A DNA stretch of 60,640 bases from an uncultured Spirochaetaceae bacterium (GTDB lineage Bacteria > Spirochaetota > Spirochaetia > Sphaerochaetales > Sphaerochaetaceae). Made by a program: the position numbers and the translations under genes. Under the pieces are notes generated by a model. It was not told the DNA's origin, ran no database searches, and saw nothing but the letters and a program-made list of their open reading frames with translations. Positions 1 to 60,640 of the stretch are shown piece by piece. The stretch spans positions 1 to 60,640 of the forward strand of contig CALXYN010000006.1 in the NCBI GenBank assembly GCA_944392975.1, given 5' to 3'. The stretch's first letter is position 1. Each line of letters opens with the position of its first letter.

Positions 1-605
1 CCTTCAGAAACAAGGAAATATACTTTATCTGAGAAGCTTCTGATTCCTCTAGAGGAAATCGAAAGAGAGAGCTTCGAGCGGAATGAAAAGAGAAGGAATC
101 TGGCCGCAATAAACTCCCACAGAGGAGACTGCGGTCCTGTGAGCTCTACAGCAGCTCTTACAAGTGCAGTACTCTCTTCTACCTCTCCCATCCCCGATTT
201 CGAGAAGGAAAGATACTTGTCTGCAAGAATTGAAAGCGAATATTTCTCATCTGGAAAATCCTTCTGGATTTCCGAAAGGACTGTATCGAGGGAAGAATCT
301 GGAAAATGCTCAAGTATCTTCTGGCGTTCCTTTCTCAGTTCTGTCCGCTTACTCCTGAAAAGGATGTAGTTCTTTGCCGCTTCAAATTCTCCTGCAGCCA
401 TCAGCGTCTTCTCTGCAGCATCCTGTATCTCCTCGACACTCCAGGTTTTGTCACTTGAAAGAGAAGACGCTACAGTCTCTGCAAGTGAAGAAGGAAGAGA
501 TTCAGGAAAATCCCTGCCAGTGCTTAGAAGTGATTTTCTGATAGCATTCTCAATCTTGGAAATATCGAACGATTCCTCACGCCCGTCTCTTTTTGTAATG
601 TACAT
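1..605 (-). CDS. nrdA: Ribonucleotide reductase alpha subunit, N-terminal part (cut by window start)
   Basis: The frame is open from an ATG at 605 to the window edge, giving 201 residues with no stop. It begins MYITKRDGREESFDISKIEN, a typical ATP-cone (allosteric nucleotide-binding) domain over about residues 1-90. The segment ELTGPQSPLWEFIAARFLL near residue 160 fits the N-terminal helical domain of class I ribonucleotide reductase large subunits, which reduce ribonucleotides to deoxyribonucleotides in the cytoplasm. AGGAG lies about 5 nt upstream of the ATG, supporting this start. The catalytic barrel is outside the window, so class I against another ATP-cone reductase is inferred from the N-terminal domain only. 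It is divergent from the folate gene at 711. Confidence 0.78.
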   Translation of the reverse strand, partial: MYITKRDGREESFDISKIENAIRKSLLSTGRDFPESLPSSLAETVASSLSSDKTWSVEEIQDAAEKTLMAAGEFEAAKNYILFRSKRTELRKERQKILEHFPDSSLDTVLSEIQKDFPDEKYSLSILADKYLSFSKSGMGEVEESTALVRAAVELTGPQSPLWEFIAARFLLFSFRSKLSLSISSRGIRSFSDKVYFLVSE

Positions 606-710
606 GGAAGCTCCTAATGCCAGCATATGGCCTGTTAATGATAATGATTCTCAATAACTTATGCAATCTGAATATTGCACTAAAGAAAACAAACATTGAA
701 TATAGTGAGT

Positions 711-1226
711 ATGAACAGGAATGCATTACGAAAATCCATGATTGAAAGAATCAAGAGTTTTCCAGAGAAACAGAAGGAGAGCATTGAGCTTGTCAATCTG
801 ATACAGAACTCGGAGGAATGGAAAAACGCCTCTTCAATTCTTGCATTCTGTCCGCTTTCCACTGAACCTGATATCTCTCCCCTTCTGAAGGACAAGAAGA
901 TACTTCTTCCTTACATAGAGAACGGTGAGATGAAATTCTCTGCCTCGCGGAAATTAAAACGTTCTCTCTTCGGTTTCATGGAACCCGAACATATAGAAGC
1001 AGAGTATGATGATGCGCTGATGCTAGTACCCCTTATCGGATTCAATGGCCTTTACAGATTAGGCAGGGGTGCAGGTTTCTATGACAGATACATAAACGAA
1101 AAGAGAGAAAAGCTTCATACTGCTGGAGTTGCTTTCTCTGTATCTTTCTGTCCTGAGTTCATACCGGAAAAACACGACGAGAAACTCGACAGGATATTCT
1201 GTTTAAGAATCAATACTGAGACCTGA
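711..1226 (+). CDS. 5-formyltetrahydrofolate cyclo-ligase
   Basis: The 171-residue protein carries the family signature LGRGAGFYDRYI (about residues 117-128), preceded by a hydrophobic VPLIGF strand. The family uses ATP to convert 5-formyl-THF to 5,10-methenyl-THF, clearing a folate storage or inhibitory form. In-frame TTG (696) and GTG (705) codons lie upstream, but the protein aligns naturally from the ATG at 711 (MNRNALRKSM). No good Shine-Dalgarno sequence is visible; TATAGT ends 4 nt before the ATG, so the mRNA may have almost no leader. The 3' end overlaps the convergent EIIA gene by 17 bp. Confidence 0.85.
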   Translation: MNRNALRKSMIERIKSFPEKQKESIELVNLIQNSEEWKNASSILAFCPLSTEPDISPLLKDKKILLPYIENGEMKFSASRKLKRSLFGFMEPEHIEAEYDDALMLVPLIGFNGLYRLGRGAGFYDRYINEKREKLHTAGVAFSVSFCPEFIPEKHDEKLDRIFCLRINTET

Positions 1227-1677
1227 AATCCTGACTCTCCAGCATAGAGAAAAACATTCTAGCCCTTTCGTCTTCCCACTTTTTATCGACGAGTATGTGA
1301 CGGAAGTCAGGATCATGTACCCATGTAAGGATAGAGGCTACTGCTTTAAGGTAATCAGAATCTCTGTGAAGAGATGAAGCTATCACAAAAATAAGCTTCA
1401 CAGGATCAGGATATCTGTCATCGAAAATGATACCCTCTTCTGAGAAGCCGAGCGCGATGACAGGCTTCTGGATATCAGGAAGCTTGCCATGCGCAATGGC
1501 AACACCATGCCCTATCCCTGTAGACTGCTGTCTTTCCCTCCTATGAACTGCCCGGATAAATCTCTCTTTATCCGGAAGTTCTGAAAATATCGTACACTTG
1601 GCAATAACTTCATCTATTGCTTCATACTTTTCAGAGGAAGAGACATTGCAGAATACTCTGGGAATGGCTTTAATCAC
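1210..1677 (-). CDS. PTS EIIA protein of the fructose/nitrogen (PtsN-like) type
   Basis: This 155-residue single-domain protein has the EIIA-type-2 phosphorylation motif GIGHGVAIAHGK, with His63 as the expected phosphorylated residue (inferred by alignment with PtsN). No EIIB or EIIC is nearby, so it resembles the regulatory stand-alone EIIA of nitrogen-PTS systems rather than a sugar permease component. It starts with GTG at 1677; the codon overlaps the nfnB stop as GTGA and AAGGAG sits 5 nt upstream, so it is translationally coupled to nfnB. HPr and HPr kinase genes at the other end of the window could be its partners, but that is inference. Confidence 0.82.
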   Translation of the reverse strand: MIKAIPRVFCNVSSSEKYEAIDEVIAKCTIFSELPDKERFIRAVHRRERQQSTGIGHGVAIAHGKLPDIQKPVIALGFSEEGIIFDDRYPDPVKLIFVIASSLHRDSDYLKAVASILTWVHDPDFRHILVDKKWEDERARMFFSMLESQDFRSQY

Positions 1678-3152
1678 TTATTCTCCTTAAGGTACTCGTT
1701 GATGGCTGCCGCAGCTTTCCTTCCCTGACCCATTGCCAGAATTACGGTAGCAGCACCAAGAACGATGTCTCCTCCTGCATAAACACCCTTCATGGATGTC
1801 TCACAGGTCTCCTCGTTGACTACGAAGTTTCCTCTTCTGTTTGTCTCAATCTCCGGAGTTGTCTTCTTAATCAGAGGATTGGAGGCATTACCTATTGATA
1901 CTATAACAGTATCATACTCCACAGTATAATCAGAACCAGGAATTTCCACCGGGGAGCGGCGACCTGAAGCATCAGGCTCTCCAAGCTCACACTTTCTGAT
2001 CACAACACCCTTAACAATGCCATTCTCATCACCGAGAATCTCTACAGGCTGCGAAAGGAGACGGAGGTTGCAGCCTTCTTCAACTGCATGCTCAATTTCC
2101 TCTTTTCTTGCAGGCATCTCTTCCCTTGAACGCCTGTATATGATGTCAACGGTCTCTGCTCCGAGACGAAGTGCTGTACGTGCAGCATCCATTGCGACAT
2201 TGCCACCACCGAATACTGCAACACGATGGGCATGGAAATATGGAGTGAGCGAATGCTCTCCATCATAGGCCTTCATCAGGTTCGATCTGGTGAGATACTC
2301 ATTTGCTGAGAATACAGAAACAAGATCCTCCCCCGGAATTCCCATGAACTTCGGCAAACCAGCTCCGGTACCGACGAATACGGCATCAAAGCCATCTTCT
2401 TCCATAAGCTCTTTGATAGTTCTTGTGCGACCGACAAGAACATTCTTCTCAAAGTCAATTCCCATATCCTTGAGCTTTGAAATCTCCTTATCCACAAGAC
2501 GCTTTGGAAGCCTGAACTCAGGAATACCATAACTGAGAACTCCTCCCATCTTATGGAGAGCCTCAAATACAGTTACACTATGTCCTGCACGGCGGACATC
2601 AGCAGCACAGGCTATCGAAGCCGGACCAGATCCTACTATAGCAACCCTCTTGCCTGTTTCCGGAGCAATTGCTGGAACTGTAGATTTATCAGCCTCATGA
2701 TCAGCTACGAATCTTTCCAGGCGACCAATACCTACTGCTTTATCGACATCCTTGCACATCTTGCCCACAGTGCAGTATTTCTGACACTGATTCTCCTGCG
2801 GACATACACGGCCACAGATAGAAGGAAGAAGACTTGATTCCTGGATGACAGAAAGTGCTCCGCTGTAATCTTTTTCCGTGATCTTATGTATGAATGCCGG
2901 AATATCTATCCCGACAGGACAACCATTAACACATGGCTTGTTGCGGCACTGAAGACAGCGGGAAGCCTCAACGATGGCTTCATCCTCCGTGTACCCAAGT
3001 GCAACTTCGCTCATGTTATGGATTCTCTCCTTCGGATCCTGTACAGGCATATCCATATGAGGAATAGCGGCTCTGTCCTTAGGAGACAGTGTGGAAGGAA
3101 GTGATGCAAGTATTTCCTTTGCTTCTTTCTCTATGATCTCAGGTGTTTTCAT
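1674..3152 (-). CDS. nfnB: NfnB/GltD-like NADPH-binding flavoprotein (electron-bifurcating transhydrogenase large subunit)
   Basis: The 492-residue protein has N-terminal cysteine clusters (CLQC near residues 66-69, then Cys74 and Cys78, followed by CGRVCPQENQC) for 4Fe-4S centres. An FAD site (GSGPASIACAADVRRAGH) and an NADP site (GGGNVAMDAARTALRLG) follow, and it ends with GVYAGGDIV. Together with the upstream NfnA it should form the NADH-dependent reduced ferredoxin:NADP+ oxidoreductase, which interconverts NADH, NADPH and ferredoxin in anaerobes. The ATG at 3152 overlaps the nfnA stop (ATGA), so I prefer it to an upstream in-frame ATG inside nfnA. A glutamate synthase small subunit would look similar, but the NfnA neighbour argues for Nfn. 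Confidence 0.88.
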   Translation of the reverse strand: MKTPEIIEKEAKEILASLPSTLSPKDRAAIPHMDMPVQDPKERIHNMSEVALGYTEDEAIVEASRCLQCRNKPCVNGCPVGIDIPAFIHKITEKDYSGALSVIQESSLLPSICGRVCPQENQCQKYCTVGKMCKDVDKAVGIGRLERFVADHEADKSTVPAIAPETGKRVAIVGSGPASIACAADVRRAGHSVTVFEALHKMGGVLSYGIPEFRLPKRLVDKEISKLKDMGIDFEKNVLVGRTRTIKELMEEDGFDAVFVGTGAGLPKFMGIPGEDLVSVFSANEYLTRSNLMKAYDGEHSLTPYFHAHRVAVFGGGNVAMDAARTALRLGAETVDIIYRRSREEMPARKEEIEHAVEEGCNLRLLSQPVEILGDENGIVKGVVIRKCELGEPDASGRRSPVEIPGSDYTVEYDTVIVSIGNASNPLIKKTTPEIETNRRGNFVVNEETCETSMKGVYAGGDIVLGAATVILAMGQGRKAAAAINEYLKENK

Positions 3153-3997
3153 TTCAGCCCCAGCTTTCCGCAGATTCCACCGCGGCATTTATCATTATCT
3201 TCAGTCTCCTGTGCCTTGTAAGTTCTCTGTCTCATCATCAGGTTATCCCAATTGACGAGATGCCCATCGAACTCAGGACCATCAACACAGACAAATTTAC
3301 GCTCTCCTCCGATATCAACACGGCAACCACCGCACATACCGGTACCATCAATCATGATAGAATTGAGCGAAACCGTGATAGGAACATTATATTTCTCTGC
3401 AGTCTTTGTGCAGAATTTCATCATCACAGCAGGACCAATAGCAACGACGTGATCGACATTGCCTTCCTGCAACATGCGCTCAAGAGGAACGGTGACAACA
3501 CCTTTCTCCCCATATGAACCATCATCAGTGACAATTGTCAGGTCAGGATCAATGGTACGCATCTTGTCTTCTTCAATGATGAGTTCCTTATTGCGTGCAC
3601 CGATTATGACACGAACATCATTACCAGCTGCCTTCATTGCCTCTGCAATAGGATAAAGCGGGGCAACACCAATACCACCGCCGACACAGACAACACGGCC
3701 AAACTTCTCAATATGTGTAGGGGTTCCAAGCGGACCAAGGACATTCTCTATTGCATCCCCTTCCTCAAGCTCCGCAAGAAGGAATGTAGATGCACCAACC
3801 CGCTGATATACTATCGTTATAGTTCCCTTCTCAGGGGAAGCGTCCGCTATCGTAAGCGGTATACGCTCATTAAAGTCTCCGCCTTTTTGGACGATGACGA
3901 ACTGCCCAGCTTTTCGCTCACGGGCAATCATAGGGGCTTCAATCTCCATCAGGAAAACTTCCTGGGAGAGCTGCTCTTTCCTCACAATCCTGTACAT
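3149..3997 (-). CDS. nfnA: NfnA/PyrK-like FAD/2Fe-2S reductase subunit
   Basis: This 282-residue protein belongs to the ferredoxin-NADP reductase-like family. An N-terminal FAD-binding barrel is followed by a nucleotide-binding segment (VVCVGGGIGVAPLYPIAEAM) and a C-terminal 2Fe-2S cluster with CGGC plus a later Cys (FVCVDGPEFDG). In NfnAB it is the small subunit that exchanges electrons with NAD(H). GAGAGGTAG precedes the ATG at 3997. It is the first gene of the nfnA-nfnB-EIIA operon, with ATGA and GTGA overlaps at the two junctions. The annotation sulfide dehydrogenase is often used for the same family. Confidence 0.88.
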   Translation of the reverse strand: MYRIVRKEQLSQEVFLMEIEAPMIARERKAGQFVIVQKGGDFNERIPLTIADASPEKGTITIVYQRVGASTFLLAELEEGDAIENVLGPLGTPTHIEKFGRVVCVGGGIGVAPLYPIAEAMKAAGNDVRVIIGARNKELIIEEDKMRTIDPDLTIVTDDGSYGEKGVVTVPLERMLQEGNVDHVVAIGPAVMMKFCTKTAEKYNVPITVSLNSIMIDGTGMCGGCRVDIGGERKFVCVDGPEFDGHLVNWDNLMMRQRTYKAQETEDNDKCRGGICGKLGLK

Positions 3998-4049
3998 AGC
4001 TACCTCTCAGAGACGAGTATACCCAAAAGCAGGGAAGCGATGAAAGACA

Positions 4050-4086
4050 GATTATAAATAAAGGAGCCAGTCTTTGCCGGCTCCTT
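4050..4086 (-). terminator. Intrinsic terminator after the Hsp20 genes
   Basis: On the minus strand AAGGAGCC and GGCTCCTT form an 8-bp stem with a 10-nt loop, followed by TATTTAT. It lies just after the stop of the second hsp20 and before nfnA, separating the two transcription units. Confidence 0.75.
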
Positions 4087-4090
4087 AAAA

Positions 4091-4522
4091 TCACTTTCCA
4101 ATCTTTATTTCAATCTTTCCGGGATCTGCCTTGCGGATGCGTGGAATAAAAATTGAAAGCACTCCATTATGGCTCTCAGCTTCAACCCTCTCTGCATCAG
4201 CATCATCAGGAAGCTTGAATGATCTGGAGAATTCAGGAAGATGAATTTCTGAGACTATCATGTGCTTTTCTTCCCTCTCTCTTGCCTTTCTCTCCTTCCA
4301 GGTCTCTTCAGAAGAAATCGTCAAAATTCCATCCTTGAGGATAACCTCAACATCCTTTTCACTATATCCAGCAATCTCTGCCTCAATCACATAGCCATTC
4401 TCTGTTTCATAGATGTCTACAGGCGGAATCTTCCTTGTAGCTGTATCTCCGAAGAAATCACTGAAGAATGTATCGAATCCCGAAAGTCTCGGTGCTGCTG
4501 TTCTTGTAATCACGTATCTCAT
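4091..4522 (-). CDS. Hsp20/alpha-crystallin family small heat-shock protein (second copy)
   Basis: This is a 143-residue small heat-shock protein. After a short N-terminal arm with FDTFFSDFFG comes the alpha-crystallin domain (about residues 35-130), including YVIEAEIAGYSEKDVEV and the conserved SFKLPDDADAERVEA near its end, then the C-terminal IEIKIGK. Such proteins hold unfolding proteins in ATP-independent oligomers. The start is the ATG at 4522 because GGAGGG sits at 4530-4535; a TTG at 4537 overlaps that Shine-Dalgarno sequence and is rejected. It follows the first hsp20 by 62 bp on the same strand, with a hairpin between them. Confidence 0.93.
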   Translation of the reverse strand: MRYVITRTAAPRLSGFDTFFSDFFGDTATRKIPPVDIYETENGYVIEAEIAGYSEKDVEVILKDGILTISSEETWKERKAREREEKHMIVSEIHLPEFSRSFKLPDDADAERVEAESHNGVLSIFIPRIRKADPGKIEIKIGK

Positions 4523-4550
4523 TTTAAATCCCTCCAACTTGTCATAAATA

Positions 4551-4577
4551 AGGCAGGGTCCAGATGGGCTCTGCCCT
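4551..4577 (-). terminator. Hairpin between the two hsp20 genes (possible attenuator)
   Basis: An imperfect GC-rich stem-loop (GGCAG paired with CTGCC and inner GG/CC pairs, one bulge, ATCT loop) is followed on the minus strand by TTATTTATGA. It could partly terminate transcription and lower expression of the second hsp20, or stabilise the 3' end of the first message. Confidence 0.45.
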
Positions 4578-4584
4578 ACCGGTT

Positions 4585-5025
4585 TTACTTACCGATCTTT
4601 ACCTCAATCCTCTTCGGCTGTTCCTCAGGTGTCTTCGGAAGCGTTACTGTAAGGATTCCGTTATCAAATGCTGCTGATATCTTGGACTCATCAAGTCCAT
4701 CAGGAAGACTGAACGATCTTTCAAAGGATGAATGACGGCGTTCTCTGATAAGATACTTCCTGCCATCCTTGTTCTCTTCATTCTCGTTCACTTCTCCAGC
4801 GATATGAAGAACATGCTTATCTACTGTAAGCTTTACATTGTTTTCATTGTATCCAGGCATCTCAGCCTTGATGATGAACTCTTCTGGAGTCTCTTCCACA
4901 TCTACTGCAGGTACTCTTGATGAGTAGTTATCCCAAGCTCCAAGCATTGAATCAAAGAAATCATCAAACAGGGACATATCCCTTCTTCCACTTCTATCAT
5001 TATATCTAGTTACATCGTTTGCCAT
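4585..5025 (-). CDS. Hsp20/alpha-crystallin family small heat-shock protein (first copy)
   Basis: The 146-residue protein has the same architecture as its neighbour: an N-terminal arm (SLFDDFFDSMLGAWDN), an alpha-crystallin domain with EFIIKAEMPGYNENNVKL and ERSFSLPDGLDESKI, and the C-terminal IEVKIGK tail. It acts as an ATP-independent holdase chaperone. AAGGAGGCCC lies just upstream of the ATG at 5025. The leader contains a perfect palindrome, and a sigma-54-type promoter lies about 55-70 bp upstream, so expression probably depends on RpoN and an activator. The pair looks like an old tandem duplication with clear divergence. Confidence 0.94.
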   Translation of the reverse strand: MANDVTRYNDRSGRRDMSLFDDFFDSMLGAWDNYSSRVPAVDVEETPEEFIIKAEMPGYNENNVKLTVDKHVLHIAGEVNENEENKDGRKYLIRERRHSSFERSFSLPDGLDESKISAAFDNGILTVTLPKTPEEQPKRIEVKIGK

Positions 5026-5054
5026 TTTAGGGCCTCCTTGTATTTTCTATTTCA

Positions 5055-5070
5055 TGTTCCATCTGGAACA
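5055..5070. promoter_or_regulatory. 16-bp perfect palindrome in the hsp20 leader
   Basis: TGTTCCATCTGGAACA is a perfect inverted repeat located at the expected transcription start and early leader of the hsp20 transcript. It could be a repressor operator or an RNA hairpin near the 5' end. No family assignment is possible from sequence alone. Confidence 0.5.
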
Positions 5071-5080
5071 CAAACAATAT

Positions 5081-5096
5081 TGCAGAGAGCGTGCCA
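5081..5096 (-). promoter_or_regulatory. Sigma-54 (-24/-12) promoter of the hsp20 pair
   Basis: On the minus strand the sequence is TGGCACGCTCTCTGCA. It matches the sigma-54 consensus TGGCACG-N4-TTGCW at all defined positions but one, with the GG and GC dinucleotides exactly 12 bp apart. The predicted start is near 5070, giving a leader of about 45 nt. The rpoN gene is present at 57574. Confidence 0.8.
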
Positions 5097-5256
5097 ACTT
5101 TTATAATTATTTATATAATAAAAAATTAACAATATATCTAATTTTTCATGCACAGATAAAAAGAGCCGCTAAAGGCCAATGAAACACAGAGAAGATTAAA
5201 ACGGGTCAAAATGACACAGGGGTCTCTGAACTATGGAAAAAAGAGGGTCAAAGGGG

Positions 5257-5262
5257 TAAAAT
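5257..5262 (+). promoter_or_regulatory. -10 box predicting a leaderless ybaK mRNA
   Basis: TAAAAT ends 6 nt before the ATG at 5269, and TGGAAA 17 bp further upstream is a fair -35. No Shine-Dalgarno sequence lies in the 6-nt gap, so transcription would start at or next to the ATG. Confidence 0.55.
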
Positions 5263-5268
5263 CCGGCC

Positions 5269-5748
5269 ATGTCACTCGAGAAAGTAAGGGAATATCTGAG
5301 TAAATATGGCAAAGAAGAGGAGATAATCCTTTTCGATCAGTCAAGTGCCACAGTAAAAGAAGCTGCGGCAGATCTTGGGACAGAAGAAGGCAGAATCGCA
5401 AAGACAATGTCCTTTATCCTTTCCTCCGGCCCGATTGTTATCGTTGCAGCAGGTGATGGCAAAATAGATAACAGAAAGTTCAAGGACACATTTCATGAGA
5501 AAGCCAAAATGATAGGCCCAGGAGAGGTTGAATCACTTACAGGGCATCCTGTCGGAGGCGTTTGTCCTTTTGGACTTAATGAAGGCGTGAAAGTATATCT
5601 TGATGAATCACTCAAACGCTTTGATTTCGTCTACCCAGCAGCAGGCACTCCAAACAGTGCCATCAAACTGACGATTCCTGAACTGGAAACGACTTCTGAA
5701 TATACAGGCTGGATAGACGTGACTAAGCTTCCGGATTCTCAGCAGTAA
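5269..5748 (+). CDS. YbaK/EbsC-type aminoacyl-tRNA deacylase
   Basis: This is a 159-residue stand-alone YbaK/ProRS-associated domain, with the family pattern GRIAKTMSF (substrate-binding Lys), a central VAAGDGKIDNRKF and the C-terminal GTPNSAIKLT loop near residues 135-144. Members hydrolyse mischarged tRNAs such as Cys- or Ala-tRNA(Pro) in trans; the exact substrate cannot be read here. No ribosome-binding site precedes the ATG, and a -10 box ends 6 nt upstream. The 3' end overlaps the convergent cysteine-cluster gene by 26 bp. Confidence 0.85.
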   Translation: MSLEKVREYLSKYGKEEEIILFDQSSATVKEAAADLGTEEGRIAKTMSFILSSGPIVIVAAGDGKIDNRKFKDTFHEKAKMIGPGEVESLTGHPVGGVCPFGLNEGVKVYLDESLKRFDFVYPAAGTPNSAIKLTIPELETTSEYTGWIDVTKLPDSQQ

Positions 5749-6361
5749 CTGAACCGACTTCAGAAAACAGAAGATTCAGAGCATACCCTATTCTGCTGAT
5801 TGCTTTCAGTACAGCAAAGGGTAAAAGCTCTGTCTCTGGAGAATTTCCATCAAGGGAATCAAGCATAGCACCATATTCTCCGACTGAACGGATGGTTTTC
5901 TGAGAAGAAGCAAGTTTATCATCAGAGAGTTTTTTTGATGCAGCATTGAAATGACATTTGCAGAATTTCAATTTTCCACTTTTGTCCGTGGTCGCACATG
6001 AGTAAAACAGCCTGCAGACAAGCGGACGAGCGGAATATATCATACAGTGATGCTTACTTCTGGCATCATAAAATGGGCAGACTATCGCTTCTGTAGATGT
6101 CTCTTGCAGCCTGTCCTGCAAAAAGCTCTTCCGCTCACCAAATAGTACACGGGCACCAAGCAGCAAAGCCTCTGATTTTGTGATATCCGGAATAAAGTGG
6201 GCACAGCACTCCCCACATTCATCTGGACAAGTAAGACCAAACTCATCCCTGAAACCATCTAATTCAGGCTGAATTGAATTATAAAAATCATATATTGCTT
6301 TCAGTTCAGAGGAAATCTCAGTATCTTCCAGCATCTCAATAGCAGTCTCAAGATATTTCAC
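5723..6361 (-). CDS. YkgJ-family cysteine-cluster protein (putative metal-binding)
   Basis: The 212-residue protein carries the Zn/Fe-chelating cysteine pattern of the YkgJ family: CPDECGECC near residue 45-53, then CPFYD, CMIYSARPLVCRLF and a CKCHF stretch. Some relatives are iron-sulfur proteins; the function of this one is unknown. The start is taken as GTG at 6361, with TATAAC ending 5 nt upstream and no Shine-Dalgarno sequence; an internal ATG nine codons in is the alternative. It converges on the ybaK-like gene and sits next to the distal end of the CRISPR array without obvious functional link. Confidence 0.8.
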   Translation of the reverse strand: MKYLETAIEMLEDTEISSELKAIYDFYNSIQPELDGFRDEFGLTCPDECGECCAHFIPDITKSEALLLGARVLFGERKSFLQDRLQETSTEAIVCPFYDARSKHHCMIYSARPLVCRLFYSCATTDKSGKLKFCKCHFNAASKKLSDDKLASSQKTIRSVGEYGAMLDSLDGNSPETELLPFAVLKAISRIGYALNLLFSEVGSVTAENPEA

Positions 6362-6406
6362 AAAGCGTTATATAATGAATATCAGATAATTATGCAAGAA
6401 AGTGAT

Positions 6407-7895
6407 TAATATTTTCTTAAGTATGTAACATATCTCCCAAACGGAATTACCAGGAAGAGCAGTGGGATTACTGTTTGAGTTATCTAATGTGTAACATATC
6501 TCCCAAACAATCCTGCTGCACAAGGTGCTTCTCTTTCTGTTTGAGTTATCTATTGTGTAACATATCTCCCAAACAAGGCAGCGTAGCATAGAGCCTGGAA
6601 AGATGTTTGAGTTATCTAATGTGTAACATATCTCCCAAACCAACGATGCCGATTTCCAGTCCTTTGTGAAGTTTGAGTTATCTAATGTGTAACATATCTC
6701 CCAAACAACGAGGTAATCCGAATCTTTCTCCTGTCCGTTTGAGTTATCTAATGTGTAACATATCTCCCAAACTGATGACATAGTTCTTCTTGCTATGTGT
6801 AAGTTTGAGTTATCTAATGTGTAACATATCTCCCAAACTATCCTGATAATCAGTATTGCGAACCTATTGTTTGAGTTATCTAATGTGTAACATATCTCCC
6901 AAACCAGAGGATATTGATTCTTCTCATTGGAGATGTTTGAGTTATCTAATGTGTAACATATCTCCCAAACCCACAGGCTAATCCAGCAGGAAAGGCTTCT
7001 GTTTGAGTTATCTAATGTGTAACATATCTCCCAAACAACGGGCCATATTGATATCAAGTACTACAAGTTTGAGTTATCTAATGTGTAACATATCTCCCAA
7101 ACTTCCTCCCCCTCTGCGACAACCCCCTCTCCGTTTGAGTTATCTAATGTGTAACATATCTCCCAAACACAAGGAACATCTTCAATTATTTTTTAAGCGT
7201 TTGAGTTATCTAATGTGTAACATATCTCCCAAACTATGGACAGTTTATAAAAGTTCATTTTGGAGTTTGAGTTATCTAATGTGTAACATATCTCCCAAAC
7301 TAAGGTAGGTGTTTTATGGAATATATTTTTGTTTGAGTTATCTAATGTGTAACATATCTCCCAAACACTCGTAGTGTTGGATTGCGTACTGTCCTTGGTT
7401 TGAGTTATCTAATGTGTAACATATCTCCCAAACTACGGTCAGTTTATCAAAGTCCATTTTGGAGTTTGAGTTATCTAATGTGTAACATATCTCCCAAACC
7501 CTTCTGGTCTCGGTGGTTCTTCTAATCGTGTTTGAGTTATCTAATGTGTAACATATCTCCCAAACTCTAAAGAAGTTGAACCTTCTTCATCGAAAGTTTG
7601 AGTTATCTAATGTGTAACATATCTCCCAAACAAAGCAGCTCTCCCTCGGTTGAGACGATGGGTTTGAGTTATCTAATGTGTAACATATCTCCCAAACCGT
7701 AATGCGTAATTTTATCGCTGGTTTTTTGTTTGAGTTATCTAATGTGTAACATATCTCCCAAACTTCTATTAGCATTGATTCAAAAAGATATGAGTTTGAG
7801 TTATCTAATGTGTAACATATCTCCCAAACACCGCTGAAAACTCTATTTTCAGTCAGAAAGTTTGAGTTATCTAATGTGTAACATATCTCCCAAAC
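6407..7895 (-). CRISPR. Type II-A CRISPR array, 23 repeats and 22 spacers
   Basis: A 36-bp repeat recurs every 66 bp from 6473 to 7895; in crRNA orientation it begins GTTTGGGAGATATGTTAC and ends ATAACTCAAAC. Spacers are 30 bp, except one of 31 bp at 7367-7397. The repeat at 6539-6574 has one substitution, and the csn2-distal repeat (6407-6442) is degenerate in one half. Orientation is set by three facts: the degenerate repeat is distal, the csn2/leader end is proximal, and the repeat pairs with the tracrRNA only in this direction. The spacers at 7235-7264 and 7434-7463 are 26/30 identical. The array guides Cas9 against matching DNA. Confidence 0.97.
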
Positions 7896-7951
7896 CTCTA
7901 CAATAGCAAAGAGAAGGCAAAACAGACATTTTTTCAGTTTTATGTATACAG
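7896..7951 (-). promoter_or_regulatory. CRISPR leader
   Basis: Only 56 bp separate the csn2 stop from the first repeat. On the minus strand this AT-rich stretch contains a TATACA -10-like box at 7943-7948 and ends TATTGTAGAG against the repeat. The pre-crRNA promoter either uses this box or lies inside the 3' end of csn2; read-through from the cas operon is also possible. Confidence 0.5.
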
Positions 7952-8629
7952 TTAAAAAAGCTCGAAACCGTCTAAATCAATTACTATCTTTGTTGCAAAA
8001 TCTATACTGACATCAGATGACAAGGAATTTCCTTCCACAAACAAAAGCGAATGTCCCAACAATTTGCAATCTTTGGCAAGAATGGATAATTCATCTTTTG
8101 AGAAGAATGAAAAAGCGTTAACAATTACAAAGCAACCAATGTTACAGATATTATGCATCATATTCATATACTCAAGTAATTTTTCCAATTCATTCTGGTA
8201 ATCATACTCAACACGATAACCAAGCATTTTCATAATTGCAGCAGATTCTGGTTCAGTATAGGAAACATGATACTGAAAATTTTCTGCAATATATTCTGCA
8301 TACTCTTGCAACGATGCAATCATACTCTGTGTTCTTTCAATCATATCTTCAGAAACTGCAAATGATTTAATCTGAGAGGAAATCTTATTAGTAATACGCT
8401 TATCTTCAATTTCAAAATCCAGAGGATTTGTTATAGATACCAGATTATTCTCAATTTTTAGCTCCTCATTATTCTCCGACAACACAAAGAGACCACCATC
8501 CCCTCTACTCTGCTGTACCAACTCACTTACGTATTTTCTGAAAATTACAGGATTATCAAAGAAAACAACAGTTATCTGTCCTGCCGATAAATCAATTTGT
8601 TTTTCATAATCTGGATGAACAAGTTTCAT
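7952..8629 (-). CDS. csn2: CRISPR-associated protein Csn2
   Basis: This 225-residue protein is the fourth gene of a cas9-cas1-cas2-x operon and has the look of Csn2: MKLVHPDYEKQIDLSAGQ at the start, an ATPase-like fold without a Walker A motif, and long charged helices in the middle. Csn2 forms a tetrameric ring that binds DNA ends and works with Cas1-Cas2 and Cas9 in spacer acquisition. It defines the subtype as II-A. The ATG overlaps the cas2 stop (ATGA at 8629-8626). Identification rests on position plus overall resemblance, since the family is poorly conserved. Confidence 0.85.
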   Translation of the reverse strand: MKLVHPDYEKQIDLSAGQITVVFFDNPVIFRKYVSELVQQSRGDGGLFVLSENNEELKIENNLVSITNPLDFEIEDKRITNKISSQIKSFAVSEDMIERTQSMIASLQEYAEYIAENFQYHVSYTEPESAAIMKMLGYRVEYDYQNELEKLLEYMNMMHNICNIGCFVIVNAFSFFSKDELSILAKDCKLLGHSLLFVEGNSLSSDVSIDFATKIVIDLDGFELF

Positions 8630-8946
8630 AGGACTACCAACCTATCAGTCGTAGAAATATATTCTGAATGATAAGATCCTGTAATGTATTTCATTGATGC
8701 GTATTGTTTTTCAGTAACAGTCAAAAGCTGGATTAATCCATTATCAGGAGCATTTTTAATTACAAGTTCTTCAATTGTAGAAGCGGCTGTTGCATTTAAA
8801 GACAACTTGGAATAGACAGATTCCTGAAGCATCACAAAGCCAGTTTTAATCAGGAATTTACGGAATTTTCTATACTCTCTTCTTTCATCAACCGTAAGAA
8901 CTGGAAGATCGAAAAAAACAAATGTGCGCATGAATCTAGGTCTCAT
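8626..8946 (-). CDS. cas2: CRISPR-associated endoribonuclease/integration factor Cas2
   Basis: This 106-residue ferredoxin-fold protein contains the typical first strand MRTFVFFDLPVLT, with the conserved Asp, followed by RREYRKFRKFLIKTGFVMLQESVY. Cas2 bridges two Cas1 dimers in the spacer-integration complex. The first ATG (8946) overlaps the cas1 3' end by 11 bp; an ATG five codons later (8931) gives a more usual N terminus, and neither has a strong Shine-Dalgarno sequence. The end overlaps csn2 by 4 bp. Confidence 0.93.
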   Translation of the reverse strand: MRPRFMRTFVFFDLPVLTVDERREYRKFRKFLIKTGFVMLQESVYSKLSLNATAASTIEELVIKNAPDNGLIQLLTVTEKQYASMKYITGSYHSEYISTTDRLVVL

Positions 8947-9808
8947 AAAATGCTATCAATTCAGGATTTCCTGTCTCTAGAGCGTCAAGTACACTCTTTA
9001 CATATACATCAATAGCAAGAAGTACTGTTGTCTGCCTTCCTCGTATCGATACAATATCGTTAAGCATATTAACAATAGCTAGCTTATTTTCAGTTGTGAG
9101 AGTTTCTTCCATTGGCAATGACAAGACCTTTTCATCCACTAAAGGACGAAAAGGTTCCATGATATCTGAACTCAGATTGAATTGATTAAATATATTATGG
9201 TGGAATATGCCAAGTTGAGTCATAAATCCATTAGCAACTATGCATCTGCTTACTGATGAAAGTATAATTGTATATCCATAATCCAGTGCGGCATTTATCG
9301 CTGATGATTCTTTTCTCGAGAACTCATGGCCCAAAAGAGCATTGAAATATACTTTTGCAGCATGAGCCTCCCTATTTGTAGAATCTCCAGGCTGGATATC
9401 ATCCATATAAGAAAAGATCCGCTCCCAATCAGGCCCTCTTATATACTTTTTAAGGACCAGGGACTGTTTGTAAATCTTATCCTTGACTATGGCTGCCCAG
9501 ACTCTATCTTTTGCCTCTTGCTTCCATTGTAACTGCGAATATATCCTACCGCTGTTATTATAACTCCCATAAAATGGAAGAACCTGAGCACCTGGATTAT
9601 GTTTCGAATCACAGACAATCACAGCGATTTTCCGTTCCATCAATGCATCAAGCAAGGACAACGAAAGAACACAGCCAGTATTCTCAATAAGGAGGACAGA
9701 AATCTCATCAAGAAGGATACGTTTTGTTTCTGTCCCCCTTACAACTAAATACCCAAGCTTTGTTTCAAGTCTTGCCCTTGAGCTGATAACCACGACTCTC
9801 CAGCTCAT
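8936..9808 (-). CDS. cas1: CRISPR-associated integrase Cas1 (type II)
   Basis: The 290-residue protein begins MSWRVVVISSRARLETKLGY, as type II Cas1 proteins do. Expected metal ligands are visible: Glu147 in NREAHAAKVYF, a His in GIFHHNIFNQF (203/204) and Glu218 in SSDIMEPFRP. It catalyses insertion of new spacers at the leader end of the array together with Cas2, Csn2 and Cas9. Its ATG overlaps the cas9 stop (ATGA, 9808-9805), so translation is coupled. Confidence 0.96.
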   Translation of the reverse strand: MSWRVVVISSRARLETKLGYLVVRGTETKRILLDEISVLLIENTGCVLSLSLLDALMERKIAVIVCDSKHNPGAQVLPFYGSYNNSGRIYSQLQWKQEAKDRVWAAIVKDKIYKQSLVLKKYIRGPDWERIFSYMDDIQPGDSTNREAHAAKVYFNALLGHEFSRKESSAINAALDYGYTIILSSVSRCIVANGFMTQLGIFHHNIFNQFNLSSDIMEPFRPLVDEKVLSLPMEETLTTENKLAIVNMLNDIVSIRGRQTTVLLAIDVYVKSVLDALETGNPELIAFYET

Positions 9809-12800
9809 ATACTTATTTCTTCAACCTTCTCAAATAAACCAGTGGCACTATAATCAAAAATCTTGAGTTTCCTTCCGTTTGCTCTAAAAGTGGAACTGCA
9901 TTTAATCACACCTTTGTTTTCTGAGCCACCTATAAGACTTAAATCAGCTTTACCGCCACCCATTCCAAAATAAAGAAGCAGATTTGAGATAACCACACAC
10001 TGATTCTCTATAGATAGATTAATAAATGACTCTCTCCCCTTCTCAATAGTCGTTACTTGACATGCTGGCCTTTTTAGATAAAGAGGACTTTGAGCTTTTG
10101 AGAGGAACAAATCATAAATCTTCAGATTGTTATCTCTGGAAATTTCATCATGCTTCTCATCAATCAGCAAATTACTGTTTTGTTTTCGTCTTGCAAGGAA
10201 TTTCTCAATCTTTTTTATGAGGAATGCCATCTCATCATCAATCAGTAACGGAATGGCTGAATCCAGTGTAATCCGGTTATCAGTTTTTCCTGTTAAACAG
10301 AATTTGTATCCATCTATTGATATCATAGTGTTTTTCAGAATTCTGGCTCTGAGAATTTCCGGTTCATTCAGACCAAGTTTCTCATGGCAAAAAGCAACAA
10401 GATCCGTCTCATCTTTTATTGAAGATGCCTCAATTATGGCTATTGGAATAAAAGAAACGCAGGATCCTTTCTTGTCACGATGTTTCACAAGTGCAAAATA
10501 AGCAGTTGCTGCATTATTATAACCGCCATATCTTTTTACCCAATCATCCAATACCGATTGCTTGTCCACGTTCTTTTCTAATTTGCTTTTAAGTACTGGA
10601 TCAGAAACTTTCAATGGTCTTGCGCCATTTTTGCTTCCAGCAGCTACTGGCATCTGATCAAATAATCCACCACCAACCTCTATGCACTGCTTTGTATAAA
10701 GAATATTATTCCTAGCCATTTGCTTCCGCACAGTTGCTATTGTGCCATTCTCTCCAGCAATCCAGGCATTTCTGACATCATAGTCATATGGTTTCGCAAG
10801 GTTATATTTGCTGTCTACACTGCCATTATTCATCAGATAACCAACGACATACTTAGTGTCATATAGATTGCCGACAACAATATTCAGATATGCATCTTTT
10901 GCATGATGGAGATTATTCAGAGATCGCAGTTTTATGAAATTGAATTGATCTCTGAATTCCGAGACAAGACGAGCCCTAGAATAAACAATCCTTGTTTCGG
11001 AACCAAAGTATCGCGCAAGAATTCCAGCTGTCGCTTTTGTGGATTGACTAGTTTCAACTAGCTGCCTTGCTATGAAACCTTTCTCGTCTTCCTGAGTGAA
11101 AGGAGTATGACGCACAAGACGCCTGAGCTTCTCTTCTGAAATCAAACCCATTTTATGAAGTTTCTCCCAGAAAGGACGCATTTTCTGCCGTATCTGATCC
11201 TCCAAAGGATATGAATTTGACTTCCTGCCATTTATCTCCTTAAGAACAAGAACTCTGTTAGAAAGAGAATCATCACCGCTCTTTGAGAACGGATAAATAT
11301 GGTCTATGTCATAGACATCGGTATTGCCGATATCAGCAAGACTAATCGGTTCTCCTGTATACATACATTTTCCAAGCTGAGTGTAATAAAGATAGAGTTT
11401 ATCTCTACGACTCAGCATCTCTGGGTCTTCTGTCTCCAGTGCTGCCAGAATATCTTTCTCATCATCAGCCAGTTCAATATTCTTATCGCGTAGTTTTGAA
11501 AGAAGATCATCTTTTCTGGAAACCGTACGCTTTCCTTTTTCACCATCACCTCGTGTAACTTCCACAAAAACCTTCTTTGGAGGATGCTTCATGATATGTT
11601 CAATCTCATCGACAATCTTCAAAGTCTGCCATATTTGTCTTTTCACAGCGGGTGAAACATAAAGGCTATCAACAACACTGTAATCAAGTTTATTTATCTT
11701 GGAATCATCACCAGTCTGAAGCACAAAGTCATAATTTCCGCTAAGAAGCTGCATCAGGTTATTCTGCGTTTCCCATAGCATACTGATAATGCTTTTCATC
11801 TCACCTGTAGCTTTATCAACATGATAAATACCTGTAAGGAATTTTTCAGATAATCGCCCCCATCCAGAATATCGCAGCCTGGATATTCTTTTTATCTCCT
11901 GTCTGGAAAGCACATTGCCAAAAGCTTCTGAGATTTTTCTTTCAGCAATATTGCCGCCATCAGAAAAAATTGTAAGCCATTTTATAATTTCCTCCACTTC
12001 TGAAATCTTAAGCTTCTTTTCATCTATATATGGACGGAAATCATGATATGAAGAAAGAGATGCTTTGAAAGATCCATCTATACCAGAAACATCCAGCTCT
12101 TCATTTTTCGCATACCAGCCTTCCGTAATAAGATATTCCTTAAATCCCCTGATCGAGACTTTCTTCTTTTGTTTGAAAAGATTGGAATAAACAGACTGTT
12201 TCTGCTGAATAGTAAGAAGATTTCCATTCACTCTTACATTATTCAGCTCATTAAGGACCAAAAACTTTGAATAAAGGATTGAGGAAGAAGGGAGAACATC
12301 TTCACCGGGAAGGTAGGTGCATTTGTTTGTCATTCTCTTTATGAATCCTTCAGCAGAAGCATCCATATCAATCATTTCATCGATATTCCATGGAAGGATT
12401 TTTCCGTTCTTTTTTCTGACGGCCCAACCACTGACAGTCTTATCATTTCGACCTATTGGACCAACATAATATGGGATACGGAATTTGATAATCATATCAA
12501 GTTTGTCTATAGCCGTAAGACCATTCTCATCCTTTTCCGAAAGAAATGGATAATCGTTTTTTGCAACTTCAAGAATAGCATCCATTTCAGCCTTATTAAC
12601 CTGATAAGGAATCACACTATTCCGGAAAGAAATGAGCAATGGAAGAAAAACATCATCAGCAATCCGTTGAAGAACAATCTGTGAATCCTTATCTTCTGGA
12701 TTAGGCCCAATGAGTTTTCGAATCAACTTATAGAATTCCTCTGTGCTCGTACGTCTTACACTTTTGGATTCCTTATTATCATGAATTGTTCCTATATATG

Positions 12801-13851
12801 ATGAAAAAGTGCCTTTGCCTTCTTTGTGGAAGAAATAGTCATATTCATCGGGTGCATGAAATCTGATTGCACGTTTAAGACAGCACAAATCTTCGTGGTT
12901 CTGATTATATTGGTTGACCTTAGCCTCAGAGATTGAGGAGTACCCCGTCATTATTCCAGCCAGCAGTCCCCAATCATAAATCCCCTTAGAAAGAACAACA
13001 AAACGATATTCATCATCAGAAAGAGTTTCCTCCAATTCTGGAAGAACAACCTCTTCAAAAGAAGCGCTCCGGAATTCCATTGCAGGAAGCTCTTCATAAG
13101 CTTCATTTGCAAAGAGCTTATCAGCCTTCACCTTGCCGCCTGCAAGTAACGAAATAAAAGCAGTACGGATTTTACTGTCTTCGCAGTAAATAAGATTCTT
13201 CAAAGCTTCTTTCTTTGCAGAAAGCTTTTTGCCTCTTATGGCAATCTCTACCTCTTCTACATCACTGAATGAGATTCTCATACCATCATAAACAGCATCT
13301 GAAGTCTCTGAAATATCATCAAGAAGAGGTTTCAAGTTCATAACAGAACTAAGATTGTCACCTAAGGTAAAAAGAAAATGTCCTCTGTTCTTTATGATAT
13401 GATGTATAGCCAGATAAAGCAGGCGTGGATCATGCTTTGCCCTCCCAAGTCTTAAATCTTCCCTGAGATGATAGATTGTCGGATACTGGCGAAAGAAATC
13501 CTTATCCTTGTAATCCGTATCATTAAAAAGAGAATTGGGCTGTTTCTCCTTTTTATCATCAACATAATAATGACTATCATTCAGTCGCTGAAAAAATAAG
13601 GGATCAACTTTAAATATTTCTTCCGCAAAAAGAGACTGGACCAGTCTTATACGTTCCTTTTTCCTTTCAAGACGACGCCTTGCAGCCCTAAAGCCTCTCC
13701 GTTCTGCAGCAGTCTTTGCCTCATCAAAGAGATGGGCGCCCCATATAGCTTTCCCATTAAATTTGATAACGTTATACGCTGTATCAGTTACGGCAAAGCC
13801 AACAGATTCTGTTCCACAATCCAGTCCGATGTAATAATCCTGATTTATCAC
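9805..13851 (-). CDS. cas9: RNA-guided DNA endonuclease Cas9, type II-A
   Basis: This is a 1348-residue Cas9 with all nuclease residues present. RuvC-I is YYIGLDCGTESVGFAV (Asp11), followed by an Arg-rich bridge helix (GFRAARRRLERKKERIR). RuvC-II has Glu764 in KKVFVEVTRGDG, HNH has YDIDHIYPFSKSG (Asp850, His851), and RuvC-III has HHAKDAYLN (His983, Asp986). With crRNA and tracrRNA it cuts matching DNA next to a PAM, which is unknown here. I place the start at GTG 13851, with GGAGGG at 13861-13866. An in-frame ATG at 13905 lies inside the tracrRNA gene and would add 18 unlikely residues. It heads the cas9-cas1-cas2-csn2 operon. Confidence 0.97.
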   Translation of the reverse strand: MINQDYYIGLDCGTESVGFAVTDTAYNVIKFNGKAIWGAHLFDEAKTAAERRGFRAARRRLERKKERIRLVQSLFAEEIFKVDPLFFQRLNDSHYYVDDKKEKQPNSLFNDTDYKDKDFFRQYPTIYHLREDLRLGRAKHDPRLLYLAIHHIIKNRGHFLFTLGDNLSSVMNLKPLLDDISETSDAVYDGMRISFSDVEEVEIAIRGKKLSAKKEALKNLIYCEDSKIRTAFISLLAGGKVKADKLFANEAYEELPAMEFRSASFEEVVLPELEETLSDDEYRFVVLSKGIYDWGLLAGIMTGYSSISEAKVNQYNQNHEDLCCLKRAIRFHAPDEYDYFFHKEGKGTFSSYIGTIHDNKESKSVRRTSTEEFYKLIRKLIGPNPEDKDSQIVLQRIADDVFLPLLISFRNSVIPYQVNKAEMDAILEVAKNDYPFLSEKDENGLTAIDKLDMIIKFRIPYYVGPIGRNDKTVSGWAVRKKNGKILPWNIDEMIDMDASAEGFIKRMTNKCTYLPGEDVLPSSSILYSKFLVLNELNNVRVNGNLLTIQQKQSVYSNLFKQKKKVSIRGFKEYLITEGWYAKNEELDVSGIDGSFKASLSSYHDFRPYIDEKKLKISEVEEIIKWLTIFSDGGNIAERKISEAFGNVLSRQEIKRISRLRYSGWGRLSEKFLTGIYHVDKATGEMKSIISMLWETQNNLMQLLSGNYDFVLQTGDDSKINKLDYSVVDSLYVSPAVKRQIWQTLKIVDEIEHIMKHPPKKVFVEVTRGDGEKGKRTVSRKDDLLSKLRDKNIELADDEKDILAALETEDPEMLSRRDKLYLYYTQLGKCMYTGEPISLADIGNTDVYDIDHIYPFSKSGDDSLSNRVLVLKEINGRKSNSYPLEDQIRQKMRPFWEKLHKMGLISEEKLRRLVRHTPFTQEDEKGFIARQLVETSQSTKATAGILARYFGSETRIVYSRARLVSEFRDQFNFIKLRSLNNLHHAKDAYLNIVVGNLYDTKYVVGYLMNNGSVDSKYNLAKPYDYDVRNAWIAGENGTIATVRKQMARNNILYTKQCIEVGGGLFDQMPVAAGSKNGARPLKVSDPVLKSKLEKNVDKQSVLDDWVKRYGGYNNAATAYFALVKHRDKKGSCVSFIPIAIIEASSIKDETDLVAFCHEKLGLNEPEILRARILKNTMISIDGYKFCLTGKTDNRITLDSAIPLLIDDEMAFLIKKIEKFLARRKQNSNLLIDEKHDEISRDNNLKIYDLFLSKAQSPLYLKRPACQVTTIEKGRESFINLSIENQCVVISNLLLYFGMGGGKADLSLIGGSENKGVIKCSSTFRANGRKLKIFDYSATGLFEKVEEISI

Positions 13852-13880
13852 TTGACGAACCCCTCCATGTATACCAGAAT
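13852..13880 (+). promoter_or_regulatory. Promoter of the tracrRNA
   Basis: TTGACG at 13852-13857 and CAGAAT at 13875-13880 are separated by exactly 17 bp on the plus strand. They point to a start near 13887, immediately before the anti-repeat. The -35 abuts the cas9 GTG start codon and the spacer contains the cas9 ribosome-binding site on the other strand. Confidence 0.6.
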
Positions 13881-13886
13881 AAGGGA

Positions 13887-13978
13887 CGTAACATATCATG
13901 TCCAAACAAAAACATGTTCAAAACGCCCGAAAGGGTCTCCCATTGTAGGGATTTAGCCACCTTAGGGTGGTTTTTCTT
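13887..13978 (+). ncRNA. tracrRNA
   Basis: The anti-repeat at 13888-13907 reads GTAACATATC, then ATGT, then CCAAAC. The first and last blocks are perfect complements of crRNA-repeat segments GATATGTTAC and GTTTGG, leaving a 2-nt (GA) against 4-nt (ATGT) bulge, the same architecture as the SpCas9 repeat:anti-repeat duplex. Downstream are hairpins CCC-GAAA-GGG (13926-13935) and TCCC-ATTGTA-GGGA (13938-13951). A terminator hairpin follows, CCACC-TTAG-GGTGG (13957-13970), then TTTTTCTTT. It is transcribed away from cas9 and overlaps the cas9 upstream region. This is sequence reading only; no transcript data were available. Confidence 0.9.
13893..13921 (-). promoter_or_regulatory. Possible promoter of the cas operon, inside the tracrRNA gene
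   Basis: On the minus strand TTGAAC (13921-13916) and a poor -10, TGATAT (13898-13893), are 17 bp apart. A start near 13886 would give a 35-nt leader with the cas9 Shine-Dalgarno sequence. The weak -10 makes this tentative, but whatever promoter is used must overlap or read through the tracrRNA gene. Confidence 0.35.
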
Positions 13979-14030
13979 TACCCTAGCAACAAGAATAAGA
14001 AAGATTCATGGATTAAAACGGGAAGCACTT

Positions 14031-14083
14031 AGAAAAACAAAGGCAACCTACTTCTGAGCCATTGCTCAGCCAAGCAGATTGCC
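14031..14083 (-). terminator. Strong terminator downstream of the initiator tRNA
   Basis: On the minus strand a long stem is formed by GGCAA/TTGCC, CTGCTT/AAGTAG and CTGAGC/GCTCAG around a short loop (14042-14083). It is followed by TTTGTTTTTCT. It ends the tRNA-fMet transcription unit and faces the tracrRNA terminator. Confidence 0.85.
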
Positions 14084-14154
14084 ACTTTCATGATGGTCTG
14101 GAGACCCACATCCACCTTCAGCATTTGCTTCCAGTGGCCCAGATTACATCTATT
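14042..14154 (-). ncRNA. Structured RNA segment downstream of tRNA-fMet, unidentified
   Basis: Between the tRNA 3' end and the terminator, the minus strand holds two further stem-loops. One is CCAC...GTGG enclosing AGC-AAAT-GCT, with an internal loop TGGA/GAAG (about 14112-14137). The other is GGTC-TCCA-GACC (about 14095-14106). With the terminal hairpin this makes a compact RNA of about 110 nt without a coding frame. It could be an independent small RNA or a processed trailer; I do not recognise 4.5S, 6S or RNase P signatures. Confidence 0.45.
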
Positions 14155-14227
14155 TAGCAGGGGCAGGACTCGAACCTGCGACCTCCGGGTTATGAGCCCG
14201 ACGAGCTGCCAACTGCTCTACCCTACG
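14155..14227 (-). tRNA. Initiator tRNA-fMet (CAT)
   Basis: The 73-nt cloverleaf has anticodon CAT in the loop CTCATAA. A G/C-rich anticodon stem (TCGGG/CCCGG) with the three consecutive G-C pairs marks initiators. The T arm is GCAGG-TTCGAGT-CCTGC and the acceptor stem is closed by G2-C71. Position 1-72 is C-U and thus unpaired, as required for formylation and for avoiding elongation. CCA is not encoded. Confidence 0.95.
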
Positions 14228-14301
14228 TCGATTGCTAATGTATGTTAAGCATTATCAAATAACATGTCAAGTGCTGAAGAATATGATTTACAATATTTTT
14301 C

Positions 14302-14319
14302 ATTATGCATAATTATGCA
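14302..14319. promoter_or_regulatory. Overlapping palindromes upstream of the TRAP operon
   Basis: ATTATGCATAAT and GCATAATTATGC, each a perfect 12-bp palindrome, overlap here; the unit ATTATGCA occurs twice 10 bp apart, on one face of the helix. The site precedes a TTGACA box (14349-14354) and could be an operator for the TRAP genes. No regulator gene is adjacent. Confidence 0.35.
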
Positions 14320-14440
14320 ACGAATTTGAATTAAAACTGCATATATTCTTGACAAACACTTTCGCAACCTGAAAAGATGAGATACTATTATTTCTTATCA
14401 CAGAAACACGTAAAGCCGGTACACACAAGGAGGTATCAGG

Positions 14441-15385
14441 ATGAAAAGAACACTTGCCATCACGGCACTCATTCTCATCTCATCGCTGCTTTTCGCAGGT
14501 GGTTCAGGAGAATTAAGTTTTGGAACTGGTGGAGATCAGGGAACATACTACGGATTCGGAAGCGTCCTTGCCCAGCGCATCTCTGCAGAAACAGACACCA
14601 AGGTCACGGCGGTTGTAAGTAACGGCTCACAGGATAACATCGAAATGATGGACATGGGATATAATCAGCTCGGATTCGTCCAGTCAGATGTAATGAGCTA
14701 TGCATATGAGGGAACGAACCTGTTTGCAGATAATGCCATAACCAACTTCTCCACCATCGGAGCCCTCTACATGGAGCAGGTCCAGATTGTAACCCTCAAT
14801 CCAGCGATTAAGACTGTCGCAGATCTCAAGGGAAAGACAGTCTCCATAGGATCTTCCGGTTCAGGTGTTTATTACAATGCAATCGACGTGCTCGGAGCAT
14901 ATGGTCTTACTGAGAATGACATCAACCCGACATACCAGAGCTTCGGAGACAGTGTAGATGCTCTCCAGGACGGAAAGATTGATGCAGCATTCGTAGTTGC
15001 AGGAGCACCTACAGTAGCTGTATCCACATTGGCAAGTACAAGAGATGTATACCTCGTATCAATCGACGATGAGCATATTGAGAACCTTATCGCAACATCA
15101 CCGTATTACAGCAAGAACATCATCGATGCATCTGTCTATGGAACTGATGAGGATTGCCAGACAGTAGCCATTGCCGCTGTTATTATCGCCAATGATGACG
15201 TTTCAGACGATGATGCATATAATATCATCTCGACAATCTTCAACGACAAAGATTCTATTGCAGCAAGCCACAACAAAGGTGCAGAGCTCGATATCAATTT
15301 CGCAGCATCTATATCAAATGTACCTTACCATCCAGGAGCTGCCAGATTCTACGAAGAGAATGGAATTACAGTACCAGTAAAATAA
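14441..15385 (+). CDS. TAXI-family TRAP transporter substrate-binding protein
   Basis: The 314-residue protein starts with a signal peptide (MKRTLAITALILISSLLFAGG). It then reads FGTGGDQGTYYGFGSVLAQRI, the N-terminal signature of TAXI proteins, followed by VSNGSQDNIEMM and KGKTVSIGSSGSGVYYNA. It should capture an organic acid in the periplasm and deliver it to the fused membrane subunit encoded next; the ligand is unknown. AAGGAGGT precedes the ATG by about 8 nt. A strong hairpin after the stop may keep its message more abundant than that of the permease. Confidence 0.9.
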   Translation: MKRTLAITALILISSLLFAGGSGELSFGTGGDQGTYYGFGSVLAQRISAETDTKVTAVVSNGSQDNIEMMDMGYNQLGFVQSDVMSYAYEGTNLFADNAITNFSTIGALYMEQVQIVTLNPAIKTVADLKGKTVSIGSSGSGVYYNAIDVLGAYGLTENDINPTYQSFGDSVDALQDGKIDAAFVVAGAPTVAVSTLASTRDVYLVSIDDEHIENLIATSPYYSKNIIDASVYGTDEDCQTVAIAAVIIANDDVSDDDAYNIISTIFNDKDSIAASHNKGAELDINFAASISNVPYHPGAARFYEENGITVPVK

Positions 15386-15396
15386 AACTACACCAT

Positions 15397-15420
15397 GGTG
15401 AGGAGGCAAAACTCCTCACC
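15397..15420 (+). other. Intercistronic hairpin between TRAP genes
   Basis: GGTGAGGAG and CTCCTCACC form a perfect 9-bp stem with a GCAAAA loop and no T-tract, between the binding-protein stop and the permease start. Such hairpins usually protect the upstream message from 3' decay, favouring excess binding protein. Confidence 0.75.
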
Positions 15421-15434
15421 CCAAGGGGGCAGAT

Positions 15435-17411
15435 TTGGAAAAAGAAAAGAAAGAACACAAACATCACGGTTTTCATTTTAGCGACGTTGACGTGGGAACA
15501 GCCGCAGATGTCGAAGCGGTAATGAAAAAGTATGACAGGGAATCCAATGTCCGTATCTGGACGGGAACGCCAAAGCTACTCATACGCCTTATAATGGTTG
15601 CATTCTCACTTTACTGCATTATTGATGCAGTCTTCCTTACGACACTGCCGGAAATAAGACTTTCCGTTTTCATGGGGATGATAATATTCCTGGGCTTCCT
15701 GACATTCCCTGTCAAGAAAGGTGTTGAAAAACCTAACCACATGCCCTGGTATGATATCATCCTGCTTGTTCTCGGCTCAGGAGCATTCTTCTTCTACGCC
15801 GCAAATGCCATGGAAGCGATAAGACTCTCCGCACGCATCATCAGAGAACCGATATTCATGGTCGCAGGAATCATTGGCATAATAGCACTTGCCGAGCTTT
15901 GCAGAAGATGTGTTGGATTACCAATCCTCATCGTTTCTGCAGTTCTTCTGATTTACACCTTCTGTACAGGTCTCGATGTCCTTCAGGTCGTAAGAACGCT
16001 TTTCTATACAACAAATGGAATATTCAGCGCTCCGGTGCAGGTTTGTGTCAAATTCATCGTCATCTTCATCATATTCGGTGCATTTCTGGAACGCAGCGGT
16101 GTCGCAGATTTCTTCATCCGCTTTGCAAATGCAGCAGTAGGACGCTTCTCCGGAGGACCTGCAAAAGTCGCAGTTGTAGCCAGCGCACTTGAGGGCATGG
16201 CTTCAGGTTCTTCCGTTGCAAACACCGTTGGTTCCGGCTCCATCACAATCCCGATGATGAAGAGAATGGGATACAAACCGGAATTCGCAGCAGCGGTTGA
16301 GGCTGCAGCATCAACGGGCGGACAGATCATGCCACCAATCATGGGAGCCGCAGCATTCCTGATGGCAGAGTTCACAGGAGAGCCTTACGGAACCATCGCA
16401 GTGAGGGCAATACTTCCAGCCATCCTCTACTTCACTGGAATCTTCATTGCAGTTCATCTCGAGGCAAAGAAACTCGGGATGAAAGGTATTCCAAGAGATG
16501 AACTGCCAAAGGCAAAGGATCTGGTAAAGGAGATATATCTTCTCATTCCACTTATCGTGCTTATCTATCTTGTGGGATCAAACACCTTCACAATGGCCTA
16601 CTCCGCTACCATTGCAATTATAGCTGCAATCATAGTCGGTGCATTGAACAGAAAAGAGAGACTGACATTCTCAAGATTCCTTGATGCTCTTGAAAATGGT
16701 GCCAGAAGTTCAATAACGGTCGTTGTCGCATGCGGTATTGCAGGAGTCATCGCGGGCTGCATCACAGTAACAGGACTCGCATCAAAACTTCTCGGAGCGA
16801 TAGTCGCGCTCTCTGCAGGCCATGTCATCGTTGCACTCTTTTTGACAATGATCTGCTGTATCATTCTCGGCATGGGTGTTCCGACAACAGCAAACTACTG
16901 CATCATGGCAGCAACATGTGCTCCTATCCTGATGGATCCGTCACTAGGTGTTTCAAAGATGGCGGCACACTTTTTCGTCTTCTATTTCGGTATCGTCGCG
17001 GACATCACACCACCGGTTGCCCTCGCCGCATATGCAGGTGCAGCGATTGCCAAATCGAACCCTATGAAGACTGGACTCACAGCAACAAAGCTTGCCATTG
17101 CGGCATTCATAGTTCCTTATGTATTTGCATTCTCGCCACAGATGCTATTCATTGATGTTTCAGGGCCGATTGAGATTGTACAGATCTGTATAAGCGCACT
17201 TTGCGGTCTATTTGGAGTTGCAGCGGCACTCAACGGGTTCTTCATCAGGAAGATTCCGACACTGCTCAGACTGATACTCTTTGTGGGAGGACTGTGTATG
17301 ATTATCCCGGGAACGATAACGGATATCGCAGGACTGGTGATGATAGCATTGATTGCGCTCTATCAGCACATGATGGAGAAACGAGAGAGAAATACGGCTA
17401 TAACAGCCTGA
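15435..17411 (+). CDS. Fused TRAP transporter permease (small and large membrane subunits)
   Basis: This 658-residue integral membrane protein has about four N-terminal helices corresponding to DctQ, then a DctM-type domain with the conserved GMASGSSVANTVGSGSITIP and GGQIMPPIMGAAAFLMAEF segments. Fusion of the two subunits is usual for TAXI-type TRAP systems, which are driven by sodium or proton gradients. The start is TTG at 15435, with AAGGGGGC at 15423-15430 as the ribosome-binding site; the N terminus is unusually charged (EKEKKEHKHHGFHF). It forms an operon with the binding protein. Confidence 0.92.
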   Translation: MEKEKKEHKHHGFHFSDVDVGTAADVEAVMKKYDRESNVRIWTGTPKLLIRLIMVAFSLYCIIDAVFLTTLPEIRLSVFMGMIIFLGFLTFPVKKGVEKPNHMPWYDIILLVLGSGAFFFYAANAMEAIRLSARIIREPIFMVAGIIGIIALAELCRRCVGLPILIVSAVLLIYTFCTGLDVLQVVRTLFYTTNGIFSAPVQVCVKFIVIFIIFGAFLERSGVADFFIRFANAAVGRFSGGPAKVAVVASALEGMASGSSVANTVGSGSITIPMMKRMGYKPEFAAAVEAAASTGGQIMPPIMGAAAFLMAEFTGEPYGTIAVRAILPAILYFTGIFIAVHLEAKKLGMKGIPRDELPKAKDLVKEIYLLIPLIVLIYLVGSNTFTMAYSATIAIIAAIIVGALNRKERLTFSRFLDALENGARSSITVVVACGIAGVIAGCITVTGLASKLLGAIVALSAGHVIVALFLTMICCIILGMGVPTTANYCIMAATCAPILMDPSLGVSKMAAHFFVFYFGIVADITPPVALAAYAGAAIAKSNPMKTGLTATKLAIAAFIVPYVFAFSPQMLFIDVSGPIEIVQICISALCGLFGVAAALNGFFIRKIPTLLRLILFVGGLCMIIPGTITDIAGLVMIALIALYQHMMEKRERNTAITA

Positions 17412-17447
17412 GATTTTCGGAGCTCTTCGGGGCTCCGTTTTTCTTAT

Positions 17448-18110
17448 TCAGAGAATTCCTGTTATTTTCGCATAATCCGAGACCATAGCGTCTGCAGCAC
17501 TGACATCCTGTTTCACGACAGAACCGGAGAAAGCGATAACATCGATACCGGCATTCCTTGCTGAGAGTATTCCCACAGGAGAGTCCTCAAAGACAATAGC
17601 AGAAGAAGCAGCGGCATCAAGCATTTCAAGTGCTTTCAGATATGGTTCAGGATGCGGTTTATGGTTGACCACCATATCTCCACCAATCACGATATCAGGG
17701 TATGAAGAAAGTCCTAGGCGGGAAAGTGCAGCATCCAGATGAGCCCTTATTGTAGAAGAGACAATCGCAATCTTGAATCCCCGCTCCTTTATTTTCCTGA
17801 AAAGCTCCTCAAGTCCGGGGAATGCCGTTATACCCTCATAATCGGTATAATAAACAGGATATTCCGACAGGAAAGATATAAATTCATCGCCTGAGAGATT
17901 TATTGAATATTTGCGACTTATCGCCTCTGCAGTACCATTGGCATCGAGTCCGATGGTATACTCAATATCCTCATCATCGATATCAATACCGTAATTATCC
18001 TTCACGATAGAACGAAGGACGCTGAATGAATAAATCTCGCTATCCGTAACGACTCCGTCAAAATCGAAGAGGAAGGCACTCTTTTCTGAAAGCAGATCAA
18101 TCAACTTCAT
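17448..18110 (-). CDS. HAD-family phosphatase (beta-phosphoglucomutase-like)
   Basis: The 220-residue protein has HAD motif I FDFDGVVTDSE, motif II IVSST, and late motifs KPHPEPYLKAL and FEDSPVGILSARNAGI, with a helical cap between. This is the subfamily of phosphoglycolate phosphatases, beta-phosphoglucomutases and sugar-phosphate phosphatases; the substrate cannot be assigned. The ATG at 18110 is preferred to a TTG at 18134 that would overlap the divergent gene. There is no Shine-Dalgarno sequence; a -10-like CATGAT ends 6 nt upstream, so the mRNA is probably leaderless. Confidence 0.85.
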   Translation of the reverse strand: MKLIDLLSEKSAFLFDFDGVVTDSEIYSFSVLRSIVKDNYGIDIDDEDIEYTIGLDANGTAEAISRKYSINLSGDEFISFLSEYPVYYTDYEGITAFPGLEELFRKIKERGFKIAIVSSTIRAHLDAALSRLGLSSYPDIVIGGDMVVNHKPHPEPYLKALEMLDAAASSAIVFEDSPVGILSARNAGIDVIAFSGSVVKQDVSAADAMVSDYAKITGIL

Positions 18111-18124
18111 GCTATCATCATGAC
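18111..18124. promoter_or_regulatory. 14-bp divergent promoter region with overlapping -10 boxes
   Basis: TATCAT (18113-18118, plus strand) ends 6 nt before the ATG at 18125. CATGAT (18122-18117, minus strand, preceded by TG) ends 6 nt before the ATG at 18110. The two boxes overlap, so the polymerases must compete, and both transcripts would begin at their start codons. Confidence 0.5.
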
Positions 18125-18760
18125 ATGGATGCAAATCAGAAGAAAGCCTTGAATGGCATTATCAAAGAAACACTTAAAAACCTTGAAGAAAACGGCTTCA
18201 AAGCCACTTATGTAAATGATAAAGAAGAGCTTATGAGTCTCATCAGAACCCTTGTACCAGAAGGTGCAAAGACAGCAACAGGCGGTTCTGAGACATTAAT
18301 AGAGACCGGAATAATGTCATTTCTGAAAGAAAAGACTAGCTACAATCCGGAAAGAAGAGAGGCTTACAGCGCTGAATTCTATCTCGCTTCTGCCAATGCT
18401 GTGACAATGCATGGAGAGATTTATGAAGTCGATGGCCGTGGAAACAGGGTTTCTGCAATGCTCTTCGGTCCTGATAACGTTATTGTTGTCGCAGGTATCA
18501 ACAAGCTTGTCCTTGATATTCACGAGGCTGTCGAACGTGTGAAAACAAAATCAGCTCCTCCTAACTGTCTCCGCCTTGAAAAGGATACTCCATGCACGAA
18601 GCTGGGACACTGCGTTTCCCCATACTTTGATGAGAAGCATTTCTCAGCAATCGGGTGTACTTCAAATGACAGGATATGCTCCAATTCCGTCATCTTCTCC
18701 AGACAGACAATCAAAGGCAGGATAACTGTCATCATTGTCGGAGAGGAATATGGATACTGA
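18125..18760 (+). CDS. LUD-domain protein (LutC/YkgG-like)
   Basis: The 211-residue protein matches the lactate-utilisation (LUD) fold: ATGGSETLIETGIMSFL (about residues 46-62), a central EFYLASANAVTMHGEIYEVDGRG, and FGPDNVIVVAGINKLV. It has four or more cysteines near the C terminus. LutC forms part of an iron-sulfur L-lactate dehydrogenase complex, but lutA and lutB are absent here, so the role of this stand-alone member is open. The ATG lacks a ribosome-binding site. Its end overlaps the AlkD-like gene by 11 bp. Confidence 0.82.
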   Translation: MDANQKKALNGIIKETLKNLEENGFKATYVNDKEELMSLIRTLVPEGAKTATGGSETLIETGIMSFLKEKTSYNPERREAYSAEFYLASANAVTMHGEIYEVDGRGNRVSAMLFGPDNVIVVAGINKLVLDIHEAVERVKTKSAPPNCLRLEKDTPCTKLGHCVSPYFDEKHFSAIGCTSNDRICSNSVIFSRQTIKGRITVIIVGEEYGY

Positions 18761-19364
18761 TTACCTTTATTCTCAATATGTGGATGAGAAATACGCAGAG
18801 TTCTCATCCAGGCTGACAAAAAACCACGACCTTCCCTACAGAGGCGTGAGAATACCCGTACTGAGAAAGATTGGAAAAGAGCTTGACGATTTTCCATACG
18901 AACTGACCTGGCATGAGGATGTACTTCTAAAAGGTTTCTGGATTGCGTCCAGAAAGATTCCGTTCTCTGAGAAAAAAGAGCTTATCAACAAGCATCTGGA
19001 TGTGCTTAAAACCTGGGATGAGGTTGATACTTTCGCATCATCAATCAAACCCCGTAAAAATGAAGCGGATGAAGTTTTAACCTACTTTCTCTCATTGATG
19101 AAAGACAAACGGACAATGCCACGCCGACTTGGAATCGTGACGCTGATGGCCCTTAGAAAGCTATTTCCGGATCACAGAAAAGAAATACTTGATGCGATAG
19201 TTGCTGCAGACAACGACGAATACTATGTCTCAATGGCAGTAGCATGGGCATTATCGTTTTTCTATATCGATGACAAGTCCACGGAAGACTGGATCAAACG
19301 GGTAAGCCCTGCAACGGAAAAGCGGACAAGACAGAAAATCAGAGAATCGCGCAGATGCGATTGA
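18750..19364 (+). CDS. DNA alkylation repair protein (AlkD-like HEAT-repeat glycosylase)
   Basis: The 204-residue all-helical protein has the AlkD family features KNHDLPYRGVRIPVLRKI near the start, WDEVDTFASSIKP in the middle and MAVAWALSFFYI near residue 165. AlkD relatives excise bulky or positively charged alkylated bases without base flipping. The ATG at 18750 has GGAGAGG 4-10 nt upstream and overlaps the LUD gene; an in-frame upstream ATG at 18735 is less well placed. Some members act on other substrates, so activity is inferred. Confidence 0.82.
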   Translation: MDTDYLYSQYVDEKYAEFSSRLTKNHDLPYRGVRIPVLRKIGKELDDFPYELTWHEDVLLKGFWIASRKIPFSEKKELINKHLDVLKTWDEVDTFASSIKPRKNEADEVLTYFLSLMKDKRTMPRRLGIVTLMALRKLFPDHRKEILDAIVAADNDEYYVSMAVAWALSFFYIDDKSTEDWIKRVSPATEKRTRQKIRESRRCD

Positions 19365-19388
19365 CAATGCGTTTCTTTTTATAGTAAT
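19361..19388 (+). promoter_or_regulatory. Promoter of trpB
   Basis: A perfect -35 TTGACA (19361-19366) overlaps the end of the upstream gene and is followed after 16 bp by AGTAAT. The predicted start near 19395 gives a short leader with AAGGAG before the ATG at 19419. No trp leader peptide or attenuator is visible. Confidence 0.6.
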
Positions 19389-19418
19389 GTTTTTGTAAAG
19401 AGAAACAAGGAGCTATAT

Positions 19419-20708
19419 ATGAATTTAGTAACAGCAGGAATTAACACAACTAATCTGCCTGATGATAAAGGATATTTCGGAGAATACGGTGGATCATATC
19501 TCCCACCAGCACTTGAAGAGGTGATGAAGGAAGTTGAGAAAGCCTATGAAGAGATATCAAAGGATCCGGAGTTCATAAAGGAACTGCAGGAACTCAACGA
19601 GCATTTCACAGGACGCCCAAGCCCTGTATACCATGCAAAGAGACTCTCTCAAGCTGCAGGTGGCGCAGAGATTTATCTCAAGAGAGAGGATCTCAACCAT
19701 ACCGGAGCTCACAAGATAAACCACTGCCTTGGTGAAGTTCTGCTTGCAAAACACATGGGGAAAAAGAAGGTCATAGCCGAAACAGGTGCAGGACAGCATG
19801 GAGTGGCACTTGCAACTGCAGCAGCCCTCCTCGGCCTAGAGTGTGATATCTACATGGGAGAAATCGATGTCAAGAAAGAAGCCCCAAATGTCTCAAGAAT
19901 GAGAGTTCTTGGTGCAAAGGTCGTATCTGTCACAAGAGGAACGAAAACCCTCAAAGATGCAGTAGACGCGGCATTTGAAGCTTATCTTCAGGATCCTGTC
20001 ACTCAGATCTACTGTATTGGATCTGTCGTAGGTCCTCATCCTTTCCCGATGATGGTCCGCGACTTCCAGTCAATTATCGGCCGCGAGGCAAGATCTCAGA
20101 TGCTCAGCTATGCAGGCTCTCTTCCAGATGCCATCGTTGCCTGTGTCGGAGGCGGATCAAATGCAATGGGCATGTTCTCCGCATTCCTTGACGACAAGGA
20201 TGTTGCACTCTATGGTGTTGAACCTGCAGGAAAGGGTCTGGAAACAGGAAAGCATGCGGCAACAATCCAGAAAGGTACAGTAGGTATTCTCCATGGATTC
20301 AAATCCCTGGTACTTCAGGACAAGGACGGAGAACCACTTCCTGTATACTCCATTGCCTCAGGCCTTGATTACCCAGGCGTTGGACCTCAGCACAGTTATC
20401 TTCACTCAATCGGCAGGGTAAACTATACAACAGCCACTGACAGAGAAGCTGTAGAAGCTTTCTATGCACTCTCGAGAATGGAGGGAATCATCCCTGCTCT
20501 CGAGTCATCTCATGCCGTCGCATATGCCGTGAAACTTGCAAAGCAGCTCGGCAAGGGAAAGAAAATCCTTGTCAACCTCTCAGGAAGAGGAGACAAGGAT
20601 ATAGATTTCGTGATGGAACATTATCCGCTTGAGGAATATGAGCCAGAGGAGAATCTCAAGGATGGCTACGATGAATTCCTTAAGCACATCGGCGGAGAGA
20701 AGAACTGA
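19419..20708 (+). CDS. trpB: Tryptophan synthase beta chain
   Basis: The 429-residue PLP enzyme carries [15 protein letters not shown] at the start, the PLP lysine Lys99 in [11 protein letters not shown], the catalytic Glu121 in [10 protein letters not shown] and the phosphate loop GGGSNAMG. It condenses indole with serine to make tryptophan. No trpA or other trp gene flanks it, so it may salvage free indole or pair with a TrpA encoded elsewhere. AAGGAG precedes the ATG. It abuts the convergent YitT gene with no bases between the stop codons. Confidence 0.93.
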
Positions 20709-21617
20709 TCAGTTCTTGTCCGCGACCTTCTTAAGAGGTACAAAGCCTCGGCCGAGTACCTCATAAGCTTCCGTGACAAACACAAAGGCCTTCGGGTCCT
20801 CATCATGAATGATTTTCATGATGGCGTTCATCTGGTTATTAGGAACGATGACCATCAGCATCAAACGCGTCTTGGAGGTATAAATTCCTGTGCCATGGAA
20901 TGTCGTACCTCCATGATGAAGCTCTGCAATGACCCTTCTGGATATCTCAGGCGTATGCTCCTCTGAAAAGATGTACACAGATTTTGCAAGCTTCGTTCCA
21001 AAGCTCATCACAACGTAATTCACAAGCTGCGATGAAAGATACATGGCAATGATTGCAAAAAGCATTGGCTGCAGTCCAAGGAATATACCGCCACAGCTGA
21101 CAACAACGGCATTGAAGATGAACTCGACGCTTCCGACCGACACTGGGAAAAAATGTGCCAGAACTTGAGCAACGATATCCGTTCCGCCGGTATTGCAGCC
21201 GCTTTTCATCGTCAGTCCGATACCAACACCCATCAGGACACCACCATAGATTGCAGAAAGCAGGATGTTGATATCATCACTAGTATCCAACACTCCGTTA
21301 TATGCTGTCAGATGCCCGATGACACTTGTCCAAATTGAAAGAAGCGTTGACCCGATAAGCGTCTTTATTCCATAACGCCATCCAAAGACCTTCATTCCTA
21401 TCAGAATAAGCGGGATATTCACACACATCATGACCACACCCTGATCGAAGCCAAAGAGGTAGTAGAATATCGTGCCGATACCGGTAGCGCCACCTCCTGT
21501 GATTCTTGCAGGAGTATAGAACACAGCCGCTGCTGTTGCCGCTATCACAGGACCTGCAGCAAGGTAGAAATAATCTGAAACCCTGCTGAAAAGTAAATTC
21601 TTTTTACCCATAAACAT
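20709..21617 (-). CDS. YitT-family membrane protein
   Basis: The protein (302 residues from the ATG at 21617) has an N-terminal membrane domain of about five helices including ITGGGATGIGTIFYYLFG and SGCNTGGTDIVAQVL, and a C-terminal DUF2179 cytoplasmic domain ending in FVFVTEAYEVLGRGF. The function of the family is unknown. Three ATGs occur in the first five codons (21623, 21617, 21611); the middle one is best spaced from GAGGGGG. That Shine-Dalgarno sequence lies in the arm of an 8-bp hairpin just after uxuB, so translation may be controlled. Confidence 0.85.
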   Translation of the reverse strand: MFMGKKNLLFSRVSDYFYLAAGPVIAATAAAVFYTPARITGGGATGIGTIFYYLFGFDQGVVMMCVNIPLILIGMKVFGWRYGIKTLIGSTLLSIWTSVIGHLTAYNGVLDTSDDINILLSAIYGGVLMGVGIGLTMKSGCNTGGTDIVAQVLAHFFPVSVGSVEFIFNAVVVSCGGIFLGLQPMLFAIIAMYLSSQLVNYVVMSFGTKLAKSVYIFSEEHTPEISRRVIAELHHGGTTFHGTGIYTSKTRLMLMVIVPNNQMNAIMKIIHDEDPKAFVFVTEAYEVLGRGFVPLKKVADKN

Positions 21618-21624
21618 AAACATT

Positions 21625-21643
21625 CCCCCTCTTGAAGAGGGGG
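21625..21643 (-). promoter_or_regulatory. Hairpin sequestering the yitT ribosome-binding site
   Basis: CCCCCTCT and AGAGGGGG form a perfect 8-bp stem with a 3-nt loop between the uxuB stop and the yitT ATG. The 3' arm contains the only Shine-Dalgarno sequence of yitT. It also resembles a terminator without a T-tract. Confidence 0.6.
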
Positions 21644-21649
21644 ATATAA

Positions 21650-23254
21650 TCAGCCTACAACCTTCTTGAGTGTTGCTCTGACAGCGCCTGGTCCGGCAAT
21701 CATGCTTCTGAAGTAATCCAGAACAAGATCAGCAAGACCTGCATCAAAGAGGTTCACTCCAAAGATTTTCTGGTTGGAAAGAATCTCATTAAGCTGGTCA
21801 AGACTTCCAGTATAGCCAAGAGTGATACCGCTGAGTGCTTCCTTTGCATATCCCAAAAGAGGATCAGCAGAAGGCTCGAATGTCTTGCCTTCATCATCTG
21901 TGCCCATTACATAGCGAAGCCATGCTGCAAACACAAGAGGAATGCATTTCAGATTCTTCACATCAAGCTTGTCCGACGCCATGTATGCCTTGATGGTCTC
22001 TCCAAACCTGATAGAAAGCTTCTGGGATGTATCGGTAGCAATACGCTGCGGAGTATCCGGCATGAACGGGTTAGGAATACGGATATTCACAACCTCATCA
22101 ATGAACTTCTTCGGTTCGATAATACCAGGATCAACAACAACAGGAAGTCCTTCTGTATACCCTATTGTCTTCACAAGCTTCACAAGCTCCTCGTCCTTCA
22201 TCTCCTTTGAGATGAGTGTATAGCCAAGAAGACATCCGAAGACTGCAAGTGCTGTATGCAGAGGATTGAGACATGTACATACCTTCATCTTCTCGACTTT
22301 GTTGACAGTCTCACGGTCTGTGAAATAGACACCAGCATTCTCAAGAGCAGGGCGACCATTCGGGAAATCATCTTCAATGACAAGATATTCGCATTCCTCT
22401 GCATTAACAAAAGAGGCGATATATGTGTGTTTTGAAGTGACAACCACATCAGTATCTTCATAACCGTCAGCTTTCAGAATCTCTGCGACGCTGGCATCCG
22501 GACGTGGTGTGATTTTATCAATCATGGACCACGGGAAGGAAACCTTGTCAGAAGAAAGGTAATCTGCAAAACCCTGCTCCGCATAACCTCTCTTCACCCA
22601 CTCTGCTGCGATTGCAGTTACAGCAGCCTCAATCTTCTCTCCATTGTGCGAGCAGTTATCCATGGAAACAACAGCCAGAGGAAGAGAGCCTGCCTTGTAG
22701 CGGCAAAGAAGGAGTTCTGTGAGGCGGGAAAGGAACATTGAGCCCTTTCCAGGACCTGCTTCAAAATCCTTGATATATCCTGGGAAATACTCACCATCTG
22801 GGGTCTTCAGGGCATATCCCTTCTCAGTGATGGTGAAAGAAATCATCTGCAATGATGGGGAGCGGAAAATCTCTTCGAATCTCGCCCACGCATCAGATGG
22901 GGTATAATCACATGGATAAGCCTCTGTGACAGTACCCACGATTTCCTTATCAATTGAGCCATCAGCCTTCAGCGTGACAAGAAGAGTAAGGTTATCATAC
23001 TTATTGTAAATATCGCTGATGATTTCATTGTCGAAACCCTCACCTACAATAATACCCTTGTCTGCAAGACCCTTCTCTATAAGTTCCTGCTGAAGCCTTG
23101 CCGGGAAACCACGGAAAATGTTTCCTGCACCAAAATGAACCCAGACGGGATTGTCATGAGTATTTTTTACGAGTGCTTCACGATCATAGCTAAAGGACTT
23201 ATAGCCCTTCTCCTTCCAGCATGAACATTTAAGCCCACTATTATTAAGTTTCAT
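21650..23254 (-). CDS. uxuB: Fructuronate reductase / mannitol dehydrogenase-family oxidoreductase
   Basis: The 534-residue protein belongs to the long-chain mannitol dehydrogenase family: an N-terminal Rossmann segment WVHFGAGNIFRGFPARLQQ, the central ITEKGYAL, and VCTCLNPLHTALAVFGCLLG with the catalytic Lys region upstream (KITPRPD). Next to uxuA and a GntR regulator it most likely interconverts D-fructuronate and D-mannonate in glucuronate breakdown. GGAGG precedes the ATG. It follows the regulator gene by 12 bp in the uxuA-gntR-uxuB order. Confidence 0.88.
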   Translation of the reverse strand: MKLNNSGLKCSCWKEKGYKSFSYDREALVKNTHDNPVWVHFGAGNIFRGFPARLQQELIEKGLADKGIIVGEGFDNEIISDIYNKYDNLTLLVTLKADGSIDKEIVGTVTEAYPCDYTPSDAWARFEEIFRSPSLQMISFTITEKGYALKTPDGEYFPGYIKDFEAGPGKGSMFLSRLTELLLCRYKAGSLPLAVVSMDNCSHNGEKIEAAVTAIAAEWVKRGYAEQGFADYLSSDKVSFPWSMIDKITPRPDASVAEILKADGYEDTDVVVTSKHTYIASFVNAEECEYLVIEDDFPNGRPALENAGVYFTDRETVNKVEKMKVCTCLNPLHTALAVFGCLLGYTLISKEMKDEELVKLVKTIGYTEGLPVVVDPGIIEPKKFIDEVVNIRIPNPFMPDTPQRIATDTSQKLSIRFGETIKAYMASDKLDVKNLKCIPLVFAAWLRYVMGTDDEGKTFEPSADPLLGYAKEALSGITLGYTGSLDQLNEILSNQKIFGVNLFDAGLADLVLDYFRSMIAGPGAVRATLKKVVG

Positions 23255-23266
23255 TTTTCCTCCAAA

Positions 23267-23941
23267 TCAGACATCAGCTTTTCTATTTGAAAAATACTCA
23301 GGATGGGCTTCAATTATTCCATCAGCTTCGTATTTGAGCTTGGACAGGTGCTCTGTCTCAAGCGTTACAGCAAGAGGGAAATCCTTCAGGCGGAGTGCCT
23401 GTACAAGCTCCTCGTGCTGAGCAATATTCTTCTCCAGAACATCCCTAGACCCCATACTGAGAATTCTCATTCTTCTATGGTTTCCAGTCTCACGGAGAAT
23501 AAGCTGCCATATTCTGGTAAGCCCTGTTGCCTCAAAGAAGATTGAATGCATGTCATCGTCAGCATTATAGAAAGCAACCGCATCAGAAGAAGAGGCCGCT
23601 TCCTTCTGAAGAGCTATGAAATACTCAAGCCTCGTAATGTCTGAAGTCTTCATATACTCCCGATAGCGGTCAATGACACTCTTCTCAAGCGCAAGGCGGA
23701 AAAAGCATTCATCATCGACTCTGGAGATATCAATCTTGGAGACCCAGCAACCCCGCTGGGGTCTCATCACAACAAGGCCTTCCGACCTCAGCCTCATCAG
23801 GGCATCCCGGACAGGAGAGCGCGATACATCGAATTTTTCGGATATCACATCCTGCGAGATTTCCTCACCAGGCTTTAAACGGAGGAATATGATGTCGTCT
23901 TTCAACTCATCATAGATTGTTTCACTAGACGTTCGTCTCAT
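23267..23941 (-). CDS. GntR/FadR-family transcriptional regulator (probable uxu repressor)
   Basis: The 224-residue protein has an N-terminal winged HTH (ISEKFDVSRSPVRDALMRLRS, about residues 33-53) and a C-terminal helical FCD ligand domain with conserved Asp and His residues (DDDMHSIFFEATG, GNHRRMRI). It is encoded between uxuA and uxuB, with its ATG overlapping the uxuA stop (ATGA), so it probably senses a hexuronate intermediate and controls this operon. A TGTATACA palindrome in the uxuA promoter is a candidate target. Confidence 0.88.
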   Translation of the reverse strand: MRRTSSETIYDELKDDIIFLRLKPGEEISQDVISEKFDVSRSPVRDALMRLRSEGLVVMRPQRGCWVSKIDISRVDDECFFRLALEKSVIDRYREYMKTSDITRLEYFIALQKEAASSSDAVAFYNADDDMHSIFFEATGLTRIWQLILRETGNHRRMRILSMGSRDVLEKNIAQHEELVQALRLKDFPLAVTLETEHLSKLKYEADGIIEAHPEYFSNRKADV

Positions 23942-25017
23942 TTACCAAGCCTCTTCTCACTCTTCTCCACGGCTTCCCAGAGTCCGAGAATATACTCAGC
24001 ACCAAGAGCTCTGTCGTAAAGTCCATAACCTGGCATTGACACTTCTCCCCAGATTGCCCTTCCATGATCCGGTCTGATAGGACCATCAAAGCCTGTCTCA
24101 TAGAGAGCGCGTACAATTTCATAGAGATCAAAAGAACCATCCGATGAGAGATGTGCCGCTTCCTCAAATACGCCAGGAGCAAAATGGTGAAGATTTCTGA
24201 CATGTGCAAAATGCACACGGTCAGGAAGTGCACGGATGATTCCAGGAAGATCATTTTCAGGGTTCGTTCCGAAAGAACCTGCACAGAATGTGAGACCATT
24301 GAAAGGAGAATCAACAGCTTTCATCACACGGAGAATCTTTTCCTTGGATGTGATGATTCTTGGCAGTCCGAATACTGGCCAAGCCGGATCATCTGGATGG
24401 ATAGCCATCTTGATTCCATATTTCTCACATACAGGCTGAATAGCCTTAAGGAAATAAACGAGATTGTTGAAGAGTGTCTCTTCGTCAACATCCTTATATG
24501 CCTCAAAAAGCTCCTTAACCTTAGAAAGTCTCTCTGGCTCCCAACCTGGCATCACATAGCCATTTGAATTGCTGTTTGTCTGATCGAAGAACTTCTGTGG
24601 ATCGATGGAATCAACGACCTTCTGATCATAGGCAAGAACGGTGGCTCCATCGGGGCGCATCTTTGCGAGATCTGTTCTCGTCCAGTCAAATACAGGCATG
24701 AAATTATAGCAGACAAGCTTGATATCGCACTGAGCAAGATTCTCAAGAGTCTGAATGTAGTTCTCGATGTATTTATCGCGGCTAGGCTTGCCGATCTTGA
24801 TGTCATCATGAATGTTAACGCTCTCAATACCTGCAATCGTGAGACCAGCATCCTCAACTTCCTTCTTAAGAGCCTTAATCCTTTCTACTGGCCAGAGCTC
24901 TCCTGCCGGAATATCATAAAGTGTAGTGATTACCCCTGTTACACCTGGGACCTGTCTTATCTGCCAAAGTTTGACGGAATCGAATTTGTCGCCAAACCAT
25001 CTCATTGTCATCTGCAT
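23938..25017 (-). CDS. uxuA: Mannonate dehydratase
   Basis: The 359-residue TIM-barrel enzyme starts MQMTMRWFGDKFDSVKLWQI and contains VCYNFMPVFDWTRT, MAIHPDDPAWPVFGLPRI and the C-terminal RPDHGRAIWGE, all hallmarks of UxuA. It dehydrates D-mannonate to 2-keto-3-deoxygluconate with a divalent metal. AAGGAG lies 10 nt before the ATG. It is the first gene of the uxuA-gntR-uxuB operon, divergent from the NagB-like gene; kinase and aldolase genes for later steps are not in the window. Confidence 0.95.
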   Translation of the reverse strand: MQMTMRWFGDKFDSVKLWQIRQVPGVTGVITTLYDIPAGELWPVERIKALKKEVEDAGLTIAGIESVNIHDDIKIGKPSRDKYIENYIQTLENLAQCDIKLVCYNFMPVFDWTRTDLAKMRPDGATVLAYDQKVVDSIDPQKFFDQTNSNSNGYVMPGWEPERLSKVKELFEAYKDVDEETLFNNLVYFLKAIQPVCEKYGIKMAIHPDDPAWPVFGLPRIITSKEKILRVMKAVDSPFNGLTFCAGSFGTNPENDLPGIIRALPDRVHFAHVRNLHHFAPGVFEEAAHLSSDGSFDLYEIVRALYETGFDGPIRPDHGRAIWGEVSMPGYGLYDRALGAEYILGLWEAVEKSEKRLGK

Positions 25018-25049
25018 GGCTATTCTGCTCCTTTTTGTGATATACTAGT

Positions 25050-25078
25050 ATTTTAGAGCATGTATACACATTAGTAAA
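25050..25078 (-). promoter_or_regulatory. uxuA promoter with palindromic operator in its spacer
   Basis: On the minus strand TTTACT (25078-25073) and TAAAAT (25055-25050) are 17 bp apart. The spacer contains the perfect palindrome TGTATACA (25061-25068), with the GTATAC core found in UxuR/ExuR operators. A repressor bound there would block polymerase directly. Confidence 0.55.
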
Positions 25079-25140
25079 GAAGAAAAACATATCATTGCGT
25101 TAATTCATTAAAGCTTATATATTCACTTCAGGAGTAAACG

Positions 25141-25890
25141 ATGCGTATTACCATCTGCGAGAATAAAATAGAATTGGGACAGCAAGCAGCCTCTCTTGGA
25201 AGACACTGCATCAAGTCCTCGATAGAAAAACTCGGAAGAGCCAACGTGGCTTTCGTTACAGGAACAAGCCAGCTTGGACTTCTTTCATCTCTCAGGACAA
25301 AGGACCTTCAATGGGATAAGGTGAATGTATTCCTTCTTGATGAGTTCGTTGGACTCCCTGATGGACACAAGGCATCATCAGAGACATTTCTGAAGGAGAA
25401 CTTCCTCGATTATCTTCCGACAATCGGATCCTTCCACCCTATTTCAAGAAAAGCGGACTACAAATCAACATTGAAGGAAATGAATGCTTTAATGAAAGAG
25501 TATCCGCTTGATGTCGCATTCATCTGCATCGGTGAGAACGGACACCTTGCATTCAATGATCCACCAGCAGACTTCGATGCCAGGGATCCGTATATTGCAG
25601 TGGAACTTGAAAGAAGATCCAGAAGACAGCAGGTTGGCGAAGGCTGGTTCAATACTGTCGATGAAGTTCCTAATAAAGCAATAACGATGTCAGTTTTTGA
25701 AATACTCACAGCTCGTCATATCATATGTGCATGTCCGGATCAGCGAAAGGCAAAAGCTGTCGCCTCCTGTATTTTCGATGATATCTCACCGAATTCTCCG
25801 GCAGCCTCAATCAGAAGAAGAACGGAATGTACCCTCTATCTGGACAGACAATCCAGCTGTCTTGTTTTCGATGATTTCAGAATGCATTGA
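25141..25890 (+). CDS. Glucosamine-6-phosphate deaminase (NagB-like)
   Basis: The 249-residue protein has the NagB/6-phosphogluconolactonase fold: FVTGTSQLGLLSSL (phosphate binding), FLLDEFVGLPDGHKASSETF and GENGHLAFNDPPADFD, close to the NagB active-site segment. It would convert glucosamine-6-phosphate to fructose-6-phosphate and ammonia. It is slightly shorter than E. coli NagB (266 residues). CAGGAG precedes the ATG. It is divergent from uxuA and ends in a terminator. Confidence 0.82.
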   Translation: MRITICENKIELGQQAASLGRHCIKSSIEKLGRANVAFVTGTSQLGLLSSLRTKDLQWDKVNVFLLDEFVGLPDGHKASSETFLKENFLDYLPTIGSFHPISRKADYKSTLKEMNALMKEYPLDVAFICIGENGHLAFNDPPADFDARDPYIAVELERRSRRQQVGEGWFNTVDEVPNKAITMSVFEILTARHIICACPDQRKAKAVASCIFDDISPNSPAASIRRRTECTLYLDRQSSCLVFDDFRMH

Positions 25891-25916
25891 TTAATTGAGC
25901 ATTCTTTGAGAGCAAG

Positions 25917-25944
25917 CCCTCTGTTACAAGCAGAGGGTTTTTTG
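25917..25944 (+). terminator. Intrinsic terminator of the nagB-like gene
   Basis: CCCTCTG and CAGAGGG form a 7-bp stem with a 7-nt loop, followed by a run of seven T. Confidence 0.9.
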
Positions 25945-26010
25945 TAAACCCAAAATTCCAGATTTCTTATAAAATCCACAAAAGCCACAGATTCAGATAG
26001 CGACAGATAA

Positions 26011-26040
26011 TTGTGAATTTATTAGCATCCTTAGTATAAG
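26011..26040 (+). promoter_or_regulatory. Promoter of the TolC-RND efflux operon
   Basis: TTGTGA (26011-26016) and TATAAG (26035-26040) are 18 bp apart. Just downstream, TTTTGCCC and GGGAAAA (26050-26069) form an imperfect inverted repeat in the leader before AAGGAG. This could be an operator for a local repressor, though none is encoded beside the operon. Confidence 0.5.
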
Positions 26041-26084
26041 TGGGGAGCCTTTTGCCCATTTTGGGAAAATAAGGAGACAGAAAA

Positions 26085-27452
26085 ATGAAGATTCTACCAA
26101 AGTTTCTGGTTCTGATAGCGCTGATGCTGCCGGTCGGAGCAGAAAATCTTCCTGTTCTCACGCTTGATGATGCGCTTTCTGCAGCAGCAGAGAACAACAT
26201 CACGCTCAAGCAGGCTGCAATCACAGCAAACCAGAGAATCAGGAACGCAAACAATTATATCAAGGACTATCTTCCGACATTCGGCCTGTCATTAAGTGCT
26301 GATACAGGAGTCTCTTTTCCAAGCACATCAGTGGAAAAGACAACCTTTAACGGCATCGGGATGGATTTAAGCGCTTCAGCTTCATTCTCCTACACGCTTT
26401 CAGGTTCTGAAATAACGGACGGGGCATCAAGAAGACTAGAGAAGGAAGCTGCTTCACTTGATTATGAAAACTCATACTCTTCTCTGGAAGATGGAATCAC
26501 ATCTGCATACTGGACACTTGCCACATACGATATTGCTATCGAGAATGCAAAGACATCCCTTGAAGACATGCAGGACAGCTATAATTCCACTCTTGATATG
26601 TATAATGCCGGTGTTACAGATGAACTTACACTTTCAAACATCGAACTTGCATTGAATGATGCCGAGATAGCTCTTACTGAGGCAGAGAATAACAAAGCCC
26701 TGGCACTTGCTTCATTCAAGGCTTTGACAGGAATCGAAGAGGATTTCCAGACTGAGCCAATGCCTGAGACAGTCCTTCTCTCTCTGCCCACAGCTGAAGA
26801 ACTCTTTGCAGAATATGCAGAAGGCACATGGGAGATCAGGAATGCAAGAAATGCACTGATGTCTGCTGAAAACAGCAAGAAAGAAGCCACCCTAAACCAG
26901 TATATGCCGACAGTTACGGCAAATGTCGGCTACACCTATCAAGGTGGAATTTCCTCAAAAGCTAATGCGTTGACCGGACTCGCTGCAGGACAGTATGGAA
27001 CAAATGCAAATAACCTCACAGGTTCCATCACTGTCAATGTTCCACTCAGCTCCTACATTCCCGGAAGTTCCGTAGATGTACTGAAGCAGACGGCTGAAAA
27101 CAATGTCAAGCTTAGCAGCCTTACTCTCCAGAACACACAGGACAGCCTTCTTTCTACTATCAGGGAAGATGTTATCACAATCGAACAGCAGCAGGCACGG
27201 TTCGGAATGCTGGAGAAGAGTCTTGAAATCGCAAAACGGACATATGAGCTGAGGGAAGAATCCTATAATGCCGGTCTCTCTTCCGCCTCAGAACTTGCAG
27301 ACAGCAGGACAGCGCTGCTTGAAGCACAGAACGCACTGCTCTCGTCAAGGCTTACACATCTTCTTTCATCATACAATCTTGCATCTACACTTGGTATAAA
27401 TCTGCAGGAACTGCAGGAGACATACTCTACAACAGAAAAGGAAACGATATAA
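26085..27452 (+). CDS. TolC-family outer-membrane efflux protein
   Basis: The 455-residue protein has a signal peptide (MKILPKFLVLIALMLPVGAEN) and two related halves of long helices and strands typical of TolC trimers, for example LTLDDALSAAAENN at the start of the first and YNAGLSSASELADSRTALLEAQNALL in the second. It forms the outer-membrane channel of the tripartite pump with the next two gene products. AAGGAG precedes the ATG. It shows that the organism has an outer membrane. Confidence 0.9.
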   Translation: MKILPKFLVLIALMLPVGAENLPVLTLDDALSAAAENNITLKQAAITANQRIRNANNYIKDYLPTFGLSLSADTGVSFPSTSVEKTTFNGIGMDLSASASFSYTLSGSEITDGASRRLEKEAASLDYENSYSSLEDGITSAYWTLATYDIAIENAKTSLEDMQDSYNSTLDMYNAGVTDELTLSNIELALNDAEIALTEAENNKALALASFKALTGIEEDFQTEPMPETVLLSLPTAEELFAEYAEGTWEIRNARNALMSAENSKKEATLNQYMPTVTANVGYTYQGGISSKANALTGLAAGQYGTNANNLTGSITVNVPLSSYIPGSSVDVLKQTAENNVKLSSLTLQNTQDSLLSTIREDVITIEQQQARFGMLEKSLEIAKRTYELREESYNAGLSSASELADSRTALLEAQNALLSSRLTHLLSSYNLASTLGINLQELQETYSTTEKETI

Positions 27453-27453
27453 A

Positions 27454-28446
27454 ATGAGCGACGAAAACAAGAAAACAGTTGAAGAGCCAGACTTTGAAAA
27501 GCTTGCGAAAACAACAGCTCCAAGCAAGTTCAACAAAATTGTCACTTTGATTCTCGTGGCAATCTGTGTGATTCTTGCGGCATTCATAATCTTCAGAATG
27601 GTATCAACTGCGCCAGATAGACAGCTGGCAGCTCCAGTTGCAGATAATGCCGTTGCCACCGTCAACGTATCTGCAGAACCTGCATATACCGGAACATTCT
27701 CCAAGGTATCAAGGCTTAATGGAGAAGTAAGAAGAGCAGGAGACAGCATCGCAGTCTATCCAGATGCACAATCCGGAACTGTCACAGAGGTTCTCGTGAA
27801 AAGAGGTGACAGAGTCTCTGTAGGCGACACAGTTGCTTATATTGACCCATCCCGTCCAGGTGCCTCTTATAAGACAAGCCCTGTCATTGCCAAAGTATCC
27901 GGTATCGTCACAGATATTCCTGTTGCTGTCGGACAGACAGTCTCTGCTTCTCAGCCAATCATCAACATTGCTGGAGAAAGCGAGCTTGTCGTAGAAGCTT
28001 CCATACCAGAAAAGTTCCTCGGTACAGTCGCGGTTGGAATGAAGGCAGAACTTGAAAGTGTCGCATATCCTGGAAGAATCTATGAGGGAACACTCACCTA
28101 CCTTGCTCCAACTGTGGATCCAACAACAAGATCTTCGGAAATTGAGATCCGCTTTACCGGCAATACAGATGGCCTCAAGGAAGGCATGTACCTCCGTCTG
28201 AATCTTGAGACAGAGCATATCGACAATGCACTCATGGTTCCAGACTCTGCGCTTGATACATACCTTGGTGAAGATATCGTCTACACCGTAGATGGAAATA
28301 CAGCCCGCCGTACACCTGTTACAGTTGGCAGCTCAAATGGACTTGAAACAGTAATCACATCAGGCCTTTCTGAGGGAGACCTGGTCATCACAGCTGGAAA
28401 CGTAATGGATGGAACAACCATCAACGTAGTCAATCAGGAGAACTAA
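27454..28446 (+). CDS. RND efflux periplasmic adaptor (membrane fusion) protein
   Basis: The 330-residue protein has one N-terminal transmembrane segment (IVTLILVAICVILAAFIIF, about residues 29-47). A split lipoyl-like hairpin domain (VTEVLVKRGDRVSVGDTVAY and VSGIVTDIPVAVGQTVSASQ) is followed by beta-barrel and proximal domains. It links the RND pump to the TolC channel. It begins 1 bp after the tolC-like stop and ends just before the pump gene. Confidence 0.92.
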   Translation: MSDENKKTVEEPDFEKLAKTTAPSKFNKIVTLILVAICVILAAFIIFRMVSTAPDRQLAAPVADNAVATVNVSAEPAYTGTFSKVSRLNGEVRRAGDSIAVYPDAQSGTVTEVLVKRGDRVSVGDTVAYIDPSRPGASYKTSPVIAKVSGIVTDIPVAVGQTVSASQPIINIAGESELVVEASIPEKFLGTVAVGMKAELESVAYPGRIYEGTLTYLAPTVDPTTRSSEIEIRFTGNTDGLKEGMYLRLNLETEHIDNALMVPDSALDTYLGEDIVYTVDGNTARRTPVTVGSSNGLETVITSGLSEGDLVITAGNVMDGTTINVVNQEN

Positions 28447-31400
28447 ATGACACTGTCTGAATTATCAGTAAGACGACCAGTTCTTATGACAATGGTCTAT
28501 GTCCTGATCTGCGTCATCTGTGTTGTCTTCCTACCCCGCTTGGACATAGCACTCTATCCAGAAGTTGACCTTCCCGTCATCTCTGTAATGGTCAGATGCG
28601 AGGATGCAGGACCGGAAGAGATTGAGCTTCAGGTAACGGAAATAATGGAAGATGCCCTGCAATCCTTGCAGAATCTCGATACCATGACTTCTGTTTCCAG
28701 AGAAGGAATGGCAATGGTCATCCTCGAGTTCGATTACGGAACGGATCTTGACGAGGCTGCCGATGATGTGAATACCATCACATCCATGCTTTCAAGAAGG
28801 CTCCCAGACTGGGCTGAGAACCCTACTGTCATGCGTTTTGACTCCATGGGATCTGGATCCATCATGCGTCTCACACTCACTGGAGACAGAACAGAGGCAG
28901 AGCTTCAGTACATCGCAGAGAATACAATCCAGCCGCTTCTCGAAAGAATCGATGGTGTATCACAGGTGAATGTATATGGTGGTTCTCCTGTAGAATATAC
29001 CGTTGAAGTTGATCCGAACAGACTCGAGGCATATAACCTTACAATAAGCCAGATTTCATCAATGATTGCAGCCCGCAATATCCAGAGTTCAGGCGGAGAA
29101 ATCACGCAGCGTGGCATGGACTACCAGATCACTGCAGATGCCCGCTACATGACAATACAGGATATTGAAGAGACTATAGTCGGTTATACAACTGCAGGAA
29201 CTCCGATTTACTTGCAGGATGTTGCAGATGTAGTTGAGGATACAGCTTCCGGCGGACGTCTCTCCTACCTCGATGGAAACGAGATTGTCACAATAAATAT
29301 CTCAAATGAATCTGACAGCAACGAGACAACAGTTGCCAAAACTATACGCGAAGAACTTCCAAACATACAGGCAGAACTGGATTCCGACCTGACGCTATTC
29401 ATTCAGAGGGATTCCACAGAGATGATTACCGATACAATGGATGAGGTTGTCAACTCCGCTATTCAGGGTGTCATTCTGGCTGCCGCCATCATCTTCGTCT
29501 TCCTCCGCGGAATCAAGGCAACCATCATCATTTCTCTGTCAATGCCGATTTGTATTCTCATCACGCTGATGCTCATGTCCGTAACAGGAATGTCCGTCAA
29601 TGCAATGAGTATGTCAGGTCTTATCCTTGGTATCGGTATGACCGTTGATGCTTCAATCATCATTCTGGAAAACACCTACTCATTCCGTATGAAGGGAGAA
29701 AGGAGCGCTGTCTCAGCTATTCTCGGAAGCAAGAACATGTTCACCGCAATCTGTGCTTCCACGCTCACGACAATCTGTGTATTCGTGCCTATCCTCATCT
29801 ATAAGTACGATATCGGCATGATAGGAATCATGTTCCAGGATCTTGTCATCACAGTATGTATCTCGCTCTTCGCTTCGCTCTTTGTAGCTGTAACCCTTGT
29901 TCCAGCTCTTTGCGGATCCATCCTGAAGATCAACACAAGGACACAGAAGCCGCTCAAGTGGAAACCTCTGAGAGTCATTGACGATGCGATGACAAGAGGA
30001 GAAATGCACATGAGAAATGCATATGTCAGGGTTCTCAACTTCTTCCTTGACAGAAAGTTCCTCCTGATTCTCCTTCTAATCCTCCTGCTTATCGTCTCCC
30101 TTATCAAATTCGGAGACCTCGGAATATCGCTTATCCCGATGTCGACAACTGATGACTCAGTAACACTTGATCTCACTCTCGCTCAAGGAACAACTCAGGA
30201 TATTACGAAAGAATATGTCTTCGAGATGGAGAGAAAGGTACTTGATACATTGCCAAGGGAGTCATATGAATCGATTCTCACGGAAGTCGCCACGAACACA
30301 GGATCCATCGAAATAAGCCTTCCACCGATTACGGAACAGACCTACTCTGTTTCAGATATCCAGAACATGCTGAGACCGCTTCTTAACGAGAACCCAGAAG
30401 CAGACTGGATTTTCTCGAACATGAGATCGATGACAGGCTCCGGTATCCAGGTAGCAATCCACTCCGATGATACCGCACTCTCTCTGGAGACTGCTGACCA
30501 GATTGTAGACATTCTCCAGACTTATGTGCCACAGGTTGAGAATATCGGAACAGACCTTGATAATGGTGCTCCGAAGTACTCTATTGAGATTGATCAGCAG
30601 AGAGCTCAGGATCTTGGTGTTACGATGAGCAGCCTCACACAGACTGTTCAGGCAGCTCTTTCCGGTGTCACGGCAACGCAGATTTCCACATTCGACAACG
30701 ATACCACATATGATCTTGTTGTCAGAATCGATGAGGACCAGATTCAGTCTGTAGAGGATCTTGAATCGCTTATGATCCCAACATCCACAGGTGGTACGGT
30801 CCGTCTTGACGCCGTTGCAAACCTTGTCGAAGGAACAGCTCCGCTGTCCATCATGAGAGAGGACAAGGAACGTATTAACCATGTTTCTGCAAGCATCCTC
30901 GAAGGATATGCCGCTAACGAGGTACAGGCAGCTGTCGACAGGGCTCTCGAAGAGCATCTCGTTCTTCCAGAAGGCGTAACGCTTGAACAGACTGGAGAAA
31001 TGTCAATGTTCGCAGAATACCTGCCGACAATGATCATGATCATCATCCTCGCGCTCTTCCTGGTTTATGCAGTCATGGCAGCACAGTTCGAATCCCTGAT
31101 TGACCCGCTCATCATCTTCGCGACCATTCCGCTTTTGATGATTGGTGTTATCTGGATCCATGTGGCAATGGGACAGCAGTTCTCGCTCTTCAGTATTGTC
31201 GGTATCGTTGCTCTCATCGGAACAGTCGTTAACAATGGTATTGTTCTCGTTGACTGCATCAACCGCCTTGTCGATCAGAAAGTTCCTGTAAAGCAGGCCT
31301 GTCTACAGGCAGCATATGGACGTCTGAGACCTATTCTGATGACCACCCTCACTACAATTCTGGGAATGATTCCTATGGCATTCTTCCCTGGAGAAGGTGC

Positions 31401-31599
31401 GGAAATGATGCAGCCTCTGGCTGTTACATTCACAGGTGGTATCATTACCGGTGCGTTCCTCACACTGCTTCTGTCTCCAACTCTCTACCTGATTTTCAAC
31501 AAGCGCAGAGAAAAGAAATTCAATGATCCTGATACGCTTGTCAACCAGCTCAGAGAATACGACATGAGGCGTCTGAAACAAATCGATGATATAATCTGA
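28447..31599 (+). CDS. RND-family efflux pump (HAE1/AcrB-like)
   Basis: The 1050-residue inner-membrane transporter has the standard twelve-helix plan with two large periplasmic loops. The N terminus is MTLSELSVRRPVLMTMVYVL; helix 4 includes GMSVNAMSMSGLILGIGMTVDASIIILEN with a membrane Asp; and the second half carries GIVALIGTVVNNGIVLVD. It exports hydrophobic compounds using the proton gradient; substrates cannot be deduced. Its ATG directly follows the adaptor stop codon. Confidence 0.93.
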   Translation: MTLSELSVRRPVLMTMVYVLICVICVVFLPRLDIALYPEVDLPVISVMVRCEDAGPEEIELQVTEIMEDALQSLQNLDTMTSVSREGMAMVILEFDYGTDLDEAADDVNTITSMLSRRLPDWAENPTVMRFDSMGSGSIMRLTLTGDRTEAELQYIAENTIQPLLERIDGVSQVNVYGGSPVEYTVEVDPNRLEAYNLTISQISSMIAARNIQSSGGEITQRGMDYQITADARYMTIQDIEETIVGYTTAGTPIYLQDVADVVEDTASGGRLSYLDGNEIVTINISNESDSNETTVAKTIREELPNIQAELDSDLTLFIQRDSTEMITDTMDEVVNSAIQGVILAAAIIFVFLRGIKATIIISLSMPICILITLMLMSVTGMSVNAMSMSGLILGIGMTVDASIIILENTYSFRMKGERSAVSAILGSKNMFTAICASTLTTICVFVPILIYKYDIGMIGIMFQDLVITVCISLFASLFVAVTLVPALCGSILKINTRTQKPLKWKPLRVIDDAMTRGEMHMRNAYVRVLNFFLDRKFLLILLLILLLIVSLIKFGDLGISLIPMSTTDDSVTLDLTLAQGTTQDITKEYVFEMERKVLDTLPRESYESILTEVATNTGSIEISLPPITEQTYSVSDIQNMLRPLLNENPEADWIFSNMRSMTGSGIQVAIHSDDTALSLETADQIVDILQTYVPQVENIGTDLDNGAPKYSIEIDQQRAQDLGVTMSSLTQTVQAALSGVTATQISTFDNDTTYDLVVRIDEDQIQSVEDLESLMIPTSTGGTVRLDAVANLVEGTAPLSIMREDKERINHVSASILEGYAANEVQAAVDRALEEHLVLPEGVTLEQTGEMSMFAEYLPTMIMIIILALFLVYAVMAAQFESLIDPLIIFATIPLLMIGVIWIHVAMGQQFSLFSIVGIVALIGTVVNNGIVLVDCINRLVDQKVPVKQACLQAAYGRLRPILMTTLTTILGMIPMAFFPGEGAEMMQPLAVTFTGGIITGAFLTLLLSPTLYLIFNKRREKKFNDPDTLVNQLREYDMRRLKQIDDII

Positions 31600-31606
31600 T
31601 CATCTC

Positions 31607-31636
31607 CCCCGGCAGAAAATGCCGGGGTTTATTTTT
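31607..31636 (+). terminator. Intrinsic terminator of the efflux operon
   Basis: CCCCGGC and GCCGGGG form a 7-bp GC stem with loop AGAAAAT, followed by TTTATTTTT. Confidence 0.92.
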
Positions 31637-31743
31637 CTGCGTAATAACGTGTTTTAATTAAGATAATACTGCATTATAAGCAATTTTCTCTTTCATGTTT
31701 GCCAGATGCCGAAAACTGACTTAGACTGATGCTGGAGGAAAAG

Positions 31744-33486
31744 ATGGACAGGAAACTTACAGAAGAACTTATTGATGCAGCAGCAGGGAAACGTCAGTGC
31801 GATATCGTAATCAGAAACGCAAAAGTCGTTGATGTATGCAATAAAGAGATATTCAATGCCGATGTATACATTCTTTCCGGAATGATTGTAGGTTTCGATG
31901 GAAACAGAAGCGCAAAGGAAGAATACGATGCAAAAGGCAGGTACCTTCTGCCAGGTCTGATAGATGCCCACTGTCATATTGAATCATCACACCTCTCCCC
32001 TTCGGAGTTCTCAGATGCAGTGATACCATGCGGAACAACAACGGTCATCGCAGATCCTCATGAGATATGCAATGTCACAGGGCTGGATGGTATGGCTTAT
32101 ATGCTGAAAGCATCGGAAAACATTCCGCTCTCTGTGTTTCTGATGTTCCCCTCCTGTGTTCCCGCAACTCCTTTTGAACATGCTGGAGCTGTTCTGAATG
32201 CACCGGAGGTTGAAAAGTATATTGATAACCCACGTGTTCTGGGGCTGGGAGAAATGATGAATTACCCGGGAGTCGCTTCCAGGAATGAGATGGTCATGGA
32301 CAAGCTTGAGTCCGCTTACAGGAGAAATAAAAATATCGATGGACATGCGCCTTCCATTACAGGACCGGCTCTTGATGGATATGCAGCAGCTGGTATAACG
32401 ACTGACCATGAATGTGAGACGCCGGAAGAGCTTCATGACAAGATACGCAAGGGCATGTATGTCATGCTCCGTGAAGGAACAGCATGCAGGAATGTTCTTC
32501 AGCTTCTGCCAGGAGTCAACGAAAGGAATTCTTCAAGGCTTTTATTCTGTACGGATGACAGGCAGCCACAATCAATAGTACGTGACGGTCATGTAAATTA
32601 TGGCGTATCGCTGGCTATCAGAAACGGGCTTGATCCGATAACTGCAATTTCTATTGCAACGCTTAATGCTTCAATCTGCTATCATCTTGATGACCGAGGA
32701 ATGATAGCACCAGGAAAACGTGCGGATTTCATTCTCACGTCCTCAATAGATAAAGGCATTGTCCCTGAAGAAGTATTCATACAGGGAAAGAAAGCCGCTG
32801 AAAACGGCAGGATACTGGCGAAAGCTCCACATACAGAACCCACCGGCGTCAGTGGCAGGATGGAAGTGAAGGACTTTTCCAGGAAAAAGCTCTCACTTCG
32901 TCCGGGATCTGACCATGTGAGAATCATCGATATTATCCCAGGTGGTGTTGTCACAGGAAATGGAGAAGGATGGATAAAACGCGACGAAAACGGTGAATGG
33001 ATTCACGAAAGCGACAAAGACATTCTGAAACTTGCCGTAATAGAACGCCATCATGGAACTGGAAATGTTGCAACAGCACTGATCCGTGGATATGGAATGA
33101 AGCATGGTTCTGTTGCTGTCTCGATTGCCCATGACTCACACAACATCATTGTAATCGGAGACAATGATGAAGATATGGTCAGAGCTGTAGAGAAACTGAT
33201 TTCACTTGGTGGTGGAATCACAATGTACAAGGATGGAAAGGAACTTGGAACACACCGTCTGGAGATTGCGGGATTGATGACAGATCTCCCTCTTGAGGAA
33301 GTTACGAAGTGCCTCGACGAGATGCACGAAATTGCTGAGAGAGAACTAGAGGTGAATAAATCAATCGATCCATTCATGACACTGTGCTTCATGGCACTTC
33401 CAGTAATCCCGTCATTGAAGCTCACGGACTGTGGCTTATTCGATGTGGACAAATTCTCATTCACTGATATCGCCATCAAGGACTGA
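31744..33486 (+). CDS. ade: Adenine deaminase
   Basis: The 580-residue amidohydrolase carries the metal site LLPGLIDAHCHIESSHLSP, then TTTVIADPHEI, the GLGEMMNYPGV segment, HAP and TDHE motifs, and FCTDDRQP, all characteristic of the Ade family. It deaminates adenine to hypoxanthine in purine salvage. The ATG at 31744 is preferred over an in-frame ATG at 31729, because GGAGG lies between them at the right distance from the second. No purine riboswitch is seen upstream. The 3' end overlaps recX by 30 bp. Confidence 0.94.
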   Translation: MDRKLTEELIDAAAGKRQCDIVIRNAKVVDVCNKEIFNADVYILSGMIVGFDGNRSAKEEYDAKGRYLLPGLIDAHCHIESSHLSPSEFSDAVIPCGTTTVIADPHEICNVTGLDGMAYMLKASENIPLSVFLMFPSCVPATPFEHAGAVLNAPEVEKYIDNPRVLGLGEMMNYPGVASRNEMVMDKLESAYRRNKNIDGHAPSITGPALDGYAAAGITTDHECETPEELHDKIRKGMYVMLREGTACRNVLQLLPGVNERNSSRLLFCTDDRQPQSIVRDGHVNYGVSLAIRNGLDPITAISIATLNASICYHLDDRGMIAPGKRADFILTSSIDKGIVPEEVFIQGKKAAENGRILAKAPHTEPTGVSGRMEVKDFSRKKLSLRPGSDHVRIIDIIPGGVVTGNGEGWIKRDENGEWIHESDKDILKLAVIERHHGTGNVATALIRGYGMKHGSVAVSIAHDSHNIIVIGDNDEDMVRAVEKLISLGGGITMYKDGKELGTHRLEIAGLMTDLPLEEVTKCLDEMHEIAERELEVNKSIDPFMTLCFMALPVIPSLKLTDCGLFDVDKFSFTDIAIKD

Positions 33487-33897
33487 GAACGCTTTTCTGA
33501 TTTCACTTTCACGAAATCCCTTTCTGATGAGGAGAGCCCTGGCGCCCTCCTCTCCTTTTTTCCGTATCAGGCTTTCAAGATATACCGAAAGAGGTTTCAA
33601 ATAGAGTTCATTCTCCCATGCTTCAGAAAGCATCCTATCCGCTATATCAGAGGGAGTACCTTTATCACGGAGACGCATACGGAGAATTGCCCGGCCTTCA
33701 GGGTTCTTTCTCAGTCTTGAACGTATATAGCTTTCTGCAAATCGTTCTTCTGAGAGACTATTCTCTGAAAGAAGGCGTGAAATCGCTTCATCGATTTCAT
33801 TGGATGGAAAACCTTTATCTTTGAGCTTTTCCCTGATTTCTTTTTCTGTATGCTCTCTCATGGAAAGCAGTTTTAGGGCTTTGTCATACGCATCCAT
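33457..33897 (-). CDS. recX: Regulatory protein RecX
   Basis: The 146-residue all-helical protein has RecX repeats: ALKLLSMREHTEKEIREKLKDKGF, then LSEERFAESYIRSRLR and LIRKGFRESEIRKAF. RecX binds RecA filaments and modulates their activity. recA is not adjacent. There is no Shine-Dalgarno sequence before the ATG; TATCAT ends 6 nt upstream with TTGCCT as -35, so the transcript is probably leaderless. Confidence 0.88.
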   Translation of the reverse strand: MDAYDKALKLLSMREHTEKEIREKLKDKGFPSNEIDEAISRLLSENSLSEERFAESYIRSRLRKNPEGRAILRMRLRDKGTPSDIADRMLSEAWENELYLKPLSVYLESLIRKKGEEGARALLIRKGFRESEIRKAFSVLDGDISE

Positions 33898-33903
33898 GGG
33901 ATG

Positions 33904-33932
33904 ATGATATGAAAAACAAGGATTACAGGCAA
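33904..33932 (-). promoter_or_regulatory. Promoter predicting a leaderless recX mRNA
   Basis: On the minus strand TTGCCT (33932-33927), a 17-bp spacer and TATCAT (33909-33904) are followed by 6 nt and the recX ATG. Confidence 0.6.
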
Positions 33933-33961
33933 CAAAAAATGGCCGGTTCTGAACCGACCAT
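33931..33961 (-). terminator. Terminator after rpsI
   Basis: On the minus strand ATGGTCGGTT and AACCGGCCAT pair (one T-G wobble) around CAG and are followed by TTTTTTG. It ends the rplM-rpsI operon. The -35 of recX overlaps its T-tract. Confidence 0.85.
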
Positions 33962-33978
33962 TCTGTAAGAGAAACAAC

Positions 33979-34395
33979 TTATCTCTTGGAGAACTGGAAG
34001 CGTCTTCTTGCTCCCTTCTGACCATACTTCTTTCTCTCGACCATTCTGGAATCTCTGGTCATGAAGCCAGCTGTATGGAGAGCCGGACGAAGATCTGCAT
34101 CGTAGTCAACAAGAGCTCTTGCAACTCCGTGTCTGCATGCTTCTGCCTGTGAGCAGATACCACCGCCAGCTACTGTGATAACGAGATCATACTTGCCAGT
34201 TGTCTCTGTAACCTCAAATGGCTGGACAACCTTTGCAGCATTGATTGCGTCTACAAAGTACTCCTCGATCTTCTTTCCATTGACCTTGACCTGGCCATTA
34301 CCCTCTCTGAGGTAGACTCTGGCAACAGAAGTCTTGCGGCGACCAACGCCGTGGCCGAGGTTGATTGACTTGATATCTTCTTTCTTGGTAGCCAT
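33979..34395 (-). CDS. rpsI: Ribosomal protein S9
   Basis: The 138-residue protein has the S9 pattern GRRKTSVARVYLREGNGQVKVNG, GGGICSQAEACRHGVARAL and the basic C terminus ending FQFSKR, which reaches the ribosomal P site. It follows rplM by 11 bp, the near-universal gene order. Confidence 0.98.
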   Translation of the reverse strand: MATKKEDIKSINLGHGVGRRKTSVARVYLREGNGQVKVNGKKIEEYFVDAINAAKVVQPFEVTETTGKYDLVITVAGGGICSQAEACRHGVARALVDYDADLRPALHTAGFMTRDSRMVERKKYGQKGARRRFQFSKR

Positions 34396-34406
34396 CTCGC
34401 CTCTCC

Positions 34407-34835
34407 TTAAATCTCAACAGCAATTGGCTGCTGTGCCATGTGCGGGTGCTCTGCACCTGCATAGATCTTCACGTTGTTGAAGAGCTTTCTTCCAAGTCTG
34501 TTGTTTGGAAGCATTCCCTTTACAGCGTGCTCCATTGGATAGGTCGGCTTGCGCACTACCATCTTTCCATACGGCTCAGCCTTGAGTCCGCCTGGATACA
34601 TTGAATGGCGATAGTAAATCTTATCTGCCATCTTGTTGCCGGTGACTTTAGCCTTGGCTGCGTTAATGATGATTACGTAATCACCAATCTCCTGGTGAGG
34701 AACGTACTCAGCTTTGTTCTTGCCTCTAAGGATGAAAGCAGCTTCTGCAGCTACTCTTCCAAGCGGCTTTCCTTCTGCATCGATGAGATACCATTTTCTC
34801 TCAATCGACTGCGGTTTAATGAAAATAGTCTTCAT
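34407..34835 (-). CDS. rplM: Ribosomal protein L13
   Basis: The 142-residue protein includes WYLIDAEGKPLGRVAAEAA, the central HQEIGDYVIIINA and YRHSMYPGGLK, and PNNRLGRKLFNNVKIYAG. The ATG at 34835 gives the usual family length and has AAGGTTGAG upstream; an ATG at 34850 would place that signal inside the coding region. An unusually long leader precedes it. Confidence 0.98.
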   Translation of the reverse strand: MKTIFIKPQSIERKWYLIDAEGKPLGRVAAEAAFILRGKNKAEYVPHQEIGDYVIIINAAKAKVTGNKMADKIYYRHSMYPGGLKAEPYGKMVVRKPTYPMEHAVKGMLPNNRLGRKLFNNVKIYAGAEHPHMAQQPIAVEI

Positions 34836-35129
34836 AAACTCAACCTTCATTCGTTTTCTCTAAGGTATTCACCTCTCCCTTAATGGGGCAAAGCACCCGT
34901 CAGAGACGCATCGGTCCGGCATATGGACCGGAAAGAAACAGGTCACCGAATCCTGAGGCTCTTACCGCTTTCCCAGAGTTCCCGGGGAAAGGAAGTTTCA
35001 TTGAAGATTTCTCTTCGGCTCCGGAAAACGTTAGAATTCCTTAAGATATCCTGCATCATCCACTCATGCGAGAGCGTGTGTCTTCACACACGGAATTGCA
35101 TTATATCGAAGAAGGCAATTCCTTGTAAA
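34836..35129 (-). promoter_or_regulatory. rplM promoter and long structured leader
   Basis: On the minus strand TTTACA (35129-35124), 18 bp and a perfect TATAAT (35105-35100) place the start near 35093. That leaves a leader of about 258 nt before rplM, the longest non-coding stretch on this strand. It contains at least two strong hairpins, GTGTGT-GAA-GACACAC and CGGTCC/GGACCG. It is likely an autoregulatory ribosomal-protein leader, possibly bound by L13 or S9. Confidence 0.6.
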
Positions 35130-35137
35130 GCCCATTC

Positions 35138-37351
35138 TTACAGCTTCTCTAGAACTGCAAAGGCCTCAATGAATTTCGCGCTCCGACCTTTGAAATCAAT
35201 GACAAGAATCCTGTTACCATTACTCTTTGTCTCTATTGCCTTGATGACCCCTTCTCCATAGTTTGCGCTCCGTACCTTGTCGCCGACGGAAAAGGTATTC
35301 GCCTCATTCCTTACAGGTCTTTCCGCTTCGCTTTTGCTCTTTCCTTTTATATTAATTGAGCTTGCCCATTCAGGCTTATTCTCAAACGAGGATGTATAGC
35401 GTGGACGCTGGGAAATAGTGCCTCCGATGAAATCAGTTGCATGAATTGGATTCCTGCCTTTTGTATAAGATTTGTCACCGGAAAGAAAATCATCAGGAAT
35501 CTCTCCGAAAAAACGTGTAGGCATATGATATTCCGTTCTTCCCCACATCGAACGGTTGCCAGCAAAGGAAAGATAGAGATTCTGTCTGGCACGTGTCATT
35601 GCAACATAGAGAATCCGCCTCTCCTCCTCAGTTTCACTTGTGCTTTCAACGCTCCGGCCGGGGATAATCTCATCTTCCATCCCGACAACAAAGACCCTGT
35701 TGAACTCAAGCCCTTTGGTATTATGCATAGTCATCAGCGTAACACCCTCTTCATCGCGGGGGTCATGGTCGCCGAGAGTTGTCGTATCGAGAGTGAGCTT
35801 TTCCAGAAAGAGAGAAAGAGATTCCCTGCCACACCCCGCCTCGGAGAGAACGGTCACAAGCTGTCCAAGGTTCTCCATCTTCGTTTTTCTCACAGTTCTG
35901 TCAGGCTCTCTATTATAAAGATCGTAAATCTGGAACTCCTCCAGAGCCTTGTTCATCATATCGCCAAGATTCTCGTCATCATTCGTGCGCTCTTTTGCAT
36001 TCTGCCACGCAGAAAGGAACACCTGGGCATTGCTTTTGAGAGTGCCGGAAGTACTTTCCACGAACGACTTCATGGCTTCAAAAAGATCCTCATTCAGAGA
36101 GACGATTTTCTCAATCTTCGCCTCTCCAAGCCCTCTTGCAGGCTTATTGATGATCCTCCGGAAACTGACAGCATCTCGATGATTCATCAACAGTCTCAGT
36201 ATGGAAAGAGCATCCTTCACTTCCTCGCGTTCATAGAATCTTAAAGCTCCAACGACTTTATAAGGAATACGGTTATCAGTGAAAGCCTGCTCGAAGGCCT
36301 GGGACTGGGCATTTGTCCTGTAAAGGATTGCCGTATTGTTGTAATCGCCAAGATTTCTGATGAGGTTTGCAACTCTCTCTGCCTCGCTCTTTCCTGACAT
36401 GCTGAACATCACTGCGGGTTTCGGTCCCTGGATATTCTCAGCACTTACAAGATTCTTCTGATGGCGCTCTTTATTATGAGAAATGAGAGCACCGGCTGCC
36501 GCAAGGATTTCCGACGTGGACCGGTAATTCTTCTCAAGTTTTATCTCGCGCACATTTTTAAATGAAGATGCGAAAGTAAGGATATTTGAGATATCGGCAC
36601 CGCGGAATGAGTAAATAGACTGATCATCATCGCCAACAACCACAAGCTGGGTGTGTTCTCCAATCAGGCTCTGAAGGAACTCAAACTGCATTTTGTTGGA
36701 GTCCTGATACTCATCAACCAGAACCATCCTGAATCGATTATGCACAGCTTCTCCAACCTCACTGTTGTCCCTCAATATCTCTGTCGGTTTTGATATCAGA
36801 TCCGCAAAATCAGCATTTCCAGAAAGCGCAAGGGCATCCTCATACTTCCTGAAAAGCGTTGAGAAATCATAATCGGGAAGGAGCTTGTCCAGCCCCGGAG
36901 AATCCGGAGTCAGTCCCCTGTCCTTTGCCTTTGAAATGGCCTTCACGACTTCCCTCAGGGATTTCTTATCAAGGGAGGAGACTGTATCCAGAAGCGAGAG
37001 GGAATCGGAATCATCATAGATACAGAAATCAGGAGCAAGACCAGCAAGCGTTCCGTAACGGCGGAGAAGGTATGCACCAAACGAGTGAAATGTACGCATC
37101 TCAAGGCCAGAAAGGTCATAGTCCGGCAACATCGCCTCAACTCTGCCTCTCATCTCTGCAGCAGCCCTGTTGGTGAATGTAACAGCCAGTATCTGATATG
37201 GCTTATATATTCCCTGCTCTATCGCATAGGCAATCTTCGATGTGATGGTTCGTGTCTTTCCAGAACCTGCACATGCGAGAATCAGAAGATTGTGATCAAA
37301 ATCAAGGACAGCCTCACGCTGCTCATTGTTGAGGGATGAGAGATCAGTCAA
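35138..37351 (-). CDS. UvrD/PcrA-type superfamily 1 DNA helicase
   Basis: The 737-residue helicase has motif Ia/Walker A ILACAGSGKTRTITSKIAY, LAVTFTNRAAAEM, VDEYQDSN (motif II), VVGDDDQSIYSFRGAD (motif III), TMHNTKGLEF and VAMTRARQNLYLS (motif VI), and a C-terminal GDKVRSANYGEGVIKAIE Tudor-like domain as in PcrA. It unwinds DNA 3' to 5' in repair and replication-conflict resolution. The start is TTG at 37351, overlapping the rimO end by 8 bp, with AAGGAG at the right distance. Confidence 0.93.
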   Translation of the reverse strand: MTDLSSLNNEQREAVLDFDHNLLILACAGSGKTRTITSKIAYAIEQGIYKPYQILAVTFTNRAAAEMRGRVEAMLPDYDLSGLEMRTFHSFGAYLLRRYGTLAGLAPDFCIYDDSDSLSLLDTVSSLDKKSLREVVKAISKAKDRGLTPDSPGLDKLLPDYDFSTLFRKYEDALALSGNADFADLISKPTEILRDNSEVGEAVHNRFRMVLVDEYQDSNKMQFEFLQSLIGEHTQLVVVGDDDQSIYSFRGADISNILTFASSFKNVREIKLEKNYRSTSEILAAAGALISHNKERHQKNLVSAENIQGPKPAVMFSMSGKSEAERVANLIRNLGDYNNTAILYRTNAQSQAFEQAFTDNRIPYKVVGALRFYEREEVKDALSILRLLMNHRDAVSFRRIINKPARGLGEAKIEKIVSLNEDLFEAMKSFVESTSGTLKSNAQVFLSAWQNAKERTNDDENLGDMMNKALEEFQIYDLYNREPDRTVRKTKMENLGQLVTVLSEAGCGRESLSLFLEKLTLDTTTLGDHDPRDEEGVTLMTMHNTKGLEFNRVFVVGMEDEIIPGRSVESTSETEEERRILYVAMTRARQNLYLSFAGNRSMWGRTEYHMPTRFFGEIPDDFLSGDKSYTKGRNPIHATDFIGGTISQRPRYTSSFENKPEWASSINIKGKSKSEAERPVRNEANTFSVGDKVRSANYGEGVIKAIETKSNGNRILVIDFKGRSAKFIEAFAVLEKL

Positions 37352-38666
37352 TCAGAACTCCTTCAAGATCAACACCGCGGGTTCTTGTTATTCCCGCTCT
37401 GACTTTATCGCCAGGCTTCATGCCACGTCCCATGACAACAGTAAGGCCATCAACATCGGGGGCTTCAGCATAAATCCTGCCAATGGCAAGATCCTCTCCC
37501 TCGACCTTTTCTTCAATCAGGACAGTGTATTCCTTGCCCACAAAGCGCTCCAGCTGTTCTGCTGTGATTTCTTCCTGCAAGGCTTCAAGTTCCTTTTGCC
37601 ATTTTGCAGCAACCTTGTTTGCCTTCTCATGTTCCTTTTCACCGCGCATATCATATGCAGGAGTATCTTCCTCTCTTGAATAAAGGAAAGAACCCATCCA
37701 GTCAAAACGCGCCTCACGAACAAAGGAAAGAAGAGTATCGAAAGCTTTCCTGTCCTCTCCAGGGAATCCCAGCATCAGCGTTGTTCTTATCACAGCATCA
37801 GGAAGCGCTTCTCTGATGCGGTTGATGAGTGAAAGGTATATCTCGGGGTTTCCTGTACGCTTCATGCCGCGGAGAACGACAGGATCAGCATGCTGGAACG
37901 GAATATCAAAATAAGGAAGAATCTTCTTTCTCTCCTTACACAGTTCAATAAGGCCTTCCGGAAATGTATCGGGGTGGATGTAAAGCATTCTGAGAACAAA
38001 ATCGCCATCAAGAGAAGAAAGCTTGTCCATCAGCTCAACGAATCTTGATTTTCCACCATCATCTGTACCATAAGCACCAAGATCCTGTGCAACTATGTTT
38101 ATTTCATATATCCCTTCTGAAATAAGCCTCTTTGCCTCTGCAACGACATTGTCCATCGGACGAGATCTCAATGACCCTCTGATTACAGGAATTGCGCAAT
38201 ATGAGCATCGATGATTACAGCCTTCACTGATTTTCAGATAGGCAGAACCAGGGTAATTAAGAAGGATTTTGCGGTCATCACGCTCTCTGTCTGGATCAGG
38301 GTAATCCGGAAGCAGGAGTTTTTCCTTTCCTTCAAGCACTGACGGGAAAAGCGAGAGATCCCTGTTGCCGAAAATCGCATCAGCCTCTTCCAGATCCATA
38401 TCCTTGCCATAACGCTCAGCAAGACAACCTGCAAGGATAATGCGGGCATCGGGGTTTGCCTCATGCAGGGAAAAGAACGTGTCGATTGATTCCTTTTTGG
38501 CGCTTTCAATGAAACCGCAGGAATTGACGACAATCACATCAGCTTCGCTTACATCTTCCGTTCTCTCGTATCCATTCTCCAATGCATATGAAAGAAGGAT
38601 TTCCGAATCAACCTGGTTCTTGGCACAGCCAAGGCTTTCTAGATATATACGCTTCACAGAAGGCAT
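37344..38666 (-). CDS. rimO: Ribosomal protein S12 methylthiotransferase RimO
   Basis: The 440-residue radical-SAM enzyme begins with the UPF0004 domain (YLESLGCAKNQVDSE; further Cys in VNSCGF and AGCLAERYG). It has the radical-SAM cluster CNHRCSYCAIP near residue 150 and a C-terminal TRAM domain ending in RGVDLEGVLID. It adds a methylthio group to an Asp of ribosomal protein S12. The ESLGCAKN signature separates it from MiaB. No clear ribosome-binding site precedes the ATG. Confidence 0.95.
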   Translation of the reverse strand: MPSVKRIYLESLGCAKNQVDSEILLSYALENGYERTEDVSEADVIVVNSCGFIESAKKESIDTFFSLHEANPDARIILAGCLAERYGKDMDLEEADAIFGNRDLSLFPSVLEGKEKLLLPDYPDPDRERDDRKILLNYPGSAYLKISEGCNHRCSYCAIPVIRGSLRSRPMDNVVAEAKRLISEGIYEINIVAQDLGAYGTDDGGKSRFVELMDKLSSLDGDFVLRMLYIHPDTFPEGLIELCKERKKILPYFDIPFQHADPVVLRGMKRTGNPEIYLSLINRIREALPDAVIRTTLMLGFPGEDRKAFDTLLSFVREARFDWMGSFLYSREEDTPAYDMRGEKEHEKANKVAAKWQKELEALQEEITAEQLERFVGKEYTVLIEEKVEGEDLAIGRIYAEAPDVDGLTVVMGRGMKPGDKVRAGITRTRGVDLEGVLID

Positions 38667-38800
38667 CCTAGTCCAACAGAGAAGCTATTGCAACAATGCC
38701 TCTGAAAGGGAGATGGATGTAATTTGACAGCTATCTGTTGATTCAGCACAAATATACCGAACTGCATCTTCAAGATTCTCCATTCTGCGAGAGTGAAATA

Positions 38801-38829
38801 TTGACATATCACTGCATCCAGACTACTGT
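38801..38829 (+). promoter_or_regulatory. Promoter of the small lipoprotein gene
   Basis: TTGACA (38801-38806), 17 bp and TACTGT (38824-38829) precede a leader with AAAGGGGG before the ATG at 38859. A second TTGACA at 38724-38729 has no good -10. Confidence 0.55.
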
Positions 38830-38858
38830 TTTTCAAGATATTCCAAAGGGGGAAAATC

Positions 38859-39272
38859 ATGAAAAAGGTGTTTTCTATTCTTATGGTGCTTCTTGCACTC
38901 ATGGCATTCGTTGGCTGCAGTGGTTCTACTTCTCCTGCCTCTGAAGAAGAAACTCAGATTGCTGCAGGAGCTATCAGTACTGTTTTTAGTTACTACTATA
39001 GAGAATTTTTATATGGTGGAAACATCAATGTAAATGAGAGTAATTTCCACCATGGCGATGTTTCTGGAAGCGTTAAACTTGATGGGTTCATTGCAGGACG
39101 TCCATTGTACTCTGGCAATGTCAATGTAGAGGCTTCTCTTGTGTATATAGGATATGACATAGATATTTCAGGCAATGTCCATGTTGCGAACCAGAGACCT
39201 GATTGCTCTAACTTGACAATCTATGTCGATGGCCACAGGGTTCCCGGAAGTGCAGTGAACGATCTTCTTTAA
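38859..39272 (+). CDS. Small putative lipoprotein, function unknown
   Basis: The 137-residue protein has a lipoprotein signal peptide (MKKVFSILMVLLALMAFVGC) with the lipidated Cys at about residue 20. The mature part is rich in G, N and S and contains three spaced G-N-[I/V]-[N/H]-V units (GNINV, GNVNV, GNVHV), suggesting a small repeated beta structure. No family is recognised. It is a single gene with its own promoter and terminator, so it may be a lineage-specific surface or periplasmic lipoprotein. Confidence 0.75.
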   Translation: MKKVFSILMVLLALMAFVGCSGSTSPASEEETQIAAGAISTVFSYYYREFLYGGNINVNESNFHHGDVSGSVKLDGFIAGRPLYSGNVNVEASLVYIGYDIDISGNVHVANQRPDCSNLTIYVDGHRVPGSAVNDLL

Positions 39273-39294
39273 TGATATCAACCATGTAGATTCC

Positions 39295-39320
39295 AAGGCA
39301 GGCTCAGGCTTGCCTTTTTT
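39295..39320 (+). terminator. Terminator after the lipoprotein gene
   Basis: AAGGCA and TTGCCTT pair around a GC-containing loop and run directly into TTTTTT. Confidence 0.8.
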
Positions 39321-39452
39321 CATATACATGAAGAAAAGGAATCAGGCTGGAACAGAAAAGGCAGAAATGGCTACAATCAAAAACACACGTATTATTGGCA
39401 GTCAGAACATAGCGTATTTGACTCTCCTCGAGAGGAAGGTGCCATAATATCT

Positions 39453-40499
39453 GTGATTTTGGAAACAAAGATGGAACGAGTCATCAGAGTACGGAGCCTC
39501 AAAACCGATTATGCGGAAACTGCACTGACTGCACTGGGGAGAAAGAAAGAAAAGGAGCTTGAGGACGCAGGCATAATAAAATCCATCCTTTTCAATGCAG
39601 TATGCATTGCTCCGTCTCTTGAAAATGATAAATTAGGCTACTTCTCTCCCTCAGGACTGCTGATTGTCATCTCAGAAGAGGTAGCTGAAAACTGTGACCA
39701 GAACACACTTGAAAATATATTCCTTCATGAACTGTCACATGCTCTGGACTACGCACTTCATGGTACTCTTTCCGGACATTCCGTATTCTTCAGGGAGTGC
39801 TGCAGGATAATCGGAGTCGATACCGGTTTTGAAAAAAGCCATGTTCAGACAGGACTGAAAAAGGAAAACGAGAAAAGAGAGAGAATCAGGAAACTTCTGG
39901 CACTCTCCTCTTCTCCTTTTGCAAATGAAGCTGCCGAAGCAATGAAAAAAGCAAAGGACCTGATGGCAAGGGACGGAATAACGCTTGAAAAGACAGAGAA
40001 TGAGAGAATTTACATGGTCCCTCTCTATGAAGGAAAGAGATTCCCGTTTTCTGTGAGAATGCTCCTCAGCTATATTTCAGGCCTCACAGGTGTTTATGTT
40101 GTAATTTCTCAAGGTGGTGAGAAGAAAACTGCTATTGCATATGGAAGCGTAGAAGAGACAGAAACATCGATATATCTCTATGATTATCTTATGTCTGGAG
40201 CTGAAAAGGAGATAGCAAGGCTTAGAAATCAGGGAGAGCATATTTCAAAGGACAGCTTTCTCCGCGGAGCCATTTCCGAACTCACAAGAAAAACAGAAGA
40301 CACCAATTCCGATAACGCCATCATCGCTATCAGGACAGAAAACATGAAGAAGACAAAACGGATTGTCTATCCGACAGTCCGGCTCAGCAGAAAGATGACA
40401 AGAGCACATGGTGGCGATGCATCCAGCTATTCAAAAGGTGTGGGATTCGGTTCAAAACTCTCAGTAAAGACAGCAATTGATCGCAGAGGGCTTGAGTAA
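39453..40499 (+). CDS. SprT-like metallopeptidase domain fused to DUF2786
   Basis: The 348-residue protein has an N-terminal zinc-peptidase-like domain with HELSHALDYALHGTLSGH (HExxH at about residues 90-94) followed by FFRECCRIIG, as in SprT/Spartan domains. From about residue 145 a DUF2786 segment (RIRKLLALSSSPFANEAAEA) leads into an uncharacterised C-terminal domain. Spartan-type proteases degrade DNA-protein crosslinks, which would be a guess here. The start is uncertain: GTG 39453, TTG 39459 or ATG 39471 are possible. It is not in an obvious operon. Confidence 0.72.
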   Translation: MILETKMERVIRVRSLKTDYAETALTALGRKKEKELEDAGIIKSILFNAVCIAPSLENDKLGYFSPSGLLIVISEEVAENCDQNTLENIFLHELSHALDYALHGTLSGHSVFFRECCRIIGVDTGFEKSHVQTGLKKENEKRERIRKLLALSSSPFANEAAEAMKKAKDLMARDGITLEKTENERIYMVPLYEGKRFPFSVRMLLSYISGLTGVYVVISQGGEKKTAIAYGSVEETETSIYLYDYLMSGAEKEIARLRNQGEHISKDSFLRGAISELTRKTEDTNSDNAIIAIRTENMKKTKRIVYPTVRLSRKMTRAHGGDASSYSKGVGFGSKLSVKTAIDRRGLE

Positions 40500-40522
40500 G
40501 TATGGGAAGAAAGTCCCTACGT

Positions 40523-40531
40523 TGATATAAT
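40523..40531 (+). promoter_or_regulatory. Extended -10 predicting a leaderless aroA mRNA
   Basis: TGATATAAT, an extended -10 with a perfect TATAAT, ends 7 nt before the aroA ATG at 40539. No Shine-Dalgarno sequence fits in the gap. Confidence 0.65.
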
Positions 40532-40538
40532 CCACATC

Positions 40539-41795
40539 ATGATTTCCCTTGAACCTAAGAAAATGCAGGGAACAATTGAGATTCCCGCTTCTAAAAGTCA
40601 GACCATCAGAGCATTTCTCATAGCACTTGCAGCTGAAGGAGAGTCTGTAATCAGGCATCCGCTCATTTCATCAGATACCGTTTCATGTATAGAGGCAATA
40701 AAGAAATTCGGTGCAGAAGTCGAATTCAATGAAGACAAGAGTATAGCCATCGTCAGATCACAAGGACTCAAGCTCTCTGAGAGCATCACAATCGATGCAG
40801 GAAACAGCGGAACCACTACATACCTTCTGCTTCCAATGGCAGCTTCCCTTTCTGTTCCTGTGACGATAACAGGTGATGAGCAAATGAAGAAACGACCGAC
40901 AGGTCCTCTGAAAGAAGCTGTAATTGCAATGGGTGCAAAAGCAGTGGACCATGACGGAAAACCTCCTGTCACAGTGCAGGGTCCTCTGAAAGGTGGTCAT
41001 GTATCAATTGAGTGTAGGACAAGCCAGTATCTTTCTGGTCTTCTGCTTGCCTCCCCTCTTGCAGAGGGCAAAACCGTCATAGACTGCCCTGTTCTTTATG
41101 AAAAGCCATATGTCTCGCTCACACTTGGGTGGCTGAACAGACAGGGAATCAGATACAGCATTTCCGACGATTACATGCATGCGGAAGTCGAAGGAGGCCA
41201 GAGCTACAGATGCTTTGATGAATACATCAACGGCGATTTCTCATCCGCGTCGTTTTTCTTTGTGGCAGCGGCTATTTCCGGAACAGCAATCACTGTACAG
41301 GGGCTGGACAGGAATGATCCTCAGGGCGACAAGGAAATTCTCACAATCCTTGAGAAGATGGGTGCAACTGTCGAATGGAATGGAAATGCCGTTACAGTAA
41401 GGGGACCTGAAAAACTGAAAGGTGGTGAATTTGACCTCAATGCAATTCCGGACACACTTCCTGTCCTTACAATTGCAGCAGCAGCGGCCATCGGAGATAC
41501 TCACCTTACAAATGTTCCACAGGCAAGAATCAAAGAGACGGACAGAATAAAATGCATGCATGAAAATCTCCGTCTTCTGGGCGTAGATGCAGAAGAAGAG
41601 GAAGATGGACTTATTATCCACGGCAAGGGAATAATCAAAGGCGCTGAATGCAAGGGATATGGGGACCACAGAATAATAATGGCTCTTGCTGTTGCTTCAG
41701 CTGCGGCAGAGGGGATAATCACGATAGATGATGAGAAGGCCGCGGCAGTGACCTTCCCCACTTTCTTCACGCTTCTGGAGAATATCAGGAAATAG
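40539..41795 (+). CDS. aroA: 3-phosphoshikimate 1-carboxyvinyltransferase (EPSP synthase)
   Basis: The 418-residue two-domain enzyme shows EIPASKSQTIRAFLIALA, DAGNSGTTTYLLLP (the PEP-binding GNSGT region), EQMKKRPTGPL, RTSQYLSGLLLASPL and the C-terminal KETDRI and YGDHRIIMALAVA segments. It transfers enolpyruvate to shikimate-3-phosphate in chorismate synthesis. The other aro genes are not nearby. It is the first gene of an aroA-ltaE-EFR1-patB run with gaps of 8 bp or less. Confidence 0.95.
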   Translation: MISLEPKKMQGTIEIPASKSQTIRAFLIALAAEGESVIRHPLISSDTVSCIEAIKKFGAEVEFNEDKSIAIVRSQGLKLSESITIDAGNSGTTTYLLLPMAASLSVPVTITGDEQMKKRPTGPLKEAVIAMGAKAVDHDGKPPVTVQGPLKGGHVSIECRTSQYLSGLLLASPLAEGKTVIDCPVLYEKPYVSLTLGWLNRQGIRYSISDDYMHAEVEGGQSYRCFDEYINGDFSSASFFFVAAAISGTAITVQGLDRNDPQGDKEILTILEKMGATVEWNGNAVTVRGPEKLKGGEFDLNAIPDTLPVLTIAAAAAIGDTHLTNVPQARIKETDRIKCMHENLRLLGVDAEEEEDGLIIHGKGIIKGAECKGYGDHRIIMALAVASAAAEGIITIDDEKAAAVTFPTFFTLLENIRK

Positions 41796-41803
41796 GAGGA
41801 ACC

Positions 41804-42817
41804 ATGAAAGATTTCAGATCAGATACATTCACCCAGCCTACCGAGGCAATGCGAAAAGCAATGTATGAAGCAGAGACAGGCGACGATGTCTATGGAGAAG
41901 ATCCGACAGCTCAGCGATTGCAGAGAATGGCCGAAGAGATTACGGGAAAGGAAGAATCCCTGATTGTATCCTCCGGATGCATGGGAAATCTCATTCCCCA
42001 TATGATCAAAGGCGGTAGAGGCAAAGAGGTCCTCTGTGCACCAGAATCACATATCGTGAGACATGAAATCGGTGCTGTAGTCTCTCTTTCAGGAACATTG
42101 CCGGTTCTGGTCCATTCCGATAACGGCATCATGAAAAAAGAGGATGTCGAGAACAATATCCATGGCTATGCCTATGATATGTCGGAAACATCAATGATAG
42201 AAACCGAGAATACGACATCGGGCCTTGTCTATCCGATGGAAAACCTTAAAGGAATTAAGGAACTTGCAGAGGAACATGGCTTATGGGTGCATATGGATGG
42301 AGCAAGAATCTTCAATGCCTCTGTAGAAACAGGTATTTCCGTACGAGAGTATGCGTCCACCGCCGATGATATCACATTCTGTCTTTCAAAAGGACTTGGC
42401 TGCCCTGCATTCTCTGTTCTTTCCTCCTCGCATGACTTCATAAAGGAAGCAAAGAGGTGCAGAAAAATCCTTGGTGGAGGAATGAGACAGATCGGTATAC
42501 TTGCAGCTGCAGGAATATTCGCACTTGAGAACAATGTAGGAAGACTTAAAGAGGACCATGAGCATCGAGTGGCGATATCAAAAGCGCTTGATGAAACAAG
42601 CTGGGCTGAGGTGAAGATATCTGCAACGAACATGATTTTCTTCACTTCCAGATATCCGATTACAAATATAATTGCAGCATTCAGAAAAAAAGGTGTTCTC
42701 TTTTTAGAAGATGGCGGCATGGGAAGAATCGTCACATCCATCAACAATACCGACGAGGACACAGATGAGATGGTGAAGATAATAAAAGAGATGGATGAAA
42801 CGGAGTTCAGAGGATGA
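41804..42817 (+). CDS. ltaE: Low-specificity threonine aldolase
   Basis: The 337-residue PLP enzyme begins FRSDTFTQPTEAMRKAMYEAETGDDVYGEDPTA, the family N terminus (only partly quoted: RSDT and GDDVYGEDPT are diagnostic). It has LWVHMDGARIFNA and the PLP lysine in FCLSKGLGCPAFS. It cleaves threonine or allo-threonine to glycine and acetaldehyde. AGGAGG lies just upstream of the ATG. Its end overlaps the next gene by 4 bp (ATGA). Confidence 0.92.
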   Translation: MKDFRSDTFTQPTEAMRKAMYEAETGDDVYGEDPTAQRLQRMAEEITGKEESLIVSSGCMGNLIPHMIKGGRGKEVLCAPESHIVRHEIGAVVSLSGTLPVLVHSDNGIMKKEDVENNIHGYAYDMSETSMIETENTTSGLVYPMENLKGIKELAEEHGLWVHMDGARIFNASVETGISVREYASTADDITFCLSKGLGCPAFSVLSSSHDFIKEAKRCRKILGGGMRQIGILAAAGIFALENNVGRLKEDHEHRVAISKALDETSWAEVKISATNMIFFTSRYPITNIIAAFRKKGVLFLEDGGMGRIVTSINNTDEDTDEMVKIIKEMDETEFRG

Positions 42818-43599
42818 AAACAGTAATTGCAGTACATACAGGAACAGGGAACAGTCTTTATATCGCCAAGCAGTTCAAGAATGCAGAGATACATTTCATC
42901 GATGAATTTCTCTCTGGTTCTTATGACCTAGACGACGACATAGACAGGCTTGGCATTGTCTTCCCTGTCTATTGCTGGGGCCTGCCTTATCCTGTGAGAG
43001 AGTTCATAAGGGAATACCTAGGACAAAGGGACAATTCTTCTCTTGGTTATGTTTTCGGAATTGCTACATGCGGAGCATTTCCTCTTTATACGCTATATGA
43101 TCTCTCTGCCTCCCTGGCAGATGTCGGTATAGCCCTCTCCTACAGCACATCATTCAAACTTCCCGATGCATATCTTCCACTGCAGAAGAAAGCAGTAAGC
43201 AATGAGAAAGCCAGAGAAGCTGCAAGCCTTATCAAAGGTGATATTGAAAGGACTGTCCGCGATGTGGAAAACGAGGAAATAAGGATTCCTCGCCGTGGAC
43301 CAGGCTGGAGAATCATAAGAAAGTTTTCCTCTGTCGGAATGAAGCCAAGAAGGAACAGCACACTCTCTGTCAGTACAAAATGCACAGGATGCGGGCTATG
43401 CAGCAGGATATGTCCGATGGGGAATATCCAGATTGAAAACGGTAAGGCTTCATTCTCCGACAAATGTATTTCATGCTTTGCCTGCTACCACAGATGCCCG
43501 GAGAATGCTATAGATTATAAAGGTGCTACAGGCCAGTACAAAGGGCTTGTTGCCACATCCGAGCTTTTCAGACCGGGACGTGGCATAAAGGAGGAATAA
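42814..43599 (+). CDS. EFR1-family flavodoxin/ferredoxin fusion protein
   Basis: The 261-residue protein has an N-terminal flavodoxin-like domain (HTGTGNSLYIAKQF, FMN phosphate loop, then FPVYCWGLPYPVREF) and a C-terminal 2x[4Fe-4S] ferredoxin domain (CTGCGLCSRICP and CISCFACYHRCP, about residues 189-230). Such proteins carry electrons in anaerobes; partners are unknown. Translation is coupled to the aldolase upstream, and its stop overlaps the next start by one base. Confidence 0.88.
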   Translation: MKTVIAVHTGTGNSLYIAKQFKNAEIHFIDEFLSGSYDLDDDIDRLGIVFPVYCWGLPYPVREFIREYLGQRDNSSLGYVFGIATCGAFPLYTLYDLSASLADVGIALSYSTSFKLPDAYLPLQKKAVSNEKAREAASLIKGDIERTVRDVENEEIRIPRRGPGWRIIRKFSSVGMKPRRNSTLSVSTKCTGCGLCSRICPMGNIQIENGKASFSDKCISCFACYHRCPENAIDYKGATGQYKGLVATSELFRPGRGIKEE

Positions 43600-44816
43600 T
43601 GAATTTCGATGTTTCATCGGACAGACGTAACACTAACAGTATCAAATGGAACAGAGATGCCATTGAGAATATCTCAGCAAATCCTGTAGCAGAGCCTTTC
43701 TGGGTTGCTGATATGGATTTCTATCCTGAACAGCATATACAGGAAGCCGGCAAAACACTTGCAGGACAGGGAATTTACGGTTATCCGTCATTTCCTAAGG
43801 ACACGGCACATGTCGCAGCATGGATGAGGATAAAGCATGGATGGATCCTTCCAAAGGAAAAGATCGTGTTCGCGCAGGGACTTCTGCATGCGCTCGCTCT
43901 TTCCGTGAATCTCTTTACAGAAAAGGGAGCGAAACTCCTTGTCTGTTCTCCTATGTACAGACCATTCAGAATAATCCCGGAAAGAAATGAACGAGAGCTT
44001 ATTGAACACAATCTTGGTTATGAAGATGGTGTTTTCTATCTCGACAGGGAACGATTTGAAAAAGATGCAGAGAATGCGGATATGATTATTTTCTGTTCTC
44101 CCCAGAATCCTTCAGGCATAGTTTTCAAAGAAGATGAGCTTGTATTCGTTTTGGAAACAGCAAAGAAACACGGAATTCCCGTGATATCCGATGAGATACA
44201 CTCAGACCTCGCGCATCCGAATGTAAAACACATTCCGATGGGCCTTGCAAACGAACGCGTAGGAGCAAAGTGCATCACGCTTTTCGCACCTTCCAAGACA
44301 TTCAATATTGCTGGTGAACACTGTGCATTTGCAACATTCTCTGACAGCGAGATGGAAGAAGCTTTCAGGAAAGCAGAAAGCGCATTATGGCTTGATGAGC
44401 CGGCACTAACAGCAGGAGAACTCTCATATGCAGCATATACAAAGGGAGCAGAATACAACAAAGCTCTTTGCCGTTATCTTGGAGAGACTGCTGCAGCAAT
44501 GAGAAAATACCTCGAAGAGAACTGCCCTGGCCTGAAAATGGTCAATGGCGATGCCTCTTTTGTCACATTCATCGACTGCAGAGACTATTATCAAAAGATA
44601 GAAGCAGAGGTTCTCGGACACCCAGAAAGATACAAAGGCGGAGAAGGTGGAGGAATCCTCTCACGATTTTTTGGAGTAAGTGCCGGTGTCGCCATGAATG
44701 ATGGTACATGGTTCGGCAGCGCCTGGTACACCTTTGTACGCTTCAACTACGGAACTTCCAGAATCAGAGTAATGAAAGCTCTTGAAAGAATGGTCAGGGC
44801 AGTGAAATCCCTGTAA
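43599..44816 (+). CDS. PatB/MalY-type PLP-dependent C-S lyase or aminotransferase
   Basis: The 405-residue fold-type I PLP protein has PFWVADMDF near the start, CSPQNPSGIVF, VISDEIHSDLAHP and the PLP lysine in FAPSKTFNIAGEH. This is the MalY/PatB group, mostly cystathionine beta-lyases. It may release sulfide or homocysteine from cystathionine; an aminotransferase role remains possible. It ends the four-gene operon and overlaps the convergent addA-like gene by 23 bp. Confidence 0.87.
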   Translation: MNFDVSSDRRNTNSIKWNRDAIENISANPVAEPFWVADMDFYPEQHIQEAGKTLAGQGIYGYPSFPKDTAHVAAWMRIKHGWILPKEKIVFAQGLLHALALSVNLFTEKGAKLLVCSPMYRPFRIIPERNERELIEHNLGYEDGVFYLDRERFEKDAENADMIIFCSPQNPSGIVFKEDELVFVLETAKKHGIPVISDEIHSDLAHPNVKHIPMGLANERVGAKCITLFAPSKTFNIAGEHCAFATFSDSEMEEAFRKAESALWLDEPALTAGELSYAAYTKGAEYNKALCRYLGETAAAMRKYLEENCPGLKMVNGDASFVTFIDCRDYYQKIEAEVLGHPERYKGGEGGGILSRFFGVSAGVAMNDGTWFGSAWYTFVRFNYGTSRIRVMKALERMVRAVKSL

Positions 44817-47800
44817 CAGGATTTCCTGTTTTATCCAGAGGAGTGCTTGCCTTCCAGCCTCTCACATAGAGAAGGACGGCATAGCACTTCTTCCCATACA
44901 ATTCCTCCATTGCCTCAGCATAAGCTGTAATCTGTCCTTTATGCAGACCTTCATTCATGAATTTATCAGTCTTGTAATCAACAACGAGATTCCGGTCATC
45001 ACAGAATACAAGAAGATCTGCAGATCCTTCTGCAACAGCGCCATCCACAGGATAATAGAAGCGAACCTCTGTCTCCTTTTTATTCGGCATTATCACCTGC
45101 TGATAGAATTGGGAAGAGAGAAAACCCTTCTCTATATCGTTTAAAGCAAGTGCCAGAGTTTCCTTTTCCGCGGTAGAGAATTCCGGAGGATAGGAAATGA
45201 CAGGATTTTCTCCTTTCACGAGCGATTCGAGAAGTGAATGAACCATAGTACCAAAGACATCATAAGCGCCATGCGTGCTGATAATGCTGTCTGAGAGAAG
45301 TGCAGGAAGGGCCTCTCCACCCTCAAAAGAAACAACTTCTTTCTTTGCGGCATCTTTTACACCAAAACGGCGATGAGAGTATCCAGGAGGAGGGGAAATT
45401 TCCTGTGAATACCACTTAGATCTATCAGAATGCTCTTTCTTCTGGAAAAGCTCCTCCTCGCCTGCCGAAGGAATCTCTTCTGCAGAAATAGGCCATCCTT
45501 CGCGGTATATATCGAGAAGAGAGATACCCGTATGCCTCTTTCTGAGATGTGCAGTCACTATGATATGGTCAACGGACCTAGTGAGAGCCACATACAGGAG
45601 TCTTCTCAACTCCGCACTCTCCCTTCTTTGCGTGTACGCACTCTTTTCCTGAAGTATCAGATTAGGACCATTATCAACAAGGTCGGGCATGATGCATGGA
45701 TTCTTTCCTTCAAACGTGATGAGATTATCCCTTGCAGCCTGGTTACCTGAACCATGATCTGCGTCGGAGAGGAAGACTATAGGGAACTGCAACCCTTTCG
45801 AACGGTGAATGGTCATTATCTGGACACCGTCAGTTTCCAGATGCTGGACAGTTGCATTGCTAAGCTTCTTTGCCTGTCCGATAAGCGGTCTGAGATAATC
45901 GAGGAAAGCAGGAAGGGATCTGCCTGCAGAATCATAAAGTACCGCGGAAGCCCAGATATAGCTGAAATGCTCTGCATATGCTCCAAGGTATAAAGATGAA
46001 TTGAGATACGCACTGTATCCGCTTTCATAAAAAAGATGTGTAAGTATTTCGGAAATACGTCTTCGCCCAACCATACCTCTGAGTTCAAAGTATAGAGTCT
46101 TCACACTTTCATACGAAATTCTGTCAGCCTCTGCTGCAAACTCTGGATCTGCAGAGAACGCAGGATTCCTGTCAGATGTGAGGAAAAGCAGTCCTTCATC
46201 GGATATTCTTGCAAAAGGAGAACGCAGAACAGTCATGTATGATAGCCTGTCTTCTGGATAAATCAGCAGATTAAGGAATGAATAGATATCCCAGCCGACA
46301 CCTTCAATGGTTGATGATGTGCTTTCCTGCACGGTATAGGGAATACCATACAGACGGAAAGCCCTTTCAATAGGCATCTGAGGCGCGGTGGTTCTGAGCA
46401 GTATAGCCATATCACCGTAACATGGACGACGAAGTTTTCCGTCATCATCAGGAATCAGATAGTCATCCCCAGTAACCATCTCCATGATTTTGCGCGCAAT
46501 AAAAAGAGCTTCAGAATCTTCAGTACTTGCATCCCCTTCCTCCGCTGAGTCCGCATCAATGGTGTACAGTTCAATTGCAGGATTCACCCCAGCCTTCGGA
46601 TCTCTGGATTTTATAGTCTCTGATGAGGCATAAAACGAAGTATATGGTATTCCTGTAAAATCAGAAAAAAGGGATTCCTTCTCTATGTCATCCTCGGATG
46701 CAGACACATCGAAAACCGAAGAAAACACATAATTAAAGTGATTTATCAAAGCTGGTTCGGAACGATAATTTGCAGATAGCGATAAATTCACCCCGCCCAT
46801 ACGTTCTATATCGAGTTTCAAGGAGCGGAATACAGAAACATCAGCCCCTCGGAAATAATAAATGGACTGCTTGTCATCACCTACGAAGAAAAGCTTACCA
46901 GGCTCTACATCCTTCACATCAGGAATTGACAGAGAATGCACTCCATATTTCTCCGCTAGAAGATACAAAAGATCCCTTTGCTTGCTGTTATTATCCTGAA
47001 ACTCATCAACCATGATGAACTTGAAATGGTTCTTGTAATAATCGCGAACATCGGTGTTCGAGATCAGAACCTCTCGGCATAATGATTCAGTATCGCGGTA
47101 GGAAAGAGCGCCAAGGATACGTTTGCGACTCTGAACAGCTTTTATGAAAGCTTCCAAGACCTTGCTGACAGCTTCAGCATCCCCTGATGTCGCCTTCAGA
47201 TTCTGAAGTGCCCGGAGACGCTCAAAAAAGGCTTTGCAGTCTTCATCTTTTATGAATGTCCTTATATCCTTATCCGCAGCTTTCCTGAGTTTGTTCAGAT
47301 TGAAAACAGGAAGATCTGCATAATTTTCATCACGATAAGCCTCCAGAGCTCTCTGAATCTCCTCGTGCTGTCCGTTGACGGGATTAGCCTTATCAAGAGA
47401 GAAGAGAGAAGAGAAAATGAACGAGGCCCTAGCATCGCATCTTGCATCCAGCAGTTTTATAAAAGCTCTGTAGGATGCAGCATTTTCTGATACGTTGAAA
47501 TCCGTCAGAATATCTGTTTCAGAAGAAGCAATACGAGTAAGCATCTCCAGAAGATCTGCAGTCTTGTAAAGTGCAGAGAGAATCATGAACCCCTCTTCAA
47601 GGTCCTCTCTCTCCTGAAGCTCATCATAAACTTCACGCACAAGCTCCTCTGTCGCACCTTCCTCTGCTTCCAGAGACTGGAAATCACGGGTAATGCCAAA
47701 ACGCAGGGAATCAGTGCGAGCAATCTCACTCCAAAAAGAATCCATTGTGGAAATTCTGGCATTTGGAAAGTGCACAGTCAGTTCATCTTCCAGACTGCTG

Positions 47801-48063
47801 TCATTGCTGGCAGCAAGGGATAAAAGAGAATAAATCCTCTCATACATCTCTGCAGCTGCCTTTTTTGTAAACGTGAGAGTAAGGATTTCATCGGCATGTG
47901 CCTTTCCGGAAAGAACAAGACGAACAAAGCGCAGGGAAAGAACGGTTGTCTTTCCAGACCCCGCTCCTGCCGATACTACAGCAGCACTATCCGTCATGAT
48001 TGCAGCAAGCTGTTCATCTGATACTTTCTTACCTGAAGCCTCAAGAAGTTCCAAAAATGTCAT
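44794..48063 (-). CDS. addA: AddA-like helicase-nuclease
   Basis: This 1089-residue UvrD-like helicase has Walker A VVSAGAGSGKTTVLSLRFV, TLTFTKKAAAEM, MVDEFQDNN, GDDKQSIYYFRGADVSVF, IMTIHRSKGLQFPIV and YVALTRSVDHII. Its C-terminal RecB-type nuclease domain includes LVVDYKTDKF. With the AddB-like partner upstream it should process double-strand breaks for RecA. Its ATG overlaps the addB stop (ATGA). Sequence drift is considerable, so AddA is assigned from architecture and pairing. Confidence 0.88.
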   Translation of the reverse strand: MTFLELLEASGKKVSDEQLAAIMTDSAAVVSAGAGSGKTTVLSLRFVRLVLSGKAHADEILTLTFTKKAAAEMYERIYSLLSLAASNDSSLEDELTVHFPNARISTMDSFWSEIARTDSLRFGITRDFQSLEAEEGATEELVREVYDELQEREDLEEGFMILSALYKTADLLEMLTRIASSETDILTDFNVSENAASYRAFIKLLDARCDARASFIFSSLFSLDKANPVNGQHEEIQRALEAYRDENYADLPVFNLNKLRKAADKDIRTFIKDEDCKAFFERLRALQNLKATSGDAEAVSKVLEAFIKAVQSRKRILGALSYRDTESLCREVLISNTDVRDYYKNHFKFIMVDEFQDNNSKQRDLLYLLAEKYGVHSLSIPDVKDVEPGKLFFVGDDKQSIYYFRGADVSVFRSLKLDIERMGGVNLSLSANYRSEPALINHFNYVFSSVFDVSASEDDIEKESLFSDFTGIPYTSFYASSETIKSRDPKAGVNPAIELYTIDADSAEEGDASTEDSEALFIARKIMEMVTGDDYLIPDDDGKLRRPCYGDMAILLRTTAPQMPIERAFRLYGIPYTVQESTSSTIEGVGWDIYSFLNLLIYPEDRLSYMTVLRSPFARISDEGLLFLTSDRNPAFSADPEFAAEADRISYESVKTLYFELRGMVGRRRISEILTHLFYESGYSAYLNSSLYLGAYAEHFSYIWASAVLYDSAGRSLPAFLDYLRPLIGQAKKLSNATVQHLETDGVQIMTIHRSKGLQFPIVFLSDADHGSGNQAARDNLITFEGKNPCIMPDLVDNGPNLILQEKSAYTQRRESAELRRLLYVALTRSVDHIIVTAHLRKRHTGISLLDIYREGWPISAEEIPSAGEEELFQKKEHSDRSKWYSQEISPPPGYSHRRFGVKDAAKKEVVSFEGGEALPALLSDSIISTHGAYDVFGTMVHSLLESLVKGENPVISYPPEFSTAEKETLALALNDIEKGFLSSQFYQQVIMPNKKETEVRFYYPVDGAVAEGSADLLVFCDDRNLVVDYKTDKFMNEGLHKGQITAYAEAMEELYGKKCYAVLLYVRGWKASTPLDKTGNPVTGISLP

Positions 48064-50618
48064 CGTACTCCGAACCTCCTTCTGCAGATTCCCTTATATA
48101 CACATCCCTTGCAATTCGTATCACTGCTTATGGCATGCCAATCGCCAGCAGCAACACCATCAGCCATTTTTCTTAAAGCATCAATCAAATCATCAGGAGA
48201 TGGAGACGGTGATGATTCGGAAATCCTTCCATCAAGAAGCGAAACAAAGAAAGAAGCCGTTACCGGAAGTGGGAAACTCTCATTCCTGCCGAGGAGAAGC
48301 CGATAGAGATGAAATTGGAAACTCTTCTCTGCTTTCAACTCACTCTTGAAACTCCGGCCTTTCTTGTAATCGTAAATGATATACGCACTTCCATCCTTTG
48401 TTTCCGCGATTCTGTCCACTCGTCCATCGAGGATGAATCCCTCTTCCTTGAATTCTGCAGAAAGGGGTTCTTCAAGCCCTCGCCCACCTTCCAGAGCTTT
48501 TGATACTTCATCCATTTTTCTCACGACATCTTCAATGCGATGCAGGTATCGTGCTTTCAGATATGAAATAAGGAAAGGCGTTGGCCGTGAAGCCGATGAA
48601 GGCATCTCAAGTGCAGAACCATCATGTGAAAAACTCTTTCCTTCGGTCCAGAGCATCATTTCCTCATCAAAAAGACGTGGGATATCAGAATCAGGACTGG
48701 AACAGCCTTCCCTATAATAACGCTCAAGAATACTGTGAAGACGGGATCCGATTTCCAGATGATCCATATCAACAGGTTCATAGGATGGAAGATCCTTCAG
48801 GGAGAACACATACTGCAAGGCATAAAGATAAGGACACCTTGCATATGCATTGTATGATGAATATGAAAGCGTGACGGGTAAAGCCCTGTTTTTCCCTGCC
48901 TTCATATATGTCATATCATCTTTCTCTTCCCGCTTTCTCAAAGCCGAGACAGACGCTCTCTCAAAACTTCTCTTCTGTACAGGGAGTATATGGCATTGCA
49001 AGCCCTTTTCCTCTGCGCGGAGAGGGTCGATGATATCAAGATGGGCACTCTCAGCACTTCTAAGCATGAATGTGAGAGGAAGGGCAAACCCTGCGTAAGT
49101 CTCATAAGAAGCAGAAAGGACAAGGTGCTCAGTCATAGCAGCATAAAGGGATAAAAGATCTTCCGTTATATCTTCTTCACCTCTCTCCACTGCAAGCTCA
49201 TAGTCTGAGAGAAAAGAAGCTTTCCTGATTTTCTCTTCTCCTTCCTTACCATTCAGACCGATGATGAACCTGTAGCGGAAAGGAACGGCCGCATCCTGGG
49301 TAAAGGGATAAACAGATACACCTTCAACCCTCGTTCTCGGAACATAGCACAGCGTGCTGAAATAAGACATGAAAAGAGGGAAAACTGGCGTATTGAGATA
49401 CCCTTCTTCAACTGCTGCCGTGCAGGAAGAGAGGAAAGAGGAGAACTCCCTCATCGCAAAGGAATAGACAGCCTCATCCTCTTCATTGCCATGGAATTCC
49501 TCATCAACAAGAAGCGATGACATCAAGGTATGAAGAAGAGATTCACAGCGCATAGGATCTGTTTCCGTCATCAGGCGGTCAAGCGTAAGACGCAGAATTC
49601 TGTAATACTCCTGTCCAGAATCCTTTGAAAGCTTCATATACCTGTCTTTTTTCCTGTCAGGAGCACTGGTGATGGAAAAACGCACAGCTGAAGCAATGAA
49701 CCGTCTCATCATTTCCGGATCTCTGAAAGGAATGGAAGGATTAAGCATGAAGGCCTTCAGTGAATCGAGTGAGTATGATGAGGAGAATATCTCATAGAGA
49801 CCGGAGAGGAATGCACCTGGAGCTGTGGAAGCAACAAGCACACCTTCCCTGAAATCCAGAGGAATTCCAAATAAATAGGCCTCATCTTCTATATAAGGAC
49901 GAAGTCTGTCCAGAGGAGCAACTGAAATCGCAATCTCATCCATCGTAACGCCATTATCCACAAGAGAACGTATTGAAGAGAAAAGTGATCGTATCTCATT
50001 CTTTTCATTCGCATATACCTGTAGTGGAGGAAGAGCGGCTTTCAGGTCGCCGATGATTTCTACACCCTGAAGAGAAGAGATTGCATTCATAACCCGTCGC
50101 TCTTTAGGAAAGGCTGAAGGCATCACAACTGCATAGGTTTTATCAAGGGAAGAAGGAATGACAATCTCAGAAAAATTACCTTCATACAAATTCAGCTTAT
50201 CAAGGAAAACACCATACTCAAAGCGCAGTAGCCGTAAATCATGTGTGGCATCACGATTCTTCTGCTCCAGCTGCATCGCATCATCAAGGAGCGGCAGAAT
50301 AGGTCGCAGAAAAGATGTCAGTCTTGTCTGCAATTCAGGGTAGGAAGGTGATACGAAATACCGCATTCTGCTATAAACACAGGAAGACGCATATGAGGAA
50401 AAAATAAGCCGATCAATATCTCCTGCGGCTGTTTTTCCTTTGATTTCCGGCATGAATTGCATAGCGAAGCTATCAAATGCTATACATGAAGATGCTAAAA
50501 GACCTTTCTTTCTTTCCATGACAAAAAGAGAAGAAAATGCCCTTGCACTTTCCTCCGTGGGAAAGACAAGAACAAAGCCATTTTCAACCATATCCATCAG
50601 ACTATGCAGTGTCGCCAT
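48060..50618 (-). CDS. addB: AddB-like PD-(D/E)XK nuclease with iron-sulfur staple
   Basis: The 852-residue protein has a degenerate helicase-like N-terminal region (VLVFPTEESARAFSSL) and a C-terminal PD-(D/E)XK nuclease with GRVDRIAETKDGSAYIIYDY. Flanking cysteines (CPYLYAL and NCKGCVYKGIC) match the 4Fe-4S staple of AddB/RexB. It forms the helicase-nuclease pair with the next gene. The ATG has no Shine-Dalgarno sequence; a perfect TATAAT ends 6 nt upstream. The family is fast evolving, so the symbol rests on context plus the staple. Confidence 0.82.
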   Translation of the reverse strand: MATLHSLMDMVENGFVLVFPTEESARAFSSLFVMERKKGLLASSCIAFDSFAMQFMPEIKGKTAAGDIDRLIFSSYASSCVYSRMRYFVSPSYPELQTRLTSFLRPILPLLDDAMQLEQKNRDATHDLRLLRFEYGVFLDKLNLYEGNFSEIVIPSSLDKTYAVVMPSAFPKERRVMNAISSLQGVEIIGDLKAALPPLQVYANEKNEIRSLFSSIRSLVDNGVTMDEIAISVAPLDRLRPYIEDEAYLFGIPLDFREGVLVASTAPGAFLSGLYEIFSSSYSLDSLKAFMLNPSIPFRDPEMMRRFIASAVRFSITSAPDRKKDRYMKLSKDSGQEYYRILRLTLDRLMTETDPMRCESLLHTLMSSLLVDEEFHGNEEDEAVYSFAMREFSSFLSSCTAAVEEGYLNTPVFPLFMSYFSTLCYVPRTRVEGVSVYPFTQDAAVPFRYRFIIGLNGKEGEEKIRKASFLSDYELAVERGEEDITEDLLSLYAAMTEHLVLSASYETYAGFALPLTFMLRSAESAHLDIIDPLRAEEKGLQCHILPVQKRSFERASVSALRKREEKDDMTYMKAGKNRALPVTLSYSSYNAYARCPYLYALQYVFSLKDLPSYEPVDMDHLEIGSRLHSILERYYREGCSSPDSDIPRLFDEEMMLWTEGKSFSHDGSALEMPSSASRPTPFLISYLKARYLHRIEDVVRKMDEVSKALEGGRGLEEPLSAEFKEEGFILDGRVDRIAETKDGSAYIIYDYKKGRSFKSELKAEKSFQFHLYRLLLGRNESFPLPVTASFFVSLLDGRISESSPSPSPDDLIDALRKMADGVAAGDWHAISSDTNCKGCVYKGICRRRFGVR

Positions 50619-50624
50619 GGATAA

Positions 50625-50654
50625 ATTATAGGCGAAAATCGCACAATATGATAA
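50625..50654 (-). promoter_or_regulatory. Promoter predicting a leaderless addB mRNA
   Basis: On the minus strand TTATCA (50654-50649) and TATAAT (50630-50625) are 18 bp apart, with 6 nt from the -10 to the addB ATG. The divergent CPBP gene has TATGAT at 50647-50652, 11 nt before its ATG, overlapping this -35. Confidence 0.6.
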
Positions 50655-50663
50655 CCTCGCGCC

Positions 50664-51527
50664 ATGAAAACATTTACTACTGCACGTGTAATAGTAGTCA
50701 TCGCAATTGCCCTTTTCAGCTGGCTTTTACTCGGACCTGTCATGGCAATACTTCTGCAGCAGATGACTGAAACGATACCGGAGAGTTTCAAGAGTCAGGG
50801 AGAATATGTTTTCATACATATTCCATACATCTTCCTCTTTCTAGCGATACTTCTTGGCTCTCGCCTCATTCTTAAATGTAGTCTGGGTTCTTTTCTTTCT
50901 GGGTCATGCGGGCATTTCAGATGGAATCTGTTTCTGAAAACCGGCCTTGTATACATTCTGTTCATGGCCGCTGCAACACCATTTGCTTCAAAGGGGCTCT
51001 ATGCCAGTGGAGTGAATATCCTCCAATATCTGCTCTCTGCAATTCCTGTACTGATACTCACCCCTATCCAGACATTATCTGAGGAAGTGCTTTTCCGCAT
51101 ATTGCCTCTTCGCCTCGTAACAAAAGAAAAAATGCCTGGAACTGTTATTGAGTCACTTCCTCTTATAATCATATCTGGAATATTGTTTGCACTACCTCAT
51201 ATTGGAAACAGGGAAGTAGCAGAGGCAGAGACTGCGATTCTGCCAATACTCTGCTACTTTTTATGGGGTGCAGGAGCAATGTTCATCTCAATAGCTTCCG
51301 ATGGTTTTGAAACTGCCATAGCAATGCATACTGCAAACAATCTCTTCATCGCGTTGTTTGTGAATTACGAAGGTTCATCAATGCCGGTAAAGGCTCTGTT
51401 CACAGCACCTCAGGCTGGCAGCGTACCGACATTGATTGAAACAGTACTTGTTTTTGGAATTATCTCTTTCTACCTATGGAAAACAGGATTTTACAAACCT
51501 CTGTTCATGCCAGGAAAAGGAAAGTAA
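50664..51527 (+). CDS. CPBP-family intramembrane metalloprotease
   Basis: The 287-residue protein has about eight transmembrane segments and the CPBP/Abi motifs: LSEEVLFRILPLRL (EExxxR type, about residue 145), FALPHIGN (second motif) and MHTANNLFIALF (third motif). Members cleave membrane-bound substrates or process bacteriocins; the substrate is unknown. It is followed after 30 bp by a membrane-anchored nuclease on the same strand. Confidence 0.85.
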   Translation: MKTFTTARVIVVIAIALFSWLLLGPVMAILLQQMTETIPESFKSQGEYVFIHIPYIFLFLAILLGSRLILKCSLGSFLSGSCGHFRWNLFLKTGLVYILFMAAATPFASKGLYASGVNILQYLLSAIPVLILTPIQTLSEEVLFRILPLRLVTKEKMPGTVIESLPLIIISGILFALPHIGNREVAEAETAILPILCYFLWGAGAMFISIASDGFETAIAMHTANNLFIALFVNYEGSSMPVKALFTAPQAGSVPTLIETVLVFGIISFYLWKTGFYKPLFMPGKGK

Positions 51528-51557
51528 GGCTATAATTACGCACGTAAGGAGACTACC

Positions 51558-52547
51558 TTGGCTAAAAAGAAGAAAAGCAAAATAAAACGCCTTCTGATAA
51601 CTCTTCTCTTTCTTATCATTATCTTTCTGGTTCTCTGTTTTATCACACCAGCTGAGAACGAAGAGAGAATAACAGCAGATGGAGAGATCAGAGGTCTTGA
51701 ATTACCAGCCCCGATTGAAGGCAATCAGATTATAAAACACACAGGTTATACGCTCTCATACAATGAGGAGTATGAAGTTCCGGCCTACGTTGCCTATGAG
51801 CTGACAAAGGATGAGGTACTGGGCGGAGGAGAAAGAAATGACAGCTTCAAGGCTGATGAGAGTGTTCGTACAGGTTCTGCGGAGCTTGATGATTATAAAG
51901 GATCTGGCTATGACAGGGGCCATATGGCACCGGCGGCAGATTTCAAATGGTCTAGTGAAGCGATGAGCGATACATTCTATCTCTCAAACATGTGTCCGCA
52001 GGATCCATCATTCAACAGAGGAATCTGGGCAGATCTTGAAGCAGTGGTAAGGACCATGGCTTATGACAATGAGAAAGTCTATGTTGTAACGGGGCCCGTA
52101 CTTACCGATGGTCCATATGAAACTATTGGCGACAACGAGGTCGCAGTTCCCAAGCGCTTTTACAAGACAGTCCTCGACTATACAGATCCGGATATAAAGG
52201 CAATAGGATTCGTGCTCCCTAATGAAAACTCCGATAAATCATTACAGAGTTTTGCAATGACAATCGACGAAGTTGAGGAAATCACTGGAATAGACTTCTA
52301 CCCCGCGCTTCCAGATGATGTGGAAGAAGCGGTTGAAAGCAAAATGAGAACATCGGACTGGAACTTCACACAATTCACAGCAACTGGAGAAACTGCAGAT
52401 CCTTCACAGTTTGATTACGTCTCTCCAGACACCCCGCTTTCTGAAAAAGTTCTCAATGCTGCTGTCGGAATCTTTGTGGAACTGAAGACAGAAGTGTTCA
52501 GTGCCTTGGGTGTAACTGAGATTGCAAAGGCTGTCGGATTAATGTAA
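51558..52547 (+). CDS. Membrane-anchored DNA/RNA non-specific endonuclease (NUC1 family)
   Basis: The 329-residue protein has a basic N terminus and one transmembrane helix (about residues 10-30), then the beta-beta-alpha-metal nuclease domain with the catalytic GYDRGHMAPAADF (DRGH) and the metal Asn in MCPQDPSFNRGIWADLE. It probably degrades nucleic acids outside the cytoplasm. The start is TTG at 51558, with AAGGAG 8 nt upstream; TATAAT occurs further upstream at 51533. About 70 C-terminal residues follow the nuclease domain without recognised motifs. Confidence 0.9.
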   Translation: MAKKKKSKIKRLLITLLFLIIIFLVLCFITPAENEERITADGEIRGLELPAPIEGNQIIKHTGYTLSYNEEYEVPAYVAYELTKDEVLGGGERNDSFKADESVRTGSAELDDYKGSGYDRGHMAPAADFKWSSEAMSDTFYLSNMCPQDPSFNRGIWADLEAVVRTMAYDNEKVYVVTGPVLTDGPYETIGDNEVAVPKRFYKTVLDYTDPDIKAIGFVLPNENSDKSLQSFAMTIDEVEEITGIDFYPALPDDVEEAVESKMRTSDWNFTQFTATGETADPSQFDYVSPDTPLSEKVLNAAVGIFVELKTEVFSALGVTEIAKAVGLM

Positions 52548-52583
52548 TTCACCATCCTTTTTCTGCTCACAAAGGAAAAAGGA

Positions 52584-52592
52584 TGCTAATAT
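52584..52592 (+). promoter_or_regulatory. Extended -10 predicting a leaderless aldo/keto reductase mRNA
   Basis: TGCTAATAT (TG motif plus TAATAT) ends 6 nt before the ATG at 52599. The gap contains no ribosome-binding site. Confidence 0.5.
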
Positions 52593-52598
52593 GCTTTT

Positions 52599-53705
52599 AT
52601 GGATGATTTGTTTCAGCTGAATAAGAAACGTCTGGGTTTTGGCCTTATGCGCCTTCCCAAGGATGGAAATGGCAAGATTGATTTGAAAGAGACGTCAGCT
52701 ATGGCTGATCGTTTCATCGAAAAAGGCTTCACCTATTTTGATACAGCCTATATGTACCAAGGATCGGAGGAAATCTTCAGAGAAGCCATCGGATCAAGGC
52801 ACCCAAGGGACAGCTATACACTCGCTTCAAAGATGGCAGGATGGGCACTATCTGATGATTTCACGCCGGAGAAGATGTTTGAAGAGCAGCTGAGGAGGAC
52901 GGGACTTGATTATTTCGACTTCTATCTTCTGCACAACATCAACAAAGAGCACGTGAAGCTCTATGATAAATATGATGTCTGGTCATACTGTCAGAAACTT
53001 AAGAGAGACGGGAAAATAAGGCATCTGGGCTTCTCCTTCCATGATACGCCGGAACTTCTCGACAAAATACTGTCAGAACATCCTGAGGCAGAGTTCGTGC
53101 AGCTGCAGATCAATTATCTTGACTGGACTAGTCCAAGAGTACAGTCCGGTGGGATTTATGAGGTTGCGAGAAAATACAACAAACCGATTATCATAATGGA
53201 ACCTGTAAAGGGTGGATTACTTTCCAATCTCCAGCCTCAGATCACAGAGCCATTTGCTAACACGCCGGCATCTTATGCCCTCAGGTTCGCAGCAGGACTG
53301 GATGGTGTAATGGCAATTCTCTCTGGCATGAGCACAATGCAGCAGCTTGAGGAGAACGTACGCCTGTTCTCACCTTTCCAGAAATTGTCTGAAGATGAGA
53401 TGAAAGCTGTACAGGAAGTAAAGAAACGCATTGAAAGCCTGCAGGTCATTGAGTGCACATCCTGTCGCTATTGCACCCCTGAGTGTCCTCAGAAAATAGC
53501 CATCCCAGATATTTTCAGAATGCTCAACGATGAAGCTGTAATGAATAACAAGGAAAAGCCAAAAAACGATTACAAGGCGCTGATTGCAGATGGCAAATCC
53601 GGAAGAGCATCCAGCTGCATCAAATGCGGGAAATGCGAAAAAGCCTGCCCACAGAAGCTCCCAATCAGGAAATATCTTGAAAATGCAGAAGACAGTTTGA
53701 TGTAA
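52599..53705 (+). CDS. Aldo/keto reductase with C-terminal ferredoxin domain
   Basis: The 368-residue protein has an AKR barrel (GFGLMRLP, then FDTAYMYQGSEEIF with the catalytic Asp and Tyr; DYFDFYLLHN). A C-terminal domain carries cysteine clusters CTSCRYCTPECP and CIKCGKCEKACP for two 4Fe-4S centres. This oxidoreductase group is common in gut anaerobes; substrates are mostly unknown. It is a single-gene unit. Confidence 0.9.
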   Translation: MDDLFQLNKKRLGFGLMRLPKDGNGKIDLKETSAMADRFIEKGFTYFDTAYMYQGSEEIFREAIGSRHPRDSYTLASKMAGWALSDDFTPEKMFEEQLRRTGLDYFDFYLLHNINKEHVKLYDKYDVWSYCQKLKRDGKIRHLGFSFHDTPELLDKILSEHPEAEFVQLQINYLDWTSPRVQSGGIYEVARKYNKPIIIMEPVKGGLLSNLQPQITEPFANTPASYALRFAAGLDGVMAILSGMSTMQQLEENVRLFSPFQKLSEDEMKAVQEVKKRIESLQVIECTSCRYCTPECPQKIAIPDIFRMLNDEAVMNNKEKPKNDYKALIADGKSGRASSCIKCGKCEKACPQKLPIRKYLENAEDSLM

Positions 53706-53714
53706 ACAAAAATA

Positions 53715-53739
53715 ACGGCTCATGAAAATCATGGGCCGT
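53715..53739. other. Stem-loop after the aldo/keto reductase gene
   Basis: ACGGC-T-CATGA and TCATG-G-GCCGT form an 11-bp stem (one wobble) with an AAA loop. A T-tract exists only on the minus strand, so on the plus strand it is more likely a 3'-end stabiliser or a weak terminator. Confidence 0.55.
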
Positions 53740-53740
53740 C

Positions 53741-53769
53741 TTGCACAGAATTGAAAACACAAGTATTAT
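53741..53769 (+). promoter_or_regulatory. Promoter of tRNA-Leu
   Basis: TTGCAC (53741-53746) and TATTAT (53764-53769) are 17 bp apart, with the tRNA 5' end 17 nt downstream. Confidence 0.55.
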
Positions 53770-53786
53770 CTACTCGTTCATATTGA

Positions 53787-53870
53787 GCCCAGATGGCGGA
53801 ATTGGTAGACGCGCTAGTTTCAGGTACTAGTCTCCGCAAGGTGATGGGGGTTCGAGTCCCCCTCTGGGCA
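53787..53870 (+). tRNA. tRNA-Leu (CAG)
   Basis: The 84-nt class II tRNA has an acceptor stem GCCCAGA/TCTGGGC, anticodon CAG in the loop TTCAGGT with stem CTAGT/ACTAG, a long variable arm and a T arm GGGGG-TTCGAGT-CCCCC. CCA is not encoded. Confidence 0.97.
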
Positions 53871-54262
53871 TTATTCCCTGTTGTTAGTGTTTTTTTTTTC
53901 AGAGAAGGTTCCTTATAATACAAATGAAAATTTCTAATACTACTTAGCCAAGATAAAACCTGAATTCTATTTCACTAACTATGAGATTTCGATACTGAAA
54001 AGCTTATTTGCGACTTCTTTCTCAGGGCAATCCAAGAGTTTCACAAGATATGTTCACTGACGTACAAAGACTGACATTCCCGAAATTCTTCGATTTCTTC
54101 AAATACTCAACATTTACCTTCAAGAATATTATCTTACCCAGAGCCATGTGTATCTTATTGAGCGTCATGCTTTATCAAGAGGAAATCTCCATCATAACTG
54201 TAATAAGTCAAGCTGAACTATAGTCTACATGTTTCATTATCCTTTTTTACCGTAACTTAATA
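53871..54262. other. 392-bp stretch without a recognisable gene
   Basis: After the tRNA there is a run of ten T (about 53889-53898). A 71-codon open frame at 54008-54223 (plus) lacks a ribosome-binding site and resembles no family. Both strands contain short broken frames, which could be a decayed gene, but nothing identifies it. Confidence 0.3.
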
Positions 54263-54277
54263 TGCTATATTCTAAAA

Positions 54278-54351
54278 TAGGTCGGATAACCAAGCCGAAC
54301 AGGGGCGAGTTCCCCGCCGTAGAGCCAGAGGTAGACCTCTGGCAATTTTTA
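54278..54351 (+). ncRNA. Small structured RNA with its own promoter and terminator, unidentified
   Basis: An extended -10 (TGCTATATT, 54263-54271) predicts a start near 54278. The RNA contains GGGG/CCCC at 54302-54315, with an alternative GGCG/CGCC pairing, and a weaker TCGG/CCGA stem before it. It ends in a perfect terminator, GCCAGAGG-TAGA-CCTCTGGC, followed by AATTTTT. The length is about 74 nt. It could be a trans-acting small RNA or a riboswitch-like element ahead of ymdB, but ymdB has its own promoter beyond the terminator. Confidence 0.6.
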
Positions 54352-54450
54352 TGAAAGGGGCTTGTCTTGTCTGTATTGTCATCCATATCGATGAAAGCGG
54401 AAATATCCAACAAGCTTTTGTCATATTCACCGAAAAAACACGACTTAAGA

Positions 54451-54479
54451 TTGCCTATTGCAGAGATTATCGCTATGCT
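54451..54479 (+). promoter_or_regulatory. Promoter of the ymdB-rpoN operon
   Basis: TTGCCT (54451-54456), 17 bp and TATGCT (54474-54479) end 7 nt before the ymdB ATG at 54487, again predicting a leaderless message. Confidence 0.5.
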
Positions 54480-54486
54480 CAACTTC

Positions 54487-55308
54487 ATGATACGGATACT
54501 CTTCCTCGGCGAAGTGACAGGCAGACCGGGAATTACTGCAATCAAGAACGGACTTGCTGCACTCAAAACGGAATATGATATAGATTACACAATTGCCAAT
54601 GGCGAAGGAATGACAAACGGATTCGGAATCGGAAAAGCACATTCCCTCCAGCTTGGAAAACTCGGCGTTGATACAATAACAGGGGCTGAGAAGCTTTTCT
54701 ATAAGGTAGATATGGTCGAGTTCGTACCCAAAGCAGGCTTCATCCTGCGTCCTGCAAATTATCCCCCACTCTGTCCTGGGCATGGATATAGACATGTTGT
54801 CATCAAAAGCAGGAAGTTCGCCATCATCAACATACAGGGAAATTCAAACTTTCCCAGGCAGAATATACAGAATGCTTTCTTTGCAGCTGATAGCATCCTG
54901 AAAAAACTTAAGGAAACAAACCCGGAAGAAATCCCTGTCGTAATCTTCCATGCAGCCACTACTGCCGAGAAAAAGACCATGAAGTTCTATCTTGATGGAA
55001 GAGCTGCTGCTGTAATAGGAACACATACAAAGGTTCTCACAGCAGATGAAGATGTGACAGCAAAGGGAACGGCATATATAACAGACACAGGACGTGTCGG
55101 CTCATTCATGTCAGCAGGAGGATTCGATCCTGAATCTGAAATCAAGAAGCTCAGGTCCCAGCTTCCAATCAGAAGCCAGGAGTGCTGGAATGATGGAGTC
55201 ATCCAGGGAGTTGTCGTAAGCATCGATGAAGAAACAGGAAAAGCCACTCAGATTGAGCGTATAATGAAACATATAGAGATAAAGAGGCCTGATAACAGCG
55301 CATCATGA
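54487..55308 (+). CDS. YmdB-type metallophosphoesterase
   Basis: The 273-residue protein starts MIRILFLGEVTGRPG, the canonical N terminus of the family, with metal ligands in VIFHAATTAEK and GTHTKVLTADE. The product clears cyclic nucleotides or 2',3'-cyclic phosphates and affects biofilm and RNA turnover in Bacillus. An upstream in-frame TTG (54367) would add 40 unrelated residues and is rejected. It leads a chain of six genes each overlapping the next. Confidence 0.88.
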   Translation: MIRILFLGEVTGRPGITAIKNGLAALKTEYDIDYTIANGEGMTNGFGIGKAHSLQLGKLGVDTITGAEKLFYKVDMVEFVPKAGFILRPANYPPLCPGHGYRHVVIKSRKFAIINIQGNSNFPRQNIQNAFFAADSILKKLKETNPEEIPVVIFHAATTAEKKTMKFYLDGRAAAVIGTHTKVLTADEDVTAKGTAYITDTGRVGSFMSAGGFDPESEIKKLRSQLPIRSQECWNDGVIQGVVVSIDEETGKATQIERIMKHIEIKRPDNSAS

Positions 55309-55703
55309 AACAGACAGTGACAATTGAAGAAAAAAAAGGAGAAAGAATCATAGCGGGTTGTGACAAATCGCTTTGCGATGGCTGCAAGGCATCCTTTTTC
55401 TGCACTTCAAAAAAGGCTTCATTCGATGTTCTGAACCCTGATGAAATTCCTCTTGAAAAAGGAGATCAGGCCATCATTGACATGCCACCAAGAAAAACGC
55501 TCTTCACGATATTCATGAGTCTCGGCTTCCCTTTGATTATGTTCATTCCAGGCTATCTCATTGGCAAGGCAATATCTGAAAGTCAGGGCGTTCAGCTTTT
55601 GACATCGCTTGCAGGCGTTGCAGTAGGATTCATCATCTCCGCCGTCTTTTTCCGCCTGAACAAGAAGAAATACACACCGGTGATTGTGGAGAAGAAGGAA
55701 TGA
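55305..55703 (+). CDS. RseC/MucC-family membrane protein
   Basis: The 132-residue protein has an N-terminal cysteine-containing segment (CDKSLCDGCKASFFC, about residues 19-33), then two transmembrane helices (TLFTIFMSLGFPLIMFIPGY and LLTSLAGVAVGFIISAVFF). This matches RseC, linked to sigma-E and SoxR reduction in proteobacteria. The four clustered Cys suggest an iron-sulfur site. It overlaps ymdB and lptC by 4 bp each. Confidence 0.82.
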   Translation: MKQTVTIEEKKGERIIAGCDKSLCDGCKASFFCTSKKASFDVLNPDEIPLEKGDQAIIDMPPRKTLFTIFMSLGFPLIMFIPGYLIGKAISESQGVQLLTSLAGVAVGFIISAVFFRLNKKKYTPVIVEKKE

Positions 55704-56230
55704 AGAGATTGAAAAAGCTGTCCATTCTCCTGTTCACTGCCCTCCTCGTATCCTGTTCCTTCGTAACAGATGATGAAGGAGAGCATGAAAAAGCCGTATT
55801 GCCGGATATAATACTTGAAAACTCCACATACACTCTTGGACAAAGCGGGGAAAGTCCTGTTTATATTGAAAGTACGGAAATGACGTTCTACTCAAAGGAC
55901 AACCGTGCAACTGTTGAGAACATCTCCTTCATTTCATACGATGAAGAGGGAAACCCATCTGTTGAAGGCAGTGCGGGACATGCAGAGATCAACACGGAGA
56001 CGAAAACAATGAACCTTTCTGGAAATGTCAGGCTCAGATCCTCCAGTGGTGATATGATGATAGAAGCTGAGAATCTCATATTCGACAGTGAGAACAATGA
56101 GATAGAAGCTGATGGAGATGTTAGTGTCAGCTCTGAAGATGGAACATTCAGAGGTTCAGGATTCAGAGGGGATTTAAGGGAGGAAGCATATTCCTTCCAG
56201 GTAATAACGGAAGGAATATTTGAACTATGA
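55700..56230 (+). CDS. lptC: LptC-like lipopolysaccharide/lipid export protein
   Basis: The 176-residue protein has a lipoprotein signal (lipobox LLVSC near residue 19) and an all-beta OstA/LptC fold (MTFYSKDNRATVENISFISY, GNVRLRSSSGDMMIEAENL). LptC sits in the inner membrane and hands lipid to LptA. Here it would be lipid-anchored rather than held by a transmembrane helix. It is the first of a consecutive lptC-lptA-lptB set. Confidence 0.82.
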   Translation: MKRLKKLSILLFTALLVSCSFVTDDEGEHEKAVLPDIILENSTYTLGQSGESPVYIESTEMTFYSKDNRATVENISFISYDEEGNPSVEGSAGHAEINTETKTMNLSGNVRLRSSSGDMMIEAENLIFDSENNEIEADGDVSVSSEDGTFRGSGFRGDLREEAYSFQVITEGIFEL

Positions 56231-56850
56231 GAAAAACAGTCCTAACAATGCTCTTGCTCTTCTCCGCGCTCTTTCTCTTTGCTGACAGTATCTCTTTCTC
56301 AGGAGGTACAAGTTCAATTGTTCTCCGTAATGGCAGAGAGAACGTCGTGCTCTCAGATGGAGCTGATGTCACAGTCGAATCCATGAACATCCATGCAGAT
56401 ACAATCACGCTGTCTGGAGAGAACTGGAGATATGTGAGCTGTACAGGAAATGCATCCGTTATTGATGAATCAAGGGGAATTGCAATACGTACATCCTCAA
56501 TATGGTATGACAGGACGGAAGAGAGAATTCTCATCTCCTCTTGGTATGAAATTGATGATACTGTGAATGCTGTAGCAGCTACAGGTGCCGCACTGGAATA
56601 TAACCTGAACGATGAGAGACTGCAGCTGGACAAGGATGTCTCCCTTCTGAAGGACACTGATGAAAACGGAATAATGCGTTGTTCTGCGGAAAGTGTCATA
56701 TTCTCACGAGAGGACAACACTCTCCAGCTCCGTGGTTCTGCAACTGTTGACTGGGATGGAGACAGGTATGAGGCAGAGGTAATAAGTGTGGATCTTGATA
56801 CAGATAGCATTTCTCTTGATGGCAGAATAAGGGGCACGATAAATGGCTGA
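56227..56850 (+). CDS. lptA: LptA/OstA-like periplasmic bridge protein
   Basis: The 207-residue protein has a signal peptide (RKTVLTMLLLFSALFLFADS) and repetitive OstA beta strands such as DADTITL-like HADTITLSGENW, ALEYNLNDERLQLDKDVSL and AESVIFSREDNTLQLRGSA. LptA polymers would carry lipid across the periplasm. It overlaps lptC by 4 bp and lptB by 8 bp. Confidence 0.82.
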   Translation: MRKTVLTMLLLFSALFLFADSISFSGGTSSIVLRNGRENVVLSDGADVTVESMNIHADTITLSGENWRYVSCTGNASVIDESRGIAIRTSSIWYDRTEERILISSWYEIDDTVNAVAATGAALEYNLNDERLQLDKDVSLLKDTDENGIMRCSAESVIFSREDNTLQLRGSATVDWDGDRYEAEVISVDLDTDSISLDGRIRGTING

Positions 56851-57577
56851 GCTCGTTGTTGACCACCTTTCAAAATTCTATGGAAGAAAGCATGTCGTGA
56901 AGAATGTCTCCTTCTCGATGCAGTCTGGGGACATAACCGGACTGCTTGGACCGAACGGAGCTGGCAAGACCACATCCTTTTACATGATTGTCGGATTCAT
57001 AAAGGCAGATGGAGGGTCGGTTGTAATCGATGGCCAGAACATCACGAAACTTCCAATGCACAAGCGCTCAAGACTCGGCCTTGCATACCTTCCGCAGGAA
57101 CCTTCCATATTCAGGAAGCTGACAGTCGATGCAAATATTGATCTGGTGCTGCAGACACAGAAAAACATGACAAAGACAGAGCGCAAAGAGATGCATGAAA
57201 AGCTTATAAATGACTTTGGTCTCGACAAGGTCCGAAGACAGTATGGCTATACCCTCTCCGGAGGTGAAAGAAGAAGGACGGAAATAGCCCGTTCGCTTGC
57301 AACATCTCCGAAGTTTCTGCTTCTCGATGAGCCTTTTGCAGGTATCGACCCGAAGGCAGTCTATGAAATCAAGCAGATCATCAGAAGCCTTGCAGCAACA
57401 GGCATCGGCATTCTGATCACGGACCACAATGTCCGGGACACGCTGGAGATAACCACCACAGCTCACATTATCTCAGATGGTGAGATACTTGTCTCCGGCA
57501 CAAAAGAAGAGCTTCTTAACAATGAAGAAGCCAAGGAAATCTATTTTGGAAAGGATTTCGATAAGGAGTCCACATGA
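56843..57577 (+). CDS. lptB: LptB, ATPase of the lipid export ABC transporter
   Basis: The 244-residue ABC ATPase has Walker A GPNGAGKTTSFYMIVG, the Q-loop region LPQEPSIFRKL, the signature LSGGERRRTEIARSL, and Walker B LLLDEPFAGIDP with the H-loop TDHN. The LPQEPSIFRKLTV segment is typical of LptB. It powers extraction by an LptFG permease that is not in this window. The gene overlaps rpoN by 4 bp. Confidence 0.95.
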   Translation: MAELVVDHLSKFYGRKHVVKNVSFSMQSGDITGLLGPNGAGKTTSFYMIVGFIKADGGSVVIDGQNITKLPMHKRSRLGLAYLPQEPSIFRKLTVDANIDLVLQTQKNMTKTERKEMHEKLINDFGLDKVRRQYGYTLSGGERRRTEIARSLATSPKFLLLDEPFAGIDPKAVYEIKQIIRSLAATGIGILITDHNVRDTLEITTTAHIISDGEILVSGTKEELLNNEEAKEIYFGKDFDKEST

Positions 57578-58950
57578 TTTCCCAAGGCCTCGACCTCTCT
57601 TTGAAGCAGGAGCTGAAGATAAATGCCCAGCTTCTGCAGACTATGGAGACTCTGTCGCTTTCCACAGAGGAACTCAGGGAGAAGATAAAAAAAGAGGCTG
57701 AGACAAATCCTGCAATCATTATTCATGAGAATACAGCATCCTACGACACTCTGGCTTCTCAGTACCGGATGAAAACAGACCGCAGGGAAAACTTTGCAGA
57801 TGATGCGCCTTTCTTTTCCGATGACAAGGAAGAGTCAAACTGGATAGAAGGAATGGTCAGCAAAAGGGAAACTCTGCAGGAACATCTTCTATCTGAACTG
57901 GGAATGATGCAGATGGATGATGATACCAGACGTGCGACTGAGACCCTTATAACATCCCTCGATAGAAATGGATTTCTACCAGCAGAGCCTTTGTTTCTTC
58001 TGAAAAAGGAAGAACAGCCATATGCAGAAAAGGCAACTGAAATTCTACAGAGCATGGAACCTGAGGGTGTGGGGGCCAGAAACTGGAGGGAAAGCCTCAT
58101 AATCCAGGCACGCCTAAAAGGAATGAAGGGTACGGAGCTGGAACTTTTCAAATCCTTTGTGGTGTCTGAACTGGAGAAAATGAAAGCCGGGAAGACAGAA
58201 CAGGTTGCAAGGGAGCTTGGAATAGAGAAAGAAGATGTGGAAGCAATGTTCTCGTTTCTGAAGACGCTCACACCATTTCCTGGCAGGAAGTATGACGGAG
58301 ATTATGACGAGTACATTGTGCCGGAACTCTCAATAAAAAAAGATGACAATGGCCATTTAAGACTGCAGCTAAATAAAAATGCCCTGCCACTTGTTGAAAT
58401 AGATTCCACTTATACAGACATGGCGGCAGAATTCAAAGATGACAAAACAGAAGAAGGAAAAGCTGCGGAAAAATTCATCAAAGAAAAACTTAACAGCGCC
58501 TCAAGTCTGATTAATCAGCTGGAAATGAGAGCCAGCACACTCGAGAAAACTGGTGCTGTACTAATGGAAAAACAGAAGGATTTTTTTCTTATGGGGCCAA
58601 AGTACATGAAAGGCCTTACAATGCAGGAGGCGGCTGCAGAGGTCGGAGTGCATGAAGCCACGATAAGCCGCATTGCCGCTTCAAAATACATCGACACGGA
58701 TTTCGGCATCTATCCTATCAGGATGCTTTTCTCAAACAAGGTGGAATCTGCAAGTGGTGAAAACTACTCCAAGAATGCCGTGAAGGAAATCATCAGTGAA
58801 ATAATAAACACCAATACAACAGGAAAACCTCTTTCTGACCAGAAAATAAGCGACATACTTGCAAAGCGTGGCATCAAAGCAGCCCGCAGAACAGTAAGCA
58901 AGTACAGGCATGAGCTGGATATAGACTCTTCATTCGAGCGTTCTAAATGA
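57574..58950 (+). CDS. rpoN: RNA polymerase sigma-54 factor
   Basis: The 458-residue protein has the Gln/Leu-rich region I (LDLSLKQELKINAQLLQTME), the core-binding domain, and the HTH segment LTMQEAAAEVGVHEATISRI. It ends with the diagnostic RpoN box ARRTVSKYRHEL near the C terminus. It recognises -24/-12 promoters and needs an enhancer-binding ATPase. A matching promoter is seen upstream of the hsp20 pair. lptB-rpoN-hpf is the same order as in many proteobacteria. Confidence 0.97.
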   Translation: MISQGLDLSLKQELKINAQLLQTMETLSLSTEELREKIKKEAETNPAIIIHENTASYDTLASQYRMKTDRRENFADDAPFFSDDKEESNWIEGMVSKRETLQEHLLSELGMMQMDDDTRRATETLITSLDRNGFLPAEPLFLLKKEEQPYAEKATEILQSMEPEGVGARNWRESLIIQARLKGMKGTELELFKSFVVSELEKMKAGKTEQVARELGIEKEDVEAMFSFLKTLTPFPGRKYDGDYDEYIVPELSIKKDDNGHLRLQLNKNALPLVEIDSTYTDMAAEFKDDKTEEGKAAEKFIKEKLNSASSLINQLEMRASTLEKTGAVLMEKQKDFFLMGPKYMKGLTMQEAAAEVGVHEATISRIAASKYIDTDFGIYPIRMLFSNKVESASGENYSKNAVKEIISEIINTNTTGKPLSDQKISDILAKRGIKAARRTVSKYRHELDIDSSFERSK

Positions 58951-59012
58951 ATCTGTAAAACTCTTTTTTCTGTATTTTCAGACATCTCACGGGAAATACA
59001 TCCAATATTCTT

Positions 59013-59041
59013 TTGTGATTTCCCGGATGCTGGGATACAAT
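59013..59041 (+). promoter_or_regulatory. Promoter of hpf with an inverted repeat over the -35
   Basis: TTGTGA (59013-59018), 17 bp and TACAAT (59036-59041) predict a start near 59048. CGGGAAAT (58990-58997) and ATTTCCCG (59018-59025) form a perfect 8-bp inverted repeat, 20 bp apart, whose right arm overlaps the -35 end and spacer. Confidence 0.55.
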
Positions 59042-59074
59042 CTAATCAAGAAAGCATAGAAAGGAGGAAAGCCT

Positions 59075-59371
59075 ATGAATCTTACATTCAGAGGAATCGG
59101 ATTCACACCTACCGAAGAAGACAAGGAGTTCCTTGACAAGAAGCTAAAGAAGCTTTCATTTGCAGATGACTATCTGCATGATCTTGATATCGTAGCAACA
59201 AAGGAAAGCAAGGGCATTGGTTTCCATATCGATGCAACGCTTCATTTTTCATGGAAAAAGGAAAAGGCTGTATCACAGGATGCATATGAACTTTATGAAG
59301 GAATCGAGCTGATAGCAGACAAGATACAGGCTGCAGCAAAGAAAGAGAAAGAAAAGACAATGAAGATATAA
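59075..59371 (+). CDS. hpf: Ribosome hibernation-promoting factor, short form
   Basis: The 98-residue protein matches short HPF/RaiA: MNLTFRGIGFTPTEEDKEFL at the start, a conserved basic patch KKLKKLSF, and DAYELYEGIELIADKIQ near the end. It binds the 30S subunit in stationary phase and stalls or dimerises ribosomes. AGGAGG precedes the ATG. Its position after rpoN follows the proteobacterial rpoN cluster. Confidence 0.93.
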   Translation: MNLTFRGIGFTPTEEDKEFLDKKLKKLSFADDYLHDLDIVATKESKGIGFHIDATLHFSWKKEKAVSQDAYELYEGIELIADKIQAAAKKEKEKTMKI

Positions 59372-59389
59372 AAATACTTTTCTTTCATG

Positions 59390-59414
59390 AGGAGCCTCGC
59401 GGGGCTCCTTTTTC
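59390..59414 (+). terminator. Terminator after hpf
   Basis: AGGAGCC and GGCTCCT form a 7-bp stem with loop TCGCGG, followed by TTTTTC. It separates hpf from hprK. Confidence 0.9.
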
Positions 59415-59440
59415 TTCACTCGTTACCCATCCCTTCTTTG

Positions 59441-59449
59441 TGCTATACT
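59441..59449 (+). promoter_or_regulatory. Extended -10 predicting a leaderless hprK mRNA
   Basis: TGCTATACT ends 6 nt before the hprK ATG at 59456. No Shine-Dalgarno sequence is present. Confidence 0.6.
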
Positions 59450-59455
59450 CGGGCT

Positions 59456-60463
59456 ATGAAGGAATTCACAGTTCTCGATCTTCTTGACCTGGATTTAAAG
59501 GAGCATAATCATCTGCAGCTTACATGCATTGCAGGACGTTCTGGACTTTCAAGGCCCATAAAGAATGCAAAAATAGCCCGTCCTGGCCTTGCTCTTGCTG
59601 GTTACTATGTGGCTTTTTCAGGCAACAGCATCCAGCTTATAGGAAGAAGTGAGCAGTCATACATCAACATGCTTGAAGAGCGAAATGAATATGGGAACAT
59701 CGAAAAACTCTTTGAATACGATGTACCGTGTTTCATTTTCATCGGGGATTACCGGCCTTCAGAGCATTTCGTGGAACTTGCCGAGAAAAAGGCTACAGCA
59801 ATCCTTTCAACCCCGCTTGAGTCCTCGGATTTTTCCAGACGCCTCTATTCGCAGCTTGATGAGGTCTTTGCTGCTACAATGACCATCCATGGAGTCCTTG
59901 TGGAAGTATATGGCATCGGGGTACTCATCACAGGAGACAGTGGAGTCGGGAAAAGCGAGACAGCATTAGAGCTCATAGAAAGAGGACACAGACTCATCAG
60001 CGATGATACAGTCAAATTGAAGAACATCTCAGATTCGTTCCTTGTAGGTTCCGGAGAGAATCCGATGCTTGCCCATCACATGGAGATCCGTGGACTTGGC
60101 ATAATCAATCTGACAAATCTCTTCGGTGTCGGTGCAATAAGGGAAAAAAAGCAGGTTGAGCTTTCCGTATTCCTTGAAGCATGGGATTCCAGCAAGCAAT
60201 ATGACAGAATCGGAGACACACTCACAGATACATTCCTCGGAATCTCCGTGCCAAAGATTGTCATCCCAGTCCGCCCTGGAAGGAATGTCCCTATTCTCAT
60301 CGAAACGGCAGCAAGGAATGAGAGATTGAAGAAACTTGGATATTACTCATCGAAGGAATTCGACCAGAATGTCCTGAAATGGCTCGAGAGCGAGGCTGCA
60401 AGAAAGATGTATTTCAGCAGTGACGATGTCGGTTACGAAGGAGAAAGCGGAATTGATCAGTAA
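59456..60463 (+). CDS. hprK: HPr kinase/phosphorylase
   Basis: The 335-residue protein has the N-terminal HprK domain (about residues 1-130) and a C-terminal kinase domain with Walker A GDSGVGKSETALEL. The family segment EIRGLGIINLTNLFGVGAI and the C-terminal VPVRPG-like VIPVRPGRNVPILIE follow. It phosphorylates HPr on Ser46 and removes that phosphate. An open frame extends upstream to 59387, but MKEFTVLDLLDLDL is the natural start. Its end overlaps ptsH by 11 bp. Confidence 0.95.
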   Translation: MKEFTVLDLLDLDLKEHNHLQLTCIAGRSGLSRPIKNAKIARPGLALAGYYVAFSGNSIQLIGRSEQSYINMLEERNEYGNIEKLFEYDVPCFIFIGDYRPSEHFVELAEKKATAILSTPLESSDFSRRLYSQLDEVFAATMTIHGVLVEVYGIGVLITGDSGVGKSETALELIERGHRLISDDTVKLKNISDSFLVGSGENPMLAHHMEIRGLGIINLTNLFGVGAIREKKQVELSVFLEAWDSSKQYDRIGDTLTDTFLGISVPKIVIPVRPGRNVPILIETAARNERLKKLGYYSSKEFDQNVLKWLESEAARKMYFSSDDVGYEGESGIDQ

Positions 60464-60640
60464 AGACCTTGAAGTATTGAACAGAGCAGGAATACATGCG
60501 CGCCCTGCCTCGGAAATTGCAAAAACCGCTTCATCTTTCAAAGCGGACATATTCTTTGAAAAAGACAACATGAAGATCAACGCAAAGTCCATCATGGGTG
60601 TGATAACACTGGGGGCAACGTATAAGACGAAAATCCACTG
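60453..60640 (+). CDS. ptsH: HPr phosphocarrier protein (cut by window end)
   Basis: The first 62 residues, read from a TTG start at 60453 (AAGGAG 9-14 nt upstream inside hprK), are MISKDLEVLNRAGIHARPAS and onward. His15 in GIHARPAS is the PTS phosphorylation site and Ser46 in NAKSIMGVITLGA is the HPr kinase target; both fall at canonical positions with this start. Together with hprK this indicates regulation by seryl-phosphorylated HPr. Confidence 0.93.
   Translation, partial: MISKDLEVLNRAGIHARPASEIAKTASSFKADIFFEKDNMKINAKSIMGVITLGATYKTKIH

What the first reader, a model, noticed from the sequence alone, without database searches (positions are those of the whole stretch)
7235..7463. Two spacers differ only at synonymous third codon positions
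The spacers at 7235-7264 and 7434-7463 match at 26 of 30 bases. The four differences fall at positions 3, 6, 15 and 21. Read in frame 1 on the plus strand, both encode YGQFIKVHFG with every change synonymous. This indicates that the same protospacer in a protein-coding gene was captured twice from diverged relatives of one mobile element, rather than duplication and drift within the array. It also gives a peptide tag for finding the targeted element.
Basis: partly seen in the sequence, partly recalled or inferred. Interest (0 to 1): 0.75.

Follow-up and report, generated by a model that had tools for sequence, protein, structure and literature searches.

The report
Same phage site captured twice
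A gut spirochaete's CRISPR memory holds two versions of the same 30-letter piece of virus DNA that differ only by silent letters, best explained as two separate captures from related tiny single-stranded-DNA phages at a conserved spot in their coat-protein gene.

Summary
Only 0.3-3% of random four-substitution pairs keep any open frame unchanged. 22 copies of the 36-nt repeat carry one substitution in total, so duplication plus drift is very unlikely.
The array belongs to an ordinary type II-A system (csn2-cas2-cas1-cas9, predicted tracrRNA) in a Spirochaetaceae genome. crRNAs run on the minus strand; 7434 is the younger spacer.
No exact protospacer was found. The decapeptide fits the conserved VP1 coat-protein motif of gokushovirus-like microviruses (R-Y-x-E-[FIL]-[IL]-[KR]-x-H-F): none of 841,253 other six-frame decapeptides scores as high. 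Other lines also point to microviruses: spacer 7037-7066 matches intergenic hairpins in microvirus records (21/22 nt); spacer 7169-7198 encodes KEHLQLFFK, found exactly in a microvirus replication protein; a same-genus genome carries a microvirus provirus.
Best explanation: independent re-capture of one conserved VP1 site from diverged microviruses; two seed mismatches would probably make the older spacer ineffective against the newer virus. It is a clean case of a known kind. Its wider value is support for the doubted microvirus-spirochaete link.

The parts
7235..7264 (-). spacer 13 of 22 counted by + coordinate (10th from the leader; older copy); crRNA sense TCCAAAATGAACTTTTATAAACTGTCCATA
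   Evidence: orientation
7434..7463 (-). spacer 16 of 22 (7th from the leader; younger copy); crRNA sense TCCAAAATGGACTTTGATAAACTGACCGTA
6407..7895 (-). CRISPR array: 22 repeats of 36 nt plus a degenerate terminal repeat (6407-6442), 22 spacers of 30-31 nt
7037..7066 (-). spacer 10: matches an intergenic ori-like hairpin of microviruses (21/22 nt; 25/30 in bajarodmic virus 796)
7169..7198 (-). spacer 12: plus frame 3 KEHLQLFFK, motif of microvirus VP4 replication initiator (24/30 nt to MG945457; exact peptide in L100)
7896..7951 (-). short A+T-rich leader region between csn2 and the array
   Evidence: sequence; inferred from csn2-array order and the degenerate distal repeat
7952..8629 (-). csn2
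   Evidence: TIGR01866
8626..8946 (-). cas2
   Evidence: TIGR01573
8936..9808 (-). cas1 (type II)
   Evidence: TIGR03639
9805..13905 (-). cas9 (1366 aa)
   Evidence: TIGR01865
13885..13980 (+). predicted tracrRNA: anti-repeat GTAACATATC..GTCCAAAC and terminator AGCCACCTTAGGGTGGTTTTT
   Evidence: duplex -21.6 kcal/mol with the minus-strand repeat

Best explanation
A type II-A CRISPR array in a gut Spirochaetaceae bacterium captured the same protospacer twice, at different times, from two diverged relatives of one gokushovirus-like microvirus lineage. The site codes for the conserved VP1 segment YGQFIKVHFG, just before the D-x-R-L-Q-R-P block of the major capsid protein. Purifying selection holds the peptide while silent positions drift. 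Shown: array anatomy, synonymous pattern, similarity to the VP1 motif, other spacers with microvirus-like targets, and a microvirus provirus in the genus. Inferred: the PAM side is the 5' end of the plus-strand reading, so the mismatches lie at PAM-proximal positions 3, 6, 15 and 21; two are in the Cas9 seed, so the older spacer would probably not cut the newer virus, and a second capture at the same PAM restored immunity.
For: Exact synonymous pattern. Repeats nearly invariant (Fisher p 1e-4). Decapeptide scores 21.5 bits on a matrix built from 25 VP1 motifs; no other of 841,253 six-frame decapeptides reaches it. In the first set of 20 microvirus loci (191,466 positions) spacer 13's single best nucleotide site is the VP1 motif (22/30, MG945231). 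In seven microviruses selected only by spacer 10, spacers 13 and 16 share the same best site, the VP1 motif of bajarodmic virus 796 (21/30, 20/30). Over 27 loci, 7 of 11 sites with >=19/30 for spacer 16 are the VP1 motif. Spacer 10 finds microvirus intergenic hairpins. Spacer 12 has a VP4 peptide found exactly in L100, whose VP1 reads RYIELILSHFGV. Sister genome G056 has a VP4 spacer (25/30) and its own near-duplicate pair, 30 and 31 nt long, that coincides at the PAM-side end. Microvirus provirus on a host contig in the same genus.
Against: No exact protospacer in IMG/VR, GTDB, INPHARED or family genomes. Best nucleotide match is only 22/30, inside the range of null maxima for a single spacer (null maximum 23). 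Q at position 3 and V at position 7 are not seen in the VP1 motifs collected. A phage thymidylate synthase motif YGQRIRSHFG also fits partly (19.5 against 21.5 bits). PAM not determined. One pair only; the synonymous test is post hoc, and the VP1 motif was recognised before it was tested.
Confidence: 0.77

Rival explanations
1. Two independent captures, but from another conserved phage gene, for example thymidylate synthase (YGQRIRSHFGVDQ) of a tailed phage.
For: Two IMG/VR phages carry YGQRIRSHFGV; its BLOSUM62 score against the decapeptide equals the best VP1 score (39, VP1; the other summed by hand); 19/30 nt to spacer 16.
Against: R4 and R6 of that motif are F and K in the spacers, as in VP1 of the microviruses found through spacer 10 (YVEF[IL]K). 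A search with thymidylate synthase flanks found only weak matches, best 47-50% identity. Other spacers of the array point to microviruses.
Confidence: 0.1
2. Duplication of a spacer inside the array followed by point mutation.
For: Exact duplicated spacers occur in related type II-A arrays (L073, L076, L083, L084, L085).
Against: Four changes in the spacer pair against one in 792 repeat bases; all changes synonymous; two different spacers lie between the copies.
Confidence: 0.03
3. The two spacers were captured in different strains and joined by recombination between arrays, so no single lineage was immunised twice.
For: Arrays exchange by recombination in general (own knowledge); no sister-strain array of this species was available.
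Against: No test was possible; ordinary leader-end growth explains the order without it.
Confidence: 0.1

Closest known systems
Type II-A CRISPR-Cas adaptation (csn2-cas1-cas2-cas9)
   Same: Gene content, order, 36-nt repeats, 30-nt spacers, leader-end growth (inferred from the degenerate distal repeat).
   Different: Nothing in the machinery appears new.
Preferential or repeated spacer matching of viral replication and structural genes (Nasko et al. 2019, PMC6401485)
   Same: Targets are a capsid gene, a replication gene and an intergenic hairpin; the same viral gene draws several spacers.
   Different: Here both captures sit in one array at the identical register, with only silent differences.
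Gokushovirus-like Microviridae VP1 (PHROG 514, Pfam PF02305)
   Same: The decapeptide fits the R-Y-x-E-x-x-[KR]-x-H-F-G-V motif position by position.
   Different: Q3 and V7 not seen in the 25 motifs compared; the actual virus is absent from the collections searched.

Membership tests
Type II-A CRISPR-Cas | csn2 beside cas9, cas1 and cas2 | tested here: met
   TIGR01866, TIGR01865, TIGR03639 and TIGR01573 above their cut-offs
Type II-A CRISPR-Cas | tracrRNA with anti-repeat and terminator | tested here: met
   duplex -21.6 kcal/mol on the plus strand upstream of cas9; sequence prediction only
Type II-A CRISPR-Cas | PAM 3' of the protospacer | tested here: inconclusive
   no exact protospacer; in the G056 pair (30 and 31 nt) the crRNA 3' ends coincide, as expected for a PAM on that side
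Protospacer in microvirus VP1 | full-length nucleotide match | tested here: not met
   best 22/30; exact peptide absent from IMG/VR, GTDB and family genomes, no full-length match in INPHARED
Protospacer in microvirus VP1 | peptide fits the conserved motif better than background | tested here: met
   21.5 bits, unique among 841,253 decapeptides
Independent capture of one protospacer | differences follow coding constraint of the source, not array drift | tested here: met

The most novel reading that the evidence does not exclude
Gut Spirochaetaceae are natural hosts of microviruses, and their type II-A arrays converge again and again on the least mutable sites of these ~5-kb phages (VP1 motif, VP4 motifs, origin-like hairpin), re-capturing the same site when silent drift defeats the older spacer.
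Probability: 0.45. Interest if true: 0.6.

Novelty: new member of a known kind. Interest (0 to 1): 0.42.

Why it matters
The pair is a natural record of virus divergence: the host holds two ordered samples of one viral codon stretch, with no amino acid change and silent changes at 4 of 10 codons. It gives a direct test of whether silent drift in a conserved capsid motif is enough to escape Cas9 immunity. It also bears on an open question: Kirchberger et al. 2022 (PMC9239249) set aside microvirus links to Spirochaetes because each rested on a single contig of a fragmented metagenome assembly. Spacers plus a provirus joined to a chromosomal contig, with an empty site in a sister genome, are stronger evidence.

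Tried and rejected
Exact and relaxed degenerate patterns for the decapeptide in IMG/VR, GTDB and 139 family genomes: no target. Spacer-level blastn in phages and of the whole array in plasmids: chance-level hits, except spacer 12 to a microvirus VP4 and later spacer 10. Relatives of the G029 provirus capsid in IMG/VR: none. Window spacers elsewhere in the own genome: nothing beyond short chance matches. Hits to KEHLQLFFK in 14 IMG/VR contigs turned out to lie in another conserved region that is not microviral; only L100 is a microvirus. PAM inference from diverged relatives was inconclusive. Cas9 fold prediction was not run because the system's type is not in doubt.

Full report
OBSERVATION. 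Plus frame 1 is YGQFIKVHFG in both, and it is the only one of six frames open and identical in both. The similarity is far beyond chance (about 1e-9 over all pairs and both orientations); the next best pair in the array matches at 15/30. Random placement of four substitutions keeps some open frame unchanged in 0.3% (starting from the 7235 copy) or 1.4% (from the 7434 copy) of trials, and in 0.8% or 3% with a transition bias. The synonymous pattern is therefore real but, alone, moderate evidence.

SETTING. The array (6407-7895; 22 repeats plus a degenerate end repeat) lies beside csn2, cas2, cas1 and cas9, all on the minus strand. A plus-strand anti-repeat followed by a terminator upstream of cas9 pairs with the minus-strand repeat at -21.6 kcal/mol. 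So crRNAs are read on the minus strand, the leader is at about 7896-7951, and 7434 is younger than 7235 with two spacers between. The PAM should lie just 5' of the plus-strand reading. The closest named relatives of the cas1 gene are uncultured Spirochaetaceae metagenome assemblies.

DUPLICATION OR RE-CAPTURE. If the pair came from a duplication, four changes in 60 spacer bases would have to coexist with one change in 792 repeat bases (Fisher p 1e-4; 0 in the four flanking repeats, p 0.007), and all four would have to be silent in one frame. Independent capture needs neither coincidence. In a sister species (G056) another near-duplicate pair (26/30) has lengths 30 and 31 with coinciding crRNA 3' ends, as expected when two captures share a PAM but differ at the distal cut. 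Among 451 spacers from 25 related type II-A loci, four near-identical but non-identical pairs (the G056 pair among them, as L061) and several exact duplicates occur, so the phenomenon is not unique; the window pair is the one at 26/30 whose differences are all silent.

TARGET. Exact peptide searches failed in IMG/VR, GTDB and the family genomes, and no full-length nucleotide match exists in INPHARED. The decapeptide resembles the VP1 capsid motif of microviruses: RDARGGTR-YGELIRSHFG-VISPDA in IMG/VR contig L039 and R-YTELLLSHFG-V in a provirus of the same genus. A position matrix from 17 motifs gave 18.4 bits, and one from 25 motifs gave 21.5 bits; none of 667,906 and 841,253 six-frame decapeptides respectively, other than the two spacers, reached the score (in the second set the runner-up is a thymidylate synthase at 19.5 bits). 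The motif family was chosen after recognition, so these numbers flatter the claim. Independent lines follow. Spacer 10 (7037-7066), searched against 2.3 Gb of phages, hits microviruses first (21/22 nt), in an intergenic hairpin just upstream of the pilot-protein gene. In those seven genomes both spacer 13 and spacer 16 have their best match at the same VP1 site of bajarodmic virus 796 (21/30 and 20/30), where the capsid reads YVEFLKAHFP. Spacer 12 encodes KEHLQLFFK, identical to the replication protein of microvirus L100. In G056, spacer 9 encodes ACGEYGDTL against ACGEYGDTF of a microvirus VP4 (25/30 nt).

HOST LINK. One of 139 family genomes (G029, same genus) has VP1 (PHROG 514, E 4e-115) and a pilot protein at the end of a 136.7-kb contig, 1.6 kb from a chromosomal gene found in 43 of 48 genomes of the genus. 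The sister genome G062 aligns at 86% up to the junction (position 2314 of L048) and then continues with chromosomal sequence and a sigma-factor gene, without the virus. The junction sequence looks dif-like by eye; that was not tested. Kirchberger et al. 2022 regarded earlier microvirus-Spirochaetes links as doubtful.

MECHANISM. Counted from the presumed PAM side the mismatches are at 3, 6, 15 and 21. By established Cas9 behaviour (own knowledge) two seed mismatches usually stop cleavage, so the older spacer would probably miss the newer virus. Re-capture at the same PAM then restores immunity. The microvirus genomes fetched here are about 4-6 kb, so usable protospacers are few and repeats of one site are not surprising. 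That step, the PAM and any selection are inferred.

VERDICT. Observation confirmed, interpretation supported, target assigned at family level but not matched exactly. It is a clean example of a known kind, with added value for the disputed spirochaete-microvirus link.

Noticed in passing
7037-7066; G056 spacers 15 and 24 (L004, L046): Three spacers in two species lie on or near a conserved microvirus intergenic hairpin (loop ACTTGAT, followed by TGACACC) that resembles a rolling-circle origin; G056 spacer 15 appears to cover the other arm of the same hairpin.
   Followed up: partly
L048:2315-5712 (G029:C3): Microvirus provirus (VP1, pilot protein and a small protein between them) joined to a Spirochaetaceae chromosomal contig; empty site in sister genome G062; dif-like junction by eye.
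   Followed up: partly
L046 (G056 spacers 7 and 18): Second near-duplicate spacer pair (26/30), peptide GSGPVSG(D/G)(R/H), two silent and two replacement changes; target unknown.
   Followed up: partly
L060:12019 and L061:6842: Spacers of two Spirochaetaceae species share 24 of 29 bases and read SMMRNG(I/L)TA; target unknown.
   Followed up: partly
G036 spacer 17 (L047): Resembles the VP4 GEYG motif region (21/30 to L113:3341), so a third species may also target microviruses.
   Followed up: no
6368-7057, 7003-7308: Open frames listed across the array are artefacts of the 66-nt repeat period.
   Followed up: yes
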